A stretch of DNA of 64,000 nt from Acidobacteriota bacterium (GTDB taxonomy: Bacteria; Acidobacteriota; Thermoanaerobaculia; Multivoradales; J023): positions 1-64,000 of the forward strand of contig JAJCXO010000164.1 of assembly GCA_029263395.1 (NCBI GenBank). The letters are read 5' to 3'. Positions 1 to 64,000 of the stretch are shown here, piece by piece. A program made the translations under genes and the position numbers. Below the pieces are notes generated by a model, which was given only the letters and a program-made list of their open reading frames with translations, made no database searches and was not told the origin of the DNA. Every line of letters starts with the position of its first letter. Within the stretch, counting starts at the first letter, position 1.

Positions 1-368
<368 letters not shown>

Positions 369-466
369 GCTTCTGGGCCGGCGGGCTAGAAGCCTGCCCT
401 TGGCAGAGATTGCGCCATAGGTATAGTCTCGACAATTGGCCGGAGTCGGCTCAATCGAGATCACGC

Positions 467-493
467 AAGGGCCGACTTCATGTCGGCCCTTTT
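467..493 (+). terminator. Intrinsic terminator after the Asp-tail gene
   Basis: Perfect 10-bp arms (AAGGGCCGAC / GTCGGCCCTT) enclose a TTCAT loop, and the T run continues to 493. The core GGGCCGAC...GTCGGCCC belongs to the palindrome family found again near 7.18, 16.8 and 16.9 kb. Because this hairpin sits ahead of the next gene, an upstream start for the TonB receptor at 480 is unlikely. Confidence 0.7.
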
Positions 494-590
494 GCCATTC
501 AATTTGGAAGCAGCCTGCAGTCTTCGAAGGAATTGGCCGAGCGGAGACTCATTCCAAGTGACCGACGACCGCAACGGAGGAAGCCTCGTC

Positions 591-3185
591 ATGATCTGGA
601 CCCAGCGAACACGCAAGGCACGCCGAATAGCACCCCGAGTGGGGTTGGTCTGCGCTTTGATTCTTGCGGTCCTGCCCAACGGGCTGCTGGTAGCCGACGA
701 GTCGGCCAGTTATGTGGGGTTGCCATTGGCTGAGGCCCTGCGCGATTTGGAATCGCGGGGGCTCGAGATCTTTTTCAGCAGCAACCTGGTTCGAGCTGAC
801 ATGTTAGTTGCTGTGGAACCGACGGCCAGCGAGCCGCGCCAGATTCTCGATCAGATCCTCGACCCCCATGGTCTGATGGCGGAAGCTGGTCCCGGTGGTC
901 GGTTGGTCGTGGTCTCGGCGCCAGCGAAGCCGGCGAGTCTTCGTGGCCTGGTACGCGAGCGCACCAGCGACCGGCCCATCGCCGGAGTTCGGATCGTGGT
1001 GCCAGGCGGTTCGGCCGGGGAGTCGGCTGAGAGTTTCAGCGCATCCGACGGCAGCTTCGAGCTGACCAACCTGGTCGCGGGGCGTCATGCCTTGGAAGCT
1101 CATCTTCCAGGGTTTGTCGTCGAGAACGTAGGGATCACGCTACCCCCCGGCCAGACGGTCGAAATCATGATTCGAATGGAGCCTGCCCAGATGGCGATCG
1201 ACGAGATCATCGTTACCCCTAGCACGATGTCTCTGATGCGCGAGAATCCAGTGGCAGGGCTCGATCTCACCCGCAAAGACATCTTCGCGTTGCCTCACCT
1301 GGGTGACGATATCTACCGTGCCCTCACCCTGTTGCCAGGGGTCACCGGTGAGGAGACGTCCGCCCGCTTCAATGTCCGTGGCGGTCGCACCGACGAGGTA
1401 CTGATGCTGCTCGATCGGGTGGAGCTCTTCGAGCCGTTTCACCTCAAGGACTACGGCAGCGCCCTCTCGATTGTCACGCCGAGGGCTCTCGACGAGGTCA
1501 ATTTGATCACCGGGGGGTTCCCGGCTGAATACGGTGACCGCATGAGCGGTGTGCTCGATATGAGTACCTTCCAACCGGAGAAGGCCAAAACGGTCCTCGG
1601 GCTCAGCCTCCTGACGGCCGAGGTGGCAAGCTCCGGCACTTTCGACGACCAGCGTGGCGATTGGATCTCGTCGGTGCGCCGCGGCCAATTGGACTTGGCG
1701 CTCGAGTTTCTGGGGAAAAAGCAGAAACCGCAGTATTGGGACGCCCTCGGGAAGATCCGCTACCAGCTTGCGCCCGGCCATCGCCTCGGGCTGCACCTGC
1801 TGCATGCCGACGACTCACTCAAGTTCCTGAATCTTGATGTCGGCGATACCGAGGAAGATTACGACACCAGTTATGGCAGCTCATACGCCTGGCTGACCCA
1901 TCAGTCGATCTTGGGTTCGCAGGTGTTTGTCGATACCGCACTCTCGGTTGGCAGAGTCGACCGCGATAGACGGTCGCGAGAAGTGGAGTTCGACGAGGAG
2001 GACGATGCTAGTTTTTCGCTGGTCGACCAACGAGTGCTCGATGCCATTGGCCTCAAGCAGGATTGGAACTATCAACCCTCCGAGGGGCACTACCTGAAGT
2101 GGGGCTTCGATGTTCGCCGTCTCGAGACCGACTATGACTACTTCAACGTGCGGGAGCTCGATGATCCTTTGGAAGGTGTTCGCTTCGAACCACGGTCCGG
2201 CACCACCGAGTTTCGGCAACTCCTCAGTGGAGAGCAATACAGCGCCTATCTGAGCAGCCGGTCGCGTCCAGTCGATATGCTGACCCTGGAACTCGGTCTA
2301 CGCTACGACGAACATACGCTGACCGCTGACAGCAATATCAGTCCCAGGGTCAATTTGGTGTTGGCTCCTGGGCAACGCAGTAGCCTACGTTTGGCCTGGG
2401 GATACTTCTACCAAAGCCAACGCTCCTATGAGTTGCAAGTCGAAGACGGTGTGACACAACTCGCCAAGGCCGAACGCACCGAGCAGCGAGTGATCGGTTA
2501 CGAACGCAACATCACAACTCGAGGCTCTGACCTCCTGTTGAGGGTCGAAGCCTACCAGCGTGAAATCACCAACCCTCGGTCGCGCTACGAGAACCTCCTG
2601 CAACCGCTCGAGATTTTCCCCGAAATCGAACCTGATCGGGTGTTGTTCGATCCGTCGCGCAGCCAGTCCTACGGGTTGGAGATTTTCGTTCGTGGCCGTG
2701 CTGGCCGCCGTGCCGAATGGTGGGCGAGTTACGCCTACTCGCAGGTCGAAGACAGGATCGAGGATGTTTGGCTTCCGCGCCGTAACGATCAGCCCCACGC
2801 GTTCAAGGCAGATCTCAACTACCGTGCGGGCAAACATTGGAATGTCAATCTCGCCTGGCGGTACCACACGGGGTGGCCGACCACCATGATCTCCGGACGG
2901 TTCGAGGAAGACGACGAGGGGGAGCTAGAGCTCGTGACCTTGATTGGACCGCTCAACGCAGAGCGCGTCTCGGACTATCACCGACTCGATTTGCGTGCTA
3001 GCCGCGAATGGCAGCGCAAGCGAGGGGTTTTGGGATTCTTCTTGGAAATCCAGAACGCCTACAACCGCAAAAACCAGGCGGGGTTTGATCCCGATATCGA
3101 AGAGGGTGACGATGGCGGGATTGTCGTCAACACTGAAATCTGGGGCGAAATCCTGCCCTCTTTCGGTATCACCTGGGAATTCTAA
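591..3185 (+). CDS. TonB-dependent outer-membrane receptor with STN and carboxypeptidase-regulatory domains
   Basis: An 864-residue outer-membrane protein. The ATG at 591 is preceded by GGAGG ten bases upstream and begins a positively charged signal peptide with a hydrophobic core (LVCALILAVLPNGLLVA). Domains in order: an STN (secretin/TonB short N-terminal) domain at about 38-108 (PLAEALRDLESRGLEIFFSS), a carboxypeptidase-regulatory-like beta-sandwich at about 112-205, a plug domain with FNVRGGRTDEVLMLLD at about 255-330, then a 22-strand-type barrel. It ends in WEF, the terminal aromatic residue typical of BAM substrates. The FecR-like gene follows after 69 bases, suggesting a surface-signalling receptor/anti-sigma pair. 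No ECF sigma gene is adjacent. The substrate is unknown. Confidence 0.85.
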   Translation: MIWTQRTRKARRIAPRVGLVCALILAVLPNGLLVADESASYVGLPLAEALRDLESRGLEIFFSSNLVRADMLVAVEPTASEPRQILDQILDPHGLMAEAGPGGRLVVVSAPAKPASLRGLVRERTSDRPIAGVRIVVPGGSAGESAESFSASDGSFELTNLVAGRHALEAHLPGFVVENVGITLPPGQTVEIMIRMEPAQMAIDEIIVTPSTMSLMRENPVAGLDLTRKDIFALPHLGDDIYRALTLLPGVTGEETSARFNVRGGRTDEVLMLLDRVELFEPFHLKDYGSALSIVTPRALDEVNLITGGFPAEYGDRMSGVLDMSTFQPEKAKTVLGLSLLTAEVASSGTFDDQRGDWISSVRRGQLDLALEFLGKKQKPQYWDALGKIRYQLAPGHRLGLHLLHADDSLKFLNLDVGDTEEDYDTSYGSSYAWLTHQSILGSQVFVDTALSVGRVDRDRRSREVEFDEEDDASFSLVDQRVLDAIGLKQDWNYQPSEGHYLKWGFDVRRLETDYDYFNVRELDDPLEGVRFEPRSGTTEFRQLLSGEQYSAYLSSRSRPVDMLTLELGLRYDEHTLTADSNISPRVNLVLAPGQRSSLRLAWGYFYQSQRSYELQVEDGVTQLAKAERTEQRVIGYERNITTRGSDLLLRVEAYQREITNPRSRYENLLQPLEIFPEIEPDRVLFDPSRSQSYGLEIFVRGRAGRRAEWWASYAYSQVEDRIEDVWLPRRNDQPHAFKADLNYRAGKHWNVNLAWRYHTGWPTTMISGRFEEDDEGELELVTLIGPLNAERVSDYHRLDLRASREWQRKRGVLGFFLEIQNAYNRKNQAGFDPDIEEGDDGGIVVNTEIWGEILPSFGITWEF

Positions 3186-3254
3186 CAACTGATGACTCGG
3201 CGACCTGAGGTCGATTTTGGGTCGGTTCAGAGCCGGACATACTGGAGGCACGTC

Positions 3255-4301
3255 ATGAAGTACACAAAAGTCTCGCAGCAACAGGTCAGCTTCACTGGAG
3301 ATCGTTCGATCGCCGAGACGCTCCTCGAAACCCTTGGGCAACGCCCAGATTTCGCCGCCCCGGCAGTGCGTCGTCGTTCGCGAAAAGGACAATTTGCCGC
3401 GGCCATCACGATGCTTTTGGCGATTGTGATGGTCAGTTATCTGTTTCTGCGGCCTGGGCAAGACTTCCTACCTGTAGCGGGAGATCCGGTTGCCATGTTG
3501 GAAGTGGTCCGGGGTTCGGTGTGGAGTAGCCCCCAGCCCTATGATGCAACTTCAACGACATTGGCTGCGAACGATTCGGGCTCGAGTCTGTTGACGCTGT
3601 CGGCAGGCCAACCGATCCATGCCGGCACTGTGCTGACGACGGTGGCACAGGCTACTGGCGACGCGCCCGGTCGGGCAGCCTTGCGTCTGGCCGGTGGCCA
3701 GTCGTTGCGACTAGATATCGACTCGCAGGTACGTGTCGATTCTGATCTCGGTATCGAGCTTCAACGCGGCGCGATCTACATCGACTCCAACGGTGGAGCC
3801 AGCGTCGAGGTTCGTACGAGTCTGGGTGTGGTGCGCGACATCGGAACCCAATTCGAGGTTCGACTGGAAGAGGGTTCGCCGGATGGACCTGCTGTGAGAG
3901 TGCGGGTTCGTGAAGGCTCGGTTGTGTTAGAGACAGGTCATGCATCGCACCACGCAGCACTTGGCGAAGAGCTTTCGTTCGATAGTGGCGGCTCGTTGTC
4001 GCGGACGACCAGTGCCATCCACGGCTCACACTGGGATTGGGTACTCGACACCGCCACGACGCCGTCCGTTGCAGGCCTGTCCCTCGACGATTTTCTCGGT
4101 TGGGTATCTCGCGAAGGGGGTTGGCACGTCCGCTATGCTGATTCGGATATCGCAGAGGCCGCTGCTGAAACGATGCTGCATGGAGACGTCGAGAATCTGA
4201 GCGTCACCGAAGCGGTTTCGATGGCCCTGGACAGCAGCAATCTCGAATACCGTCTTGAAGATGGCGACCTTGTCGTCGGCCCGAAGTTGACGGATCAATA
4301 A
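3255..4301 (+). CDS. FecR-family membrane protein (anti-sigma-like) with C-terminal STN-like domain
   Basis: 348 residues. The ATG at 3255 has GGAGG six bases upstream; the in-frame ATG at 3192 has no ribosome-binding site. A short basic cytoplasmic N-terminus precedes one membrane segment (AAITMLLAIVMVSYLFL, about residues 48-64). The FecR periplasmic domain follows, with its typical beta pattern (RAALRLAGGQSLRLDIDSQV, then VRTSLGVVRDIGTQFEVR). The last ~70 residues (FLGWVSREGGWHVRYAD ... LSVTEAVSMAL) resemble an STN/DUF4974-type domain, like the N-terminus of the receptor upstream. The zinc-finger anti-sigma domain of classic regulators is not seen. The 3' end overlaps the convergent kinase gene by 7 bp. 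Confidence 0.78.
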   Translation: MKYTKVSQQQVSFTGDRSIAETLLETLGQRPDFAAPAVRRRSRKGQFAAAITMLLAIVMVSYLFLRPGQDFLPVAGDPVAMLEVVRGSVWSSPQPYDATSTTLAANDSGSSLLTLSAGQPIHAGTVLTTVAQATGDAPGRAALRLAGGQSLRLDIDSQVRVDSDLGIELQRGAIYIDSNGGASVEVRTSLGVVRDIGTQFEVRLEEGSPDGPAVRVRVREGSVVLETGHASHHAALGEELSFDSGGSLSRTTSAIHGSHWDWVLDTATTPSVAGLSLDDFLGWVSREGGWHVRYADSDIAEAAAETMLHGDVENLSVTEAVSMALDSSNLEYRLEDGDLVVGPKLTDQ

Positions 4302-7048
4302 ACGGTCGACGAGCTTGCTGGCAAACCGTGTTGCTGACAGAGCCTAATGAAGTCTGGGTGTCTCCAGCCTCTCTCTAATAGTTTCGTCGCTATCGGACGG
4401 GCGTCGTCCACTTTGCCGAGATGGAGCAGGACCAGAGTGTGGGTGTGCAAAAAAGCGACGAGCTCGGAGTTGGTGGTGAGAGGCGCCATGATCTCCTCGG
4501 CACGGGTCCACGTCTCTGTAGCTCGGTGTTTCGCTCCCGCTGCCTGATACACCTCACCTAAACCAACCTTGATCGCCGCTAGGCGATGTCGAGCAAAGGC
4601 GCTGTTCGGCTGTTCTTCCCGGTTTTGCTTGGCACTTGCCTGAGCTCGCAAATACAGCCGCTGGGCGTCTTCGTGGCGGCCTTGGCGAGCGAATAGGTGC
4701 GCCAAATCGGCGATGGTGATGGCGACACTGGGATGGTCGCGGCCGAAAGTCTTTTCTTGGAGGGCAAGAGCCCGCCGATAGAGGGCTTCGGCCTTTGCCG
4801 CGTTGGCACGCTCCTGGTACAGATCCGCTTGATGATTGAGCGTCACGGCGACACTGATGTGATCGTCCCCCAGGGCTTCTTGTTGGATCGCTAGGACCTG
4901 TTCATAGAGGACTTCGGCCTGCCGTGCTTCACCCCGGGCACTGTGCAAGTCTGCAAGGTTGCTGAGGGTGATCGCTACACCTGGATGGGATGTTCCGAGA
5001 GCCGTCTGCTGAATTGCGAGGGCACGCTGATAGAGCGGCTCGGCTCGGCGATAGTCCCCGATACCGCGGTAGAGCTCGGCGAGGTTGTTGAGGCAAGTCG
5101 CCACATCTGGATGGTCGGGGCCGAGCACTTTCTCGTAGATTTCCACGGTGCGCTTGAACAGCGGTTCGGCCTGGCTTGTCCGACCTTGCTCGTGGTAGAT
5201 CACCGCCAGGTTGTTGAGGCTGGAGGCCAGGCTGGGATGATCCGGGGCAAGCAACTGTTCTTGGAGGTCAATCGCTTGTCGGAGACGAGATTCGGCCTTG
5301 CTGTACTCACCACGAGAGCGATAGAGATCGCCGAGGTTGGCAAGAGTACTGGCGACATCGACGTGCCGTGAACCGTAGGCCTTCTCCTGGATTGATAGCG
5401 CTTGCAAGAAGAGGGGCTCTGCCACGTCGAGCTCGCCGCGGGTACGGTGCAGGAATGCCAGGTTGTTGAAGCCTGCTGCAACCGTCGGGTGGTCGTCTCC
5501 GAGGGCCTCCTGGCGAATCTCGACAGCTTGTCGCAGCAGGGGTTCGGCGCGGTTGTAGTCGCCCTGATCATGGTAGAGGTTTGCCAGCAAATCCAACGCA
5601 ACCCCGGTATCCAGGTGTTTTTCGCCGAGCGTGTCCTGGCGGATCTCGAGCCCTTCCTCGAGCAAGGGTAATGCTTGGTCGTAGAGCCCCAGTTGACGAT
5701 AAACGCGGCCCATGGTGAGCATCAGGCGAGCCCGGCTCGAGGGTTGGCTGCCGAGTTGGGTTGTGATCTTCGCCGCGCCGTAGTCCAGTAGCTCCCGTGC
5801 CGTAATCGAATTACCGCGGGCGGCGCTCGGATCCGAAACCGCGAATAGGTTGACCAAGAACTCGGAGACCTCTTCAGCTTCGCGGCTCGCCGCCAGTGCT
5901 TTGTTGCGCTCACGCCGAATCTCGAACGTGTACTTCAGCAGGCCCAGGATCAGGACGACCACCGCCGCAATCGCGATACGTCGCAGCATCCGCCGGGCTG
6001 GCTTGCCGCGAATCCACCGCAAGCGGTCGGCGGTCTCAGTCGCCGACGGGCGATGTTCTGGGGCGAGGGACTTGAGCTGAGTGATCAGATCAGCCAAGTC
6101 TGGATCGACGCCGGTGACCGGGAGGGTTTCGGCGCTGCCGACGTGCATCAGCATTGGCAGCAGTTCGAGACCCGTTTCGTAGGCTGAGAGTCCGGTAAAC
6201 AATTCCTGCAGAATGAGGCCGAGGGAGTACATGTCGCCAGCCACCGTGGCCCGTTCGCCGCGGGCCTGCTCCGGGCTCATGTAGGCGACGGTACCCATGA
6301 CGATACCGTGTTGGGTCTCGACAAAATCGCTTGGGTTCGAAACCTCTCCGTCGGCAGAAGCTGCTTTGGGGAGCGACGCCCGTCGGGTGCCGAGGCGAGT
6401 CTCGGACAGATCGTCTGGGGGGTCCGAGGTGGCGGTCTCCGCGGCGTCTGGGCTGTGCGTCCAGACTTCAGTGGGCGCTAGCAGGGGTTGGCTGCCGGTA
6501 GTTGGCTGTGGTGATGCCGATGCTGGTTGTTGTGGGTCCGAGGTTGGATCCAGTGCCGCTGCGACGTTTTCGTCAACCGTGTAGGCCAAGCCGAAGTCGA
6601 GCACTTTGACGCCACCATCCGCGGTCAGCATCACATTCTCTGGCTTCAGGTCTCGGTGGGCGATGCCCTTGGCGTGGGCCGCAACCAGGGCGTCAGTCAC
6701 CCGTTCGGCGACGTGCAGTTTGAACGACGGACTGAGCTCGTTGTCATCCAGAGCTTTTTTGAGGGTCTCGCCGTCGATCAGCTCGAGAACCAGGAAATCG
6801 CTGTCGTCACCCTCGATGAACTCGTGGATCTGACAGATGTTGGGATGGTCGAGCTGCGACAGGACCCGCGCCTCACGCAGAAACCGTGCTTTGGTTTCCG
6901 CATCCAGGCGACGTTCGTCGCGGATCGCCTTGAGCGCAACTTTACGCTTCAGGGCCTCGTCGTAGCCGACATAAACGTCCCCCATGCCTCCCTTGCCGAG
7001 AGGCTCGACAATACGAATGCGTCCGAGCGTCGTGCCGACGAGCGTCAT
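4295..7048 (-). CDS. Membrane Ser/Thr protein kinase with kinesin-light-chain-type TPR sensor region
   Basis: 917 residues. The N-terminal Hanks kinase has all key elements: glycine loop GKGGMGDVY, Lys40, HRDLKPEN with Asp133, DFG at 151-153 and YMSPEQ. About 100 Ser/Thr/Pro-rich residues separate DFG from GTVAYMSPEQ, where some 20-25 are usual. A membrane segment (IAIAAVVVLILGLL) follows the kinase. The extracytoplasmic half has about ten 42-residue TPR repeats of the kinesin light chain type (LNNLAELYRGIGDYRRAEPL is one). Such proteins phosphorylate partners in response to an outside or protein-binding signal. Targets cannot be read from the sequence. It is transcribed alone and converges on the FecR gene. 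Confidence 0.9.
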   Translation of the reverse strand: MTLVGTTLGRIRIVEPLGKGGMGDVYVGYDEALKRKVALKAIRDERRLDAETKARFLREARVLSQLDHPNICQIHEFIEGDDSDFLVLELIDGETLKKALDDNELSPSFKLHVAERVTDALVAAHAKGIAHRDLKPENVMLTADGGVKVLDFGLAYTVDENVAAALDPTSDPQQPASASPQPTTGSQPLLAPTEVWTHSPDAAETATSDPPDDLSETRLGTRRASLPKAASADGEVSNPSDFVETQHGIVMGTVAYMSPEQARGERATVAGDMYSLGLILQELFTGLSAYETGLELLPMLMHVGSAETLPVTGVDPDLADLITQLKSLAPEHRPSATETADRLRWIRGKPARRMLRRIAIAAVVVLILGLLKYTFEIRRERNKALAASREAEEVSEFLVNLFAVSDPSAARGNSITARELLDYGAAKITTQLGSQPSSRARLMLTMGRVYRQLGLYDQALPLLEEGLEIRQDTLGEKHLDTGVALDLLANLYHDQGDYNRAEPLLRQAVEIRQEALGDDHPTVAAGFNNLAFLHRTRGELDVAEPLFLQALSIQEKAYGSRHVDVASTLANLGDLYRSRGEYSKAESRLRQAIDLQEQLLAPDHPSLASSLNNLAVIYHEQGRTSQAEPLFKRTVEIYEKVLGPDHPDVATCLNNLAELYRGIGDYRRAEPLYQRALAIQQTALGTSHPGVAITLSNLADLHSARGEARQAEVLYEQVLAIQQEALGDDHISVAVTLNHQADLYQERANAAKAEALYRRALALQEKTFGRDHPSVAITIADLAHLFARQGRHEDAQRLYLRAQASAKQNREEQPNSAFARHRLAAIKVGLGEVYQAAGAKHRATETWTRAEEIMAPLTTNSELVAFLHTHTLVLLHLGKVDDARPIATKLLERGWRHPDFIRLCQQHGLPASSSTVY

Positions 7049-7174
7049 AGGTTACCGATCGCTTCTCCGCTCATGTTATCTGCCGCCTTCTAGTAGAAGA
7101 GAGTCCCGACCGTGCAAATTCCTTCGCAGTCGAGCGGGAATTCTCCCAGGGCCTCCGGCAGGTGGACACAACGT

Positions 7175-7196
7175 AGGGCCGACCTTAAGCCGGCCC
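7175..7196 (-). terminator. Palindrome after the acyl-CoA ligase gene
   Basis: GGGCCGAC...GCCGGCCC with a short CTTAA loop, preceded by GTA. It lies between the ligase stop and the kinase start and is a member of the GTAGGGG-type palindrome family. There is no clear T run on the minus strand, so terminator function is only probable. Confidence 0.4.
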
Positions 7197-7205
7197 GAAG
7201 TGTCT

Positions 7206-8993
7206 CTAGTCGTGGAGCGCTTCGATGTCGGCGTCGTAGCGGTCGTGGACCACTTGACGCTTCAGGCTCATTTTGGGCGTCAACATGCCGTTGTCAACCG
7301 AAAATTCTTCGCTCAACAGCTTGAACTTGCGCGGTTGCTCGTAGCGTTTGAAGTCTTTGCTGTATTGCTCGATCTGGGCGGCGAAAAGCTCTTGAGTCTT
7401 GGCATGTCCGAGAATCGTCTCGTAGTCCGACCCCAAGCCCTGCTCGGCGGCCCACTTTTCCAGTGCCAGGCGATCGGGCACGATCAAAGCGATGTTGTAA
7501 GGCTTGTTGAAGCCGTGGATAAACGCCTGGTTGATGAACGGGCTGAGCTGCAACAGCTCTTCGAGCGGAGCCGGTACCACGTACTTGCCGTTCTCCAGCT
7601 TGTACTGCTCTTTGATCCGCCCTGTGATGTAGAGGAAACCATCTTCGTCGAGGCGTCCCAGGTCACCGGTGCGGAAATCGCCGATCTCGGTCATGACGTC
7701 AGCGGTCTCCTCCGGCAGATTGTGGTACCCCTTCATCACGTTGGGACCACGCACGACGATCTCGCCATCTCCGGACTCTTTGTTCTCGACCACGCTGGTA
7801 TCGATAATCACTTTGACACCCGCAATCGGCTGGCCGACCGATCCGAGTTTGCGTGCCGTCGGGTGATTCGTGGTAACGATCGGGCTGGTTTCGGTCAGGC
7901 CGTAGCCTTCGCAGACGAAAATCCCGAGCTTGTCGATGAAATCTCCCACTTCCGGGGAGAGTGCAGCGCCGCCCGAACAGGCGTAACGAAGTCGTCCGCC
8001 AAAGCGCTCGCGCACCTTTGAGAACACGACGCTGTCGAAGAAGCTGTGTTTGCTGTCTACCCACCATGAGCTTTTGCCAGCTGCCTCGAGCTCCTTCTTG
8101 ACCTGAGCGTTGGCCATCCCAGCGTGAAACAGCATCTGCTTGAGGCCACCTTCCGCCGCCATCTTCTTTTGTAGGCCGTCATAAATCTTGTTGAAGATCC
8201 TTGGCACGGCGTAAAGCACAGTTGGCCGGACTTCGGCGAAGTTCTCGATCAGCTTTTCGACCGACTCGGCGATGGCGATCGCGGCACCCCGCGACAGCAT
8301 GCTGTGCAGCTCACAAGTTTGGCCAAAGGAATGTGCCCACGGTAGGAAGGACACCGAAACATCCGAGGTGTCGACCGGGAAAATCGCCGACACACCGTTG
8401 AGGTTGGAGGTGATGTTGGAATGGGTGAGCAGTACCCCTTTGGGCTTGCCGGTGGTTCCCGAGGTGTAGATGAAGCCACAAACCCACTCCGGGTCGATCT
8501 CGACAGCTGGTGTCGGGTTGGCGGCTCCCTTCTTCTCGAGCGCTGCGAAGCTGGCTTCGTCTTCGGACGGTAGCGCCATGCAGAAGACGTGTTCGATGGC
8601 GCCGACGTTGCCGGCCCAGTCCCGGGTCGTCTCATAAATGGGATAGGTTGCGGCGATCAGGATCTTGGCGCCGGAATCGTTGGTGATGTAGCGCCAGTCT
8701 TTCTCCAACTGGCTTTCGTACATCGGACAGTAGCGGGCGCCCAATCCGTAGGTGGCGTAGGCGCCGATCGCCCATTCGACGCGATTGCTCGAAATGACCG
8801 CGACGGTATCGCCTTGGCCGATGCCGAGGCCGGCGAGTGCGCCACGAAAGGCGTCAACCCGCTTGCCGAAATCACCATAGGTGATCCATTGCCAGCGGCC
8901 ATCAACTTTGGTGCCGAAGAGGTTGCGTTGCGCGTGGGTGTCGACGGAGCGATTGAGAACGTCGACCAGATCAGTGTAGGCGCTTTGATTCAT
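7206..8993 (-). CDS. Long-chain fatty acid--CoA ligase (AMP-forming)
   Basis: 595 residues, an ANL-superfamily acyl-CoA synthetase of the long-chain (FAA1/FadD15) type, which activates fatty acids through an acyl-AMP to acyl-CoA. The P-loop YTSGTTGKPKG (A3), the A5 motif GYGLTETS and the hinge region FRTGDLGRLDEDGFLYITGR are all present. The C-terminal Lys region ends in TPKMSLKR, as in active members. The ATG has GGAGGT six bases upstream. It stands 101 bases downstream of the DUF533 gene on the same strand. No signal peptide or membrane segment is evident, so it should act in the cytoplasm or peripherally at the inner membrane. Chain-length preference cannot be judged. Confidence 0.9.
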   Translation of the reverse strand: MNQSAYTDLVDVLNRSVDTHAQRNLFGTKVDGRWQWITYGDFGKRVDAFRGALAGLGIGQGDTVAVISSNRVEWAIGAYATYGLGARYCPMYESQLEKDWRYITNDSGAKILIAATYPIYETTRDWAGNVGAIEHVFCMALPSEDEASFAALEKKGAANPTPAVEIDPEWVCGFIYTSGTTGKPKGVLLTHSNITSNLNGVSAIFPVDTSDVSVSFLPWAHSFGQTCELHSMLSRGAAIAIAESVEKLIENFAEVRPTVLYAVPRIFNKIYDGLQKKMAAEGGLKQMLFHAGMANAQVKKELEAAGKSSWWVDSKHSFFDSVVFSKVRERFGGRLRYACSGGAALSPEVGDFIDKLGIFVCEGYGLTETSPIVTTNHPTARKLGSVGQPIAGVKVIIDTSVVENKESGDGEIVVRGPNVMKGYHNLPEETADVMTEIGDFRTGDLGRLDEDGFLYITGRIKEQYKLENGKYVVPAPLEELLQLSPFINQAFIHGFNKPYNIALIVPDRLALEKWAAEQGLGSDYETILGHAKTQELFAAQIEQYSKDFKRYEQPRKFKLLSEEFSVDNGMLTPKMSLKRQVVHDRYDADIEALHD

Positions 8994-9094
8994 GAGAGAC
9001 CTCCGGCTAGCCTGCCAAGACGAGAAACGGTGCGTCGAAACTGCTGATAGCGATCGAAAAGTGGGACGATCAACGAATCATACCCGAGCGGCGA

Positions 9095-9838
9095 TCAACC
9101 GTCGTCGTCGGTTGCAAAGATCTCACTTTCGAGAGCCGCCTTGCGCTCGGGCGCGAGCTCGAGCGCAGCCGCCAGGCGATTCAACCATTGTCGCTCCAGG
9201 TCTGAAACATCTTGATCGGCGAGCGTCACCAGGGCGCCGAATCGGAACAGCGTCTCTCGCGCCTCGGTGTCCTGTGCCAACTCGACCAGTTCTGCGGGGG
9301 AGGGCGGCAGCACGAGATCACGGTGGATTTGCTGAGTCTGCTCGTCCGAGAAGCCCGAGTCTCCGAGGTGTTTGGTGATGATTGCCTTCTCTTCCGGGGC
9401 CAAGTTGCCGTCAGCCAGAGCGGCCGCGACCATCGTTCGGACAATGGCGTAGCTCACTTCCACCGGCGGCTCGGCGGCTTCGTTCGGGGTCGGTTCGCTG
9501 ACCGGCAGCGGCGGCGGTGCGGCTGGCTGTTGCCCCGGCAGTGGCGGCGGTGGTGCGGCTCCTGGTAGTGAGGCGGGCGGGGCGGCAGTGGGTGGTGTCG
9601 ATGCCGACGGCACCGGCGGTGGTGCGGCTTGGGGCGAGTTACCTGCACCCTGGCCGAACATGCCGCCGATTCCGCCTTGTCCGAGCATGCCCTTCTTTTC
9701 GGCCAGCATACCCGCGGCGAGTGCTGCACCGCCCATGGCCAACATTTTGCCGCCGCCGATCTTACGTACCAACCTGCGGGCATTGAAGCCGGTGTTGTCC
9801 TGGATCAAGTCGGAGATCATTCGATCGAGAAAGCCCAT
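9095..9838 (-). CDS. DUF533 / TerB-like protein (YebE family)
   Basis: 247 residues with the layout of the DUF533 family. A short N-terminal helix region and glycine-rich hydrophobic stretch (GKMLAMGGAALAAGMLA) are followed by about 60 residues rich in Pro and Ala. A C-terminal all-helical TerB-like domain comes next (IVRTMVAAALADGNLAPEEK, then ALVTLADQDVSDLERQWLNR). The start is supported by GGAGGAGA upstream. E. coli YebE is an envelope-stress gene of unknown biochemical role, and function here is equally unknown. It is the distal part of a minus-strand run with the HD hydrolase. Confidence 0.8.
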   Translation of the reverse strand: MGFLDRMISDLIQDNTGFNARRLVRKIGGGKMLAMGGAALAAGMLAEKKGMLGQGGIGGMFGQGAGNSPQAAPPPVPSASTPPTAAPPASLPGAAPPPPLPGQQPAAPPPLPVSEPTPNEAAEPPVEVSYAIVRTMVAAALADGNLAPEEKAIITKHLGDSGFSDEQTQQIHRDLVLPPSPAELVELAQDTEARETLFRFGALVTLADQDVSDLERQWLNRLAAALELAPERKAALESEIFATDDDG

Positions 9839-9873
9839 TGTCTCCTCCGTTCTGGTGGTTCGCTCAGACGCTG

Positions 9874-9901
9874 TCGGTCAACTGGTCTCGGTCAACTGGT
9901 C
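9874..9901. repeat. 14-bp perfect tandem duplication at the HD-hydrolase stop
   Basis: TCGGTCAACTGGTC is repeated twice back to back. The second copy contains the stop codon of the HD hydrolase gene on the minus strand, so the duplication copied the gene's last codons into the spacer. Confidence 0.85.
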
Positions 9902-11097
9902 TCGGCCAAGAGTGAGCTGACCGCGTCAGCGACATCCTGCCGCATCACTTCCGGAGCGTAGACGCGATAGCTGTCGATCCGAGACATGTGGGTGATGAAG
10001 TCGCTAGTGTCGGCCATCGGCTGCAGGGATCCGTCGTATCCCTTGACGAGGACCCGATTTTTCTTCAGGCGATGGGGATCTTTCGCCGAATGGTCCACCA
10101 ATAGGTTGTCGCGACCGAAACGCTGTTCCACCTGTGGAATGAGGTCCGCAAATTGGCGACGTTCCTCGGGTGTCAAATGTTCTTTGGTTTCGAACGCCAG
10201 CGCGTAACGTTCGCGGTGGACGATAGCTCGTGCGTGGCGGTTCTCCGACCGACGCATGGTGTGGTGGACTGAAACATCGTCATGCTCGAGGAACTCCATG
10301 GGATCGGCGCTCCAGCGCACGCCGCTGGCTCGAAGCCACTCGGCGAAATGTAGCTCCATAACTTTGCCGGTGACGTTGAAGTAGACCTGGGTAAACATGT
10401 AATACCGGGCCATCACCAGGGCTTCGAGAGCGTGGACGCCGCCAGCGTCGACCCCCAGGCGCCACTCACCGCTGTCCGGGTCTTCGATCGGGGCGACGGT
10501 GTCGATGAGTCGCTCGAGATCGTAGCTACCGTATTGGACGCCGCAATAGAGGCTGTCGCGGCGTAAATAGTCCATCTTGTCGACATCGAGCTCCGAGGTG
10601 ATGATGTCGGACAACAACCGGTGCGTGCCGGTGGCTTGTTTGCTCAACACCTGTTGCACCGCCAGACTGTTCAAGCCTTCGCCGTAGGTCGCAAAGATTT
10701 GCTGGACTTCTGGCGTGTCGATCAGCCGTCGGGTCATCTCTTCGTGGTCGATCTGATCTTCGAAGAGATCCTCGGCAGAATGGCTGAATGGTGCGTGTCC
10801 GATGTCGTGTAACAACGCGGCGACACGGACCAGTCGACGCTCCAGGCAGTCGGGTCCTACCGGCAAGCGACCGCCGCTCTTGGATGCCAGAGCATCGTAG
10901 ATCCGGCCGGCGAGGTGCATGGTGCCCAGTACGTGGCTAAAGCGGCTGTGCTCGGCGCCCGGAAAGATGAGAAACGTCAGCCCGAGTTGGCGAATAAACC
11001 GCAAGCGTTGCATCGGGCGGCTCTGAATGAGTGCCGTTTCGAGCTCATCGGCACGAATGAAGCCATGGATCGGATCGCGGAATGAAAGCTTCATCAT
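9892..11097 (-). CDS. HD-domain phosphohydrolase (dGTPase/YwfO-like)
   Basis: 401 residues. The N-terminus FRDPIHGFI and the HD core (HSRFSHVLGTMHLAG, then LLHDIGHAPFSHSAEDLF) match the HD family related to dNTP triphosphohydrolases and Bacillus YwfO. The metal-binding H...HD...D set is present, with the distal Asp likely in SELDVDKMDYLRRDS. The usual reaction is hydrolysis of a (d)NTP to nucleoside and triphosphate; the substrate here is not known. Start and folK stop overlap as ATGATGA, which implies translational coupling. The stop lies within a 14-bp tandem duplication. Confidence 0.87.
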   Translation of the reverse strand: MMKLSFRDPIHGFIRADELETALIQSRPMQRLRFIRQLGLTFLIFPGAEHSRFSHVLGTMHLAGRIYDALASKSGGRLPVGPDCLERRLVRVAALLHDIGHAPFSHSAEDLFEDQIDHEEMTRRLIDTPEVQQIFATYGEGLNSLAVQQVLSKQATGTHRLLSDIITSELDVDKMDYLRRDSLYCGVQYGSYDLERLIDTVAPIEDPDSGEWRLGVDAGGVHALEALVMARYYMFTQVYFNVTGKVMELHFAEWLRASGVRWSADPMEFLEHDDVSVHHTMRRSENRHARAIVHRERYALAFETKEHLTPEERRQFADLIPQVEQRFGRDNLLVDHSAKDPHRLKKNRVLVKGYDGSLQPMADTSDFITHMSRIDSYRVYAPEVMRQDVADAVSSLLAETS

Positions 11098-11675
11098 GAT
11101 CTCCAGCCGATGTTTTCCGCGGTCTGCTCCGAGCCGAGTGCGGCGAGCAGCTCTGCAACCACGGCGCCATCGGGTGGAAGCTGAAGCCTGGGTGCCAGGT
11201 CATTGAGCGGAGCCAGCACAAATCGCCGTTCGCGCATCCGGGAGTGGGGTAAGGTCAGGTGGCGGTCGGGTCCGTCGGCTTCGCCCCGGCGCGGGACGCT
11301 ATCCGTGAGGACGCTATCTCCGAACAGCAGCAAATCGATATCGAGCGGTCGTGGCCCGTCGTGTTCACCCTTGCGTCGGCCAGCAAGTCGCTCGAGTTCC
11401 TTGACCTGGTCGAGGACTCGGTGAGGATCGGGTCCATTAGCAGCAGGCAGGGCCGCCAAAACGACCGTGTTGAAGAAGTCTGCTTGCGGAATGAGTGAAA
11501 TGGGTGCTGTCCGGTAAAGAGGCGCGATCTTCAGAGTGCCATAGAGACGGCGAAGCTGTTCGATGGCCCAGGATAACAGAGCTTCGCAGTTGCCGACGTT
11601 GCTTCCGAGACCGAACGCGAGCAGTGACTTGACACGGTCGACGTCAATCGTCGTCTTCGTCCTCGTCGTCCGCAA
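11094..11675 (-). CDS. folK: 2-amino-4-hydroxy-6-hydroxymethyldihydropteridine pyrophosphokinase
   Basis: 193 residues. HPPK transfers pyrophosphate from ATP to 6-hydroxymethyl-7,8-dihydropterin in folate synthesis. The family signature RPLDIDLLLFGD carries the two metal-binding Asp, and LTLPHSRMRERRFVLAPL is the second hallmark. AFGLGSNVGN is the N-terminal strand and loop. The only in-frame start is the ATG at 11675, which places 32 bp of overlap with the end of the FYDLN gene. The 3' end overlaps the HD hydrolase start. The three genes therefore appear to be one tightly packed operon. Confidence 0.93.
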   Translation of the reverse strand: MRTTRTKTTIDVDRVKSLLAFGLGSNVGNCEALLSWAIEQLRRLYGTLKIAPLYRTAPISLIPQADFFNTVVLAALPAANGPDPHRVLDQVKELERLAGRRKGEHDGPRPLDIDLLLFGDSVLTDSVPRRGEADGPDRHLTLPHSRMRERRFVLAPLNDLAPRLQLPPDGAVVAELLAALGSEQTAENIGWRS

Positions 11676-11982
11676 GATCGTCTACATCGGCCGGGATCAC
11701 GTCGTCGGTATCCGGCAGATTGTCGTCTGGGAAGACATCGTCGTCGTCTTCCGCATCGTCGTCGTCTTCCGCATCGTCGTCGGCTTCTTCGGCTTCCGAC
11801 TCGTCAACGAGATCCTCATCCGACTCGTCGTCTTTTTTGGCCTTGGCAGCTTTGCTACTTTTTGCAGCAGCCTTCTGATCTGTGCCGCACTTGGGACAGA
11901 TCTGCTGCGGCTTGCCGAAGTCGTAGAATTTTGCACCACACTCGGTGCAATCGTGCTTGGTTCCTAGCTTTATCTCAGCCAT
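11644..11982 (-). CDS. FYDLN-acid family (TIGR02300) zinc-ribbon protein
   Basis: 112 residues starting at the ATG at 11982, which has GGGAGGAT eight bases upstream. A longer frame upstream to 12099 lacks a binding site and a conserved sequence. The N-terminus has KHDCTECGAKFYDFGKPQQI followed by CPKCG: two CxxC pairs making a zinc ribbon with the FYD(L/F) signature. A lysine/alanine linker and a strongly acidic Asp/Glu tail follow, as in the TIGR02300 family. The biochemical role is unknown. It is the first gene of the folK operon and is divergent from tgt. Confidence 0.85.
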   Translation of the reverse strand: MAEIKLGTKHDCTECGAKFYDFGKPQQICPKCGTDQKAAAKSSKAAKAKKDDESDEDLVDESEAEEADDDAEDDDDAEDDDDVFPDDNLPDTDDVIPADVDDLADDEDEDDD

Positions 11983-12014
11983 TTTTAATCCTCCCAGCGG
12001 TCCGAGGGGCGGCC

Positions 12015-12044
12015 AAGGTAGCATCGTCATATCGGGGATGTCAA
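12015..12044 (-). promoter_or_regulatory. Candidate sigma70 promoter of the FYDLN-folK-HD operon
   Basis: On the minus strand a perfect TTGACA (12044-12039) is followed by an 18-base spacer and TACCTT preceded by TGC, an extended -10. The predicted start would give a leader of about 25 bases carrying the GGGAGG binding site of the FYDLN gene. The -10 itself is weak. Confidence 0.35.
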
Positions 12045-12161
12045 GCAAGTCGTTTATCATGGCCGACCCAAGCTGAAGATTGGCTCTCAATAGAAACAAT
12101 ACGCTTGGTCATGGGTGCTTGGGCGTCCACTTGACAAACCCTCTCAGGAGCATTGGACACG

Positions 12162-13271
12162 ATGGCTTTGAATTTCGAGATTTTGGCGACCTGTGGACAG
12201 GCGCGGCGTGGCCGTGTGACAACTGCCCATGGGCCGATCGAGACTCCGGCCTTTATGCCGGTGGGTACCAAAGGAGCGGTCAAAGGGATGACCACTCAGG
12301 AGCTCGAAGCTGCTGGTGCCAGCGTGATGCTGGCCAACCTTTATCACCTGAGTCTACGGCCCGGTATCGAAGCTATCGAGACGTTGGGAGGGATCCATCG
12401 CTTCACGGGTTGGCGGCGCCCTATCTTGACTGACAGTGGTGGTTTCCAAGTCTTCAGCCTGGCCAAGCTCAGGCGAATGGACGCTGATGGTGTGACTTTT
12501 CGCTCGCATCTCGATGGTTCTCTGGTGCGCTTCACCCCTGAGAACGTTGTCGAAGCCCAATGTCGCCTCGGCGTCGACATCGCCATGGTGCTCGACGAGT
12601 GTTCGTCTTGGCCAATTTCGCAAGAAGATGCCGCCACCTCCTTGGATTTGACCTTGCGCTGGGCCGAAAGGGCGCGCACGGCTTGGCCGGAGGACCATCC
12701 CGGCTCGTTGTTCGGTATTGTCCAAGGTAGCGTCTATCGCGATCTCCGTCTGCGGGCGGTGGAGAGTCTGCGACGGCTGGACTTCCACGGTTATGCCGTG
12801 GGTGGGGTCAGTGTCGGCGAGGGCACCGAAGATCGTCGGGCAGTTGTCGAGTGGACCGCGCCCGAGCTGCCGGCCAACAAGCCGAGATATTTGATGGGTT
12901 TGGGGACGCCGCTCGATATTCTGCATGCCGTGGGTTGCGGGGTGGATCTCTTCGATTGTGTGATGCCGGCACGCAACGCTCGCCATGGAGTGCTCTTCAC
13001 GCGGCAAGGAATCCTGCGTATCAAGAATGCTCGATTCAAAACCGACGAGCGACCGGTTGACGAAGCTTGCTCTTGTCCGCTGTGCGCACGCCAGAGTCGG
13101 GCTCTGTTACACCACCTGATGCGCGCTGGCGAGTTGACCGGAGCCGTCCTGGCGACGTTACATAACGTCCGCTACTATCTTGACTTTATGGCGGATCTGC
13201 GAGAGGGTGTCGAGCTTGGAACGCTATCGGAGCTGGCACAGGAAATCACCGACCGCTACACCGCCAGTTGA
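12162..13271 (+). CDS. tgt: Queuine tRNA-ribosyltransferase
   Basis: 369 residues. Exchanges guanine-34 of GUN-anticodon tRNAs for preQ1 in queuosine synthesis. LTDSGGFQVFSL holds the general acid Asp, and GVDLFDCVMPARNARHG holds the nucleophilic Asp. The zinc ligands are CSCPLC plus the His of ATLHN. The start is set at ATG 12162, eleven bases after CAGGAG; the in-frame TTG at 12153 is only two bases from it. It is followed by yajC, secD and secF, the common bacterial arrangement. Confidence 0.95.
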   Translation: MALNFEILATCGQARRGRVTTAHGPIETPAFMPVGTKGAVKGMTTQELEAAGASVMLANLYHLSLRPGIEAIETLGGIHRFTGWRRPILTDSGGFQVFSLAKLRRMDADGVTFRSHLDGSLVRFTPENVVEAQCRLGVDIAMVLDECSSWPISQEDAATSLDLTLRWAERARTAWPEDHPGSLFGIVQGSVYRDLRLRAVESLRRLDFHGYAVGGVSVGEGTEDRRAVVEWTAPELPANKPRYLMGLGTPLDILHAVGCGVDLFDCVMPARNARHGVLFTRQGILRIKNARFKTDERPVDEACSCPLCARQSRALLHHLMRAGELTGAVLATLHNVRYYLDFMADLREGVELGTLSELAQEITDRYTAS

Positions 13272-13356
13272 TGCGGTCTCCGATTCCTCAGCGGCACGAC
13301 CCGATGCCCTACCCTTTGATGAGGGCCCGCAGGGAATCGGGAAGTTGTCTGCCAGC

Positions 13357-13449
13357 GATAGCAGTCTCTACTAGATAGGCAGTCTCTCAAGATAGGCAGT
13401 CTCCCACAGACCTAGTCTCCCAAGACCTAGTCTCCAGATAATCAGTCCA
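13357..13449. repeat. Degenerate short tandem repeat upstream of yajC
   Basis: About six units of 13-18 bases around the core GATAGGCAGTCTC; the two best copies are GATAGGCAGTCTCTCAA and GATAGGCAGTCTCCCACA. Later units shorten to GACCTAGTCTCC. The block fills most of the tgt-yajC spacer. Confidence 0.75.
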
Positions 13450-13519
13450 AGTCCGGTTTTAGACCCGCCAGAGTTTGGTGGATCGAGTACCGGTCGGCGA
13501 CGACGAGGAACGACGCGAC

Positions 13520-13840
13520 ATGACGACCTACCTGCTGGTTGCGGCCGCCCCGGGCGGACCTCCGGCCATCATGCAGCTGATGCCGCTGGTGATGATCTTT
13601 TTGGTTTTCTACTTCATCATGTGGATGCCCATCCGCAAGAAGCAGAAGGCTCTGGAGCAGCTGCTCGGTTCGCTGAAGAAGGGCGATCGAGTTGTGACCA
13701 GCGGTGGGCTCTACGGCGAGGTGGTAAAGACCGACGACTCCACGGTCATCCTCAAGCTGGCCGAGAATGTGAAAGTGAAGTTCGCCAAGCGTGCGATCGC
13801 CGGACTCGAAGGATCTCCAGAAGACCAGGGGGGTAATTAA
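13520..13840 (+). CDS. yajC: Preprotein translocase accessory subunit YajC
   Basis: 106 residues. One membrane segment (LMPLVMIFLVFYFIMWMPIR) is followed by the family signature KKQKALEQLLGSLKKGDRVV and TSGGLYGEV. YajC associates with SecDF at the inner membrane. The ATG at 13520 has GAGGAA nine bases upstream; an earlier in-frame GTG at 13475 adds residues not typical of the family. secD starts one base after the stop. Confidence 0.93.
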   Translation: MTTYLLVAAAPGGPPAIMQLMPLVMIFLVFYFIMWMPIRKKQKALEQLLGSLKKGDRVVTSGGLYGEVVKTDDSTVILKLAENVKVKFAKRAIAGLEGSPEDQGGN

Positions 13841-13841
13841 A

Positions 13842-15413
13842 ATGGACCGCAGCTTGATCTCTCGTCTCATCGTCATCCTGGTAGTAGTGGTGGCCGCCTC
13901 CGTTTGGGCCTATCCACCCAAGGACAAAATCAAACTCGGGCTGGATCTGCGTGGCGGCATGCACATGGTCTTGCAAGTCGAGACCGATGACGCCATCCGT
14001 GCCGAGACCGACAACGTGATGAACGGCCTTCAGCGCGATCTCGAAGAAGCCGACATCATTGATGCGGTAGTCGAGCGCTCCGGCGACTCGAGTTTCGAGG
14101 TCACTGGCGTTCCGGCCGATCGCGACAACTTCATCGAAGACGACCTCCTCGATCGTTATTACGTCGGATGGACGATGCGGCGATTGGGTGATCGCCTGCA
14201 GATCGAGTTGTCGGATCAAGAGGCTAAAAATATCCGCGAGTTGGCGGTCAATCAGGCCCGAGAGACCATTCGAAACCGTGTCGATGCCTTTGGCGTTGCC
14301 GAGCCGATCATTCACCGAGAGGGGTTGGGCTCGGACCGCATCGTGGTGCAGCTCCCCGGAGTCGACGACCCGGACCGGATCCGCAACCTGATCAAAAATA
14401 CCGCCTTTCTGGAATTCCGTTTGACCAAGGCAAACACCAGCGCTTTTGCCAGTGAGCAGCAGGCGCTGGACGCGATCCGTGGGGCTGACGAAAGTCAGCA
14501 CGAGGTGATGCGCGAAGATCTGCGGGACGAGAACCAGGTCATCGTCGGCCAGCAGTTTTGGGCGGTGGAAAAGCGGCGGGTAATCACTGGCCGGGATCTC
14601 AAAACCGCACGCTTGACGAACGGCGACTTCAACGAGCCGGAGGTGGGTTTTTATCTCACCAGCGAAGGTGGTAAGAAGTTCGGCGACGTGACCGCCAACA
14701 GCATCGGCCGTGGTCTCGCGATCGTGCTCGACGGTACTGTCATTTCGGCACCGGTGATTCGAGCTCGGATTACCGATCAAGGGGTGATCCAGGGCCAGTA
14801 CACCGTCCAGCAGGTGCAAGACTTGGTGACGGTACTGCGCTCGGGTGCTCTGCCTGCCGGTCTGACCAACCTGGAAGAACGTTCGGTCGGCCCGACCCTC
14901 GGGCGGGATTCGATTCTCAAGGGTCAAAAAGCTGGGATGATCGGGTTTGCGCTAGTGATCGTCACCATGCTCGTGGTCTACAAGTTGAGCGGTCTGATTG
15001 CCGTGCTGGCCCTCATGCTCAACGTGGTCCTGGTGTTCGGCGTGCTGTCGATGTTCAACGCCACCCTGACCTTGCCGGGTATCGCCGGGATCGTGTTGAC
15101 GATCGGTATGGCGGTGGACGCCAACGTACTGATTTTCGAGCGCATCCGCGAGGAGCTGCGTTCGGGTCGGACGGTGAAATCAGCTGTTGTTGCTGGTTTC
15201 GGTAAAGCGTTGTCGTCGATTGTCGATGCCAATGCCACGACGATGATCGCCGCAATCTTCCTCTTCATGTTTGGCACCGGCCCGATTCGTGGTTTTGCGG
15301 TGACGCTGTCGGTCGGGATTCTGGCGTCGCTCTTCACCGCAGTGTTCGTCGGCCGCTGGGTGTTCGATTTTCAAACTTCCCGCCGTAGCCGGATCGACAA
15401 GCTTTCAATCTGA
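13842..15413 (+). CDS. secD: Protein translocase subunit SecD
   Basis: 523 residues. An N-terminal membrane helix is followed by LGLDLRGGMHMVLQV (the D1 motif), a large periplasmic P1 domain, and a C-terminal bundle of five helices. That bundle contains IVLTIGMAVDANVLIFERIR, where Asp and Arg take part in proton-driven pulling of substrates. SecDF uses the proton gradient to complete export after SecA. GGGGGG eight bases before the ATG is the binding site, within the yajC stop region. The residue count is a little shorter than E. coli SecD. Confidence 0.95.
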   Translation: MDRSLISRLIVILVVVVAASVWAYPPKDKIKLGLDLRGGMHMVLQVETDDAIRAETDNVMNGLQRDLEEADIIDAVVERSGDSSFEVTGVPADRDNFIEDDLLDRYYVGWTMRRLGDRLQIELSDQEAKNIRELAVNQARETIRNRVDAFGVAEPIIHREGLGSDRIVVQLPGVDDPDRIRNLIKNTAFLEFRLTKANTSAFASEQQALDAIRGADESQHEVMREDLRDENQVIVGQQFWAVEKRRVITGRDLKTARLTNGDFNEPEVGFYLTSEGGKKFGDVTANSIGRGLAIVLDGTVISAPVIRARITDQGVIQGQYTVQQVQDLVTVLRSGALPAGLTNLEERSVGPTLGRDSILKGQKAGMIGFALVIVTMLVVYKLSGLIAVLALMLNVVLVFGVLSMFNATLTLPGIAGIVLTIGMAVDANVLIFERIREELRSGRTVKSAVVAGFGKALSSIVDANATTMIAAIFLFMFGTGPIRGFAVTLSVGILASLFTAVFVGRWVFDFQTSRRSRIDKLSI

Positions 15414-15451
15414 GCCGTGCCGCTACGAGTACTGTTTTCTAGGAGCAGGAG

Positions 15452-16627
15452 ATGCAGTTTCTGACCGATAGCCACATCGATTTCATGAAATACCGAAAGG
15501 TTTTCATCTGGGTGTCGATCCTGTTGTTGGTGGTCGCCTGTGCCGAGTTGTTTTTCTTGACTGGGCTCAATCTCGGCATCGACTTCGCGGGTGGAACGCA
15601 GCTGACGCTGCGTTTGCGTGATAGCGGCAGTCCGGAGGAGTTGCGCCGCACCTTCGAGAACGCTGGCATGCGCGAAGCCCAGATCCAACGTTACGGGGAC
15701 GGAGACTCAGAGTTCCTGATCAAGACACCGGTTGTCGGGGGCAGTGAGGAAGGCAGTGGCACGGCAATGATCGATGCCCTGAACGCCGACTTCAACAGCG
15801 ATGCCGCCGGCCGTCTCGATCTGAATCAACGTGGTGCCGATGCGGTTGCGTCGCTGCTGTACGAAGCCGATCCCGACAGTCGTGTCGGAGTTGACGAAGT
15901 TGCAGCCCGGACCGAGTACGCAACCGTTGCTGCTGCGGTCCTCGAACGCCGCAAGACCCTGACAATTTTCAACTCTTGGGACCAATTAGACAATGTCGAG
16001 GGGCTGAGCGATGCTGCCTTGACGACGTTGAAAGACAAAGCGTTTTTTGGTGCATTCCATGTGCTTCAGAACGAAAACGTCGGCCCGCAGATCGGTTCCG
16101 AGCTGCGCACCAAGGGTGTGCTCGCGGTGGTGCTGTCGTTCTTTGGCATGCTGCTCTACATCTGGTTTCGCTTCGAGTTACGTTTCGGGATCGGTGCGTT
16201 GGTGGCGGTTGTCCACGATTTCATGATCACCCTCGGTCTCTTTGCACTGCTCAATTTCGAGTTCAACCTCAGTACCATCGCCGCGTTCCTGACCCTGGTG
16301 GGTTATTCAGTCAATGATTCGGTGGTGATCTTCGACCGTGTCCGCGAGAACATGCGTCGTTTCAAGCGCCGACCGCTGTTGGAAGTGATCAACCTCAGCC
16401 TCAATCAGACGTTGTCGCGCACCATTCTGACGTCCGGTACGACGTTGCTGGTGTTGATCAGTCTGTTCACCCTCGGTGGTGAGGTAATCCGAGGCTTCGC
16501 GTTTGTGCTCATGATAGGTGTAGTGATCGGAACCTACTCTTCCATCTTTGTTGCAAGCCCCTTTGCGCTGGCCTGGGAAAAGTACTTCGGTCGCGAGACC
16601 AGGGCCCAGCGGAAGGAAAAAGCCTAG
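15452..16627 (+). CDS. secF: Protein translocase subunit SecF
   Basis: 391 residues. Six membrane helices with a periplasmic loop. LGIDFAGGTQLTLRL is the D1-like motif, and LVGYSVNDSVVIFDRVREN is the conserved helix-4 motif. It pairs with SecD. AGGAGCAGGAG lies just before the ATG. The periplasmic region is longer than usual (about residues 60-200), including an acidic stretch around GGSEEGSGTAMIDALNADF. The end is followed by a palindrome-rich spacer shared with convergent valS. Confidence 0.94.
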   Translation: MQFLTDSHIDFMKYRKVFIWVSILLLVVACAELFFLTGLNLGIDFAGGTQLTLRLRDSGSPEELRRTFENAGMREAQIQRYGDGDSEFLIKTPVVGGSEEGSGTAMIDALNADFNSDAAGRLDLNQRGADAVASLLYEADPDSRVGVDEVAARTEYATVAAAVLERRKTLTIFNSWDQLDNVEGLSDAALTTLKDKAFFGAFHVLQNENVGPQIGSELRTKGVLAVVLSFFGMLLYIWFRFELRFGIGALVAVVHDFMITLGLFALLNFEFNLSTIAAFLTLVGYSVNDSVVIFDRVRENMRRFKRRPLLEVINLSLNQTLSRTILTSGTTLLVLISLFTLGGEVIRGFAFVLMIGVVIGTYSSIFVASPFALAWEKYFGRETRAQRKEKA

Positions 16628-16677
16628 GCAGGCGGGGGTCAGTCGGAGGAGTCTGAGGAGGGGCAGCCGGAGGCGGC

Positions 16678-16698
16678 GGGCGGACACAAGGTCCGCCC
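16678..16698. repeat. GTAGGGG-type palindrome downstream of secF
   Basis: GGGCGGAC-ACAAG-GTCCGCCC with perfect 8-bp arms, followed by CCTAC (GTAGG on the other strand). It is the same design as the copies at 37.27-37.46 kb, in reverse orientation. It could serve as a terminator for secF, but no T run follows. Confidence 0.7.
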
Positions 16699-16751
16699 CT
16701 ACAGGCTGTTTCTAGCCTGGCCGGATCGGTTGATTAGACCCCCGCGCAGCG

Positions 16752-16913
16752 GCCGGCCTATTGTCGGCCCAAGTTGATTGTCCTCGCGTAGGGGCCGGCC
16801 TTGTGTCGGCCCTTTTGCTCAGCCAGCAGAAATTGCTGTAGGGGCCGCCGGCCTATTGTCGGCCCAAGTTGATTGTCCTCGCGTAGGGGCCGGCCTTGTG
16901 TCGGCCCTTTTGC

Positions 16914-16919
<6 letters not shown>
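16752..16919. repeat. 95-bp duplication of palindromic spacer including the end of valS
   Basis: A 73-base sequence occurs twice without a mismatch, at 16752-16824 and 16847-16919 (offset 95). Each copy has two hairpins: GCCGGC...GTCGGCCC, and GGGCCGGC...GTCGGCCC followed by TTTT. The right-hand copy contains the valS stop and last Gly codon, so the left copy carries a relic of the gene's end. The TTTT after the second hairpin suggests terminator activity for plus-strand transcription arriving from secF. Confidence 0.9.
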
Positions 16920-19607
<2,688 letters not shown>

Positions 19608-19781
19608 AATGAGATCTCTCTAAGCTGCGCACGGCAGCGGGTTTCACCAGTGACGACCCTGCCGGCAAGGTTTGCTCGATAGTGACAGAGTTAGCCGACG
19701 AGCATTCGGGGCATGGCTGAGGGTCGCGAGACTATAGAGCGACGGGATAGTTAGTCTACACCGAGCACCTTCGATGGCGTC

Positions 19782-22127
19782 TCACAACAGCTTGAACAGT
19801 CGGTTGTAGCGGTCGATTGCGCCATCTTCGCCGCGCAGCACAGCGTCGGTGAGCTCGTAGACGCCGTCCAATAACTTGGCGAGCACTGGATCGAGCAATT
19901 GCATGTGCTCCGGGCTCAGCGATCCGACGAGTGATGAGGCGGTCACTTGCGCCCGGAGCTGTTGGAGCTTTTGGGCGGCGATGTCTGGCCGCGACGTCTC
20001 AGTCAAGTAGGTCCCGAGTTCGGCGACGAGGGTTGGGTCAGCCAACTGAGCGTCGATGAACGCGAGGTAGCGATCGCGTAGCTGTGGCGCGTCCTGGATC
20101 AGGATACCGTTGTTGGAGTCCATCATGTAACTGCGGACATCGATGTTGGCCGAGCCGATGATGAGGTTGTCACCGAGGATGGACACCTTACTGTGCAGTG
20201 TGAAGTTGTGGATGGTCGGGTTGGTGCGGTATTCGAAGAACTCGAAACGAGCGCGCTTCGGTTCGTCTTTGTGTTGTTGGTAGAACACCGTGAAAGCTTT
20301 GAGGCCAACATGCGCCAGTGGGTTGAGGATCTTGAAGTCGCTGACTTCGACCGAATTGGTGAGGACTTGGACGGTGACGTGTTGGCAGTCGAGGGTGCCG
20401 TCGATCATCCAGCCGGCGGCGCGCAGTAGGGTTGCTGGGGGCAGAAAATAGGGATTGATCAGAACCACCCGTTGTGGCGCCGCCGCGGTGGCTGCCGAAC
20501 ACGTGTGGGTCAATGCCCGACGCCATATGAGATGGAGGTATTTACCACTCGCCGCTTCGTTCAAGCCTTCGGCGCCGTAAAGGCGTGTCAAGTCCTCTGC
20601 CGCCAGGTTTTTGTCGAACGGCACGTTCTCGAGATAAGCCATGGTCGCTCCGTCATCAACTACGATCGCTGGCACGGCATCGTCGTCGGCAAGCGGCCGG
20701 TAGGTGGTCCGGTAGTCCGCCGCTTGGTGCGCCATCTCCGCTTTTAGCGCAGCTTCCCGTTCCGGCAACGTTTGGGAGCCCGCTGCAAAGGTTGATTCGA
20801 TACAGGCTTCGGCTCGCGCTTCGGCCACCCCTTCACACTTCGTGCGAGCCGCCTCGTACGCTGCTCGGTTGGCGACAAAGTCGTTGGGAGCGTGTTGTCG
20901 AATATCGGCGGTTGTCGCCACCAGTTGTTCGAAGCTCCACAGTCGATCGAAGGCCTGGCGGACTTGTTGCCCGTGTTCGCGATCGAGCTCGACATGCAGG
21001 TCCGTATCGGCAAAAAAAGCGACACCCTCGAGCAGCTCGTTGGGGCGCATGTGATAGGAATCGCCGATATTCCTGCCGCCGAGTTGAAGCCGCTCGCCGT
21101 CGACCAGCAGAAGTTTCTGATGCAGGTAGTCGGTCTGAAACTCCCAGTCGCGCCAGTCGCGTTCCGTGAGGTCTTGAATGGGCAATAGATCGGTCAGCGT
21201 GTCTTGCAGTTGTTCGATCTGGCTGCCGTAAAGCACATAGGCCACCGCCAACTTCAGCTTGTTGGCGATCCGGTTCAGGAAAGGGCCGTTTTTAGAGCGC
21301 CAATAAATGGATGCCAACTTGGTAAGGGATTCTTTGCCTCCGGCCGAGCCCTGGTCCGATTGTTTCAGCTGCTCGAGATCAAGATCTTGGCCACGGGTGA
21401 CGGCCAGAGCCATGGTGTCGAAATGTCCGGCGTAGAGCCCAGAGAGAAACAATCCGGAGCTTCCCAGATTCAGATTGGCTGGATCCGGCCCCACCAGCTG
21501 TTCTGATGTATCGGACGGTGCCGTGCTGGACGGTGCCGTGTCATCAAACGCTTGTTCGATGAATGTTAGCTTGCGCTGGTCGCACTCCTCAGCCGTCGAC
21601 TCCAAGTCATCGGAACAACCGATGGTCATATAAGCCGCGTCTTGGATCATGCGCGGTGAAGGTCGGTTGTAGAAACGGATGCTCAGGCTTCCGGGGCTCG
21701 AACTGGCCTCGCGCTCCAACATCGTGAAGAAATCGAGGTGGGGATAGTTGGTGCTGTAGTCAATCAGCAACCGCACGTCGACCCCTCGACCAGCAGCGTC
21801 GAGTAATGTCTCGGCGAAAACCGAAGAGGTGTAGTCTTCGTGAAAAACGAAATAGAGCATGTCGACCGAAGACTGGGCATTTTCGACCAAGGCGAGCTTG
21901 GACGCGAACGATGCGTCATTGTCGAGAATTACGCGCGCAGCTCGGGGCTCAAAGGGGGTGGTCGAGGCATGTCGCACGACCGTTTCGGCGTCGAGCTGTG
22001 TCTCCGGCATCGGGGCGACGTCGGGTGGCGGATCGCAGGACGTCAACAGGGTTGACACCAATAGGGTGGACGTCAACAGGCTGGCTGCCAGGCCAATCTT
22101 GAACGGCGGTTTCAACTCGATAGGCAT
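19782..22127 (-). CDS. Phospholipase-D family lipoprotein
   Basis: 781 residues. The ATG at 22127 has GGGGAGGA five bases upstream and opens a lipoprotein signal with lipobox LLTSC; an alternative start 13 codons earlier has no binding site. Two HKD half-sites are visible: HQKLLLVDGERLQLGGRN is canonical, while HSKVSILGDNLIIGSAN has Gly where the Asp of HxKx4D should be, with Asp one place later. The fold fits cardiolipin-synthase/phosphatidyltransferase-like enzymes, and the lipid anchor would place it in the envelope. Long Ala/Glu-rich insertions separate the halves. The substrate is not predictable. Confidence 0.8.
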   Translation of the reverse strand: MPIELKPPFKIGLAASLLTSTLLVSTLLTSCDPPPDVAPMPETQLDAETVVRHASTTPFEPRAARVILDNDASFASKLALVENAQSSVDMLYFVFHEDYTSSVFAETLLDAAGRGVDVRLLIDYSTNYPHLDFFTMLEREASSSPGSLSIRFYNRPSPRMIQDAAYMTIGCSDDLESTAEECDQRKLTFIEQAFDDTAPSSTAPSDTSEQLVGPDPANLNLGSSGLFLSGLYAGHFDTMALAVTRGQDLDLEQLKQSDQGSAGGKESLTKLASIYWRSKNGPFLNRIANKLKLAVAYVLYGSQIEQLQDTLTDLLPIQDLTERDWRDWEFQTDYLHQKLLLVDGERLQLGGRNIGDSYHMRPNELLEGVAFFADTDLHVELDREHGQQVRQAFDRLWSFEQLVATTADIRQHAPNDFVANRAAYEAARTKCEGVAEARAEACIESTFAAGSQTLPEREAALKAEMAHQAADYRTTYRPLADDDAVPAIVVDDGATMAYLENVPFDKNLAAEDLTRLYGAEGLNEAASGKYLHLIWRRALTHTCSAATAAAPQRVVLINPYFLPPATLLRAAGWMIDGTLDCQHVTVQVLTNSVEVSDFKILNPLAHVGLKAFTVFYQQHKDEPKRARFEFFEYRTNPTIHNFTLHSKVSILGDNLIIGSANIDVRSYMMDSNNGILIQDAPQLRDRYLAFIDAQLADPTLVAELGTYLTETSRPDIAAQKLQQLRAQVTASSLVGSLSPEHMQLLDPVLAKLLDGVYELTDAVLRGEDGAIDRYNRLFKLL

Positions 22128-22326
22128 CGGATCCTCCCCGGACAGCGCAGCGAGCGGTCTGATCATCCAACGATCTGAGATTCACGACGATCCATCAGGG
22201 TACACCCGCTGAGGACGGCGTCGCAAGCCACAGCCTGCTACTGACGGCCGACACCACCAGCCTCGTCAAAACCGAGGCTCCGGGGCCAACCCAGTCGGAG
22301 CCGTCGCCAGTGCTAATTGTCGGCGA

Positions 22327-24156
22327 TCAGGAGACGCAGCGCGCAGACCCTTCAACGAGGTCCAGCCGGAAGTCGACGAGAGCCTGCTCGAGGTCAGCCA
22401 GTTCGCTGTCGAGGCGCGTTAAGTGGAGGATCACCTCGCCAAGCTCACCATCCGCTGTCCTCATCAGCAACCGAGCAGTCTCTTCAACCCGATACCCGCT
22501 CACATTGGTGGCGGCGCCCGCCAGCCGATGGGCCAAGCGACGCACCGTGTCACTGTCCGCCGATGCTGCGGCGTCGAACAAATCAGCTTTCAGAACGGAG
22601 GTCGATTCTAGGAACAGATCGACGATCTCGAGGGTGAAACCGAGATCGTTGTCGCAACGAGCGAGGGTCTGCGCTGAGTCGAAAACCAAGGAGGAATTGA
22701 GGGATTGTACGCGGTTGGGGCGGTCAATGGTGAGCCGAGGTTCTTGGTGTTGGCCCTGTTTGACGCTGCCAGCGCCTGAGCGGTTCGACAGCCGACCTTT
22801 GGCACCCATCTTTTGGATAAGCGCGAGCAAGGTCTGTTTGTCGACGGGCTTGGCCAGATAAGCGTCCATACCGGCCTGCAAGCACCGCTCCTGGTCGGCT
22901 TCGAAGGCATTGGCCGTGAGTGCGATGATCGGTGTGCGGCGGCCGGTAGAGCTTTCCAGTAGCCTGATCTGACGGGTTGTCTCCAGGCCATCGAGTTTGG
23001 GCAGCTGGACATCCATCAGGATGAGATCGAAGGTGTCACGCTGGAAGATTTCGAGCGCCTCACGACCATCGTTGGTCATCACGACACTGTGATGTTGTTG
23101 CGCCAAGATGCGGCGCATCAGCTTCTGGCTCAACGGACTGTCCTCGGCGACCAGAATATGCATCGGTTGACGGAACGGGATGGTCGAGCCGGCGGAGCTT
23201 GCGATACGCGGCTGATCCAGGGCGCCGGCTGCTGTGCTTTCGGGGGCGCGACTCAAGTGGGTGGTGAAGTGAAATGTACTCCCCGCGTCGGGAATGCTGT
23301 CGACCCAAATTTTGCCGCCCATCAAGGTAACGAGACTCTTGCAGATCGAAAGTCCGAGCCCGGTGCCGGTGTGGTTCTGGGTCGAGGACTCATCGACCTG
23401 GGCGAAGGCATCAAAGATCTGATCTTGTGCCGCGGCCGGTATCCCACACCCGGTATCGGTGACCGCAAAGTGGAGCTCCAGCGTCTCGTCGTCTATCTGA
23501 GGTGTGGTTTTTGGCGGTGCCGTCTTCCGAGGTTGTGCGTCGAGGCGGGTGGCTTGGAGGGTGATCTCGCCTGCTGAGGTGAATTTGATGGCATTGTTGA
23601 CTAGGTTGACGATCACCTGACGGAGTCGGCCAGAGTCGCCGCTCACCCAGCTCGGGATGGTGCTGTCGACAACACTTCGGATCCGTAAGTTCTTTTGGCG
23701 CGCCTGCTCGGCCAAGCCTCGGATCGAGTTGTCGAGGGTCTCGCGAAACTCGAACGGTGCTGTATCGAGCTCGAGCCTGCCAGCTTCGATCTTCGAACAG
23801 TCCAGAATATCGTTGACCAGCCCGAGTAAGGCTTCGGCGGACAAAGCTATGGTCCGCAACATCTCGGTTTGATCGGGATCGAGGTCGGTTTCGAGGGCCA
23901 ATTGAGTCATGCCGAGCACCACGTCCATCGGGGTTCTGAGCTCGTGGCTGATGTTGGCAATGAAGGCTGCCCTCGATCGAGAAGCCTCTTCGGCATGCCG
24001 TTTCGCCTGGGTGAGCTCGGCGATCAACTCCTCGCGGTCGAGTGCGTTGGCCGCCTGAGATGCCAGGAACTCGACCCTCTGCTGGTCTTCGACGGTGACG
24101 TCGGCACCCTCGGCGTTTGGCCCGTGAGCTTCGACCGCCGGAGTCTCTAATTTCAT
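22327..24156 (-). CDS. Hybrid sensor histidine kinase/response regulator with HPt domain
   Basis: 609 residues from the ATG at 24156; an in-frame TTG at 24207 is possible. Domains: HisKA with ISHELRTP (His71), HATPase with NLVNNAIKFTSAG, DTGCGIP and GTGLGL, a receiver with MDVQLPKLDG (Asp382), and an HPt domain with RLAHRLAGAATN (His543). It is thus a complete His-Asp-His relay without an output domain. No input domain or membrane segment remains. Residues 24-52 (QQRVEFLASQAANAL...) look like the last helix of a GAF domain leading into the kinase, so the sensor appears cut off. It is 60 bases after the dehydrogenase fusion gene. Confidence 0.87.
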   Translation of the reverse strand: MKLETPAVEAHGPNAEGADVTVEDQQRVEFLASQAANALDREELIAELTQAKRHAEEASRSRAAFIANISHELRTPMDVVLGMTQLALETDLDPDQTEMLRTIALSAEALLGLVNDILDCSKIEAGRLELDTAPFEFRETLDNSIRGLAEQARQKNLRIRSVVDSTIPSWVSGDSGRLRQVIVNLVNNAIKFTSAGEITLQATRLDAQPRKTAPPKTTPQIDDETLELHFAVTDTGCGIPAAAQDQIFDAFAQVDESSTQNHTGTGLGLSICKSLVTLMGGKIWVDSIPDAGSTFHFTTHLSRAPESTAAGALDQPRIASSAGSTIPFRQPMHILVAEDSPLSQKLMRRILAQQHHSVVMTNDGREALEIFQRDTFDLILMDVQLPKLDGLETTRQIRLLESSTGRRTPIIALTANAFEADQERCLQAGMDAYLAKPVDKQTLLALIQKMGAKGRLSNRSGAGSVKQGQHQEPRLTIDRPNRVQSLNSSLVFDSAQTLARCDNDLGFTLEIVDLFLESTSVLKADLFDAAASADSDTVRRLAHRLAGAATNVSGYRVEETARLLMRTADGELGEVILHLTRLDSELADLEQALVDFRLDLVEGSARCVS

Positions 24157-24216
24157 AGACCCAGCGTCGCAGGCCAAGATTACGGTGAAGATTAAGAAAA
24201 TCTTCAAGAACGGTGA

Positions 24217-27200
24217 TTAGGCGGTCGGTAGGCGGACTATGCAGGGCCCGACCGCAGTGCCCTCGTGGAGCTCGTTGACCAGCGTCACCGTACGACCTGC
24301 CAGCGCTTCGAGTTCCTGATGGTCCCGGCGCAGCCAGGTGAGGACCTCGGCATTGGAGCTGCCGACCTCAACTTCTCCGGCCGAGCCCTTGCGCAGTTGT
24401 TCGATCAGTGCGCTAACCCAGGGTGGGCCCTCGATATTGCTATTCGATCGTGCCTGGGTCCAAGTGGTCAGTTTCTCGAACGAATAAGGGCACACCGGGC
24501 TGAAGCCAGCGGCGAGTTTGTGGATCACCGCAGACACGGTGGCACGGATCGAGTCGAGGTCGTCACCGCGTTGGTCGCGCCCGGCGGCGAGGGTGGCGTA
24601 ACGGGCGAGTTCGTCGATGACCGTTGGTAACAATCGTCCAGCGTCAGCCAAACGCAACTCGTCATAAGCGCTACGAGCGGCCTGTGATGCGGCGTCGGCT
24701 CGGTTCAAGATCCAGGCGTCGGCCAGTCGCGCCGGGCCACCTTCAGTAGCGTCACGGGTCAGATGGAATAGGCCAGTGACTTTGGAGCTCAGGCGGTGCA
24801 CCGTGCGACGTGCGCGGCGCAGATGTGATTCGGCCGCTGTCGCGAGGTCCATCGAGCCGGTGTGCAGTGATAGTAGGTAGCCTAGTCGCAGCGCGTCGGC
24901 GCCGAAGCGTCGGATCAGCGCAGCGGGCTCGATCGCGTTGCTGAGCCCGGGTCGCATCGGTCGGCGAATCCAGCGGACGACGAAGCGTTCTTCGTCGAAC
25001 ACTTGGTCCAATGATGCTTTTTCGTCGTCTAGATCGGGCCGTTCTTCGAGCACCCGTTCGAGGAACTGAAGGCCGCCGTGGACGCGGGTCTGACGGAATG
25101 CAGGGCGCCCGGTCAACGCCAGAGAAACCAGTTGACAAGGCAACACCCAGCGGCTCAAGCGCTCATTGTCGGTGTAGAGCTCGTCGATCGGTTCGGGTTC
25201 CGGATCCGTCGGCCAGCCAGCGGCACTCAGGGTTGATGCGACGAGGGAGAACCACACGCTGAGCACTTCGTCCTCCGACCTCGGCAGGGCATGTCCCCAC
25301 CAATATTGGCGCGAGATACACCAGGGTTCTGGATCGGCGAGCAACTCGAGAGCGCGGTGGCGCCAGCGATCGTCGGAGAAGCGCACCGTTCCGTTGTCGA
25401 TCGCCAGCCTGAGTCTGGCAGTTGCCTTGTCGAGATGGACAAAAACCTGTTGTGAGGTGCCGAGATTGACCAACGTGCCCGAGCCACGGGCGCGAAACGC
25501 CTCGACTTCGAAACGGCCGGTGCTGCGTTCGATGCGCTCGCCAAGGTGTTCACACACCCGGCGCCGAGCTTCCTCGCGAATCCAGGGCGTCCCGTCAGAG
25601 AGCAGGAAGCGTCCGTGGGCATCAATTACGACCCGCCGATGGCCGATTCCTTTGGCGTTGGCCAATGCCTCATCGGCCCGGTCGTGGGCTGGCACCAGGA
25701 ACTTGGCGTCGGTTGTAAGTTTGGAGAAGGCGTGAACCGGCAAGTTAGCGCGTCCGAAGGGGTCGAGGGCCTCACAGCCATCGAGATGACCGTAAGGGCC
25801 GTCACGGCGCACTGCGATCGCCACTGCCCCAGGCAGCAGCTCAGGGAAGAAAGTCTGAGCCTCGATCACCTCCGGTTTGTACCCGCTGGTCGTGAAGCTG
25901 ACGACAAAACGCTCATGGACTTCGACCTGAGTGCGGATCACATCAGGTGAGACCAGCACGGTTTGGGTTGTGGGATCGTAGTAGGAGAGACGTTTTTCGC
26001 GGGTGATGAGGCCGGCGTCCTCGAGTGCGAAGTAGAGTCGCCGCGAAGCGCGCATACCGTCGTGGCTCATCGGATCGATCCAAGCGTCGGGATCAAAACC
26101 GGCCCCGAGTTGATGCAGCTGATCTCGGATCGCCGCGTCATGACTGCGGTGGACGTCGGCACAACGCTCGACGAAACGTGGGCGACCGATCTCGTCGCGG
26201 TCAAACGGCAGCGAACCCTCAACTGCCAGCTGCAAGGACAGACCGCCTGGATCCGAACCGACGAGTCGGCGCGGCCTTGGGGCGCCGGTCAGTTCGATAG
26301 CGCGCGCCCGGACATCCATCATCAGCGCCGACAGCAGCGATGACAGGTCGGGGCGGCCAGCGGCGGAAATGGGCGCTGCGGCGAGGGTTTTACCCTGGCC
26401 GCGAAAGCGTCCTTCGCGCTCCCAGCGTACGCGCAGCGCGGGCTCGTCAGCGCCCGGCACGAAGGCGGTTGGCACTGTTGGGCGATCGTCAGCTTTCTTC
26501 TGGTCGAGTTGTCGTGCCCGGCTGCCTCGCCCACCATGCCAACCGCTGGCGATCAAGGCATCGATGATGCGGCGTCCGCGATGGCCGATCAGTGGATGCA
26601 GTTCGGTTGCGGCGATGTCGGCCAGTTGATCAGCCGCAGCGGCGGTGGTGATCATCTGGCTGCGGGCATGTTTGAGTACTCGCAGGGTGTCGGGATACAC
26701 CCGCTCTGCAGCCAACTGCACGTCGTGACGCAGGTAGCCTTGCCATTCATCGGCACAATTGGTGATCCCCATCCGGTTACACAGGTAGTCGGGGACGTAA
26801 GCGATGCCACGTTGGCGCAAGCGCTCAGCGTCGGCATCTTCACCGAGAATGTTGTTGGCGGCACCGCAGACCAGGCGAGCCTTGAGACGCGGGATGGTAC
26901 GAGCGTTGACCTGGGCGCCGATGGCGCAGGGCGCGAAAATATCGGAGTCGAGGTCGAAAATGTCGTTGGAGGCGACAATCTCGATCCGCGGCCGGTCGCG
27001 CTTCAAAGCCGCTAGGGCGGGTTGATTGATATCGGTCACCCAGATCCGAGCGCCGGCATCGTCCAGCAGTGCCACCAACGGCCCACCGACGTTGCCGACC
27101 CCTTGCACCGCCACCTTGACGTCGGTCAATTCATCACTACCAGTGAGAAAACGCCACGCTGCCTGGATCGCGACAAATACACCACGGGCGGTGGCCTTGG

Positions 27201-27843
27201 ACGGGTTGCCACTGCCGCCCAGTTCACTGCCGACACAGGTGGTGAAGCGGTTCTGGCCGAGGATGGCGTTCATGTCGGAAGTTTTGGTACCGACGTCCTC
27301 AGCGGTGTAGTAGAGCCCCCCGAGGCTGGCGATGAATCGGCCGTAGGCGCGAAACAACTCCAGTCGTTGTTCGGTACCCTCGGTCAGATAGTCCGGGGTG
27401 CGCAGACTTGCACTAGTGGCGACGATCCCTTTGCCGCCACCCCACCAAAGACCGGCAAGAGCGTTCTTGCGCGTCATGCCGCGGGCCAGCCGCAAGCCGT
27501 CTACTAAAACGTCCGCCATGTTGTCGTAGGGTTTGAATCGCAAGCCACCTTGTCCGAGACCACGCCGAGTGTCGTGGACGGCAGCAAAAAACAGCGTCGG
27601 TATACCCTCTTCGCGACCGATGAAGATACCTTCGTGGTCGGCGAAGTCTTGGGACAATTCGAAGAAGGCGCGCACCGGGGACAACAAACCCGGATGGGAG
27701 AGCGAGATCTCACCGTTCTCAGAAACGATGAAGGCGCGGGTCACCCCGGCTTCAGCAAGCTGATCGTGGAACTCTTCGATGCTCGTCTGGCGGACGCGGC
27801 GAGCAAGCTCGCGACGCTGGGCGTCGATCTTGTGGCTGGACAT
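24217..27843 (-). CDS. Fusion of leucine-dehydrogenase-like enzyme and degenerate valyl-tRNA synthetase
   Basis: 1208 residues in one uninterrupted frame. The ATG at 27843 has AAGGAG upstream; earlier ATGs add 47 unlike residues. Residues 1-440 are a Glu/Leu/Phe/Val dehydrogenase closest to LeuDH. It has the catalytic Lys in GMTRKNA (125) and GGGKG (138), Asp in TAEDVGT (183), the NAD site GVGNVGGPL and GAANNIL. Residues about 465-1208 follow ValRS order: RWEREGRF, the YYDPTTQTVLVSPDVI segment, CP1 editing remnants with VPAHDRAD, WCISRQYWWGHALP (841), and GLSNAIEP...FGADALRL. The HIGH site reads AAGRPDLSS, and KMSKS reads RRPMRP. The C-terminal coiled-coil arm is absent. Aminoacylation is therefore unlikely, while deamination of branched-chain amino acids is plausible. 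The linked module may sense valine or tRNA (inference). Confidence 0.85.
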   Translation of the reverse strand: MSSHKIDAQRRELARRVRQTSIEEFHDQLAEAGVTRAFIVSENGEISLSHPGLLSPVRAFFELSQDFADHEGIFIGREEGIPTLFFAAVHDTRRGLGQGGLRFKPYDNMADVLVDGLRLARGMTRKNALAGLWWGGGKGIVATSASLRTPDYLTEGTEQRLELFRAYGRFIASLGGLYYTAEDVGTKTSDMNAILGQNRFTTCVGSELGGSGNPSKATARGVFVAIQAAWRFLTGSDELTDVKVAVQGVGNVGGPLVALLDDAGARIWVTDINQPALAALKRDRPRIEIVASNDIFDLDSDIFAPCAIGAQVNARTIPRLKARLVCGAANNILGEDADAERLRQRGIAYVPDYLCNRMGITNCADEWQGYLRHDVQLAAERVYPDTLRVLKHARSQMITTAAAADQLADIAATELHPLIGHRGRRIIDALIASGWHGGRGSRARQLDQKKADDRPTVPTAFVPGADEPALRVRWEREGRFRGQGKTLAAAPISAAGRPDLSSLLSALMMDVRARAIELTGAPRPRRLVGSDPGGLSLQLAVEGSLPFDRDEIGRPRFVERCADVHRSHDAAIRDQLHQLGAGFDPDAWIDPMSHDGMRASRRLYFALEDAGLITREKRLSYYDPTTQTVLVSPDVIRTQVEVHERFVVSFTTSGYKPEVIEAQTFFPELLPGAVAIAVRRDGPYGHLDGCEALDPFGRANLPVHAFSKLTTDAKFLVPAHDRADEALANAKGIGHRRVVIDAHGRFLLSDGTPWIREEARRRVCEHLGERIERSTGRFEVEAFRARGSGTLVNLGTSQQVFVHLDKATARLRLAIDNGTVRFSDDRWRHRALELLADPEPWCISRQYWWGHALPRSEDEVLSVWFSLVASTLSAAGWPTDPEPEPIDELYTDNERLSRWVLPCQLVSLALTGRPAFRQTRVHGGLQFLERVLEERPDLDDEKASLDQVFDEERFVVRWIRRPMRPGLSNAIEPAALIRRFGADALRLGYLLSLHTGSMDLATAAESHLRRARRTVHRLSSKVTGLFHLTRDATEGGPARLADAWILNRADAASQAARSAYDELRLADAGRLLPTVIDELARYATLAAGRDQRGDDLDSIRATVSAVIHKLAAGFSPVCPYSFEKLTTWTQARSNSNIEGPPWVSALIEQLRKGSAGEVEVGSSNAEVLTWLRRDHQELEALAGRTVTLVNELHEGTAVGPCIVRLPTA

Positions 27844-27950
27844 GGCGCTCCTTGAGATGGCGTGTCGGCGGACCGGCCAGACTATATCGAAACGGCTCTC
27901 GATCAGAGCGCGGAGGCGAAGCGTCGGAGTTCTTGGGTCGGGTGGATTCA

Positions 27951-27991
27951 GAATTTGATGTCTTGACATCAAATTCGAGCGCATTTATGAT
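27951..27991 (+). promoter_or_regulatory. Promoter with perfect palindromic operator of the VapBC module
   Basis: GAATTTGATGTC-TT-GACATCAAATTC (27951-27976) is a perfect 12-bp inverted repeat. It overlaps TTGACA (27963-27968), which is followed by exactly 17 bases and TATGAT (27986-27991). The antitoxin ATG begins seven bases after the -10, so transcription should start at or next to the A of the ATG. This fits autorepression by a ribbon-helix-helix antitoxin and a leaderless message. Confidence 0.8.
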
Positions 27992-27997
27992 GCCTAG

Positions 27998-28267
27998 ATG
28001 AGGACTACGTTGACACTCGAGGATGATTTGGCCAGCCTTCTCAAGGCTCGGGCGCTCCAACTCGGTGTATCCTTCAAAGAGGTTGTGAATAGGGCATTGA
28101 GGTCTGGGCTGGGAGCGGAGATGGAGCCATCTAAGGGAGATGCTCCGAAGACCATTCCACACTCCTTTGGATTTCGACCCGGCATCGATCTCGACAAGCT
28201 GAACCAACTCGCCGACGAGCTCGAAGCTGATGCTGTTGCCGAGTCTTTTGCTCGACAGATGGAATGA
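27998..28267 (+). CDS. vapB: Ribbon-helix-helix antitoxin (VapB type)
   Basis: 89 residues. The N-terminal MRTTLTLEDDLASLLKARAL is a ribbon-helix-helix DNA-binding motif (beta strand TTLTL, then two helices). The C-terminal half (PGIDLDKLNQLADELEA) would wrap around the toxin. The stop overlaps the toxin start as ATGA. There is no Shine-Dalgarno sequence, and the start codon coincides with the predicted transcription start. It should bind the 26-bp palindrome upstream and repress its own operon. Confidence 0.87.
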   Translation: MRTTLTLEDDLASLLKARALQLGVSFKEVVNRALRSGLGAEMEPSKGDAPKTIPHSFGFRPGIDLDKLNQLADELEADAVAESFARQME

Positions 28268-28692
28268 TCCTGCCTGACGTCAACGTTCTCATCCATGCTC
28301 ACAACTCGGACTCCCCTGTTCATCAACCGGCGAGAGATTGGTGGGATGGATGTCTGGCTGGGACCGAGGGCGTTGGTCTTGCCTGGGTTGCACTCCTGGG
28401 TTTCATCAGGATCTCGACACACCGCAAGATTTTGTTGCGGCCCCTCGCCGTGGACGATGTGACCGCACGGATCGATAACTGGCTGAGGCTGCCACAAGTT
28501 CACATCCCTCATCCCTCGGGCCGTCACTTCGAGGGGCTACGGGAGGCCTTTCACGATCTCGGCACAGCAGGCAACCTCACGACGGACGCTCATCTCGCAA
28601 CGTTGGCTAAACAGCGGGGTTATGTGCTCTACACCACAGACTCCGACTTCACACGGTTCCCCGGGCTGCGCTGGGTCAACCCTTGTGCCTAG
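28264..28692 (+). CDS. vapC: PIN-domain ribonuclease toxin (VapC)
   Basis: 142 residues. The PIN-domain acidic residues are seen in ILPDVNVLIHAHN (Asp5), NLTTDAHLATLA and YTTDSDFTRFPGL. VapC toxins are Mg2+-dependent RNases that cleave tRNA or rRNA and arrest growth when free of VapB. The start overlaps the antitoxin stop by four bases, indicating coupled translation. A 42-bp repeat array begins 63 bases after the stop. Confidence 0.88.
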   Translation: MILPDVNVLIHAHNSDSPVHQPARDWWDGCLAGTEGVGLAWVALLGFIRISTHRKILLRPLAVDDVTARIDNWLRLPQVHIPHPSGRHFEGLREAFHDLGTAGNLTTDAHLATLAKQRGYVLYTTDSDFTRFPGLRWVNPCA

Positions 28693-28755
28693 CGGTAACG
28701 TGGATGGCGAATCAGGAAACCTGACAGACGTTACCGCAGTGCCAAGAGGGCGATT

Positions 28756-29007
28756 GAGCGTCGATCGTGGGTTCTGGAGCGTGTCGAACGTACGATCGAG
28801 CGTCGATTGCGGTCTCCTCACCGTCGGGATCGTGCAATCGAGCGTCAATCGTGGTGCCTGAAGGTTAGGGATCGTGCAGTCGAGCGTCGATTGTGGTCTC
28901 CGCACCGTCGGGATCGTACGATCGAGCGTCAATCGTGGTGTCTGGACGGTGGGGATCGCACGATCGAGCCTCTACCGTGATGTCCGACGTCAAATACTGT
29001 TCAAACG
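28756..29007. repeat. Array of six 42-bp tandem repeats
   Basis: Units start with GAGCGTC at 28756, 28798, 28840, 28882 and 28924, and with GAGCCTC at 28966, exactly 42 bases apart. Each unit junction carries a dyad, (C)GAT(C/T)GA-GCG-TC(G/A)AT(C/T)G. The sixth unit is degenerate and runs into the end of the SDR gene (stop at 28990). Because 42 is divisible by 3, false repeat-protein frames appear on the minus strand. Confidence 0.9.
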
Positions 29008-29853
29008 GCCACCGTCAACCGGCAGGCTGACACCGCGCAGGTAGGACGCTTGTGGTGACGCCAGAAAGGCAATCACCGCCCCCAGTTCCTCGGGCTGCGC
29101 CACACGGCGCTCGGGGATGGTGCTCTCCCAGCTCGCCTGGATTGCTTCGGCAGTGGTACCGGTCTGTTCGGCCAATTGCTGTTGCAGCGATTGCAGTCGT
29201 TCGGTTGCGGTCAGGCCGGGTAGCAGGTTGTTGATAGTGATGCCCGGTGGCAGCTCCCGCGACAGTGTTTTGGCCCAGGACGCGACAGCGCCGCGGGTGG
29301 TGTTGCTGACCCCCAAGCCTGGCAAGGGTTCGCGCACCGAGGTTGAGATGACGTTGATGATCCTGCCGTAACCCGCTCGTCGCATGCCGTCGAGGGTCAG
29401 TCGCACCAAGAGGTGGTTGACCAGTAGGTGGCGACCGAAGGCGGCGAGGAACTCTTCCTCTTTGGCCTCGAGAATAGGTCCGGGTGCCGGGCCGCCGGAA
29501 TTATTGACCAGCACGTGGACCGGCCCCTCACGTTGGATCAGCCCCTCGACCGCGGCTTTCAGGCGTGGTCGGTCATCATGGTCGGCGACCACGAAGCGGG
29601 CCCGCGGTGTGCCCGCCCGTTCGAGCTCCGGCATCAGGCCCTCGAGGGCGCTGCGCGAGCGAGCCAGGGCGGTGACGTCGGCGCCGAGGCCGGCAATGGC
29701 GAGAGCGGCGGCGCGGCCGATGCCGGCGCTGGCGCCACAAATCAGCGCATGTCGCGAGTGGAGTGTCGTGGCAGGCGAGAGTAGCGTCGCAGTATGATTG
29801 TCAGGTTGGCCAGTGCCTGGATGTGGAGTCTCAGGGGAGTGATTCATAGGCAT
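28990..29853 (-). CDS. SDR-family oxidoreductase-like protein, atypical active site
   Basis: 287 residues. The NAD(P) motif GASAGIG, VNNSGGPAPG and the C-terminal SYLRGVSLPVDGG mark a classical-SDR fold resembling 3-oxoacyl-ACP reductase. After the Ser of NVISTS, the YxxxK pair is replaced by SNTTR, so the usual catalytic Tyr and Lys are missing. I recall this substitution recurring in a subgroup of SDRs, so it may be a true variant rather than decay. The first ~30 residues are a Pro/His/Thr-rich extension. Substrate unknown. The gene's 3' end is overlapped by a 42-bp repeat unit. Confidence 0.82.
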   Translation of the reverse strand: MPMNHSPETPHPGTGQPDNHTATLLSPATTLHSRHALICGASAGIGRAAALAIAGLGADVTALARSRSALEGLMPELERAGTPRARFVVADHDDRPRLKAAVEGLIQREGPVHVLVNNSGGPAPGPILEAKEEEFLAAFGRHLLVNHLLVRLTLDGMRRAGYGRIINVISTSVREPLPGLGVSNTTRGAVASWAKTLSRELPPGITINNLLPGLTATERLQSLQQQLAEQTGTTAEAIQASWESTIPERRVAQPEELGAVIAFLASPQASYLRGVSLPVDGGRLNSI

Positions 29854-29935
29854 TGCATATCATCCTCGTCCCGGTCCGGGACGGTCGTGCGGGAGGTTGA
29901 AGGGTGGCTTTCCCCGCAGTAGTAAAATCGGCTAG

Positions 29936-29969
29936 GCTCGCTCGGGTCGGTTGCTCGCTCGGGTCGGTT
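29936..29969. repeat. 17-bp perfect tandem duplication
   Basis: GCTCGCTCGGGTCGGTT occurs twice in succession in the divergent spacer between the SDR and the glutamate dehydrogenase genes. It is followed by the A/T tract GAAAATTTTTGG, and could be part of a control region. Confidence 0.8.
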
Positions 29970-30090
29970 GAAAATTTTTGGCCGGTCGACTCTAATGACC
30001 CGCCGCATCGCTTCATAAAGCATACCGTTTCAGAAAGCATACCCGGACGTGGCGTAATCGCCGAATTCCTCCGGATAGGGGAGACGGGCA

Positions 30091-33000
30091 ATGAGCCCTG
30101 CACTCGAAGACAAACAGCTCTTGATCGATCATCTCGTCGAGCGCACGCTGGAGGTCGCGGTCGACTCCGAAGACGGCGTCGAGGCGTTCGTTCGGCATTG
30201 CTGCGAAGACCTTTCACCCGAGGATCTGCAGCACGCCCATGGCGACGATCTGGTGGATGGCATGCTCGAACTTTGGGCTCTGGGCAAAGATCGACCGGTC
30301 GGTAAGTTACGGCTGCGCATCTTCAACCCCGAGGCCGAGGGTGGTCGAGGTTCCGACCGGACGGTGATTCAGGTGGTTGGCGACGACATGCCGTTCTTGG
30401 TGGACTCGACCATTGAAGAGCTCAATCGGCGTGATCTCACCGTCCATTTGGCGATGCATCCGCAGCTCTCGATGCGTCGTGATGCCGACGGCGAGAGGGT
30501 CGATGTCGTGCGCCGTGGCCTCGAAGGCGACGACATCGTCAGCGAATCCTTCATGCATTTCGAAGTTGATCGCCAGACCTCTCCCAGTGTGCTGGTGGAT
30601 CTCGAAACCGCGTTGCGTCGCGTGTTGGGGGATGTCGAGGCTGCGGTCGAGGATTGGCAGTCGATGCGAGGTGTCGCCGCCCGAGTGTTGCAGCGCTTGG
30701 AGGAGTCTCCGCCGCCCCACGCCTCAGATGACTCGGACGAAGTGTTGGAATTTCTGCGCTGGGTTTATGAGGATCATTTCACCTTCCTGGGGTACGTCGA
30801 GTACGAGCTCGAGATCGAAGATGGCGCAGAATATCTGCGACCGCTACCCAAAACCGGCCTGGGTCTTTTGCGACGCCTCTCCCTGGGCGAGCGTGCGGTC
30901 AGTGACAAACCGTTGACCTCCGAAGCCTTGAACTCGCTACACGGTGATGGCCTGTTGAGGATTTCGAAGACCAATTCCAAGGCGACCGTGCATCGCAACG
31001 TTCACATGGACCTGCTGGCGATCAAACATTTCGACGATCAAGGGCAGCTGTGCGGCGAGCATCGTTTCCTCGGCCTGTTTACGTCGATGGCCTACAGCAT
31101 TGCGGTCGGCGAGATTCCGTTGGTCCGGCGTAAAGTGGCACGGGTCATCAATCGGACGCGTTTTCCACCGGTCAGCCATAGTGCCAAGGCCCTGCGTCAC
31201 ATCGTCGAGAACTATCCCCGCGACGAACTGTTCCAGATGTCCGAAGCGGATCTCTACCGTTTTGCTTTGCGTATTTTGGCCCTCCAGCTGCGGCCGCGCG
31301 TTGCTTTGCTGGTCCGGCGCGACGAAGGCGGACGATTCGTTTCATGCATGGTCTATGTGCCTCGGGAGCGGCACTCCACCCACCTGCGGATGTGTATTCA
31401 GAAGATCCTCGAACGAGCGTTTGCGGGCCAGGTTTCGGCTTTCAACACCCGCATGTCGGATCGGCCGTTGGCACAGCTCCATTTTGTGGTGAGAACCCAG
31501 CCGGGAGCGAGTGAGGTCGACGTGGCGGCGGTCGAAGCCGAGCTGGTGGCTACGGCAAGATCATGGAGCGATCGCCTCAAGCAAGAGCTGGGCGGTGCTC
31601 GCGGACAGGAAACCGGGCTCCAAACCTGGCGTCGTTATGGCGAAGCGTTCCCGAGTGCGTATCAGGAGCACTTCACCGCCGCAGATGCCGCACGGGACAT
31701 TCCGGTGGTTGATCAAGTACTCGAAAACGGCAACCTGGGATTACGTCTCTATCGACGCCAAGGTGCCGTCATCTCTCGGTTTCACCTCAGGATTTTCGAG
31801 TTGGCGATCCCAGCGCCGCTGTCCAGTCTGTTGCCGATGCTCGAAAATATGGGCTTGCTCGTCAACTCAGAGATCCCGTTCGAGGTTCGGCCGACCGGTG
31901 CCTCCAACCCGGTGTGGGTGCGCGACTTCGAGCTGGTCGCCGACGATGTCGACGTCGATCCCGAAGATGCTCAGGTACGGTTCGAGGAGGCCTTCACACG
32001 AGTTTGGACCGGCGAACTCGAAAACGATGCCTTCAATCGCCTCATCTTGCGAGCTGGGTTGGCTTGGCGCCAGGTTGTGATCCTGCGCGCTTATTATCGT
32101 TACCTACGCCAGATCGGCTTCAATTTCTCGTTGCTTTATGTCGCCCAGACGTTGGCCAAACATCCCGAGGTGGCTCGGTTGTTGGTTGAGCTCTTCGATA
32201 CCGTGTTCAATCCGCAGCATGATCGGGTCGAGCTGGACGACACGGTAGTTGCGAGGGGATCGATTGGCCGAAGTGACGCGGCTGATATGGGGGCCGCGGC
32301 CAACGCTGTTGTGCGGCGTATTCATCGGGCTCTCGAAAGGGTTTCGAGTCTCGATGAAGACCGCATTCTGTGGCGATTCCTGAACCTGATCCAGTCGACG
32401 CTGCGCACCAATTTTTACCAGTCGAACACGGATGGCACCCCCAGGGGCTACCTGTCGCTCAAGCTCGATGGCCAGCGGGTGCGTAACCTGCCGCCGCCGC
32501 GACCGATGTTCGAGATCTTTGTGTACTCGCCACGGGTCGAAGCGGTCCATCTGCGGGGTGGGCCGGTGGCACGGGGCGGTATCCGTTGGTCGGATCGACG
32601 GGAAGACTTCCGCACCGAGATTCTCGGTCTTGTGAAGTCGCAGATGGTCAAGAACGCGGTCATCGTACCGGTTGGCGCCAAGGGCGGTTTCATCGTCAAG
32701 CGCCCCCCCCAGTCGGGTGATCGTGAGGAGATGTTGGAAGAGGGAATCCGGTGTTACAAGACGATGATCACCGCGCTGCTCGAGATTACCGACAACCGCC
32801 GAGGTGACCAGATTGTGCCGCCCGCAGACGTTGTGCGTCTCGACGGTGACGATCCCTACCTGGTTGTTGCTGCCGACAAGGGCACCGCCACCTTCTCCGA
32901 TATTGCCAACAGCATTGCTCAGGCGCAGGGCTTTTGGCTCGGCGACGCCTTTGCCTCCGGCGGCTCGGTCGGTTACGACCACAAGAAGATGGGCATCACA

Positions 33001-34959
33001 GCGCGTGGTGCTTGGGAATCGGTCAAGCGTCATTTCCGTGAACTCGGCCGCGATATCCAGAGCGAAGACTTCACCGTCATCGGTGTCGGGGACATGGCCG
33101 GCGACGTATTTGGAAACGGTATGTTGCTCTCCGAGCACACCCGTCTGGTGGCGGCGTTCAACCATCTCCACATCTTCATCGACCCCGACCCCGATCCGGC
33201 GACGTCGTTTGCCGAGCGCCGCCGTCTGTTCGAGCTGCCGCGTTCGAGCTGGCAGGACTACGACGCGACGCTGCTCTCACCAGGTGGCATGGTGTGTGAC
33301 CGTCACGCCAAGTCGGTGGCCGTAACTCCGGAAGTCCGCGAGCTGCTGACGCTCTCCGACGACAACCTGACACCCGACGAGTTACTGCGGGCGATTCTCC
33401 GCGCCAAAGTCGACTTGCTGTGGTTTGGCGGGATCGGAACCTTCGTCAGATCGAGCCGGGAGACCAATGCCGACGTCGGCGACTACTCCAATGACGAGGT
33501 CCGGATTGCTGCCAACGAGCTCGGGTGCAAAGTGATTGGCGAAGGGGCCAACCTCGGGGTGACCCAATCGGGCCGGATCGAATTTGGGCTCGCTGGTGGG
33601 CTCGTCAATACCGACTTCATCGACAACTCGGGTGGTGTCGACTGCTCCGACCACGAGGTCAACATCAAAATTGTGCTCGACGAAGTGGTGGCGGCTGGTG
33701 AGTTGACCCTCGAGGCCAGAGATCGCCTGCTCGGTGAGATGTCAGACGAGGTGGCTGGGCTTGTGCTGATCCACAACTACCAGCAAACCCAGTCGATTTC
33801 CGTCACCCAAGCGCAGGGTTCGCAGCTGCTCGACGAGCATGCGCGCTTGATGCGAATCCTCGAGCGTGCCAACCTGCTCGATCGTCGGCTGGAGGGTCTT
33901 CCCGACGAGGCTACCCTCAGCGATCGTCGCCAGCATAAGAAGGTACTCACCCGTTCCGAGATCGCGGTGTTGTTGGCCTACAGCAAGATCTATGTTTTGA
34001 ACGAATTGCTGGATTCCAGTCTGCCGGACGAGCCGTTGCTGGTCGAGGACTTGGTGCGTTACTTCCCGGAACCGATGCGGAAGCGTTTTCGGCCAGCGAT
34101 CGAACGCCATCGTCTGAGCCGGGAAATCATCGCTACCACCGTCACCAACAGCATCATCAACCGGGTGGGTCCCAACTTCGTCGTCCGTTTGACGGAGGAA
34201 ACCGGAGCCCGAGTCTCGGATGTGGCGCGGGCCTATACCGCCGCTCGGGACGTGTTCGCGATGCGTTCGGTGTGGGAAGAGATCGAGGCTCTCGACAACA
34301 AGCTGCCGGCTGATCAGCAGAACAAGATGTGGCTCGACTCGATCCACCTGATCGAACGTGCAACCCGCTGGTTCTTACGTTACGGTGGCCGGCCGCTCGA
34401 CATTTCGGCGTGCATCGAAGAATTCGAGATGGACATCGTGGTGGTTGCGGCGCAGCTGGTTGATCTGTTGGCGCCGCGGGCCAAAGCGAAGGTCCGCCGT
34501 CGCACCAAGCGTTTGCGTGAGCAGAAGGTGCCGCTGGAGTTGGCGACCCGTCTCGCCGGTATGGATATTTTGCCGTCAGCCTGTGATGTGGCCCGCTGTG
34601 CCCGGGATTCCGGGGTGCCGGTGGAACGTGTCGGTAAGGTCTACTTTGCGGTCGGCGAGCGGTTCGGTTTCGATCGCCTGCGGTATGCGGCGCGTCGGCT
34701 GAGCGGTGAGAGCCCCTGGAAGGCGGCAGCAGCCAACGCCAATATCGAGGATTTGCTGAGCCATCAGGCAGCGTTAGCCCGTCAGGTCGTGAGTCATCCG
34801 GGCAAGGTCAAGGCAGCCATCGCCACCTGGGTTGACGAACGCGCCAAGGCGGTCCGTCGGCTCGACAATCTGCTGTCGGATTTTGAGGCCGGGCCGGTTG
34901 ATCAAGCGATGCTGACCATCGCCGAGCGCGAGTTGCGAAGATTGGTCCAGGAGTCCTGA
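30091..34959 (+). CDS. NAD-dependent glutamate dehydrogenase, 180-kDa (L-GDH180) type
   Basis: 1622 residues, the size expected for the GDH180 family. The long N-terminal regulatory part contains ACT-like segments (VVGDDMPFLVDSTIEELNRR, and RLYRRQGAVISRFHLRIFE). The catalytic core has GGIRWSDRREDFRTEILGLV, KNAVIVPVGAKGGFIVKR and the VIGVGDMAGDVFGNGML nucleotide-binding region, followed by IGEGANLGVTQ. It deaminates glutamate to 2-oxoglutarate, feeding amino-acid carbon to the TCA cycle. The ATG follows GGGGAGACGG. It is monocistronic and divergent from the SDR gene. Confidence 0.95.
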   Translation: MSPALEDKQLLIDHLVERTLEVAVDSEDGVEAFVRHCCEDLSPEDLQHAHGDDLVDGMLELWALGKDRPVGKLRLRIFNPEAEGGRGSDRTVIQVVGDDMPFLVDSTIEELNRRDLTVHLAMHPQLSMRRDADGERVDVVRRGLEGDDIVSESFMHFEVDRQTSPSVLVDLETALRRVLGDVEAAVEDWQSMRGVAARVLQRLEESPPPHASDDSDEVLEFLRWVYEDHFTFLGYVEYELEIEDGAEYLRPLPKTGLGLLRRLSLGERAVSDKPLTSEALNSLHGDGLLRISKTNSKATVHRNVHMDLLAIKHFDDQGQLCGEHRFLGLFTSMAYSIAVGEIPLVRRKVARVINRTRFPPVSHSAKALRHIVENYPRDELFQMSEADLYRFALRILALQLRPRVALLVRRDEGGRFVSCMVYVPRERHSTHLRMCIQKILERAFAGQVSAFNTRMSDRPLAQLHFVVRTQPGASEVDVAAVEAELVATARSWSDRLKQELGGARGQETGLQTWRRYGEAFPSAYQEHFTAADAARDIPVVDQVLENGNLGLRLYRRQGAVISRFHLRIFELAIPAPLSSLLPMLENMGLLVNSEIPFEVRPTGASNPVWVRDFELVADDVDVDPEDAQVRFEEAFTRVWTGELENDAFNRLILRAGLAWRQVVILRAYYRYLRQIGFNFSLLYVAQTLAKHPEVARLLVELFDTVFNPQHDRVELDDTVVARGSIGRSDAADMGAAANAVVRRIHRALERVSSLDEDRILWRFLNLIQSTLRTNFYQSNTDGTPRGYLSLKLDGQRVRNLPPPRPMFEIFVYSPRVEAVHLRGGPVARGGIRWSDRREDFRTEILGLVKSQMVKNAVIVPVGAKGGFIVKRPPQSGDREEMLEEGIRCYKTMITALLEITDNRRGDQIVPPADVVRLDGDDPYLVVAADKGTATFSDIANSIAQAQGFWLGDAFASGGSVGYDHKKMGITARGAWESVKRHFRELGRDIQSEDFTVIGVGDMAGDVFGNGMLLSEHTRLVAAFNHLHIFIDPDPDPATSFAERRRLFELPRSSWQDYDATLLSPGGMVCDRHAKSVAVTPEVRELLTLSDDNLTPDELLRAILRAKVDLLWFGGIGTFVRSSRETNADVGDYSNDEVRIAANELGCKVIGEGANLGVTQSGRIEFGLAGGLVNTDFIDNSGGVDCSDHEVNIKIVLDEVVAAGELTLEARDRLLGEMSDEVAGLVLIHNYQQTQSISVTQAQGSQLLDEHARLMRILERANLLDRRLEGLPDEATLSDRRQHKKVLTRSEIAVLLAYSKIYVLNELLDSSLPDEPLLVEDLVRYFPEPMRKRFRPAIERHRLSREIIATTVTNSIINRVGPNFVVRLTEETGARVSDVARAYTAARDVFAMRSVWEEIEALDNKLPADQQNKMWLDSIHLIERATRWFLRYGGRPLDISACIEEFEMDIVVVAAQLVDLLAPRAKAKVRRRTKRLREQKVPLELATRLAGMDILPSACDVARCARDSGVPVERVGKVYFAVGERFGFDRLRYAARRLSGESPWKAAAANANIEDLLSHQAALARQVVSHPGKVKAAIATWVDERAKAVRRLDNLLSDFEAGPVDQAMLTIAERELRRLVQES

Positions 34960-35143
34960 GGCGAGGGGGTACAAGCTGCTCCGTAGGTGGTCGAGGGGGA
35001 ATAAACCGCCACGTGTAGGGGTTTAATGTATCGTTCGTCCAGAGTCCGAAAGCAGAGCTCGCGTCCTGCGAGCGTCCCTGCTCCGAATACAAAAAGCGTT
35101 GGCATTTGGCCAACGGGAACCGATTGCTGGGAGGCCCGAACCC

Positions 35144-37255
35144 ATGACGCAGAAAACTGATACTCCGAACGAGGCGACCGAGGCAAACACCGAGGCCGCA
35201 CCAGAAACCGAGCCTGCGAAGGCCAAGACCGCCAAGGCCAAGACGGCCAAAGCCAAGACGACGAAAGCCAAGGCCAAAACGACCAAGGCGAAGGCCCCCA
35301 AGGGCAAATCGTTCGAGTTCCAGGCCGAGACCCGTCAGCTGCTCGATATCGTCATCCACTCGCTCTATTCCAACAAAGAGATCTTCCTGCGCGAATTGAT
35401 CTCCAACGCCTCCGATGCCTGCGACCGGCTGCGTTTTGAGACCCTCACCGAGCCCACGTTGATGGACGGCGCCGAGACCCTCGAAATCCGTCTCGAAACC
35501 GACGGTGATGCCCGTACGCTGACCATTTCCGATAACGGCATCGGTATGAGTCGCGACGAGGTGATTGCCAACATCGGTACGATCGCCAAGTCCGGTACCC
35601 GTGAGTTGATGCAGAAGTTGAAGGAAGGCGAGTCCGCCGAGTCGCTCGAAAATCTAATCGGTCAGTTTGGTGTCGGTTTCTACTCCGCCTTCATGGTGGC
35701 AGACACGGTGACCGTCGTCACCCGCCGAGCCGGCGAAGACAAGGCGACCCGCTGGGAGTCGAGCGGTGACGGCACCTACACTGTGGCCGACGATCACCGC
35801 TTCATGCGTGGCACCACCATCACCTTGCAGCTGAAGCCGTCCGACTCCGACAACGGGATCGAAGACTTCACCGATTTCCACACCCTGCAACGGGTCGTCA
35901 AGCGCCACTCCGACTTCGTCACCTATCCGGTGATCGCCAAACACCAGCGCGAGGAAAGCGAGAAGGACGAAGAAGGCAAAGAGATCGAGGGCAAAACTTC
36001 GACAGTGATCGAGGATAAAACCCTCAACTCGATGCGCCCGATCTGGACGCGTCCGGCCTCCGAGGTCACCGACGAAGAATACGCCGAGTTCTACAAGCAT
36101 ATCTCGCACGATTGGAACGAGCCCCTCGACAAGTTGTCGCTGCGGGCCGAGGGTCGGATCGAATACCGTGCCTTGTTGTTCCTGCCCAAGAAAGCGCCTT
36201 ACGACCTCCACTTCCGGGATCAGAAGTTTGGCCTTCAGCTGTACGTGCGTCGCATCCTGGTGATGGACAACTGTGAGGACTTGTTGCCGCCCTACTTGCG
36301 GTTCGTCAAGGGTGTGGTCGACTCGGACGACCTGCCGATCAACATCTCCCGCGAGATGGTGCAGCAGGACCGCCTCATCGGTCAGATGAAAAAGTGGTTG
36401 ACCCGCAAGGTGCTCGATCACCTCACGACCATGGAGAGTGCTGATCGCGAGAAGTACCTCGAGCTGTGGGGACAGGTTGGCAAAGTTCTCAAAGAAGGCG
36501 TCGGCTTCGACTTTGACAACAAAGATCGCATTGTGCCGTTGCTTTACTTCCAATCCTCGGCGGATCCCGAGAAGCTCACCAGCCTCGCCGAATACGTCTC
36601 ACGGATGAAGACGGATCAGGAAGAGATCTACTACCTGACGGGTGAGAGCCGGGTGGCGGTCGAGAGCTCACCACATCTCGAAGCCTTCAAAGAGAAGGAG
36701 TACGAAGTGCTCTACCTGGTGGATCCGGTGGATGAGTTCGCCATCCAGGGGGTCACCGAGTTCGAAGACAAGAAGCTCAAGTCGGTTGGCAAGGGTAAAG
36801 TCGAGCTCGGCTCCGAAGAAGAGAAGAAGCAGGCCGAGAAAGATCTCGAGGAGCAGAAGGAGACCTACAAAGATCTCCTCGAGCTACTGCAGAAGAAGCT
36901 CGACGCCAACGTCAGTGAGGTACGGCTGTCCAACCGCCTCACCACCTCACCGGTCTGTCTGGTCAGTGGCGAGTTCGACATGAGCCCGCAAATGGAGCGC
37001 ATGATGGCGCAGACCGAAGGCCTGGGCGGCATGGGCATGGGTATGGGGCCGCAGAAGCGGATCCTGGAGCTCAATCCCAAACATGAGATCCTGGGCAAAC
37101 TTCAGGCCGCTTTTGCCGAAGACCAGGAGTCGCCAGTGCTCGAGGATTATGCCTCGTTGCTGCTCGGCTACGCCTACCTGGCCGAAGGCTCGGATCTACC
37201 CGACCCTGCGAAATTCAATCAGTTGGTTGGCGATTTGCTGGTCAAGGGTCTGTAA
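35144..37255 (+). CDS. htpG: Chaperone protein HtpG with lysine-rich N-terminal extension
   Basis: 703 residues. The ATG at 35144 has GGGAGG nine bases upstream. From residue 57 it is a normal bacterial Hsp90: NKEIFLRELISNASDACDRLR, ISDNGIGMS, IGQFGVGFYSAFMVAD, a middle domain and a dimerisation domain. Residues 1-56 are an added tail. First comes an acidic Thr/Glu/Ala stretch, then a run of AKAKT/TKAK repeats resembling histone H1 or bacterial H1-like tails. The family normally has about 620-650 residues and no such tail. Several short GTAGGGG palindromes follow the gene. Confidence 0.94.
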   Translation: MTQKTDTPNEATEANTEAAPETEPAKAKTAKAKTAKAKTTKAKAKTTKAKAPKGKSFEFQAETRQLLDIVIHSLYSNKEIFLRELISNASDACDRLRFETLTEPTLMDGAETLEIRLETDGDARTLTISDNGIGMSRDEVIANIGTIAKSGTRELMQKLKEGESAESLENLIGQFGVGFYSAFMVADTVTVVTRRAGEDKATRWESSGDGTYTVADDHRFMRGTTITLQLKPSDSDNGIEDFTDFHTLQRVVKRHSDFVTYPVIAKHQREESEKDEEGKEIEGKTSTVIEDKTLNSMRPIWTRPASEVTDEEYAEFYKHISHDWNEPLDKLSLRAEGRIEYRALLFLPKKAPYDLHFRDQKFGLQLYVRRILVMDNCEDLLPPYLRFVKGVVDSDDLPINISREMVQQDRLIGQMKKWLTRKVLDHLTTMESADREKYLELWGQVGKVLKEGVGFDFDNKDRIVPLLYFQSSADPEKLTSLAEYVSRMKTDQEEIYYLTGESRVAVESSPHLEAFKEKEYEVLYLVDPVDEFAIQGVTEFEDKKLKSVGKGKVELGSEEEKKQAEKDLEEQKETYKDLLELLQKKLDANVSEVRLSNRLTTSPVCLVSGEFDMSPQMERMMAQTEGLGGMGMGMGPQKRILELNPKHEILGKLQAAFAEDQESPVLEDYASLLLGYAYLAEGSDLPDPAKFNQLVGDLLVKGL

Positions 37256-37271
37256 GCAGGCGATCGTATGT

Positions 37272-37456
37272 CGGGTGGGCCTTGTGCCCACCCGTCTCGA
37301 CCCGATCGTGTAGGGGTGGGCCTTGTGCCCACCCGCCTTGCCTCGGCAGCACCATCCATGTGATGTGATCGTCGCGGGCCGGGACAAGCCCGGCCCCTAC
37401 AAGAGATACGCCGAAATGTATGGCGATCGTGTAGGGGTGGGTCTTGTGTCCACCCG
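37272..37456. repeat. Cluster of four GTAGGGG-type palindromes
   Basis: Hairpins lie at 37272-37294 (CGGGTGGGC-CTTGT-GCCCACCCG), 37314-37334 (GGGTGGGC/GCCCACCC after GTAG), 37376-37396 (GGGCCGGG-ACAAG-CCCGGCCC, reverse orientation, ending CCTAC) and 37431-37456 (GTAGGGGTGGGTC...GTCCACCCG). Sequence between copies is unrelated. The first could act as a terminator for htpG. The 405-base spacer otherwise holds only a palindrome just ahead of the next gene. Confidence 0.85.
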
Positions 37457-37553
37457 ACTGACGTTGTTTCGACCCGTCTGGACATTCGCCGCCAAGGAGG
37501 CGGATATTTTGTCTTTGACGAACCGTCTGGATGCCTAACTTCAGCCTCCAACG

Positions 37554-37586
37554 TTAGTATAAGGTGGCATACCTACCGTACGGTAG
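37554..37586 (+). promoter_or_regulatory. Candidate -10 element and palindromic operator before the solute-binding protein gene
   Basis: TTAGTATAAG (37554-37563) resembles a -10 region. A perfect 14-bp palindrome CTACCGTACGGTAG (37573-37586) follows within the expected start region, and the ATG is at 37661. The layout suits a repressor such as a TetR-type protein, but no regulator gene is next door and no good -35 is visible. Confidence 0.4.
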
Positions 37587-37660
37587 AACCGCGTCTATTG
37601 GTGAATCCACATGTGTTGTTATGCTGAACCAGTCCGAGTTGATGTTAGGATTCAAGAGAA

Positions 37661-38509
37661 ATGTTTGTTAAAAAGACGAATCGTTGGTGTCATTCGACAG
37701 TATTCGCAACTTGCCTATGTGTTGGGCTGCTTGTTCCCCTGACGATGGTGGCTCCAGACGCCGCTGCTACGACGTTGGCCGAAGTTCAGCAGCGTGGCGA
37801 GCTGATCATGTTGTGCTGGCCCCACCAACAGAGTGCCTTCGTCCGCCGTATGGTGAAGGAGTATGGCCAGGAAGGCCTCAACCGGTTTACCGGGGTCGAC
37901 GTCGAGATACTCGAACGGTATGCCAAGTCGATCGGTGTCGGGCTGAAAGTGGTGCCGATGAAGAACAGCTTCTCGGAGCTCATCCCGATGCTGTTGGCAA
38001 GTGAAGGCGACATCATTGGCAGCTCGCTGACGATCACGCAGAGCCGTAGCAAAATCGTTCAGTTTTCGCGTCCCTACCACAACGTCAAGAAAGTGGTTGT
38101 GGCGCGCAAAGGCAGCCATCTTCGCACGACTGCCGACCTGGACGGTCATACCGCCGCCATTGTGCCAGGCTCCAGCCACGAAGAGGGGCTGAAGGCCCTC
38201 GGGCTCGATATCAAGTTCGAACCTGCCGGCTTCATTCTCGAGGGTTACACCGCCGTTGCCGATGGTGAAGCCGATTTCAGCCTGGTCGATTCTGGATCCG
38301 CGGTCCGGGTCCTGAAGACCCAGGCGGATCTCGGCAGCAAGCTCGAACAGATGTTCGTTTTCCCGCAAGACGACGAATACGGTTTTGCCTTGGCGCCGGA
38401 CAGTGACCTCAAAGCAAGCCTCGATGCCTTTTTGGTCGAGCTGAAGGAAAGCGGCGAGCTCGACCGCATCAAGACTCGCCAAGACGAGCACGTTTATACC
38501 GGCGACTGA
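37661..38509 (+). CDS. Periplasmic solute-binding protein, family 3 type (orphan)
   Basis: 282 residues. A signal peptide (TVFATCLCVGLLVPLTMVAP, cleavage near DAAA-TT) precedes an SBP_bac_3 domain: TLAEVQQRGELIMLCWP, FTGVDVEILERYAKSIG, then IIGSSLTITQSRSKIVQFSRPY. This family binds amino acids or other small polar solutes for ABC importers, or forms sensor input domains. No permease or ATPase gene is adjacent, so it either supplies a transporter encoded elsewhere or has another role. A 42-bp repeat array begins about 125 bases after the stop. Confidence 0.85.
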   Translation: MFVKKTNRWCHSTVFATCLCVGLLVPLTMVAPDAAATTLAEVQQRGELIMLCWPHQQSAFVRRMVKEYGQEGLNRFTGVDVEILERYAKSIGVGLKVVPMKNSFSELIPMLLASEGDIIGSSLTITQSRSKIVQFSRPYHNVKKVVVARKGSHLRTTADLDGHTAAIVPGSSHEEGLKALGLDIKFEPAGFILEGYTAVADGEADFSLVDSGSAVRVLKTQADLGSKLEQMFVFPQDDEYGFALAPDSDLKASLDAFLVELKESGELDRIKTRQDEHVYTGD

Positions 38510-38633
38510 GTCCAACCCGTCCGGCTGGTACTCGGCGAGGAAGTGCCCAACAGGCGTCAACGCTGGATGGCGGATGGCTAGTGCTCGTGGGTAGCTGGTG
38601 GGTCACACTCGATAGACGAGTGCGTCCGCTGCA

Positions 38634-38927
38634 GACAGCCTCGGCAAATAACGGCACGCGATTGCGCCCGTTACAGAGGCTCTCGGTACTTTACCGGACG
38701 TGTCTGTTCCCGTTACAGAGGCTCTCGGTACTTTACCGGACGCGTCTGTACCCGTGACAGAGGCTCTCGGTATTTTACCGGACGCGTCTGTTCCCGTGAC
38801 AGAGGCTCTCGGTACTTTACCGGACGCGTCTGTTCCCGTGGCAGAGGCTCTCGGTACTTTACCGGACGCGTCTGTTTCCGTTGCGGAGGCTCTCGGTAAT
38901 TTACCGGACACGACTGTTTCGGGCGCG
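38634..38927. repeat. Array of seven 42-bp tandem repeats (six good, one degenerate)
   Basis: Units begin with GAGGCTCTCGGTA at 38676, 38718, 38760, 38802, 38844 and 38886, with a degenerate unit at 38634, all exactly 42 bases apart. Each good unit carries a small hairpin CGGTA-NTT-TACCG whose loop varies (CTT, TTT, ATT) while the stem is kept. There are no unique spacers. The array passes directly into a cap sequence shared with 52.5 kb. Confidence 0.92.
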
Positions 38928-38990
38928 AATGGGGTTGGGAAGTCAAATGGACTAACTATTTGACTCGTTTTGAGGTCCCCGGCCGTTTTT
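38904..38990. repeat. Conserved array cap with AGTCAAAT/ATTTGACT hairpin, copy 1
   Basis: The last unit of the array merges into about 85 bases found again at 52444-52530. The core has AGTCAAAT-GGACTAACT-ATTTGACT (38941-38965), a perfect 8-bp hairpin with a 9-base loop, then CGTTTTGAGGTCCCC. The remaining bases to 39165 contain no gene I can support. Confidence 0.85.
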
Positions 38991-39165
38991 AGCGTGATCC
39001 CATCCCGTTTTGCCACGTTCGGCCCAGGGAGGTCGGCCTCGTGGAGCGAGCAAGCAGCGGGCGCGCGCAGGCATTGAGGTGCCAGCGACCTCGGTAAGGG
39101 AGTCGCTTGCAGGACGCCGGCCCTGGTTTCAGCATTCTCAAAGCCCAGTGGGGAATCGGCTTTGG

Positions 39166-41187
39166 TCAGCCCTCGATGAGTATGATGTCGCCGTCCTGGG
39201 AGCTAGCCTGCGCATAGGCGAGCCAACGGTGGTCTTTTGAAACCGAGAAGGCGATCTTCACCGCGGGCAGTGGAAGCACCAGGACCGGTTCCCCCACGAC
39301 CGCTTCTCGGAAGTAGATCCCGGGCTGGGCCACCGCCCCCTCGAAGCTGTAGATTCCGCGATCACTCGACTTCCAGGAGTACCAGGCGACGTCGTCGAGT
39401 AGTTGCGTCGGTCGGCCGTCGCCCTCCAACTCGACCCGCCAGAGCCCAGGCGTGTGCAGACGGGTCAGGTAGAGAGACTTCCCATCTGGCGATTCCTGTG
39501 CCGCCTTGGCCCCGCAGCGGGTAATCTGCCGCCGGTCTCCGTCGTCCAGCCGGACCCTCCACACCTCGGGTGAGCCGTCGGTAATCTCGAGGCGGTAGAC
39601 GGAGGAGGCGTCCGTCGACCAGTCGAGAAGTTGGCCGCCGGATGGCGACCCGGGTACAATTTTGGTGTCGCCGGTGGCCACGTCGACGATCACGAGCCGC
39701 GCCTGATGATCGGAGACCGCGATCCGATCCCCCGCGGGAGACCACAGGAAGGTATGGATGTGGTTGGGATGGTCGACTCCGAAGAGGCGATCGAGCGCAC
39801 CACGGGGCTGAGTCACCCAGATCTCGGAACGCCCAGAACGCCCGGAGATGAACGCTAGCCGGTCCCCGTCCGGTCCGAAACGGGGCATGAGGTCCTCCCG
39901 CGTGGACGAGGCGACAACCTCGGGCTCGGCGGCGAGGCCGACAAGGGGGTTCGGCTGCCTCACAATGTTCGAGCGAAGGCGCTGCTCCACCACCGCCACG
40001 CGATGGCCCACGGGGCTGACCGACGGCTGGCGTAAGTCTCGCGGACTCGTGATCAGCCGTTGCGCGGTGCCGCCGTCGAGGCCGAGACGGTAGAGGCCGG
40101 TCTCGTCGGCGAAGACGAGCGACTTCGCGTCTGCGGACCAGGAAACATGCCAGGAGGTGTCGGGGAAATGATCGATCACTTCCTGGGCTCCAGAGGCCCA
40201 GTCGAGAATCAACAGCTTCGAGCGCTCGACGATCAGACTACGGATGACCGCAACCTTCTCTCGATCCGGGGACAATGTCAGGAAAATGTCGCCGTAGCCT
40301 GGCTCGGTAGGAAAGGTCAGCTGGACGCTCTCATGCGTGACGAGATCATAACGATGGACCCTCCATGGAGAGCCGAACCGTGCGGGACGACGAGAAAAAA
40401 TCAGCGTCTCGTCGTCGGGCTGGAGCACCTGATCCAGCCGCTCGCCTTCGCTACAGGCGTAGAGGCTCTGTACTGTCGACGGATCGTGAACCTCCACGGA
40501 AAGGATCTGGCAGTTGCTGCCACGGACCACCACCAGCACGCGATTCCCGTCCGGGGACCAGGCGGGCCCTGACAGGCGAGGCCGCTGCAGGATCTGTCGA
40601 GCCTCGCCATCTTGGATACCCTTCACCAGCAACGCTCTCTTGCCGCCTTCCTCGTGGATAAAGGCAACGCTACTGCCGTCCGCCGAGAATGCTGGCTCTG
40701 ACTCATGGCCAGGGAGGCTGGTGAGGGGGCGCAGGTCGAGCTGAGTACCGGGAGCGCCTCCGCGCTGGACCAGCCAGCCTGTGGCGATGCCAAAACCGAC
40801 GAGCAACAGCATGCCCCACAGCAGCCGAGGTGTTCGGCTCGCGACCGAGTCGTTCGGCTTCGGGTCAGGATGCGACACCGGAGCCACCAGGCGATAGCCG
40901 CGACGGGTGATCGTTTCGATGTACCGCGGTGCCTTTGGATCGTCATCGAGCACCCGCCGAAGCAAGGCCACCGCGCGGCGCAACGCGTCGTCCTGGACCG
41001 TGGTTTCGGGCCATACGCGCCGGAGGATCTCGTCTCGGCCGAAGACCTGCCCCGGCGATTCAGCAAGCAACATCAACAGATCCATCACCCTGGGCTCGAC
41101 CCTGAGCATCTCGAGATCTTTGTGGAGCTGGTTGAGCGAGGGTTTGACGTCGAAGTCGCCGATGCGCAGAGTATTCCGTGTCTTCAT
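39166..41187 (-). CDS. Winged-helix transcriptional regulator with membrane anchor and TolB-like propeller
   Basis: 673 residues. The N-terminus is an OmpR/CadC-type winged helix (VMDLLMLLAESPGQVFGRDE, then PRYIETITRRGYRLVAPV). One membrane helix follows (LLWGMLLLVGFGIATGWLV, about 122-140), and then a periplasmic propeller of TolB/PD40 repeats (FSADGSSVAFI, WSPDGNRVLVVV, FGPDGDRLAFISGRSG). This arrangement is frequent in Acidobacteriota and parallels CadC, where an outside domain controls DNA binding across the membrane. Target genes are unknown; the divergent PQQ-propeller gene is the obvious candidate. The last propeller repeat ends right at the stop. Confidence 0.86.
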   Translation of the reverse strand: MKTRNTLRIGDFDVKPSLNQLHKDLEMLRVEPRVMDLLMLLAESPGQVFGRDEILRRVWPETTVQDDALRRAVALLRRVLDDDPKAPRYIETITRRGYRLVAPVSHPDPKPNDSVASRTPRLLWGMLLLVGFGIATGWLVQRGGAPGTQLDLRPLTSLPGHESEPAFSADGSSVAFIHEEGGKRALLVKGIQDGEARQILQRPRLSGPAWSPDGNRVLVVVRGSNCQILSVEVHDPSTVQSLYACSEGERLDQVLQPDDETLIFSRRPARFGSPWRVHRYDLVTHESVQLTFPTEPGYGDIFLTLSPDREKVAVIRSLIVERSKLLILDWASGAQEVIDHFPDTSWHVSWSADAKSLVFADETGLYRLGLDGGTAQRLITSPRDLRQPSVSPVGHRVAVVEQRLRSNIVRQPNPLVGLAAEPEVVASSTREDLMPRFGPDGDRLAFISGRSGRSEIWVTQPRGALDRLFGVDHPNHIHTFLWSPAGDRIAVSDHQARLVIVDVATGDTKIVPGSPSGGQLLDWSTDASSVYRLEITDGSPEVWRVRLDDGDRRQITRCGAKAAQESPDGKSLYLTRLHTPGLWRVELEGDGRPTQLLDDVAWYSWKSSDRGIYSFEGAVAQPGIYFREAVVGEPVLVLPLPAVKIAFSVSKDHRWLAYAQASSQDGDIILIEG

Positions 41188-41409
41188 GGGCCCAATTATG
41201 ACTCAGGCACCAGCGGCGACGCCCGAAGGTCGACCATTGAATCCTTGCCTTACCAACGTGTCGACGCCTGGCCTCCTGGGCAGATCACAACAAGATCACA
41301 TCGATCACAGAACCATTCCTGGCCGGTTGGAGGGGGTTTGGTCGAGACTCTTGTTTGAAAACCAGGGCTTGAAGCCCGGAATCGATCTACAATCGCTGAG
41401 GAGCCCGCC

Positions 41410-43860
41410 TTGCACCAGATAAGATTTGCTTCGATCTGCCTCGTTCTGTTGGCTGTGGCCAACGTTGCCGTCGCCGAGCCCGATCCCGAACGTTCGATCA
41501 CACCTGCACGCACAGGGGCGAACTGGCCGATGTGGAGCGGTCCGGAGGGCAACCTCACGTCGCTTGGCAACAGCGTATTCGACGGCGGTGCCTTCGGTCT
41601 CGAGCGGGTGTGGTCGCGGCCCCTGGGCTCGGCCTATTCAGGGATCGTGGTGGTCGACGGGCGGCTGACGACCACATTCTCGGATGGCGAGTCGGACTAC
41701 CTGGTGGCGCTCGACGCGTCGACCGGCACCGAGCAGTGGCGCTACCGGATCTCCGATACCTACAAGGGGCATGACGGTTCCGACGACGGTCCCCTGGCGA
41801 CGCCTACCATCGACGGCGGAGCGGTCTATGGCCTGGGTGCCCTGGGCCAGCTGTTCGCCGTGTCCCTGGAAGACGGCAAGGAGCGATGGCGCCTGGACCT
41901 GCTGGCCGACTTCGGCGCCGTCAAGCCGCACTACGGATTCACCACCACGCCAACGGTGATCGGCGATCTGCTGGTTGTCGAGACCGGCGGCGGCGGCGGG
42001 CGATCGATTTCGGCCTTCGACCGCAAAACCGGCGAGCCGCGCTGGTCGACCGGGGACGATCCGGTGGCGTATCAATCGCCGATGGTGTTCGACTTGGGGG
42101 GCGAGACCTCGTTGGTTGCGGTCACCAGCCGGAGCTTGCTCGGCCTGGTTCCCGAGACCGGTGAGGTGCTGTGGAGGCATCAGCACACCGAGGGCGACGG
42201 TCGGGGCTTCGGCTCGGCGCAGCCCGTGCCGGTGGGCGAGGGCGGGATACTCCTGACCGACCATGCCGAGTCGGTCCTCTTCCAGGTCAGCAAGAACGCT
42301 GAGGGGTACACGGTGGAGGAGGCCTGGCGCTCCCGCGCGCTGCGCGGCAGCTTAGCCGTTCCGGTTCCCTATGAAGGACACCTCTACGGCTACTCCGGCA
42401 ACAACTTCTTGACCTGTGTTGACGCCGCCACCGGCGAAACAGTGTGGAAGTCGCGGCCACCGGGCGAGGGGGACCTGGTGTTGATCGACGGTCACCTGGT
42501 GATTCTGGCCCGCAGCGGCGAGATCGTGATCGCGGAGGCGACGCCGGAAGCGTACAGGGAGGTATCGCGGGTCCAGGCCCTGGATCGCGGCTACTTCACA
42601 CGGCCGAGCTTTGCCGACGGCAAGGTCTACGTGCGAAATCTAACCGACATCTCAGCGATCGGCGTCACGGAAGCGAGCGCGCCGGATTCAGCCGGCGCTG
42701 AGTGGGCTGGGGCCGACTGGGCCGTATCTGATCAGGACCTGCGCGGAGAATTCGGCGCCTTTGTACAGAAGCTCGCGGTGGCTGAGAACAAGAGCGAGAT
42801 GATCGAGAGCTTCCTGGCCGAGCACCCGACCCTGCCGATTCTCGAGGGGCCGACTCTCGAGGGGACCTTGGTGCACTTCGTTTACCACGGCGAGGTCGCT
42901 GACCTGGCCGTCTCCGGCAACTTCATCCGCGATGGCAGTGAGCACGCCATGCACCGGGCCCCAGGCACGGACTTCTACTTTCGGAGCTATGAGCTGCCCG
43001 AGAAAGCCGTTTTTACCTATCAATTCTCGATCTTCGACGAAACGATGACCGATCCGGCCAATCCGCAGAAGACCGGCGGTGAAGACAGCGAGCAATCGGT
43101 GCTGGCGACCGCCGGCTGGCAGGCTCCGTCCCACTTGCGCGAGCCCGAGGGCAAACGCGGCAGCATCGAGAAGCTGCAGTGGAAGAGCGAGCAGCTGGAC
43201 AACGAGCGCGAAGTCCAGATCTACCTGCCGCCCGGCTACGGCGAGGGTGACGGCCGCTACCCGCTGCTGGTGGTCAACAACGGTGATCAGGCGCTCTCGA
43301 TCGGGGAGATGGACAAGAGTCTCGACAACTTGATCGGCAAGACGGTCGCGCCGGTGATCGTCGCCTTCGTGTCGAACGTCAGCTGGCGCGAGCTCGGCGG
43401 CTCGAAGACCGCCGAATACACCCGGGCGCAAGTCGAGGAGCTGATCCCTCTCCTCGACAAGACCTTCCGCACCGACGCCCGCCGCGAGTCCCGCGCGGTT
43501 ATGGGCCAGGACCCCTACGACGGCCCCGGCTTCGCGGCCATGTACCTCGCGCTGCATCACCCGGGGACTGTTTCCCGGGCCGCCGCCCAGTCCTACCAGC
43601 ATGGCCAGCTCGAGGAGGACCTAATGGCCGCCGCCTCGGGAGAGAAGCACGATCTCGAGCTGGTGTTCCACTGGAGCTCGTACGATCGCCTCGATCCGAT
43701 CTTTGAAGTCGACGCTCGCGGAAACGCCAAGAGCCTGGTGGCAGCGCTCGAGAAGAACGGCTACAGCCCGAAGATTTTCGAAAGCAACGACGGCGCCGGC
43801 TGGGGCATGTGGCAGGGCCGGATGGCCGAGATCCTCGAGGCGCTGTTTCCGCTCCAGTAG
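41410..43860 (+). CDS. PQQ-type beta-propeller fused to an esterase-like domain lacking catalytic residues
   Basis: 816 residues. The start is TTG, seven bases after GAGGAG, and opens a signal peptide (ASICLVLLAVANVAVA). Residues about 35-430 are an outer-membrane-assembly/PQQ-like propeller (LVALDASTGTEQWRY, AFDRKTGEPRWSTGD, TCVDAATGETVWKS). Residues about 490-590 form a carbohydrate-binding-like beta domain (LAVSGNFIRDGSEHAMHR). Residues about 600-816 resemble Fes/D-type esterases (REVQIYLPPGY, YPLLVVNNGDQ). The GxSxG nucleophile site reads GQDPYDG and the final His region reads DGAGWGMW, so both Ser and His are absent and hydrolase activity is doubtful. A binding role in the periplasm is more likely. 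Confidence 0.8.
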   Translation: MHQIRFASICLVLLAVANVAVAEPDPERSITPARTGANWPMWSGPEGNLTSLGNSVFDGGAFGLERVWSRPLGSAYSGIVVVDGRLTTTFSDGESDYLVALDASTGTEQWRYRISDTYKGHDGSDDGPLATPTIDGGAVYGLGALGQLFAVSLEDGKERWRLDLLADFGAVKPHYGFTTTPTVIGDLLVVETGGGGGRSISAFDRKTGEPRWSTGDDPVAYQSPMVFDLGGETSLVAVTSRSLLGLVPETGEVLWRHQHTEGDGRGFGSAQPVPVGEGGILLTDHAESVLFQVSKNAEGYTVEEAWRSRALRGSLAVPVPYEGHLYGYSGNNFLTCVDAATGETVWKSRPPGEGDLVLIDGHLVILARSGEIVIAEATPEAYREVSRVQALDRGYFTRPSFADGKVYVRNLTDISAIGVTEASAPDSAGAEWAGADWAVSDQDLRGEFGAFVQKLAVAENKSEMIESFLAEHPTLPILEGPTLEGTLVHFVYHGEVADLAVSGNFIRDGSEHAMHRAPGTDFYFRSYELPEKAVFTYQFSIFDETMTDPANPQKTGGEDSEQSVLATAGWQAPSHLREPEGKRGSIEKLQWKSEQLDNEREVQIYLPPGYGEGDGRYPLLVVNNGDQALSIGEMDKSLDNLIGKTVAPVIVAFVSNVSWRELGGSKTAEYTRAQVEELIPLLDKTFRTDARRESRAVMGQDPYDGPGFAAMYLALHHPGTVSRAAAQSYQHGQLEEDLMAAASGEKHDLELVFHWSSYDRLDPIFEVDARGNAKSLVAALEKNGYSPKIFESNDGAGWGMWQGRMAEILEALFPLQ

Positions 43861-43936
43861 CCCAGCGTGGAGTGTGCTGGCAGCAGCTGGCGCGACGTCG
43901 CAAAATAACGTGGCGGCGATAGCTTGGCGTACCTGA

Positions 43937-43957
43937 GACTCCGTCTGGGACGGAGTC
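43937..43957. terminator. Perfect hairpin between convergent genes
   Basis: GACTCCGTC-TGG-GACGGAGTC, perfect 9-bp arms, between the convergent PQQ/esterase and ADOP genes. There is no T run on either side, so it may slow polymerase or act in RNA stability rather than being a standard terminator. Confidence 0.4.
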
Positions 43958-44019
43958 AAGGGCCAGCTCGCGCAAATCGGAGGCCGCCTTGCTCTCAATG
44001 TTCTTGTTGTGAGGAGTGC

Positions 44020-46794
44020 TCAGTCGGCTCGAATGACGCGGATGGGGTCGATCGCCGCCGCGCGCCGCGCCGGAAAGTAGCTGGCCGCGAGGACTACGAC
44101 GAGGAGGCCGAAACTGGCGACAGCGAGTGTGGTCGGGTCGTTCCCGCGGACCCCGAACAAGAGGTGCCCCAGCGCAGCCTGAAGACCTAGGCTCAGGCAG
44201 AGCCCGAGAGGTAGCCCCAGTGCGCAGAGAGTGAGGCCTCTCTTCAGGACAATTCTGCGCACGTTGCCGGCGCTGGCGCCGAACGCCATGCGGATTCCGA
44301 GCTCCTGCGCCCGTTGGGCGACCGAGCTGGAGATGAGCCCGTACACGCCGATAACGCCCAGAAGGAGGGCGATTCCGCTGGCGAGCGTCAGCAGCCGGGT
44401 GATGAAGAGGGTGCCTGCCACCGACGGATCTATCTGCGCGAGCCGCTCAAGAGAGGCCGTTCTGAGCAGGGCCAGGCTGGGGTTGATCTCCCAGATGGCG
44501 TTTTGTACCTGCCGGAGGAAGCGGGGGTCCTGTGAGCGGCTGTTGCGTATCGCAAAGCTCTGGGATCGCCAGATGAAACGATCTTCTTCGCCGGTTCCCT
44601 TCCAGAAGGCTCGCGGTGCCAGTGGCCAATAAACCATCGCGGGACTCTCTTGACGGACACCATCGTCGCGCACGTCGGCGGCAACGCCGACGATCTCGTA
44701 GTAGAAGGGCGGCTCTGGGCGCGCGGCGACCCCCTGTCCGAGAGCGGCAGCGGTGGAACCCCAGTACTTGCGAGCCAGGCTCTCGGAGACCACGACCGCC
44801 GGGCGGCCTGAACGTACGTCTTGCCAGGACAGGTCTTCCCCGGCGAGCAGCGGAATCTGCAGCGCCCGAAAGAAGCCGCCGCCGATCCATTTGTGCCGCT
44901 CGATCTCGCCCCGGTCGGGGCCTCCGGAGCTCTCCGTGTAGAGCGTGTTGACGTTGTTGTTGCCGTCCAGTGGGATGGCCGAACCTACGGTGACCGCGTC
45001 GACCCCGGGGATCTCCTCGAGTCGGTGTGCGATGGTCTCGAACTGACGGGCCACGCTGTCGTGATCCGGAACCTGCTCCGCCGGGATGTGCAGTTGTAGG
45101 GTCAGCACGTCCTCAGGGGCCCCGAAGCCGGGCTCGACTCCGCGCAGCTCTCGGAAGCTCTGAAGCATCAGCCCAGAGGCAACGAGCAGCACGAGGACAA
45201 CGGCTATCTGAAGCACGGCCACACCGCTACGAAAAACCTGTGAGCCCTTGCTCGAGGCGACGCGAGTCCCCGCGTGGCGGAGGGCTCGGCCCATGGACCC
45301 CAGCCGCAACAGCGGCGCGACGCCGGCGATCGCCGCGCTGATCAGTGCCAGAGCCAAGACGAACAGAAGCACTCTCGGGCTGAGTGCTGCCTCGCCGAGA
45401 CGCGGAACTTCTGCGGGCGCCAGTGCGGTGAGACCTCGGAGCCCAGCGGCAGCCAGAACGATGCCGCCCAAGCCCCCAGCGAGGCTCAGCAGCAGAACCT
45501 CCTTGAACATCTCCCAGCGCACGCGCACCCGGCTCGCACCGAGCGCGGTTCGGACCGCCATTTCGTTGCTCTGTTCGGAGGCCCGCACCAGCAGGAGGTT
45601 GGCCACGTTGGCGCAGGCCACCAGGAGCACGAGCCCGACCCCTCCGAGGAGCACCCACAGAACGCTTGCGGTGTCGCCCACCAGCCGGTCCTTGTAAGGG
45701 GTGACCCGAACGGAGAAGGCCTCGATGTGCTCCATCGTGGCGATCGGGCCTCCGGGAAAACGAGTCCAGGCGGTCGGTAGCAGCTGCTGGAGCTCGGCGC
45801 GCGCCTGTTCCAGGGACACCGCCTCCTGAAGTCGTGCCACGGCCCCGAAACCGATGTTCCCCACGTAGAGGCTGCTGCGCTCGATCTCGAACGGCAGAAC
45901 AAGATCGCTTGGAACGCCGAGGCCCTGGAGCTGTGGCGGTGTAACACCGACGATCTCATGTGTCGCGCCGTCGATCCTGAGCTGCTGACCGACTGCAGAG
46001 GGTGCGCCAGCGAAGCGGCTCTGCCAGTAGTCGTAGCTGAGGAGGACAACCTTCTCAGCGCCAGGCGCCTCATCGGCAGGATCCAAGGTGCGCCCGACGA
46101 CCGGGAGCAGTTCGAGGGCGCGCAGCGTGCCGTGTGTCGTGCGCAGAGCACGCAGTGCTTCTGGCCTTCCGTTCCCGTGCACCGCGACCAGCTCGGACGA
46201 GAACATGCCGACGTGGTCGAGCGTCGTGCTGCTCTCCTCGTACAGCGTGTGCCAGGCCGCGCACTGTCCCGCGTCGTCGAAACCCACGGCGGGAGCGGTG
46301 TGGTGCAGGCTCACCAGGCGCTCCTGATTCTCGAACGGTAGCGGCGCCAGGAGGATCGCGTCGATGAGCGTGAAGATCGCGGCCGTGGCGCCGATGCCGA
46401 GAGACAACACCGTGATGACAGTCAAGGAAAAGAGAGGTCGCCGTGCGAGACCGCGGACCCCCAGCCGGAGGTCGTGCGCCAGGCCTGCGAAAAGAGAGGT
46501 GATGCGGCTGCCGCGCTGTCGCGCCAGCTCTTCGCGACTCTCCACCCATCGTGATTCTCGTTCGCACAGGTGTTCCCGCTTTGCTTGTGCCAGCTCCTCG
46601 GCCGCGGCCTGAGGATCGCCGAGGGCCTCTCTGGCGACCTTCTCGGCGTCGGCCGGTGTGCTTCCTGAAAGCATCGCCTCGTGGTAGACGTCCTCGAGGT
46701 GGTCGGAGAGCTCGCCGATCACTCTCTCTTCGCTCGCGCCGTCATTCGCCGACTTCCGCAGTGCGCGACGCAGGATCGGGGCCCAATCAGGCAT
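44020..46794 (-). CDS. ADOP-family (acidobacterial duplicated orphan permease) MacB-like ABC permease
   Basis: 924 residues. An N-terminal permease-prefix helical domain (ELSDHLEDVYHEAMLSG) precedes two MacB_PCD/FtsX units. The first begins at RPLFSLTVITVLSLGIGATA and ends at VLLVACANVANLLLVRASEQ; the second ends in LGVIGVYGLISSSVAQRAQE and SYFPARRAAAIDPIRVIRAD. Each unit has the usual four-helix pattern with a large periplasmic loop. No ATPase gene accompanies it, the defining feature of ADOP genes. The start overlaps the PadR stop by 8 bp, so the pair is one operon, presumably repressed by PadR. Confidence 0.93.
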   Translation of the reverse strand: MPDWAPILRRALRKSANDGASEERVIGELSDHLEDVYHEAMLSGSTPADAEKVAREALGDPQAAAEELAQAKREHLCERESRWVESREELARQRGSRITSLFAGLAHDLRLGVRGLARRPLFSLTVITVLSLGIGATAAIFTLIDAILLAPLPFENQERLVSLHHTAPAVGFDDAGQCAAWHTLYEESSTTLDHVGMFSSELVAVHGNGRPEALRALRTTHGTLRALELLPVVGRTLDPADEAPGAEKVVLLSYDYWQSRFAGAPSAVGQQLRIDGATHEIVGVTPPQLQGLGVPSDLVLPFEIERSSLYVGNIGFGAVARLQEAVSLEQARAELQQLLPTAWTRFPGGPIATMEHIEAFSVRVTPYKDRLVGDTASVLWVLLGGVGLVLLVACANVANLLLVRASEQSNEMAVRTALGASRVRVRWEMFKEVLLLSLAGGLGGIVLAAAGLRGLTALAPAEVPRLGEAALSPRVLLFVLALALISAAIAGVAPLLRLGSMGRALRHAGTRVASSKGSQVFRSGVAVLQIAVVLVLLVASGLMLQSFRELRGVEPGFGAPEDVLTLQLHIPAEQVPDHDSVARQFETIAHRLEEIPGVDAVTVGSAIPLDGNNNVNTLYTESSGGPDRGEIERHKWIGGGFFRALQIPLLAGEDLSWQDVRSGRPAVVVSESLARKYWGSTAAALGQGVAARPEPPFYYEIVGVAADVRDDGVRQESPAMVYWPLAPRAFWKGTGEEDRFIWRSQSFAIRNSRSQDPRFLRQVQNAIWEINPSLALLRTASLERLAQIDPSVAGTLFITRLLTLASGIALLLGVIGVYGLISSSVAQRAQELGIRMAFGASAGNVRRIVLKRGLTLCALGLPLGLCLSLGLQAALGHLLFGVRGNDPTTLAVASFGLLVVVLAASYFPARRAAAIDPIRVIRAD

Positions 46795-47119
46795 GACCGC
46801 CCTCGACCACGAGGTCTACCGTGTCCACGAAGGAGCGCCAATCTGAACGTTGTTTGGCGAGCGCCTTGCGTCCCTCGGCTGTCAAGGAGTAGCGGCAGCG
46901 ACGCCTCTCGCCCTCTTTCTCCACCCACCGCCCCTTGATCCACAGTCGCTTCTCCATGCGGTAGAGAACCGAGTAGAGCGTAGAGGCCTTGAACTCCAGC
47001 TTGCCTTCAGACCTCGCCTCGAGAGACTTCCCGATCTCGTAGCCGTGACGGGGTGGACCATCCAAGGCGGCGAGGATGAGCAGCTCCATGCTGCCGCGCT
47101 TCAGGTCTGCACTGAACAT
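46787..47119 (-). CDS. PadR-family transcriptional repressor
   Basis: 110 residues from the ATG at 47119 (AGAGGAT upstream). A typical small PadR: KRGSMELLILAALDGPPRHG is the first helix and turn, followed by a winged helix (KASTLYSVLYRMEKRLWIKG, then RRRCRYSLTAEGRKAL) and a C-terminal helix. ADOP genes are commonly preceded by such repressors. The stop lies inside the permease start, so both proteins should be made from one message. Confidence 0.92.
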   Translation of the reverse strand: MFSADLKRGSMELLILAALDGPPRHGYEIGKSLEARSEGKLEFKASTLYSVLYRMEKRLWIKGRWVEKEGERRRCRYSLTAEGRKALAKQRSDWRSFVDTVDLVVEGGHA

Positions 47120-47189
47120 CGTTTGAATCCTCTCACGTCGGTGCGCTCCAGATACTTCGCCACGTGATATTACGCGTCGCGATATATCT

Positions 47190-47400
47190 ACGGTTGGGAT
47201 CTCGATAAGTTGCATAGCTTGTCCGGGCGTGCTGACTGGCAACCGCCTGCAGGCCAGCTTGTGCCAGTTCGCGCAATCGGAGGCCGCCCCTGCTGCCGCC
47301 GTGCTTTGCCTGTGTAGAATCGGCGCCTGCCATGGATCCAGTAGGAGACGACGAAGGACTTTCGGCCAGTGGGGTAGATCCGCACTCGGTGATGCTTTGA
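47190..47400 (-). pseudogene. Tyrosine-recombinase (phage integrase) N-terminal relic
   Basis: On the minus strand RIYPTGRKSFVVSYWIHGRR matches the arm-type DNA-binding domain of integrases. The continuation (GGLRLRELAQAGLQAVASQ) is found in another frame, so a frameshift lies near 47295. No catalytic domain is left. The spacer 47120-47512 also holds two copies of an 18-base motif (GACCGAGGTGGCCGGCAC) 36 bases apart. Confidence 0.5.
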
Positions 47401-47512
47401 CCGAGGTGGCCGGCACCGTGACCGCGAGGGCGGTGACCGAGGTGGCCGGCACTGAGGACCCAGTCAGGTCGTTTTCGGCGACGACCGCACGTCACCAACG
47501 CGGGTTCAGCGA

Positions 47513-47962
47513 TCAGGATTCGAGAGTATCCAGGATCGAACGATCGACCAGGGGAAACCCTTCTTTCAGCGCCGCGGCAGAGAGTCGATCATCCAAGGAA
47601 ACGAAACCGAGCGAGGGTGGCTGCCCTTCTGAAGCCAGAAAAGCGGCGGCGAGTTGCAGCGCGTCGGCTGCCCTGAGAGGGTGGACTCGCAAGAATCTCC
47701 GTGCAGTCTGTCGGAGGATCTCGATCGGTTCGATACGGTGCCAACTGCGAGCCAGAGCGTCCAGTTTTCCCAAAGCGAAAGCCGCTTCTCGCGGCGAGAG
47801 CTTAATCTCACGTTCAAGGCGCGCGATCGCCGAAGCACATTCGATCTCGCTGCCCCACCAAGTCAAGATCGCGCCATCTGCGAGGTAGAGCTCAGCGAGT
47901 CGATAACTCACCGCTTCCGTGATGACCAGGGGGACGAGAGCCGAGCTATCCCAGAATTCAAC
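47513..47962 (-). CDS. PIN-domain VapC-family toxin without a recognisable start codon
   Basis: The frame encodes VEFWDSSALVPLVITEAVSY followed by a complete PIN core (WWGSEIECASAIARLER, HPLRAADALQLAAA, VSLDDRLSAAA). Relatives typically begin M-x-FWDSSALVPL, with the Asp of WDSS as a catalytic metal ligand. Here the expected first codon is GTT (47962-47960), one base from GTG. No ATG, GTG or TTG occurs in frame before the next GTG at 47911, which would delete that Asp. The antitoxin stop overlaps the same place. The toxin is either silenced by start loss or uses a non-standard start. The rest of the frame is intact. Confidence 0.7.
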   Translation of the reverse strand, partial: VEFWDSSALVPLVITEAVSYRLAELYLADGAILTWWGSEIECASAIARLEREIKLSPREAAFALGKLDALARSWHRIEPIEILRQTARRFLRVHPLRAADALQLAAAFLASEGQPPSLGFVSLDDRLSAAALKEGFPLVDRSILDTLES

Positions 47963-48254
47963 GGCCCGAGTCTCTCTCCTCGAGCAGCGCCTCGAGGGCC
48001 GATGCCCCCGATTGTGGACTCTGTGGCTCCTGGGTCAGGATGTTGTGCGGTAGAGGCGCCTGTGCACGACGCGCCAGGCCGCTGCGCTCCAATCGAGCGA
48101 GTCGCCCTTCAGCGTCCACCGCTCCTTGGACCGCCGACTCGATCCGGGCAACCGGGCGACCTCGGTCGAGCACGAGAATGGTCTCGCCGTTGCGGACCTG
48201 ATCGATCAAAGCGCTGAGGTTGTTTTTTGTCTCGGTCAGAGTAGCTGTTCTCAT
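47958..48254 (-). CDS. Phd/YefM-family antitoxin
   Basis: 98 residues. MRTATLTETKNNLSALIDQV and ILVLDRGRPVARIE are the Phd/YefM N-terminal DNA-binding fold. The C-terminal tail (ALEALLEERDSGR) is the disordered toxin-binding part. The last codons overlap the first codons of the downstream PIN toxin by five bases, as in active modules. It would repress its own promoter in the 48255-48447 spacer, where I see no clear -35/-10 pair. Confidence 0.85.
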   Translation of the reverse strand: MRTATLTETKNNLSALIDQVRNGETILVLDRGRPVARIESAVQGAVDAEGRLARLERSGLARRAQAPLPHNILTQEPQSPQSGASALEALLEERDSGR

Positions 48255-48447
48255 TTAGCTACAATAGCCAGATCCACGTGGGCTGTCAAAGTTCCCGGTT
48301 CCGTCCTCGCTAGAAGACTGCGGCGCACTCCAGATTCGTTGACCGCGAGGCCACTCCCGTCCAAGTCCGCGCCGCGAGGGCACCTATTGTCAGGGGCGGT
48401 CACCGCTTCTCGGGCGACTCCACGGTCGATATCTTGCTGTAGACCGC

Positions 48448-48858
48448 TTACAGGCCGTGGGTAAAGGCGGTCGGCTGGGCAGAGACGTGGCTTTCGCCCT
48501 CCAGGCTTTCGTGGACAAGTCGCAGATCGGAGTACTCCCTCGCCGCGAGGCTGGTGTGGAGCTTCTCGACACCGGCGGCAATTTGTTGCTCGATTTCGCC
48601 TTCGGTACCCGCTGACAGGTAGAGCACGGAGCGCAGGTCTTGGTGTTGCTCGGCGCGGTGCCGCTCGGCATAAGCCGCCTCATGACGGAAAATGATCTCG
48701 TCCATACGTGGGCTGGTGGCGATATAGCGCTGAAAGGTGCCGGGGTGGCGCAGGAGGGTGTCGAGGGCGAAGAGGCCGCCGGCCGAGGTACCCATCAGCG
48801 TACGGTCGCCGGCATCGGTACGGTAAAGCGCTGATAGGGCGAAAGCGCATGATTCCTC
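48448..48858 (-). pseudogene. C-terminal fragment of a Fes/IroE-like esterase
   Basis: The frame is open from a TAG at 48859-48861 to the stop at 48448. It reads DAGDRTLMGTSAGGLFALDT, with the GxSxG nucleophile, then LLRHPGTFQRYIATSPR and LEGESHVSAQPTAFTHGL, which includes the active-site His region. The N-terminal half of the alpha/beta hydrolase is missing, and no start with a binding site fits this frame. It is therefore a remnant. The 255 bases beyond it up to 49113 hold only short repeats of the GACCGAGGTGG motif. Confidence 0.65.
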
Positions 48859-49113
48859 CTAGCTCTCGACGACGGCGCCGGACCCGTGACTTTCGTCAAG
48901 GGATAATAGGCGCAAAGCTGAATCTTGTGATGCCGGGTGGGTGGATGCCAGATGCCGGAGGTGGCGACCACCTCGGTCATCGAGGTAGCGGCCACCTCGG
49001 TCATCACCACTGGGTAACCAAACGGTGCGGCTGCCGCAGGAGCTGACACGGCCTGTTCACTAACGGGTGAGACAAAGGTGTCGGCCAAGCCGCCGACCCT
49101 CCCGAGTGTATTC

Positions 49114-50166
49114 TCAGAAAGGAACCATCGACTCCCAATAGGGACCCTCCATAGCCACCTGTTTGTCCGGCAGGTGACGGAACACTCGAATACCGCGATC
49201 ACGCGACAGAACAATCGCTTTGGCTTCGATGTTCTCTCGGCAGAACCAAGCCGCCGACCGATGGCGACTACCCAAACCCAAATCGCTCATTCTCGCTTCA
49301 GTGGCAGTGTTGGACTCGTCGATGAGCTGGACGGTCGTATGCTGTTGATCCAAGAACACACCGCCTCCTCGAATGTTGAATCGTGAATCGAGGAGCACAG
49401 CGCCGTCGATTTGTGTCAGACGAGCCGCTGCGTCGACGGTGTCTGGGTTGTCCGCTGAGGCGTGGAGGACTGGTTCTCGAGTGGCTCTGTGCGGTAATAG
49501 CGGGTAGGGCTCGGCGTTGAAGTCGACCAGGGGGCGCGTCGCCGATTCGGGCTTGCCGTCGTAAAATAGCAGGGTCCCCCCGTGGGCAAGTCCAAGGACC
49601 GATGACACGACGCGCCGCAGCAATTCAGCTGCTTCGTCTGCGTGGACGTTGGTATCGAGGGCAGCCCGCTGGCACAATGTGTCGAATGTTGAGCTGTTGC
49701 TGATATCTCGGGCTCGTTTGCATTGGCCTCTGACCAAGGTCCAGGAGCAGGGTGGGCGTTCTCCCTGGCAGGTTGTGACCTCGAGCTCACCAGGGCCTCG
49801 CACGCCAAAGTAAGCTCCTGGTATGGCGCTGGATCCCTTGAGATTCAAGATACTCTTGCAGGTCGGCACCAAACCGTCGAGTACGATGGCGAACGGTGGT
49901 GGGGCAATCGCCGGAGCCAGTGCGACAATTTCCGCCAGGTGTACGAGCGTCGTACCGAGCCGGATGACAGTCCGACTTGGTTGTTCATTGCTGGTGAATG
50001 CAAAGAGCAGTTGAGGATAACGCCCCTCGTCGACAGAAAGGCTGAGCTTGTAAAGCTCCGAGATGACGGCAGAGATCTGCTCTTTAGACGGTAGGCCATC
50101 CCCCCCTTCCCAGGTTGCTACCGCCGCCTCGGCGAGCTCTTGCGGTCCTTCGAACACGATAGCCAT
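49114..50166 (-). CDS. DAC-domain (diadenylate cyclase-like) protein with N-terminal sensor-like domain
   Basis: About 350 residues. The ATG at 50166 is five bases after the upstream gene's stop; a TTG at 50181 would overlap by 10 bp. Numbered from the TTG, residues 255-335 are a DisA_N/DAC domain. QIDGAVLLDS carries the DGA motif (259-261), and LGSRHRSAAWF carries the RHR motif (306-308), both needed to make c-di-AMP from two ATP. The N-terminal ~200 residues resemble no domain I can name firmly; such extensions precede DAC domains in predicted conflict or signalling proteins. No membrane segment is seen. With both catalytic motifs kept, nucleotide synthesis is likely. It forms an operon with the DUF4062-ACT-ACT gene. 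Confidence 0.75.
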   Translation of the reverse strand: MAIVFEGPQELAEAAVATWEGGDGLPSKEQISAVISELYKLSLSVDEGRYPQLLFAFTSNEQPSRTVIRLGTTLVHLAEIVALAPAIAPPPFAIVLDGLVPTCKSILNLKGSSAIPGAYFGVRGPGELEVTTCQGERPPCSWTLVRGQCKRARDISNSSTFDTLCQRAALDTNVHADEAAELLRRVVSSVLGLAHGGTLLFYDGKPESATRPLVDFNAEPYPLLPHRATREPVLHASADNPDTVDAAARLTQIDGAVLLDSRFNIRGGGVFLDQQHTTVQLIDESNTATEARMSDLGLGSRHRSAAWFCRENIEAKAIVLSRDRGIRVFRHLPDKQVAMEGPYWESMVPF

Positions 50167-50171
50167 CGGTA

Positions 50172-51200
50172 TCAGGTCCAATAACGCCCGCGCAGGGCAG
50201 TGCTGTCGACGGTGAGAATTCCTGGCAATTTGCGGAGTCGTTCAGCCAGCAGTGACTGGGCGTCCCTGGGAAAGGCATCACCGTTCAAACTGAAGTAAAT
50301 TCTTCCAAGCATGATACCTCCCGATGTGAAGGTGTCGATACTCGTGCTGAAGACCGAAGTATTCTGTTCCTTTAATTGAGAGAAGATGAGGTTCGCGACT
50401 CCAGGGTGATCGATGAAAGTGATCAGAAACTGGATCTTTGTCCGAACCTCGGGCTCGCCGGGCCCTACCCTCGTGATTTTGATGGTGGTAGCTGGATCGG
50501 CAGGGAGCGCTGGTGTCAGGGCATGGTCGATGATTCGATCGTTGGGTATTTTGTCGTACGGCCATTCGGCGACGAAATGAAGGATTGCAAGACTACCGCT
50601 GGTGGTTTGGTTACCGCTGGCGAGGTTTCCTTGCAGGTTGCTGATGGCCTCGGCCACTGCTGCCAATAGGCCGCTCTGGTCTGGACAGGTCACCGCTATT
50701 TTGATTCTGTGGAGGGAAGCAAGGTACTGAATCAGACAGCCATCTTGATACTCTGAAAGTCTTGCGCTGAATTGTTTCCGAAACTGCATTGGGGTCTGGT
50801 ATTTGGTGACATATTGCTTCGCTTCGTCCAACATACTTTGGACTTCCGGGGCTCTTTGAGCAGCCAGAGCGAAAACAAGGATCTCGGGCTTTGGGTTTTG
50901 CATGTTACAAACTTCAAGGATTTCGTAATGCAACGCGTTGACTCGGTTGGGCGAGTGTGGAGAGTCGAGGCGGAGCTCTCCGTAACTGTGGTCGATGATG
51001 GCGACGAAGAGGTCGCAGGACCTGATGGTTTCTTTGAATTGACTCTGGAGTAATCTCGCCTGCTCTTCACTAATACCTTTCCGCGGCCATGGGACGGAAA
51101 CCGGGTCGCAGCCCTTTTGGACCGCGATGCGGTGGGCAGCCTCTCGAGATTCAGCAAGGTCAGGACTTTCACAGGCGATGTAGATGTTGGTGGTTTCCAT
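50172..51200 (-). CDS. DUF4062-like domain protein with two ACT domains
   Basis: 342 residues, first gene of a two-gene operon. The ATG has AAAGGA seven bases upstream. Residues 1-155 fit DUF4062, a Rossmann-like relative of TIR and deoxyribosyltransferase domains. IYIACESPDLAESREAAHRI is the opening strand and helix, CDLFVAIIDHSYGE the 'YG' motif, and NALHYEILEVCN the Glu-bearing helix. Two ACT domains follow, about 165-235 (IKIAVTCPDQSGLLAAVAEA) and 254-335 (IQFLITFIDHPGVANLIFSQ), each with the DxxG(L/V) ligand-loop pattern as in GcvR. ACT domains bind amino acids or other small ligands. DUF4062 is often found in conflict systems with STAND ATPases, which suggests a ligand-gated effector (inference). 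Confidence 0.72.
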   Translation of the reverse strand: METTNIYIACESPDLAESREAAHRIAVQKGCDPVSVPWPRKGISEEQARLLQSQFKETIRSCDLFVAIIDHSYGELRLDSPHSPNRVNALHYEILEVCNMQNPKPEILVFALAAQRAPEVQSMLDEAKQYVTKYQTPMQFRKQFSARLSEYQDGCLIQYLASLHRIKIAVTCPDQSGLLAAVAEAISNLQGNLASGNQTTSGSLAILHFVAEWPYDKIPNDRIIDHALTPALPADPATTIKITRVGPGEPEVRTKIQFLITFIDHPGVANLIFSQLKEQNTSVFSTSIDTFTSGGIMLGRIYFSLNGDAFPRDAQSLLAERLRKLPGILTVDSTALRGRYWT

Positions 51201-51555
51201 GGCGGTTCCTTTGGGAGTCGTGGTGAGTAGACGGCCAACCTGGCTTCGGATGCCTGAGTCGACGCCTCGACTGGATCACTGGTAGACGTTCGAGTGAGTT
51301 AGTTCCCGTTCGATTGGTTTTGTTGCAAAAAATTTGGATCGGGATGGAAGAACAGTTGTTGCAGGTCACACGGTTTGACTCCGTGCGTGAGGAGTCGCCA
51401 TTTCTGGATAGGTGCTCCAGCCTTGAAAGAAGGTAGGGTTCATTATTCTCGGGCAGCTTAAGAACCGACGTGTTGCGGCTATTACCGCCGATGGGCGGCG
51501 ATCTCTCGTGCGATCAAGGGAACCCTCGGACGACGCGGCAGGTCCAAAGGGGCGC
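51201..51555. other. Divergent intergenic region
   Basis: 355 bases between the divergent DUF4062 and hydrolase genes. A small stem (CACGG TTTGACT CCGTG) lies near 51370. I see no convincing promoter pair, terminator or gene. Both flanking promoters must lie here. Confidence 0.5.
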
Positions 51556-52365
51556 ATGGAAACCCAACCACAAGCGCGTCGAGGCTCCGGGCAGCTGACA
51601 ACATCAGGTTGGTTGCGGGTGCTGCCGCTCCTCCTCCTGCTCATAGCACCGGTTGTGACCGCCCAAACGACCAAGCCCCCTGGTGTCCAGCCACGAGCGG
51701 GAGAGAGTAACCAGTCCTCCCTGGGTCGAGTGGAGGCGAGAACCCTGTACGTAGCAGAGGCCCGCAAGCCTGTCCGCCACCTGGTTTTCACACCGTCGAC
51801 GTATACTGCCGCCGGGCAGCACCGTTGGCCCCTGATCGTCGGCCTGCACGGCACTGCGGGCAATCCAGAGCAAGTGATGGGATTTCAGCGCCTGAAGGAG
51901 CTGGCGGAACGATACGGCTACCTGGTGGTGTGTCCCTACTCGAGTGGCGTCGGCGACCTACACCGGCGTTATGTGCTCCAGGTCTTGGCTGACACCCAGG
52001 GTCACTATCAGGTCGATCCTGAGCGAATCTTCCTGTTGGGATTTTCTCGCGGTGGGGCCGGCGTTTGGAGCCTCGGAGCCAACCATCCCGAGCTTTGGGC
52101 GGGCCTGGCCCCGATCTCCCCAGCGACTGGAGCCGATCCGGAACCCCTCGAGCGTATGCGTGACTTGCCGATCATTGTGGTCATGGGCGACCAGGACAAG
52201 GCGGTTTCGTTAACATCCGTGCGGTGCTGGGTACGGCGCATGGACGAACTCGACATGGTCCACCAATTCGTTGAGATCCCCGGCATGGAACACAACCTGT
52301 CCAAGGTCAACTTCCTACCCCTGGTCTTTGAGTTCTTCGAACGCCAAACACGGGGAAGAAACTAA
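51556..52365 (+). CDS. Secreted alpha/beta hydrolase (PHB-depolymerase/LpqC-like esterase)
   Basis: 269 residues from ATG 51556 (AAGGGG upstream); a start at 51508 is also open. A signal peptide (WLRVLPLLLLLIAPVVTAQ) suggests export. The core PLIVGLHGTAGNPEQVMGFQ provides the oxyanion region, ERYGYLVVCPYSSG follows, LLGFSRGGAGVWSLG holds the GxSxG Ser, and MGDQDKAV and GMEHNL supply the Asp and His. The triad is complete, unlike the two other esterase-like sequences nearby. Substrate unknown. A 42-bp-type repeat and cap follow the stop. Confidence 0.8.
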   Translation: METQPQARRGSGQLTTSGWLRVLPLLLLLIAPVVTAQTTKPPGVQPRAGESNQSSLGRVEARTLYVAEARKPVRHLVFTPSTYTAAGQHRWPLIVGLHGTAGNPEQVMGFQRLKELAERYGYLVVCPYSSGVGDLHRRYVLQVLADTQGHYQVDPERIFLLGFSRGGAGVWSLGANHPELWAGLAPISPATGADPEPLERMRDLPIIVVMGDQDKAVSLTSVRCWVRRMDELDMVHQFVEIPGMEHNLSKVNFLPLVFEFFERQTRGRN

Positions 52366-52406
52366 GCCGAAGGGCGTCCCTCACTTGGACCTGCGGAGAT
52401 CCCTTA

Positions 52407-52530
52407 ACGCGATTGCACGGGGCGCAAACGTCTTTGGCCGATGCCGGACGCGATTGCACCGGGTGCAAACGGGGTCGGGGGAGTCATATGGACTAACTAT
52501 TTGACTCGTTTCGAGGTCCCCGTCCCGTTT
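52407..52530. repeat. Relic repeat unit and conserved cap with hairpin, copy 2
   Basis: ACGCGATTGCAC begins at 52407 and again at 52448 (41 bases apart), giving about one and a half units. From 52444 to about 52530 the sequence is collinear with 38904-38990, with a few substitutions and one indel. AGTCATAT-GGACTAACT-ATTTGACT forms the same hairpin with one mismatch, then CGTTTCGAGGTCCCC. The spacer to 52717 otherwise holds only the hairpin at 52589. Confidence 0.82.
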
Positions 52531-52588
52531 CGACGTCGGGCTTGGCACTCCATGTTGCGGTAGATGTTGTCATGCGCGCCACAAAAGA

Positions 52589-52614
52589 CCCCTGGGAGTT
52601 GCCGCTCCCAGGGG
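52589..52614 (-). terminator. Strong intrinsic terminator on the minus strand
   Basis: CCCCTGGGAG-TTGCCG-CTCCCAGGGG, perfect 10-bp arms. Read on the minus strand it is followed by TCTTTTGTGG. It would end transcription coming from the small minus-strand frame at 52718-52933, and may also stop plus-strand reading from the hydrolase. Confidence 0.6.
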
Positions 52615-52717
52615 CAGGACTGTCGCCAGTCGATGACTTGCTACCAGTGGCGGGGACGGTGCCTTCAGCGGGCTCGGAAGGCTCGGTGGCTTCGGGGTTC
52701 GAGGCTGCCTCGCGCTC

Positions 52718-52933
52718 TTAACGCGCTTGTTTGACGGTCCGTCCTGGGCGACGCTGCGACGGCCGTACTGCTGCCGCCAGTTCGGGTTCGCCAGCGAGGT
52801 TGTACAACCCCTCCAGCGTCCGAGCTGTCGACGAGAAGACTTGGTCGTACTCGTCCTTTGCCCGGTTGCGATCGGCCAGTATCGTCACAGCACGCTTCGC
52901 TTCGCGACCAACGACGTTGAGAGCGTCGCGCAT
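52718..52933 (-). pseudogene. Possible C-terminal gene fragment
   Basis: A 71-residue frame (MRDALNVVGREAKRAVTILA... TARTLEGLYNLAGEPELAAA, ending RRPGRTVKQAR) with protein-like composition and predicted helices. The open frame extends upstream but becomes Pro/Arg-rich and unlike a protein, and a good terminator lies downstream. It looks like the tail of a gene whose front was replaced by the HEAT-repeat gene region. I do not recognise a family. Confidence 0.35.
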
Positions 52934-52962
52934 CGCTTGGGTCAGGTGGTTGCTGTAGCCTG

Positions 52963-53694
52963 TTGATCTTGGGGCTCGTTGTTCCTGCGTCGGGTGAGAT
53001 CGCGACGTTGGATTCGCCCCAGGAGACATTCTTGGCCCAGCTGGAGCGGGAGCTGAGCGAGTTCGGTGTTGCTGTCGACACTGCCAGCCTGCTCGATGCG
53101 CTGGCCCATCACAACAACGAGTTGGCACGTGGTCATGCGTCGGAAGTCCTCGGGTTGCGTGGCGAGGGCGCCGCAGCGGAGGCGTTACTGGAGGCCGCGA
53201 AGGAAGATGATTCATGGCTGGTTCGTGAATCCTCAGCTGGCGCTCTACATCGCCTCGGGCGTTCGGAAGGCCTCGATGTGTTACGCGGTGAGATGAAGGC
53301 GGCGCGCCTCATTACCCGCCGTCTCGGTCTGGCAGCCCAACTCGCTCGGCTCGGCGATTCCTCGGGTTATGCTCTGGTGGTGGAAGCCTTGGACAACCCG
53401 GACGTGTGGCGGTCGGCGATGTTCAGCCTGGTACCGTTCCTCCGGTTTGAGCAGCTGGAGGCACAGCAGGCGTTGATCGGTCAGACGTATGCTGACGATC
53501 CCGCTGTACGTCGGCAGGCTCTGACGTCTCTCGGGCTAGATCTTTCGGATCAATACCTGCAACTTAGTGAGCTCGAGAGTGTGTTGGAAGCGTCGACAAA
53601 AGACTCGGACGAAAAGGTTCGGGAAACCGCCGGCAAACTGCTGAGGCGGTGGCGGATGATCGAGCGATTCGGAGGGTCCGGTAAGCCGCACTAG
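52963..53694 (+). CDS. HEAT-repeat protein
   Basis: 243 residues with an uncertain start (TTG 52963, no clear binding site). The N-terminus LGLVVPASGEIATL could be a remnant signal. The rest is a series of HEAT-like helical pairs: ARGHASEVLGLRGEGAAAEA, WLVRESSAGALHRLGRSEG, GYALVVEALDNPDVWRSAMF, and DEKVRETAGKLLRRW. HEAT solenoids bind proteins or nucleic acids; no catalytic residues are seen. The next gene starts 26 bases after the stop on the same strand, so the two may be co-transcribed. Confidence 0.65.
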   Translation: MILGLVVPASGEIATLDSPQETFLAQLERELSEFGVAVDTASLLDALAHHNNELARGHASEVLGLRGEGAAAEALLEAAKEDDSWLVRESSAGALHRLGRSEGLDVLRGEMKAARLITRRLGLAAQLARLGDSSGYALVVEALDNPDVWRSAMFSLVPFLRFEQLEAQQALIGQTYADDPAVRRQALTSLGLDLSDQYLQLSELESVLEASTKDSDEKVRETAGKLLRRWRMIERFGGSGKPH

Positions 53695-53720
53695 GCGTGT
53701 CGATCGGTGGAGAGTAATCC

Positions 53721-54415
53721 ATGGAAGTTTTGAAGCTTTTTATCAGCGGTCTCATCTCGAGTGGTCTGGTGGTGACGGCCGCTGTGTATCTTTCAAGAGC
53801 GCCCTCGAGAAGAAGCTGCAAAAGGAAGTTGAGCAGTTCAAGTCGGGCCTGGCGAGTGAGTTAGAGGAACTCAAGGCAGACCTGGCGCTCAAATTGGAGG
53901 AGGCTCGGTCAGAGTTTCGCAAGGGGGAGTCCGAGCGCCACTCGAAGTTTCAAGAATTGTTGGATTTTCGAGCGCGACAATTGCGCGAGTTCTATTGGCC
54001 GGTCTACTTCGGGTTACAAAAGGACAACGTGATCTGGCGTCGGATCTTGGATAAGCGAGATTCAAAGGATGAGCTACAACGCAGCGTCGGAGGTGTTATC
54101 GAGAGCGATGTGGTGCTGCCCAATCATGCTCGACTCGTGTCGGTAATCGAAGAGAATCTTTACCTTGCGGAAGCGGACGAGGAACTCGAAAAACTGTTGT
54201 TGGCGTACGTCCGCCATGTGGCGGTGTACACCTCGATGCGGACGGCTGGTGAGGAATTGATGTTCCCTATCAAAGAGGGCGAAGCATGGCCCGACGGCCT
54301 GTTTCCCGCCATTGAATCGCGTCTGCGATCATTACAAGCGGACTACAACCGCCTGTTGGACTTGCAGGAGAGTGCTGGCCAGCGTCTTAACGGTCCAGGG
54401 GAATCTCAGTCGTAG
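53721..54415 (+). pseudogene. Membrane-anchored coiled-coil protein interrupted by a frameshift
   Basis: A start with GGAGAG six bases upstream (ATG 53721) gives MEVLKLFISGLISSGLVVTA and then runs off frame. The adjacent frame continues with FKSALEKKLQKEVEQFKSGL, a long coiled coil, to about residue 65. A helical domain follows (RQLREFYWPVYFGLQKDNVI, EGEAWPDGLFPAIESRL) up to 54415. Adding one T in the CTTT at 53790-53793 joins the two parts into one protein of about 231 residues with an N-terminal membrane anchor. This could be a real mutation, an assembly error or a frameshift site. The family is not recognised. Confidence 0.65.
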
Positions 54416-54460
54416 AGCAACTCCAAGAGTCTCAACTTGTCCCCGCTGTCGGTGGCAAGT

Positions 54461-54498
54461 TCGCGGAACCCTCTAAGTGACCGCGAAGGCCACTTAGA
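54461..54498 (+). ncRNA. Candidate H-type RNA pseudoknot
   Basis: TCGCGG (54461-54466) pairs with CCGCGA (54481-54486), and TCTAAGTG (54472-54479) pairs with CACTTAGA (54491-54498). The arms interleave as A-B-A'-B', with loops of 5, 1 and 4 bases, dimensions suited to an H-type pseudoknot. It lies in the 436-base spacer between the frameshifted gene and the next gene. Nothing else in that spacer is recognisable. Transcription is unproven. Confidence 0.3.
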
Positions 54499-54851
54499 CC
54501 GCTCCACAGCGCGGTATCCAAAGCCAGCCGGACGAATCTGGAAAGATTGCGTAGAGATAGTGGTGTCGTCTCGCGTCACTGCTGGGTCTCGGTGCGCCGT
54601 TGACCTGGGCTCGAGGGGATCCGACGGGAGATGAGGAGTAGATTTTTCGCCCTAGATGGGGGACCTGACGAGCCGTTTGCGCTGTAGGAGTCAAGTCACT
54701 TCTCGCACCGAGTCAGGTTCCATGAGTATGCGATCAGGCGGCTGGGACCTCGATCACCGATTACACTGGAGAGTGATTAGTTCACCGTTCCTAGAAGTCG
54801 GAAGATGCTAGATGTGATGCGTTTCGTGAATGTGTTGTCGACGACCTCGAG

Positions 54852-56975
54852 GTGCAACACACTAGTGAAGAGCGATACCAGAACAATCCGGCTGTCGTCG
54901 CATCGCGATGTGTCCAGCTCGACGGAGTTTCTATGAACATATCTTTCCCGTATCCCGGCCGAGTCATTGCGGATGCTGAGTCTGGCTGGGCTCTATTCCA
55001 GCCGATCTTGTTCGAGAATGTAGCGAGTGGGCCAGATGGATTCGTGACGATTCACATCAAGAGCCTAGATATCGACAATGCTCCGGTCTTCGTTGAGAGT
55101 AGTCCGACCATACTATCGTCGCAAGCTGGGAATCGTGACCCGAAACGAGAACAGCAGATTGAAAGGCCCATTTTCTGGCAACCGGACGCGGAAGGTGATA
55201 ATCGCCTAGCCGTCCTGGTGCGACCTATCGCCAGTGATACTTCGCCAGTACCCCTCGGCAAGGCGGCGGAAGTGGTCCTCTGTATGAACATCGTCTTTCC
55301 TGATGGTGTTACGATCGATCTTTGTCTCTCCGGAACACTCAAACCAACCGGAGTCCTAGAGCTTTCACCGGACCCTCGGCGCATCACCCGGTCTTTGGTG
55401 CTACTTGGGAATTTGATATTTCTGTCGAGTTTGACGGGCCTGATTTTTTCGTGGAATTATTTCTATAATTCCGATGTCTACTTGCAGAATGACAAGTTCT
55501 CTCAGCAGGCTGTGGTTATGCTTGCCGGCTCGTTGTTGACCTTCTTTGGTCTTTCGTTGTCGAAGATCAAGGGATGGTTTGCGCTCTTATCTGACTCCGT
55601 GTCGTTTCTGCGATACCCGGAGATTCACCTAGGGCGCACTCTCTACCGAAGTCTGGCCTCGAAGGTTTGTACTGTAGTGCTAGTCTTGGGGGCAACGGCG
55701 ACCGGCCTGTTGGTCAACAAGAATTGGTCGGTTCCCACCCCAGAATACGAAGGCCTGGTACTACTCGACAAGAGTAGTAAGAGTCGTGGTTTTGTCAAGA
55801 CCAAGCGTGTTTATAAACGAATGGTCGCGACTCTCCAGGGAGATAGATTCCAGATTGTTTGTGATCGAAAGGAGGGGCACCCAGGCTACCGAGTGTCTTC
55901 GTACTACGGTTTGCTCGGTAGTCTCGATGGCTCGAAACCATTTCCGAATTTTGTTCCGGTTTCAGCGAGGTATGAGTCCAGTGGAGTAGGTGTGACCGCT
56001 GAGGAGGATACTCGGCCGGCGTCCGCGTGGTTTTCGGCTCTTGGCATAGCCTCAACCGGAGTGTTGGCCAAGGAGGTTCCTGGCCTACTCTGTAATGTTC
56101 CTAGCGATAGATACAGTCTTAGAGACGGGCGTGTGGTAACCATGTCTGTCCTGCCGGGAGGTGAGATAGATATTCTGATTGAAGATCAACGGGAAATTAG
56201 TGACTCTGATTTGATCGATTTCATGCGGAAAACTTGTAGGGCGAACATTTTCAAGAAGTTCGGAAGGTTCGATCTCTTCAAGGCGAGGACAAGCTATTTG
56301 GAATCTCTTGAAGATCAATTCATAGAATTTCTCGGGAAGAATGGGGTGATCGCCATCCCAGCAGCACTTTCGGTTACAGAAGAGCTGCTCGAGGAGGTTC
56401 GACAGGCTCCACCTAAGAAAATGGATAAAGTGGCTATCGAACGAAGCCTCTTTCTTCGGGCCATGTGGCGAATAGTCTTCGCTTCGAATCGCTCGGTGTC
56501 GCTAACAGAAGCCGATATCGACAGGCTCGCGCATGCGATCAGCGATTTGCTCTCGACAGACAGAGGTTGGAAGACGGAGCGTGTGGTATCCGAAGTTGGA
56601 CTCGAGTTGGTGCGTCTTGCGGCGAATGAGGAGGTAAGCCTGAAGGTGCACAAGGCGATCGTCAGCCGTTGGCTCCGCCTCGGCGATTGCCGTAGTTACT
56701 CCGGCTGCGATCTTGGGGAGTATTTTTCACCTTCATTGAATTACGTCGCTTTGATCTTTCACTCTCGGGCGTTCGGTCTGGCACAGCAAGACTTCATCAT
56801 GAGTACTTGGTCAACCGTGCTTTCCGGACAAACACCGACGGATGTTTCGACGACAATTGTCCACAAGGAAACGAGCGCAAGAGCTCGAAGTAAACAGGTG
56901 ATTGACGACGATTTGGCGATCCATGAGCTCGGCGATCAAATCGAAAGATACCTTCGAGGGAAACGGACGGTGTAG
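54852..56975 (+). CDS. Orphan membrane protein of unknown function
   Basis: 707 residues; GTG start at 54852 with no strong binding site, the frame being open from 54795. The N-terminal ~175 residues are soluble and beta-rich. Membrane segments lie near 182-202 (SLVLLGNLIFLSSLTGLIFS), 222-240 (AVVMLAGSLLTFFGLSL) and 272-290 (VCTVVLVLGATATGLLV). The C-terminal ~420 residues are soluble, with a helical end (DIDRLAHAISDLLSTDRGW). Codons are visibly AT-richer than neighbouring genes (many AAT, GAT, TTT), suggesting transfer. No family is recognised. It is convergent with the TIR-STAND gene and may belong to the same accessory region. Confidence 0.65.
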   Translation: MQHTSEERYQNNPAVVASRCVQLDGVSMNISFPYPGRVIADAESGWALFQPILFENVASGPDGFVTIHIKSLDIDNAPVFVESSPTILSSQAGNRDPKREQQIERPIFWQPDAEGDNRLAVLVRPIASDTSPVPLGKAAEVVLCMNIVFPDGVTIDLCLSGTLKPTGVLELSPDPRRITRSLVLLGNLIFLSSLTGLIFSWNYFYNSDVYLQNDKFSQQAVVMLAGSLLTFFGLSLSKIKGWFALLSDSVSFLRYPEIHLGRTLYRSLASKVCTVVLVLGATATGLLVNKNWSVPTPEYEGLVLLDKSSKSRGFVKTKRVYKRMVATLQGDRFQIVCDRKEGHPGYRVSSYYGLLGSLDGSKPFPNFVPVSARYESSGVGVTAEEDTRPASAWFSALGIASTGVLAKEVPGLLCNVPSDRYSLRDGRVVTMSVLPGGEIDILIEDQREISDSDLIDFMRKTCRANIFKKFGRFDLFKARTSYLESLEDQFIEFLGKNGVIAIPAALSVTEELLEEVRQAPPKKMDKVAIERSLFLRAMWRIVFASNRSVSLTEADIDRLAHAISDLLSTDRGWKTERVVSEVGLELVRLAANEEVSLKVHKAIVSRWLRLGDCRSYSGCDLGEYFSPSLNYVALIFHSRAFGLAQQDFIMSTWSTVLSGQTPTDVSTTIVHKETSARARSKQVIDDDLAIHELGDQIERYLRGKRTV

Positions 56976-57045
56976 GGCGACGCGGCATCTGTCCTGGCAA
57001 CTTATTAGGGTAGGCTCGGGCTAAGCCAAAATCCCTTGGCTACGG

Positions 57046-60000
57046 CTACTCCAGAAGTCTCATCTCGCCGTCGTCGACCTCGAAGATACGAGCGGTACCG
57101 TCGGTGCAGGCCAAGATCGCGGAGTTCTGCTCATCAGCGAAGGCCACTTCGAGGCCGTTACAATTCGAGGAGGCGACCTTGGCTCCCTGGCCGGTTTCGA
57201 TCGACCACAGCCAGACTTCGCCGTCTTCTGAAAGGGTCAAGATACGTTTGGTCGCAAGATCGAACGCGCCGGAGATCAAGGGAGTGCGGTGGCCGGTGAG
57301 CACTTGGGGGGCTGCAAAGAGATCCGTCAACTGCCAGATGCGGGCGGTGTTGTCTCGCGAAGTGGTCAACAAGAGACGGCTTTTGGGGTCGAAACTGGCC
57401 GAGGTGATGTCGCCACGGTGGCCGCCCAGCAGGACGGGTTCGGCACCGGAGGTCGTGCGCCACAGGCCAATTTCGTCCTGGCAGGCGGTGGCGGCGTAGG
57501 CGCCGTCTGGACTGATCTCGATCACTGAGATTAGGTGCGGGTGGCCATCGAACTCGGCCAATAGCTTGGGCTCCTGGTTGTGTTGGATCAGCTCGGTGCC
57601 AGGGATCTTGGCATCGCGCATGGCAGTGACGATGGTCTCGATCTCGGGTAGCTCCCACAGCCGGACCACCAAATCTTCGGAAGCCGTGAGCACCCGTCTG
57701 CCACGTCGTGATCTGAGCTCACCGAGTAGCCCGGCGCCCCGGGAGCCCTCGATTGCGATCAGGTATACCGGCTTGTCGTGGGGGAGGCTGGTGTTCCAGC
57801 GTGTATCGAAGAGCAACTTGATATCAACGTTGCTGCTTTGGCCTGTCTGCTCGGTGGTCTTCGGCTCGGTCGCTGGCGGCTTGGTGGTGGGTTGGTCCGA
57901 AGTGGGGGTGGCGTCTGTTGGAGCGGTGGCGTCCGCGGTGTCGATCGCGATCAGAATACCGTCGTCACTTTTACCCAGCAGGCGACCCGCTTCGGCCAGG
58001 CTGTCGAGATCGAGGCTCATCAGATAAAGCTCGGGATTGTGGAGGTCGAGCAAGGCGCGCGAGGCCACCCCGGGATGCGACGCTCGTAAGCTGCGGCTGT
58101 GGTTCAAGACGCTACGGTCGTGGGCCACCATCATGACTTTTTCGGTGATCGTTTTTTGCAGGTGACTCCACGCCGCAAAAATAGCCAGCGAGAGGATGGC
58201 CAAGCCGATCAATCCACTGCGGCGCCGTTGGCGGCGGCGGCGGGCACTCAAGCTGTGCCCGATGAACGCTTGCTCTTCGCGGCTCAGCAAGTCGCGCCGC
58301 TTCTCGGACCAACCGGCGGCCTCGGCGAGTGCTGGCCCTTGCAAGAGCGTTTGGGGGTGGCGCTCTGTGCGTTCCCACTCGCGGCGGGCTTCTTCGATTC
58401 TTTGACGCCACATCAGAAACGCCCGGTTTTCGTCGAGCCAGGCCACCAGGCGATCCCAGGAGCGCAGCAAGGCTTCGTGGGCAACTTCGAGGTGACTCGT
58501 CCGGCCATCGCCGTGGGCTACCAGCAAACGTGCGTCCACGAAGCGTTCCAGCACCTCGCGAACACTCTCTGGCATCTCCGACCACAGCACTGGCCGCCGG
58601 GCGTATTTACCCTCGTCGTTGATCCGAACCATGGCTACGAAGGCGGTTTGCAGGTCGGCTTCTTGGGCTGCCGAAAGCGTCTGCCCGGCGGTCAGCGCTG
58701 TCTCGGCGGCGAGGGCAACGGCGCCGCTGAGTCCGCCGAGCTGTTCGCGATACTCTGCGGTTTCGAGGCGTCCATCTTTGCCGAAACCTTCCCATAATTC
58801 GCGCAGAGCGAAGGCGAGCAACGGTAGCGCGTCTTCGGTCTCGGTGTCGTCGACCATCGCCTGCACCAGGCCGGTCTCGAGCTCGATGCCGGCGAGTTGT
58901 GCCGGACCTTCGATGATCTGAGCATAACCGTCGACCGACATCGGACCCACGGTGAGGCTTTCGAAGCTGAGCTCACGCAGCTCGTGGTGTCCTTGAAAGC
59001 TGCCGAGAAAGTCGGAGCGTAAGGTGGCGAGGACCCGCAACGGGCTGTGCGGCGTCTCGAGCGCCGTCCGCAGGAAAGCGAGGAAGCGTGCGCATTCGGG
59101 TGCACTGTTTTCGCCGGACTGGTTCTCGACGTGACTGGTCTTGACCTGACTTTTTGGTGCCAACAGCTCTTCGAGTTGATCGATCGGCAGCAGCAGCGTT
59201 GCCCTGGGTCGATCCGCCAGTAGTCGTAGTTCGTTGGCGAGCTCGATCAGCGCTTGGCTGTTGGGCCGCCCGGTTGACGGATGCAGCTGGCGCTGTAAAT
59301 CCTGGGGGTTGCGGGGCGCACCGTGGTGTTCGAAGGCGGCGGCTAGAGTCTTCGCCAGCTCTTCGAAAGGTCGGTCCAGTGGCCGAAACGGCGATAGCGG
59401 TAGCCACGCTTCGTGGTCGCGCTCCAGGCGAGGCAGGATCCCGGCACGCACTAGGGACGACTTGCCACTGCCCGAAGCGCCCAACACCAGCGTCCAACGT
59501 GTGCCCCCGAACCGTTCGAGCCGGCGCAGCAGGGCCAGGCCGCGACGGATCTCGTCGTTGCGGCCGAAGAAAATCGCCGCGTCCTCGGCTTGAAATGCCA
59601 GCAACCCGGGATACGGTGGGCGATCGCCGTCCCAGTCGAAGATATTCTTGGGGTCGAGCCCGGCGATTTCGAGACCGCGCCACAGTCGACGGCAAGTATC
59701 CTCGGGGTCGGCGGTCCAGTCGAGGACCTGGAATTCGGTCAACAGCGGGCGGATTTCACACGGCCCGACCTTGATCGGAAAAACATGTTTGCCGAGGGAT
59801 TTGGCATGGGTGATTTCGGCGAAACACCAGTCCGAAGCCATCGAGTGCTCGCTGCACAGGACGATGATCGCCTGGCAGGCCCGCAGTTGGGCGTAGAGCT
59901 CTTGCTCCCAGCTACGGCCGGCGGGGATGCCGTCTGCGGGATCAAAATCGAGAAAGATCGAGCGGTGGCCTTGTTCCAGCAGCCGCCGACGGATCTCAGC

Positions 60001-60048
60001 GGAGACTTCGTTGTCGCGACTGCTGTGGCTGATGAAGATCGCGCTCAC
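57046..60048 (-). CDS. TIR - nSTAND1 ATPase - WD40 repeat protein
   Basis: 1000 residues. The TIR domain at 1-130 begins AIFISHSSRDNEVSAEIRRR, with the presumed NADase Glu in SDWCFAEI (78). The STAND NTPase begins PYPGLLAFQAEDAAIFFGR (nSTAND1 signature), with Walker A GASGSGKSS (190-198), Walker B LLPIDQLEELL and sensor ATLRSDFLG. A hydrophobic helix (IGLAILSLAIFAAW) separates it from about five WD40 repeats (LLTTSRDNTARIWQL). TIR domains in bacterial immunity deplete NAD+ when the STAND core oligomerises on ligand. A defence role is likely but unproven. It is preceded by no obvious partner gene. Confidence 0.88.
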   Translation of the reverse strand: MSAIFISHSSRDNEVSAEIRRRLLEQGHRSIFLDFDPADGIPAGRSWEQELYAQLRACQAIIVLCSEHSMASDWCFAEITHAKSLGKHVFPIKVGPCEIRPLLTEFQVLDWTADPEDTCRRLWRGLEIAGLDPKNIFDWDGDRPPYPGLLAFQAEDAAIFFGRNDEIRRGLALLRRLERFGGTRWTLVLGASGSGKSSLVRAGILPRLERDHEAWLPLSPFRPLDRPFEELAKTLAAAFEHHGAPRNPQDLQRQLHPSTGRPNSQALIELANELRLLADRPRATLLLPIDQLEELLAPKSQVKTSHVENQSGENSAPECARFLAFLRTALETPHSPLRVLATLRSDFLGSFQGHHELRELSFESLTVGPMSVDGYAQIIEGPAQLAGIELETGLVQAMVDDTETEDALPLLAFALRELWEGFGKDGRLETAEYREQLGGLSGAVALAAETALTAGQTLSAAQEADLQTAFVAMVRINDEGKYARRPVLWSEMPESVREVLERFVDARLLVAHGDGRTSHLEVAHEALLRSWDRLVAWLDENRAFLMWRQRIEEARREWERTERHPQTLLQGPALAEAAGWSEKRRDLLSREEQAFIGHSLSARRRRQRRRSGLIGLAILSLAIFAAWSHLQKTITEKVMMVAHDRSVLNHSRSLRASHPGVASRALLDLHNPELYLMSLDLDSLAEAGRLLGKSDDGILIAIDTADATAPTDATPTSDQPTTKPPATEPKTTEQTGQSSNVDIKLLFDTRWNTSLPHDKPVYLIAIEGSRGAGLLGELRSRRGRRVLTASEDLVVRLWELPEIETIVTAMRDAKIPGTELIQHNQEPKLLAEFDGHPHLISVIEISPDGAYAATACQDEIGLWRTTSGAEPVLLGGHRGDITSASFDPKSRLLLTTSRDNTARIWQLTDLFAAPQVLTGHRTPLISGAFDLATKRILTLSEDGEVWLWSIETGQGAKVASSNCNGLEVAFADEQNSAILACTDGTARIFEVDDGEMRLLE

Positions 60049-60250
60049 AGATCGATACTAAATCCTAGAATGAAGGGAAGCTCCGTAGGGATTCTACCTC
60101 CCCTACAGTTTTTGTCAGATGAAGGGTCCTCACGCCGACTAGCCGAGAGCGCTTTTGATCCCTCACGCTTCAAACCGTGTCGTCGGACTGGATCCCACGA
60201 TAGGTGCGCTGCTGCTTGCCGCGGTAGGCACCGACGAAGAGAATACCGCT

Positions 60251-60856
60251 ATGACCAGCAATGCCAGGTCTCAGGTAACCACTCTCGTCACCACGATGGG
60301 CAACGAGAGTGATTCGGCCACGACAGCTGCTACCGCCGATCAGCTGATGCTGCTCGTGTATCCCAACCTCAGGCGGCTGGCGCAGAGGTATTTGGCCAGC
60401 GAACGGGCAGGCCATACGTTGCAACCCACCGCTGTTGTGAACGAGGCCTACTGCAAGCTGGTCGACGAGGACCAAGTCGGCTGGCAGGGGCGGACGCATT
60501 TTTTTGCGGTCGGCGCCCGCGCCATGCGACAGGTACTCGTCGATCATGCGCGGGCACGTGGCCGGTCCAAGCGGGGCGGGGGCTGGCAGCAGGTGTCGTT
60601 GGCCGAAGGTCGTCGATCATCGGGATTGGCCAATCTCGACATGGAACAGGTACTGACCCTGAACGCGGCGCTCGAGCGCCTTGCCGAGCTCGACCCACGT
60701 CAGGCCCGAATCCTCGAGCTACGTTTTTTCGCCGGCCTGACCGTGCGCGAAGTCGCGGAAGTCCTCGGCCTGTCGAAGAGGACCGTCGAAGGCGACTGGG
60801 CTCATGCCAGGGTGTGGCTGCAGCGCGAGCTCGAGCGGGGCGATAGCGGGCGATGA
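60251..60856 (+). CDS. ECF-like RNA polymerase sigma factor (TIGR02999 group)
   Basis: 201 residues from ATG 60251; the frame is open upstream to 60155 and a later ATG at 60299 is possible. Region 2 is HTLQPTAVVNEAYCKLVDED with GRTHFFAVGARAMRQVLVDH, typical of the ECF-like family common in Acidobacteriota and Planctomycetes. Region 4 is LDPRQARILELRFFAGLTVR followed by EVAEVLGLSKRTVEGDW, the helix-turn-helix for the -35 element. The stop overlaps the kinase start as ATGA. Such sigma factors are thought to be controlled by the partner kinase by phosphorylation. Confidence 0.9.
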   Translation: MTSNARSQVTTLVTTMGNESDSATTAATADQLMLLVYPNLRRLAQRYLASERAGHTLQPTAVVNEAYCKLVDEDQVGWQGRTHFFAVGARAMRQVLVDHARARGRSKRGGGWQQVSLAEGRRSSGLANLDMEQVLTLNAALERLAELDPRQARILELRFFAGLTVREVAEVLGLSKRTVEGDWAHARVWLQRELERGDSGR

Positions 60857-63846
60857 GCTCTGAGCGTCATGCACGGGTCAAACAGATTTTCCTGGCGGCA
60901 CGTGCACAACCGCTGGCGACCCGCGAAGCCTTTCTTGATCAACAGTGTGCCGGTGACGAAGACCTGCAGCGTGAGGTCCAATCGCTCTTGTTGCGTCTTC
61001 GAGATCTACCGGAGACAGACTTAGCCGAGTCGATGCAGGGCGAATTGGATACGGACGACGCACCGACCCCTTTCAGGGTGGAGGTCAACCGGCAGGCGTT
61101 GACCATTGCCAACTACCGAGTCCTGCAGAAAATTGGCGAAGGTGGTATGGGTGAGGTCTACGAGGCCGAGCAACAGCACCCCGTGCGTCGACGCGTCGCC
61201 CTGAAGGTGCTCAAGGGTGGTCTCGCGACCCAGCAGGTGATCGCGCGTTTCGAATCGGAGCGCCAGGCGCTGGCGATGATGAACCACCCCAACATCGCTC
61301 GAGTCTTCGAAGCTGGTGTCACCGAGAGTGGAAGCCCTTTCTTTGCGATGGAATTGGTTCACGGCGAGCCGATCACCGACTACTGCGATCGCCATCGCTT
61401 GACGACCAACGACCGGCTAACGCTGTTCGCGAAGGCCTGCGTCGGTGTCCAGCATGCGCACCAGAAGGGCATCATTCACCGCGATATCAAGCCGTCGAAC
61501 GTTTTGGTGGCGATCGAAGATGGCCAAGCCACCCCCAAGATCATCGACTTCGGCATTGCCAAAGCCACCGCGCAGCGCTTGACCGACCGTACCCTCTTTA
61601 CCGAGCTTGGCCAGTGGATCGGCACACCAGAGTACATGAGTCCCGAGCAGGCCGAGATGACGGGGCTCGACATCGACCCTCGCACCGATGTGTACTCTCT
61701 CGGCGTCTTGCTCTACGAGCTGTTGGTGGGAGCGCGACCGCTCGACTCGGAGGCGCTACGGCAGGCGGGACTCGACGAGGTGCGGCGCCGGATCCGCGAA
61801 GACGAACCTACCCGTCCCAGTACAAAAGTCAGTGGGCTCGGCGACGACTCGAAGATCACGGCGCGTAACCGGCAAGCTGACGTGGCAACCCTGGTCCAGC
61901 AACTACGCGGCGATCTCGACTGGATCACCATGAAGGCCCTCGCCAAGGACCGTACCCGGCGCTACGCCTCGCCCGCGGATCTGGCGGCCGACCTCGGTCG
62001 CCATCTCGCGGACGAGCCGGTCCTGGCCGGGCCAGAGTTGGCAAGCTATCGAGCGATCAAATTCATGCGCCGCCACCGAGTGACGATAGGGGTCGGCTTC
62101 CTGATGATCGCTCTCGTGACGAGCGCCGTGTTGGCGACGATCGGTCTGTTGCACCAGCAGGGCGGGCGGCAGATCCCTCTAGAGCCAGAGCAGCAAGAGG
62201 CATCCGACAGTCGAGTGGTGGTTGCGGTCTTTGAGAATCAGACCGGCGACCCGACCCTCGATCCGGTAGGCAGGATGGCGTCTGATCTCATTACTCAAGG
62301 ATTGCAACGCACCGGGATCGTCGATGTTGTTCCCCCGGCGACCGTTCTACACGCCTCGCGGTACATTCGGAGTCGGCTGGAGACCGACGGCCGCAGCGAT
62401 CCAGTCAACGCTCTTGCGAGAGAGACTGGCGCCAGCCTCGCGGTCGCGGGGGCCTACTATCGGCAAGGTGATTCGATCCAGTTCAATGCTCAGATCACTC
62501 AGATGACCGGCTCTCAGTCAGACCGATTGATCAGTTCGGTGGAGTCGGTTGCAGGCCCCATTGACGAACCAACCCGAGCCATGGAGGTCCTGAGGCAGAG
62601 GGTACTCGGGGCCCTCGCCTCGATCCTCGACCCGCGGATCGAACAGCCGGCGGAAGCCATGGGCCACCTGCCGAGCTACGACGCCTACAAGGCCTTCATC
62701 GAAGGTCTGGAGATTTTCTGGCGCGGCGGCTACCTGGAATCGGTCCGTCATTTCGAGAGAGCCACCGATTTGGATCCTGGCTATCAAATGCCACGCATCC
62801 TCTCAGTTTTTGCCTACGGTAATGCCGGGGAATGGACGCAAGCTGAGCGCTTCCTGCAAGACCTCGAAAACCAGCGTGCCGAACTCTCTCCGTACGAGGG
62901 CTATCGACTAGACCAACTTCAGAGCATACAGCGTGGGGACAACGAAGGTGCTCACCGGGCGGCTCTCCAGGCCGCAGCGATTTCGCCCGAGTTCGGTCCA
63001 GTCTTTGATGGTGGCACGTTTGCCGCTCGTCTGAACCGGCCACGGGAGGCGCTCGCCGCCTTCTCGACAATCGACACGACGCGAGTGCTGATCGGTTGGA
63101 CGAATTACTGGGAGGAGCTGACTGCTGCCAGACATGCCTTGGGCGACCACACCGCGGAACTGAAAGACGCTCGCCGCGGCGTGGCCCAATATCCAGACTC
63201 GTTCCAGATGCTATTTTGCGAAGCCAGAGCCCAAGCGGCCCTCGGTGAGAAACAGGAGGTCCGAGAGCTTATGGACCGAAGCGTCAACCTGACAACTCAA
63301 CCCCCGTGGACAGCCGGGCAGATTTTACGTTTGGTCGCTTTCGAGCTCGAGGCCCACGGTCATCTCGAGGCAGCGCAGGAGACGTTGGCACGTGCCATTA
63401 CGTGGTACCAGCACCTGCCAGCTACCGAGAAGGAAGAACTCAGTCTCGACCTTGCCGACACCTTGCTCGCCGCCGGCAGGGTGGACGAGGCGAACCGCAT
63501 CCTGGAGACCTCGGCAAAGAAGTACCTCGAGCAGGGCGAGCCAATCGAGAGAATTTTCTACCTCGGCGCACTGGGCGTGGTGCGTGCCCGGCAGGGCCAG
63601 CGTGGAGCGGCGCAACAGATCGCTTTGAGTCTCGAGACGATGAACGTAGGCTATGTGTTCGGTTGGCCTTCGTTATGGCAGGCGAGGATCGCGGCCCATC
63701 TGGGCGATAGTGAGCAGGCGATGATTCTGTTACGTCGAGCATTTGCCGAGGGTACCTCTCGCGGTGCTTGGCTCCACAGCGATCCCCATCTGAAGCCGCT
63801 GCGCGCCGACAAGCTCTTTCAGGACTTACTGATCCCCACAGGATGA
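60853..63846 (+). CDS. Membrane Ser/Thr protein kinase with TPR-like C-terminus
   Basis: 997 residues, coupled to the sigma factor by a 4-base overlap. The N-terminal helical segment HARVKQIFLAARAQPL is typical of kinases next to ECF-like sigma genes. The kinase has GEGGMGEVY, Lys118, HRDIKPSN (Asp211), DFG (232-234) and YMSPEQ. A membrane helix lies at about 412-434 (IGVGFLMIALVTSAVLATIG). The outer part has a TolB/FlgO-like nucleotide-free domain (VVVAVFENQTGDPTLDP) and TPR-type repeats to the end. It probably senses an envelope signal and acts on the sigma factor (inference from the gene pair). Confidence 0.92.
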   Translation: MSSERHARVKQIFLAARAQPLATREAFLDQQCAGDEDLQREVQSLLLRLRDLPETDLAESMQGELDTDDAPTPFRVEVNRQALTIANYRVLQKIGEGGMGEVYEAEQQHPVRRRVALKVLKGGLATQQVIARFESERQALAMMNHPNIARVFEAGVTESGSPFFAMELVHGEPITDYCDRHRLTTNDRLTLFAKACVGVQHAHQKGIIHRDIKPSNVLVAIEDGQATPKIIDFGIAKATAQRLTDRTLFTELGQWIGTPEYMSPEQAEMTGLDIDPRTDVYSLGVLLYELLVGARPLDSEALRQAGLDEVRRRIREDEPTRPSTKVSGLGDDSKITARNRQADVATLVQQLRGDLDWITMKALAKDRTRRYASPADLAADLGRHLADEPVLAGPELASYRAIKFMRRHRVTIGVGFLMIALVTSAVLATIGLLHQQGGRQIPLEPEQQEASDSRVVVAVFENQTGDPTLDPVGRMASDLITQGLQRTGIVDVVPPATVLHASRYIRSRLETDGRSDPVNALARETGASLAVAGAYYRQGDSIQFNAQITQMTGSQSDRLISSVESVAGPIDEPTRAMEVLRQRVLGALASILDPRIEQPAEAMGHLPSYDAYKAFIEGLEIFWRGGYLESVRHFERATDLDPGYQMPRILSVFAYGNAGEWTQAERFLQDLENQRAELSPYEGYRLDQLQSIQRGDNEGAHRAALQAAAISPEFGPVFDGGTFAARLNRPREALAAFSTIDTTRVLIGWTNYWEELTAARHALGDHTAELKDARRGVAQYPDSFQMLFCEARAQAALGEKQEVRELMDRSVNLTTQPPWTAGQILRLVAFELEAHGHLEAAQETLARAITWYQHLPATEKEELSLDLADTLLAAGRVDEANRILETSAKKYLEQGEPIERIFYLGALGVVRARQGQRGAAQQIALSLETMNVGYVFGWPSLWQARIAAHLGDSEQAMILLRRAFAEGTSRGAWLHSDPHLKPLRADKLFQDLLIPTG

Positions 63847-63883
63847 TCTATTTCGAGGCCACGGTCAGAGGCACGGCAGAACC

Positions 63884-64000
63884 ATGAGATCAGACCGCCA
63901 TGTCAAGTCTAAGCGTCACGCCAGAGTCAAGGAGATTTTCCTGGCGGCGCGTGCGCAACCGCTCGCATCCCGCGACGAGTTCCTGGATCGACAGTGCGCC
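63884..64000 (+). CDS. Start of a second kinase gene paralogous to the previous one (partial)
   Basis: The ATG at 63884 opens 39 codons to the window edge. SKRHARVKEIFLAARAQPL and RDEFLDRQCA match residues 5-33 of the kinase just upstream with only a few changes. The binding site is weak. It is 37 bases after the previous stop, so it is likely in the same transcript and arose by tandem duplication. Confidence 0.75.
   Translation, partial: MRSDRHVKSKRHARVKEIFLAARAQPLASRDEFLDRQCA

Follow-up and report, generated by a model that had tools for sequence, protein, structure and literature searches.

The window, the whole stretch of 64,000 nucleotides analysed here, comes from a bacterium, probably an Acidobacteriota, and carries a gene that joins an amino-acid dehydrogenase of the ELFV superfamily to a part derived from valyl-tRNA synthetase (ValRS), with a complete valS on the same strand (Table 1). 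The preliminary description reported one uninterrupted frame at 24217-27843. The frame is indeed open throughout, with no stop codon at the junction, and lies on the minus strand, which had not been given. We placed the ATG at position 27843, where it matches the relative in genome G001; the longest mechanical ORF begins at 27984. In Pfam, PF02812 and PF00208 cover residues 87-383 and PF00133 residues 486-854, and four NCBIfam ValRS equivalog models score 100.8-167 bits, where their cut-offs (612-1783) lie far higher. With the alt_ValS exception model the score is 49.8 bits. The anticodon domain PF08264 remains under its cut-off of 25.1 bits.

Table 1. Coordinates of the fusion gene, its parts and the neighbouring valS in the window
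Feature	Residues	Positions	Strand	Remarks
Fusion gene, ELFV dehydrogenase + pseudo-ValRS		24217..27843	minus	one open frame, 1208 aa; six uninterrupted relatives
Dehydrogenase part	1-440	26524..27843	minus	PF02812/PF00208; K126, K138, D183, GxGxxG; N-terminal extension of ~57 residues
Variable linker	441-465	26449..26523	minus	dN/dS 0.44 (G000 vs G001)
Pseudo-ValRS part	461-1135	24439..26463	minus	structural match to 1gax_A
HIGH position (AAPISAAGRPDLSSL)	489-503	26335..26379	minus	both His gone
GSDPGG	529-534	26242..26259	minus	counterpart of GTDHAG; D531 = retained Asp81 of Thermus ValRS
CP1 (editing)-like domain	~655-790	25474..25881	minus	editing residues lost; dN/dS 0.139
WCISRQYWWG	841-850	25294..25323	minus	counterpart of the segment contacting the tRNA 3' end in class Ia synthetases
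SVWFS	862-866	25246..25260	minus	counterpart of DTWFS; Trp retained 7/7
RPMRPG at KMSKS position	961-966	24946..24963	minus	KMSKS lost; R-P-M invariant 7/7
Helical anticodon-binding-like domain (weak)	1001-1135	24439..24843	minus	PF08264, 24.0 bits; helices in model
C-terminal tail	1136-1208	24220..24438	minus	no ValRS coiled-coil arm (alignment and model); model stops at residue 1192
valS		16914..19607	minus	HIGH and KMSKS intact; downstream of fusion; 918.8 bits on first NCBIfam model

Fold and dehydrogenase half

Sequence, phylogeny, and the predicted fold all support the two-domain make-up. The full-length model has a pLDDT of 86.3 and a pTM of 0.67, the orientation of its domains being uncertain. 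Foldseek ranks the ValRS structure 1gax first (E 1.6e-35), and VIA-align superposes model residues 455-1192 on 1gax_A with a Z of 30.6 and 678 residues aligned. When the model was built from the seven known fusions alone, without any true ValRS row, pLDDT fell to 68.5, and Foldseek again placed 1gax first (VIA-align Z 22.8, 608 residues). The ValRS fold of the C-terminal part is thus found by both programs in both models, as the preliminary description had proposed; the best match is to class I ValRS, not to the class II fold of HisRS and HisZ.

The N-terminal part has the two-domain fold and the Pfam domains of the ELFV family. It matches the leucine dehydrogenase (LeuDH) structure 8gxd (E 1.1e-73), its identity to solved LeuDHs is 35-40% over ~345 columns, and VIA-align gives a Z of 39.7-45.8 against LeuDH and PheDH chains, mostly over model residues 56-417. 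K126, K138, D183, and G248-x-G250-x-x-G253 are present in all seven fusions, and the two Lys and the Asp are invariant across 11 dehydrogenase rows. The catalytic set described earlier is intact, except that its Lys125 is actually K126. We read this part as a fused NAD-type amino-acid dehydrogenase with intact catalytic residues, probably catabolic. It shares these residues and the fold with LeuDH and other ELFV dehydrogenases, and differs from LeuDH in its N-terminal extension, its C-terminal pseudo-ValRS, and its substrate pocket. We take the Leu before GG and the Val in NAGGVINV to belong to the hydrophobic LeuDH pocket. Neither is present in any of the seven fusions, which have Q98 and C363 at these positions; among the order's 21 rows of standalone LeuDH-like enzymes, all have the Leu and 20 the Val, with a Cys in one (G040). 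Since the pocket is not that of LeuDH, the substrate may be unrelated to valine, and the breakdown of branched-chain amino acids claimed previously is not established.

A ValRS without its ATP motifs

Sequence and modelled fold of the C-terminal half both match ValRS best, and we read it as a ValRS stripped of its ATP-dependent chemistry and retained as a putative regulatory pseudo-enzyme domain. It has in common with ValRS (TIGR00422, PDB 1gax) the order of domains, the fold over ~680 residues, and the WCISRQxWWG segment, but lacks HIGH, KMSKS, the editing residues, and the coiled-coil arm, and has a dehydrogenase attached. The losses of HIGH, KMSKS, and the arm had been recognised before: the window has PDLS and PMRP at the two motifs, and the arm is absent from alignment and model. 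Across the fusions, the second histidine of HIGH is lost in 7/7 and both in 5/7, with counterparts that vary by lineage (PDLS, PSLD, PHLG). KMSKS is intact in none of the seven, its first Lys being Pro and its Met retained in all, and its second Lys kept in G025 alone. We counted conserved positions against 34 ValRS rows, after setting aside three rows of IleRS and that of G026, which is divergent. The fusions retain 3 of the 15 ValRS-conserved positions in the ATP motifs, against 63 of 135, a modest enrichment of losses (one-sided p = 0.04). The amino-acid-site blocks DTWFSS and GYDI are also poorly kept (5/19). The valine pocket, which in Thermus ValRS we take to consist of Pro41, Asp81, Trp456, and Ile491, is partly retained: the Trp and the Asp are present, the latter replaced by N in G077 (position 531), but the residues at the positions of Pro41 and Ile491 have changed.

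The editing segment VPAHDRAD is present, as noted earlier, yet it is not functionally retained. In the RPET block, the Arg and the Thr, presumably the key editing residues of CP1, are replaced in the window (TFFPEL) and are F and L in all five fusions that have the domain; the other two (G066, G077) have deleted it. Hence, the domain is kept as a fold and not as an active site, and we rejected an editing function. Taken together, the sequences indicate that intact adenylation motifs and the editing site are lost in all seven fusions. Two CxxC pairs are retained in 3/7 and have no counterpart in the window valS.

The WCISRQ block (residues 841-854) keeps 9 of 9 ValRS-conserved positions in the majority of fusions, in agreement with the earlier remark that WCISRQYWWG is retained. 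We placed the tRNA 3'-end site by its W/+4/+6 spacing to Trp456/Arg460/Arg462, the tRNA 3'-end contacts reported for ScIleRS (PMC7955072); at the second contact position, neither the fusions nor the ValRS rows displayed alongside have an Arg. In G066 the segment has degraded to WYISENSWWG and the Zn ribbons are gone along with CP1, so that sensing of tRNA may not apply to every fusion. Two observations go beyond the preliminary description, namely the unusually good retention of this segment and the linkage to valS across genomes. Among 676 positions examined, 121 are invariant in the fusions that have them: 16 of these have switched from a ValRS-conserved residue, 4 belong to an insertion absent from ValRS, and 36 fall where ValRS varies. 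Such switched and fusion-specific positions speak for a newly acquired function and against decay.

Distribution, gene context, and selection

Of the 148 genomes that represent the class, 7 carry the uninterrupted fusion; they belong to four families and five genera. The six relatives of the window protein found in this way, which carry the two-domain architecture whose wider occurrence was in question, have C-terminal parts 38-84% identical to its own. The search used a threshold of E <= 1e-60, at which more diverged fusions would be missed, and returned 10 genomes, three of which (G131, G133, G141) have true ValRS with HIGH and KMSKS. A search of 396 genomes matched 16, of which 4 were fusions; 7 of the 12 others were examined and all were ValRS. 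Among viral contigs, none of 23 pattern matches was confirmed as a fusion, and among 56 matching plasmid records none reached 80% cover, the 10 displayed covering the ValRS-like part. A scan of genome contigs returned 3 loci, apparently those of G001, G010, and G025; as this was the only contig scan and used single-protein patterns, absence elsewhere is not implied.

The dehydrogenase and pseudo-ValRS halves each form one clade with the same branching, which suggests that the fusion probably arose once. The sister group of the fusion dehydrogenases consists of standalone versions of the same enzyme; related standalone forms are found in G003, G006, G011, and G026. The tree does not locate the origin of the pseudo-ValRS: it is rooted at the midpoint, and the stem carries 4.4 or more changes per column. 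A recent copy of the neighbouring valS is unlikely, since 6/7 pseudo-ValRS match the ValRS of G264, the only outside row tried and from another family of the phylum, better than their own valS (in G000, 133 against 75 bits for the best segment). The exception is G066, where the pseudo-ValRS matches the genome's ordinary valS slightly better.

The intact valS mentioned in the preliminary description lies 4.6 kb from the fusion and is its genome's only match above the ValRS family cut-off. In 4/7 genomes the fusion and valS share a strand, with the fusion upstream: in G004 a gap of 107 bp separates it from the longest valS frame, in G066 the two overlap by 4 bases, and in G000 and G001 they are ~5 kb apart, separated by two ORFs; in G010, G025, and G077 valS is on another contig. 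Only two events might be enough to account for this linkage. The linked valS fall in a separate ValRS clade, in which the editing motif is PAHS, not PAHD, in 8 of 9 rows. We found no tRNA genes beside the fusion in the window or in loci L034, L035, L036, L044, L061, and L129, no match of the fusion to defence-system models, no recognisable biosynthetic pathway among 13 annotated neighbouring proteins, and, by eye, no recurring neighbours at ten loci with standalone long dehydrogenases; we set gene context aside as a clue to the substrate. In G010 and G025, several genes downstream of the fusion resemble each other.

Selection was estimated from one pair of genomes (G000 vs G001). The dN/dS is 0.083 for the whole pseudo-ValRS part and 0.021 for its N-terminal half; residues 466-610 (0.021) resemble the dehydrogenase (0.026), which makes decay unlikely, and valS has 0.058. 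Constraint is strongest in the half of the Rossmann fold that once held the active site, and the CP1-like domain is less constrained than the remaining core. These values indicate that purifying selection acts on the pseudo-ValRS.

Possible roles of the fused domain

We give a probability of about 0.5 to the reading that a non-catalytic regulatory domain derived from an aminoacyl-tRNA synthetase (aaRS) controls the attached dehydrogenase, as HisZ controls HisG. With no need of ATP, the pseudo-ValRS would bind valine, the 3' end of (valyl-)tRNA, or both, ligand binding would switch the dehydrogenase, and deamination would thereby track the state of the valine/tRNA-Val pool. The HisRS-like HisZ is described as a regulator of HisG (PMC9437257, PMC9734150); like the fused domain, it is aaRS-derived, lacks adenylation, and is tied to an amino-acid enzyme that it presumably makes responsive to an amino acid. 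It is, however, of class II, a separate subunit, and part of a biosynthetic enzyme, whereas the fusion is of class I, covalent, probably catabolic, and putatively regulated. In Thermus thermophilus, an inactive APRT homologue attached to the ELFV-superfamily glutamate dehydrogenase (GDH) is reported to serve as an AMP sensor (PMC8387880); that regulator, unlike the pseudo-ValRS, is described as a separate subunit of unrelated fold. ValRS at the F1 ATPase has been proposed as a valine sensor (PMC6023080). LeuRS-I of Sulfolobaceae, which does not charge tRNA, is, like the pseudo-ValRS, a class Ia paralogue with a disrupted editing domain, but is reported still to make leucyl-adenylate and bind tRNA, and the account cited mentions no fusion (PMC9437257). 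Our literature search found no ValRS-derived domain on an amino-acid dehydrogenase. Of the interpretation first offered, a LeuDH-type enzyme fused to a dead ValRS stands, while valine or tRNA sensing is not established. The more specific proposal, in which the class I pseudo-synthetase monitors the charging or the 3' end of tRNA-Val and itself gates the attached dehydrogenase, seems to us rather doubtful.

The pseudo-ValRS could instead be a docking module that senses no ligand and fixes the dehydrogenase to ValRS, to tRNA, or to itself in building an oligomer, for instance for clearing valine-like non-cognate amino acids near ValRS. We regard this as a tentative possibility: the linkage to valS in four genomes and the distinct clade and PAHS motif of the linked valS are in its favour, but valS is on another contig in the other three, and constraint is tightest in the former active-site half and not on an obvious outer surface. 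It is improbable that the domain has acquired a new chemistry, handling aminoacyl-tRNA without ATP, with the substrate or product of that chemistry being used by the dehydrogenase. Cyclodipeptide synthases (CDPS), reported to be class I aaRS-like proteins that lost HIGH and gained a serine (PMC2922099), offer a precedent, and such a role would suit both the retained tRNA 3'-end segment and those residues, including S505, Q904, and R-P-M 961-963, that are invariant in the fusions, specific to them, and close to where the active site used to be. Yet the match of S505 to the CDPS serine position is conjecture, the neighbouring proteins suggest no pathway, and the tRNA segment has decayed in G066.

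That the domain is a functionless relic of a valS copy fused by accident is very improbable. The lineage-specific replacements of HIGH and the two losses of CP1 would be expected of a relic, but the frame is open in 7/7, dN/dS is low in the one pair compared, and 121 positions are invariant across seven divergent proteins. An artefact of assembly or gene calling would be conceivable in an assembly as fragmented as that of the window genome (291 contigs); seven assemblies, from five genera, have the identical junction and none has two separate genes, which leaves it a negligible probability, and we rejected it.

Regulators among aaRS paralogues (HisZ) and an ELFV-superfamily dehydrogenase that uses a dead enzyme as sensor are already known. 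The related standalone dehydrogenases, the full fusions, and the fusions without CP1 provide a clean comparison set. The fusion is a real and unusual protein, which may tie amino-acid breakdown to the supply of valine or tRNA. If its domain binds valine or tRNA-Val, a single polypeptide would couple the supply for protein synthesis to the breakdown of amino acids; were gating by tRNA-Val to be true, one bacterial protein would connect the supply side of translation with the oxidation of amino acids, and neither a kinase nor a second messenger would be involved.

Frame and predicted fold of the fusion

The fusion gene is a single uninterrupted frame, as the preliminary description had claimed. 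Pfam places both ELFV dehydrogenase (leucine-dehydrogenase family) domains at residues 87-383 and a class I tRNA synthetase domain at residues 486-854, with the anticodon domain slightly below cut-off. The valyl-tRNA-synthetase-derived C-terminal part (pseudo-ValRS) scored 100.8-167 bits with four ValRS equivalog models, all far below their cut-offs.

Features discussed in the text, located in the window or in loci (L) of the sampled genomes (G)
Feature	Location	Strand	Remarks
Fusion gene	window 24217-27843	minus	1208 aa, junction without stop
valS of the window	window 16914-19607	minus	ValRS equivalog model, 918.8 bits
Divergent ValRS clade rows	window 16914-19607; L070-L074, L076, L087, L096, L097		PAHS/KSKPET alignment
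Toxin-like PIN-domain protein	window 28264-28692		adjoins fusion
Large NAD-glutamate dehydrogenase	window 30091-34959	opposite to fusion	ACT domains, ~2 kb from fusion
ValRS genes of G066	L062 5901-16860; L129; L130
ORFs downstream of fusion, G010 and G025	L035 11966-15120; L036 11558-14438
Best ValRS candidate of G026	L075 (G026:C150)
Isoleucyl-tRNA synthetase of G000	L080 358-3747 (G000:C138)

We modelled residues 1-1192 from a 26-row alignment that included ValRS and dehydrogenases (pLDDT 86.3, pTM 0.67). Foldseek ranked the ValRS structure 1gax first (E 1.6e-35), and VIA-align matched it to model residues 455-1192 (Z 30.6, rmsd 3.9, 678 aligned) and LeuDH/PheDH chains mostly to residues 56-417 (Z 39.7-45.8). 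Since ValRS rows could bias the fold match, the C-terminal part was remodelled with no rows other than those of the seven fusions (pLDDT 68.5, pTM 0.58; first 45 residues, to the HIGH region, below 50). 1gax was again first by Foldseek (E 1.4e-30), in agreement with the proposed match to ValRS, and reached Z 22.8 over 608 residues by VIA-align; MetRS chains tied with it (Z 22.5-22.9) but over 412-443 aligned residues. How the two halves are placed relative to each other is uncertain in the models.

Distribution and origin

Our first search, of 59 related genomes including the window's own (G000), found four more unbroken fusions, in G001 (88% identity), G004 (62%), G010 (53%) and G025 (54%). 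A pseudo-ValRS profile search of 148 genomes of the class added G066 and G077 (ORFs of 983 and 969 aa), which match only the profile's second half because the CP1 editing domain is deleted in both, as is the Zn-ribbon region in G066. Three other profile matches (G131, G133, G141) were rejected as ordinary ValRS. The architecture is therefore found in seven Acidobacteriota genomes (7/148 of the class), from five genera (g1, g4, g8, g33, g41) and four families, and the frames of the six relatives are unbroken too. Four fusions were found in 396 genomes sampled from the phylum, each among these seven.

Among the dehydrogenases, all seven fusions fall into one clade (99/97), whose sister is a group of four standalone "long" dehydrogenases (G003, G006, G011, G026; joint support 100/99); their pseudo-ValRS parts likewise form one clade (100/100) in the ValRS tree. 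Both trees share the branching (G066, G077) versus ((G010, G025), (G004, (G000, G001))), the G066/G077 pairing being weak in the dehydrogenase tree (87/49). Long-branch warnings accompany both trees and make the position of the pseudo-ValRS inside ValRS uncertain. Judging from these sequences, the fusion probably arose once. A long dehydrogenase (E <= 1e-110) occurs in 18 of the 396 phylum genomes and is fused in four; the other 14 have open frames of 425-691 aa, with no room for a pseudo-ValRS. On the simplest reading, a dehydrogenase that works alone elsewhere gained its fusion partner later.

Neighbours and linked valS

Downstream of the window's fusion, on the same strand, come genes for a histidine kinase and a PLD-like protein and then valS; G001 has similar-sized ORFs after the fusion, with valS about 5 kb downstream. 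The longest valS frame of G004 starts 107 bp downstream of the fusion. In G066, valS directly follows with a 4-base overlap (GTGA), a second valS lies divergently on the fusion's other side, and a third, ordinary one is found elsewhere. In G010, G025 and G077 the two genes are on different contigs. Linkage in 4/7 genomes supports a functional tie, but may represent only two events. The valS genes beside the fusion fall in a ValRS clade of their own, which all seven genomes of the window's family carry (G005, in two pieces, was assigned by identity only), as do G013 and, with two copies, G066.

In this divergent clade, the editing motif is PAHS instead of PAHD in 8/9 rows, and KSKPET replaces the usual K-GN stretch after KMS in most rows. 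Two of the three ValRS genes of G066 are of this type and flank the fusion; a gene for a 966-aa AAA ATPase begins 4 bases after the second, and two tRNA-Thr(CGT) genes lie just beyond, about 11.5 kb apart, with ORFs that look recombinase-like by eye. Several ORFs downstream of the fusion are alike in order and sequence between G010 and G025, including, by eye, sigma-factor-like and zinc-finger anti-sigma-like proteins. No ORF the size of the window's glutamate dehydrogenase (1622 aa) adjoins the fusion in loci L034, L035, L036, L044, L061 and L062. The best ValRS candidate of G026 (583 bits, below the family cut-off) has 26% identity to the window valS and clusters with IleRS rows in the tree. 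The isoleucyl-tRNA synthetase of G000 is unusual in its HIGH segment (GVHHA) and reads MHKSK where KMSKS is expected; its best solved-structure match is 8c8w, a mupirocin hyper-resistant HIGH-motif mutant of IleRS2.

Motifs, constraint and proposed role

Aligned with 34 ValRS, none of the seven fusions has an intact HIGH or KMSKS, as had been claimed of these ATP-site motifs for the window fusion. KMSKS is replaced by PM then R/K/Q in all seven (the second Lys survives in G025), while HIGH lacks its second His in all and its first in five, G066 and G077 retaining H-L-G. The Arg and Thr of the RPET editing block are substituted in all five CP1-bearing fusions. On these motifs, neither adenylate formation nor editing is to be expected of the pseudo-ValRS. 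Among 150 ValRS positions with at least 95% conservation, the HIGH and KMSKS blocks keep 3/15 versus 63/135 in the remainder (one-sided p = 0.04); by majority of fusions, the WCISRQxWWGHxxP block keeps 9/9 and the DTWFSS/GYDI blocks 5/19.

In E. coli LeuRS the tRNA 3' end is contacted, at C74 and A76, by Arg424 and Arg426; the matching ScIleRS residues are Arg460 and Arg462, and Trp456 belongs to this site too (PMC7955072). W841, R845 and position 847 of the fusion may correspond to this site, because their spacing (0, +4, +6) fits W-x-I-S-R-x-x. Position 847 is Tyr in the window fusion. The G066 segment, WYISENSWWG, has lost the Arg, which counts against a tRNA 3'-end site. Trp864 (7/7 fusions) and Asp531 (6/7) are kept; in Thermus ValRS they correspond to the valine-pocket residues Trp456 and Asp81. 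Other positions of the valine pocket are not kept.

As for the dehydrogenase, K138, D183 and GxGxxG stand as described, and Lys125 is to be corrected to K126. K126, K138 and D183 are invariant in 11/11 related rows of the alignment, and the third Gly of GxGxxG is present in 9/11 related rows and 7/7 fusions; Q98 and C363 depart from LeuDH. By alignment, the catalytic residues are thus intact.

The fusion gene is under purifying selection. In the G000/G001 comparison, residues 466-610 have a dN/dS of 0.021, like the dehydrogenase with 0.026; the pseudo-ValRS as a whole has 0.083, CP1 0.139, the tail 0.155, the linker 0.44 and valS 0.058. Between G010 and G025, where dS is saturated (about 2.2), it is 0.057 for the dehydrogenase and 0.17 for the pseudo-ValRS. 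Invariant among the fusions having them (5 to 7) are 121/676 examined positions: 39 are common to ValRS, at 16 the fusions have exchanged a residue that ValRS conserves, 36 are at sites variable in ValRS, 4 belong to an insertion absent from ValRS, and 26 fall in none of these classes. Considering this constraint and the fusion-specific invariant positions, we read the pseudo-ValRS as having a new function rather than decaying.

Among the papers listed by literature searches, none concerned a dehydrogenase-ValRS fusion, judging by titles and abstract openings, and the word ValRS is absent from the examined passages of a review of aaRS duplications (PMC9437257). Published work offers precedents. 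Histidine inhibits HisG through HisZ, a HisRS paralogue that lacks adenylation (PMC9437257; PMC9734150), which is a precedent for a pseudo-ValRS regulator; the AMP sensor of Thermus glutamate dehydrogenase is a catalytically inactive APRT homologue (PMC8387880, citing Tomita 2019); and a meeting report models ValRS bound to F1 ATPase as a valine sensor (PMC6023080). Metabolic enzymes with a non-catalytic domain derived from an aaRS are a known kind, from which the present case differs in that the domain is class I and fused. We infer that the pseudo-ValRS is retained as a regulator that would bind either valine or the 3' end of tRNA and, once ligand-bound, would act on the attached dehydrogenase.
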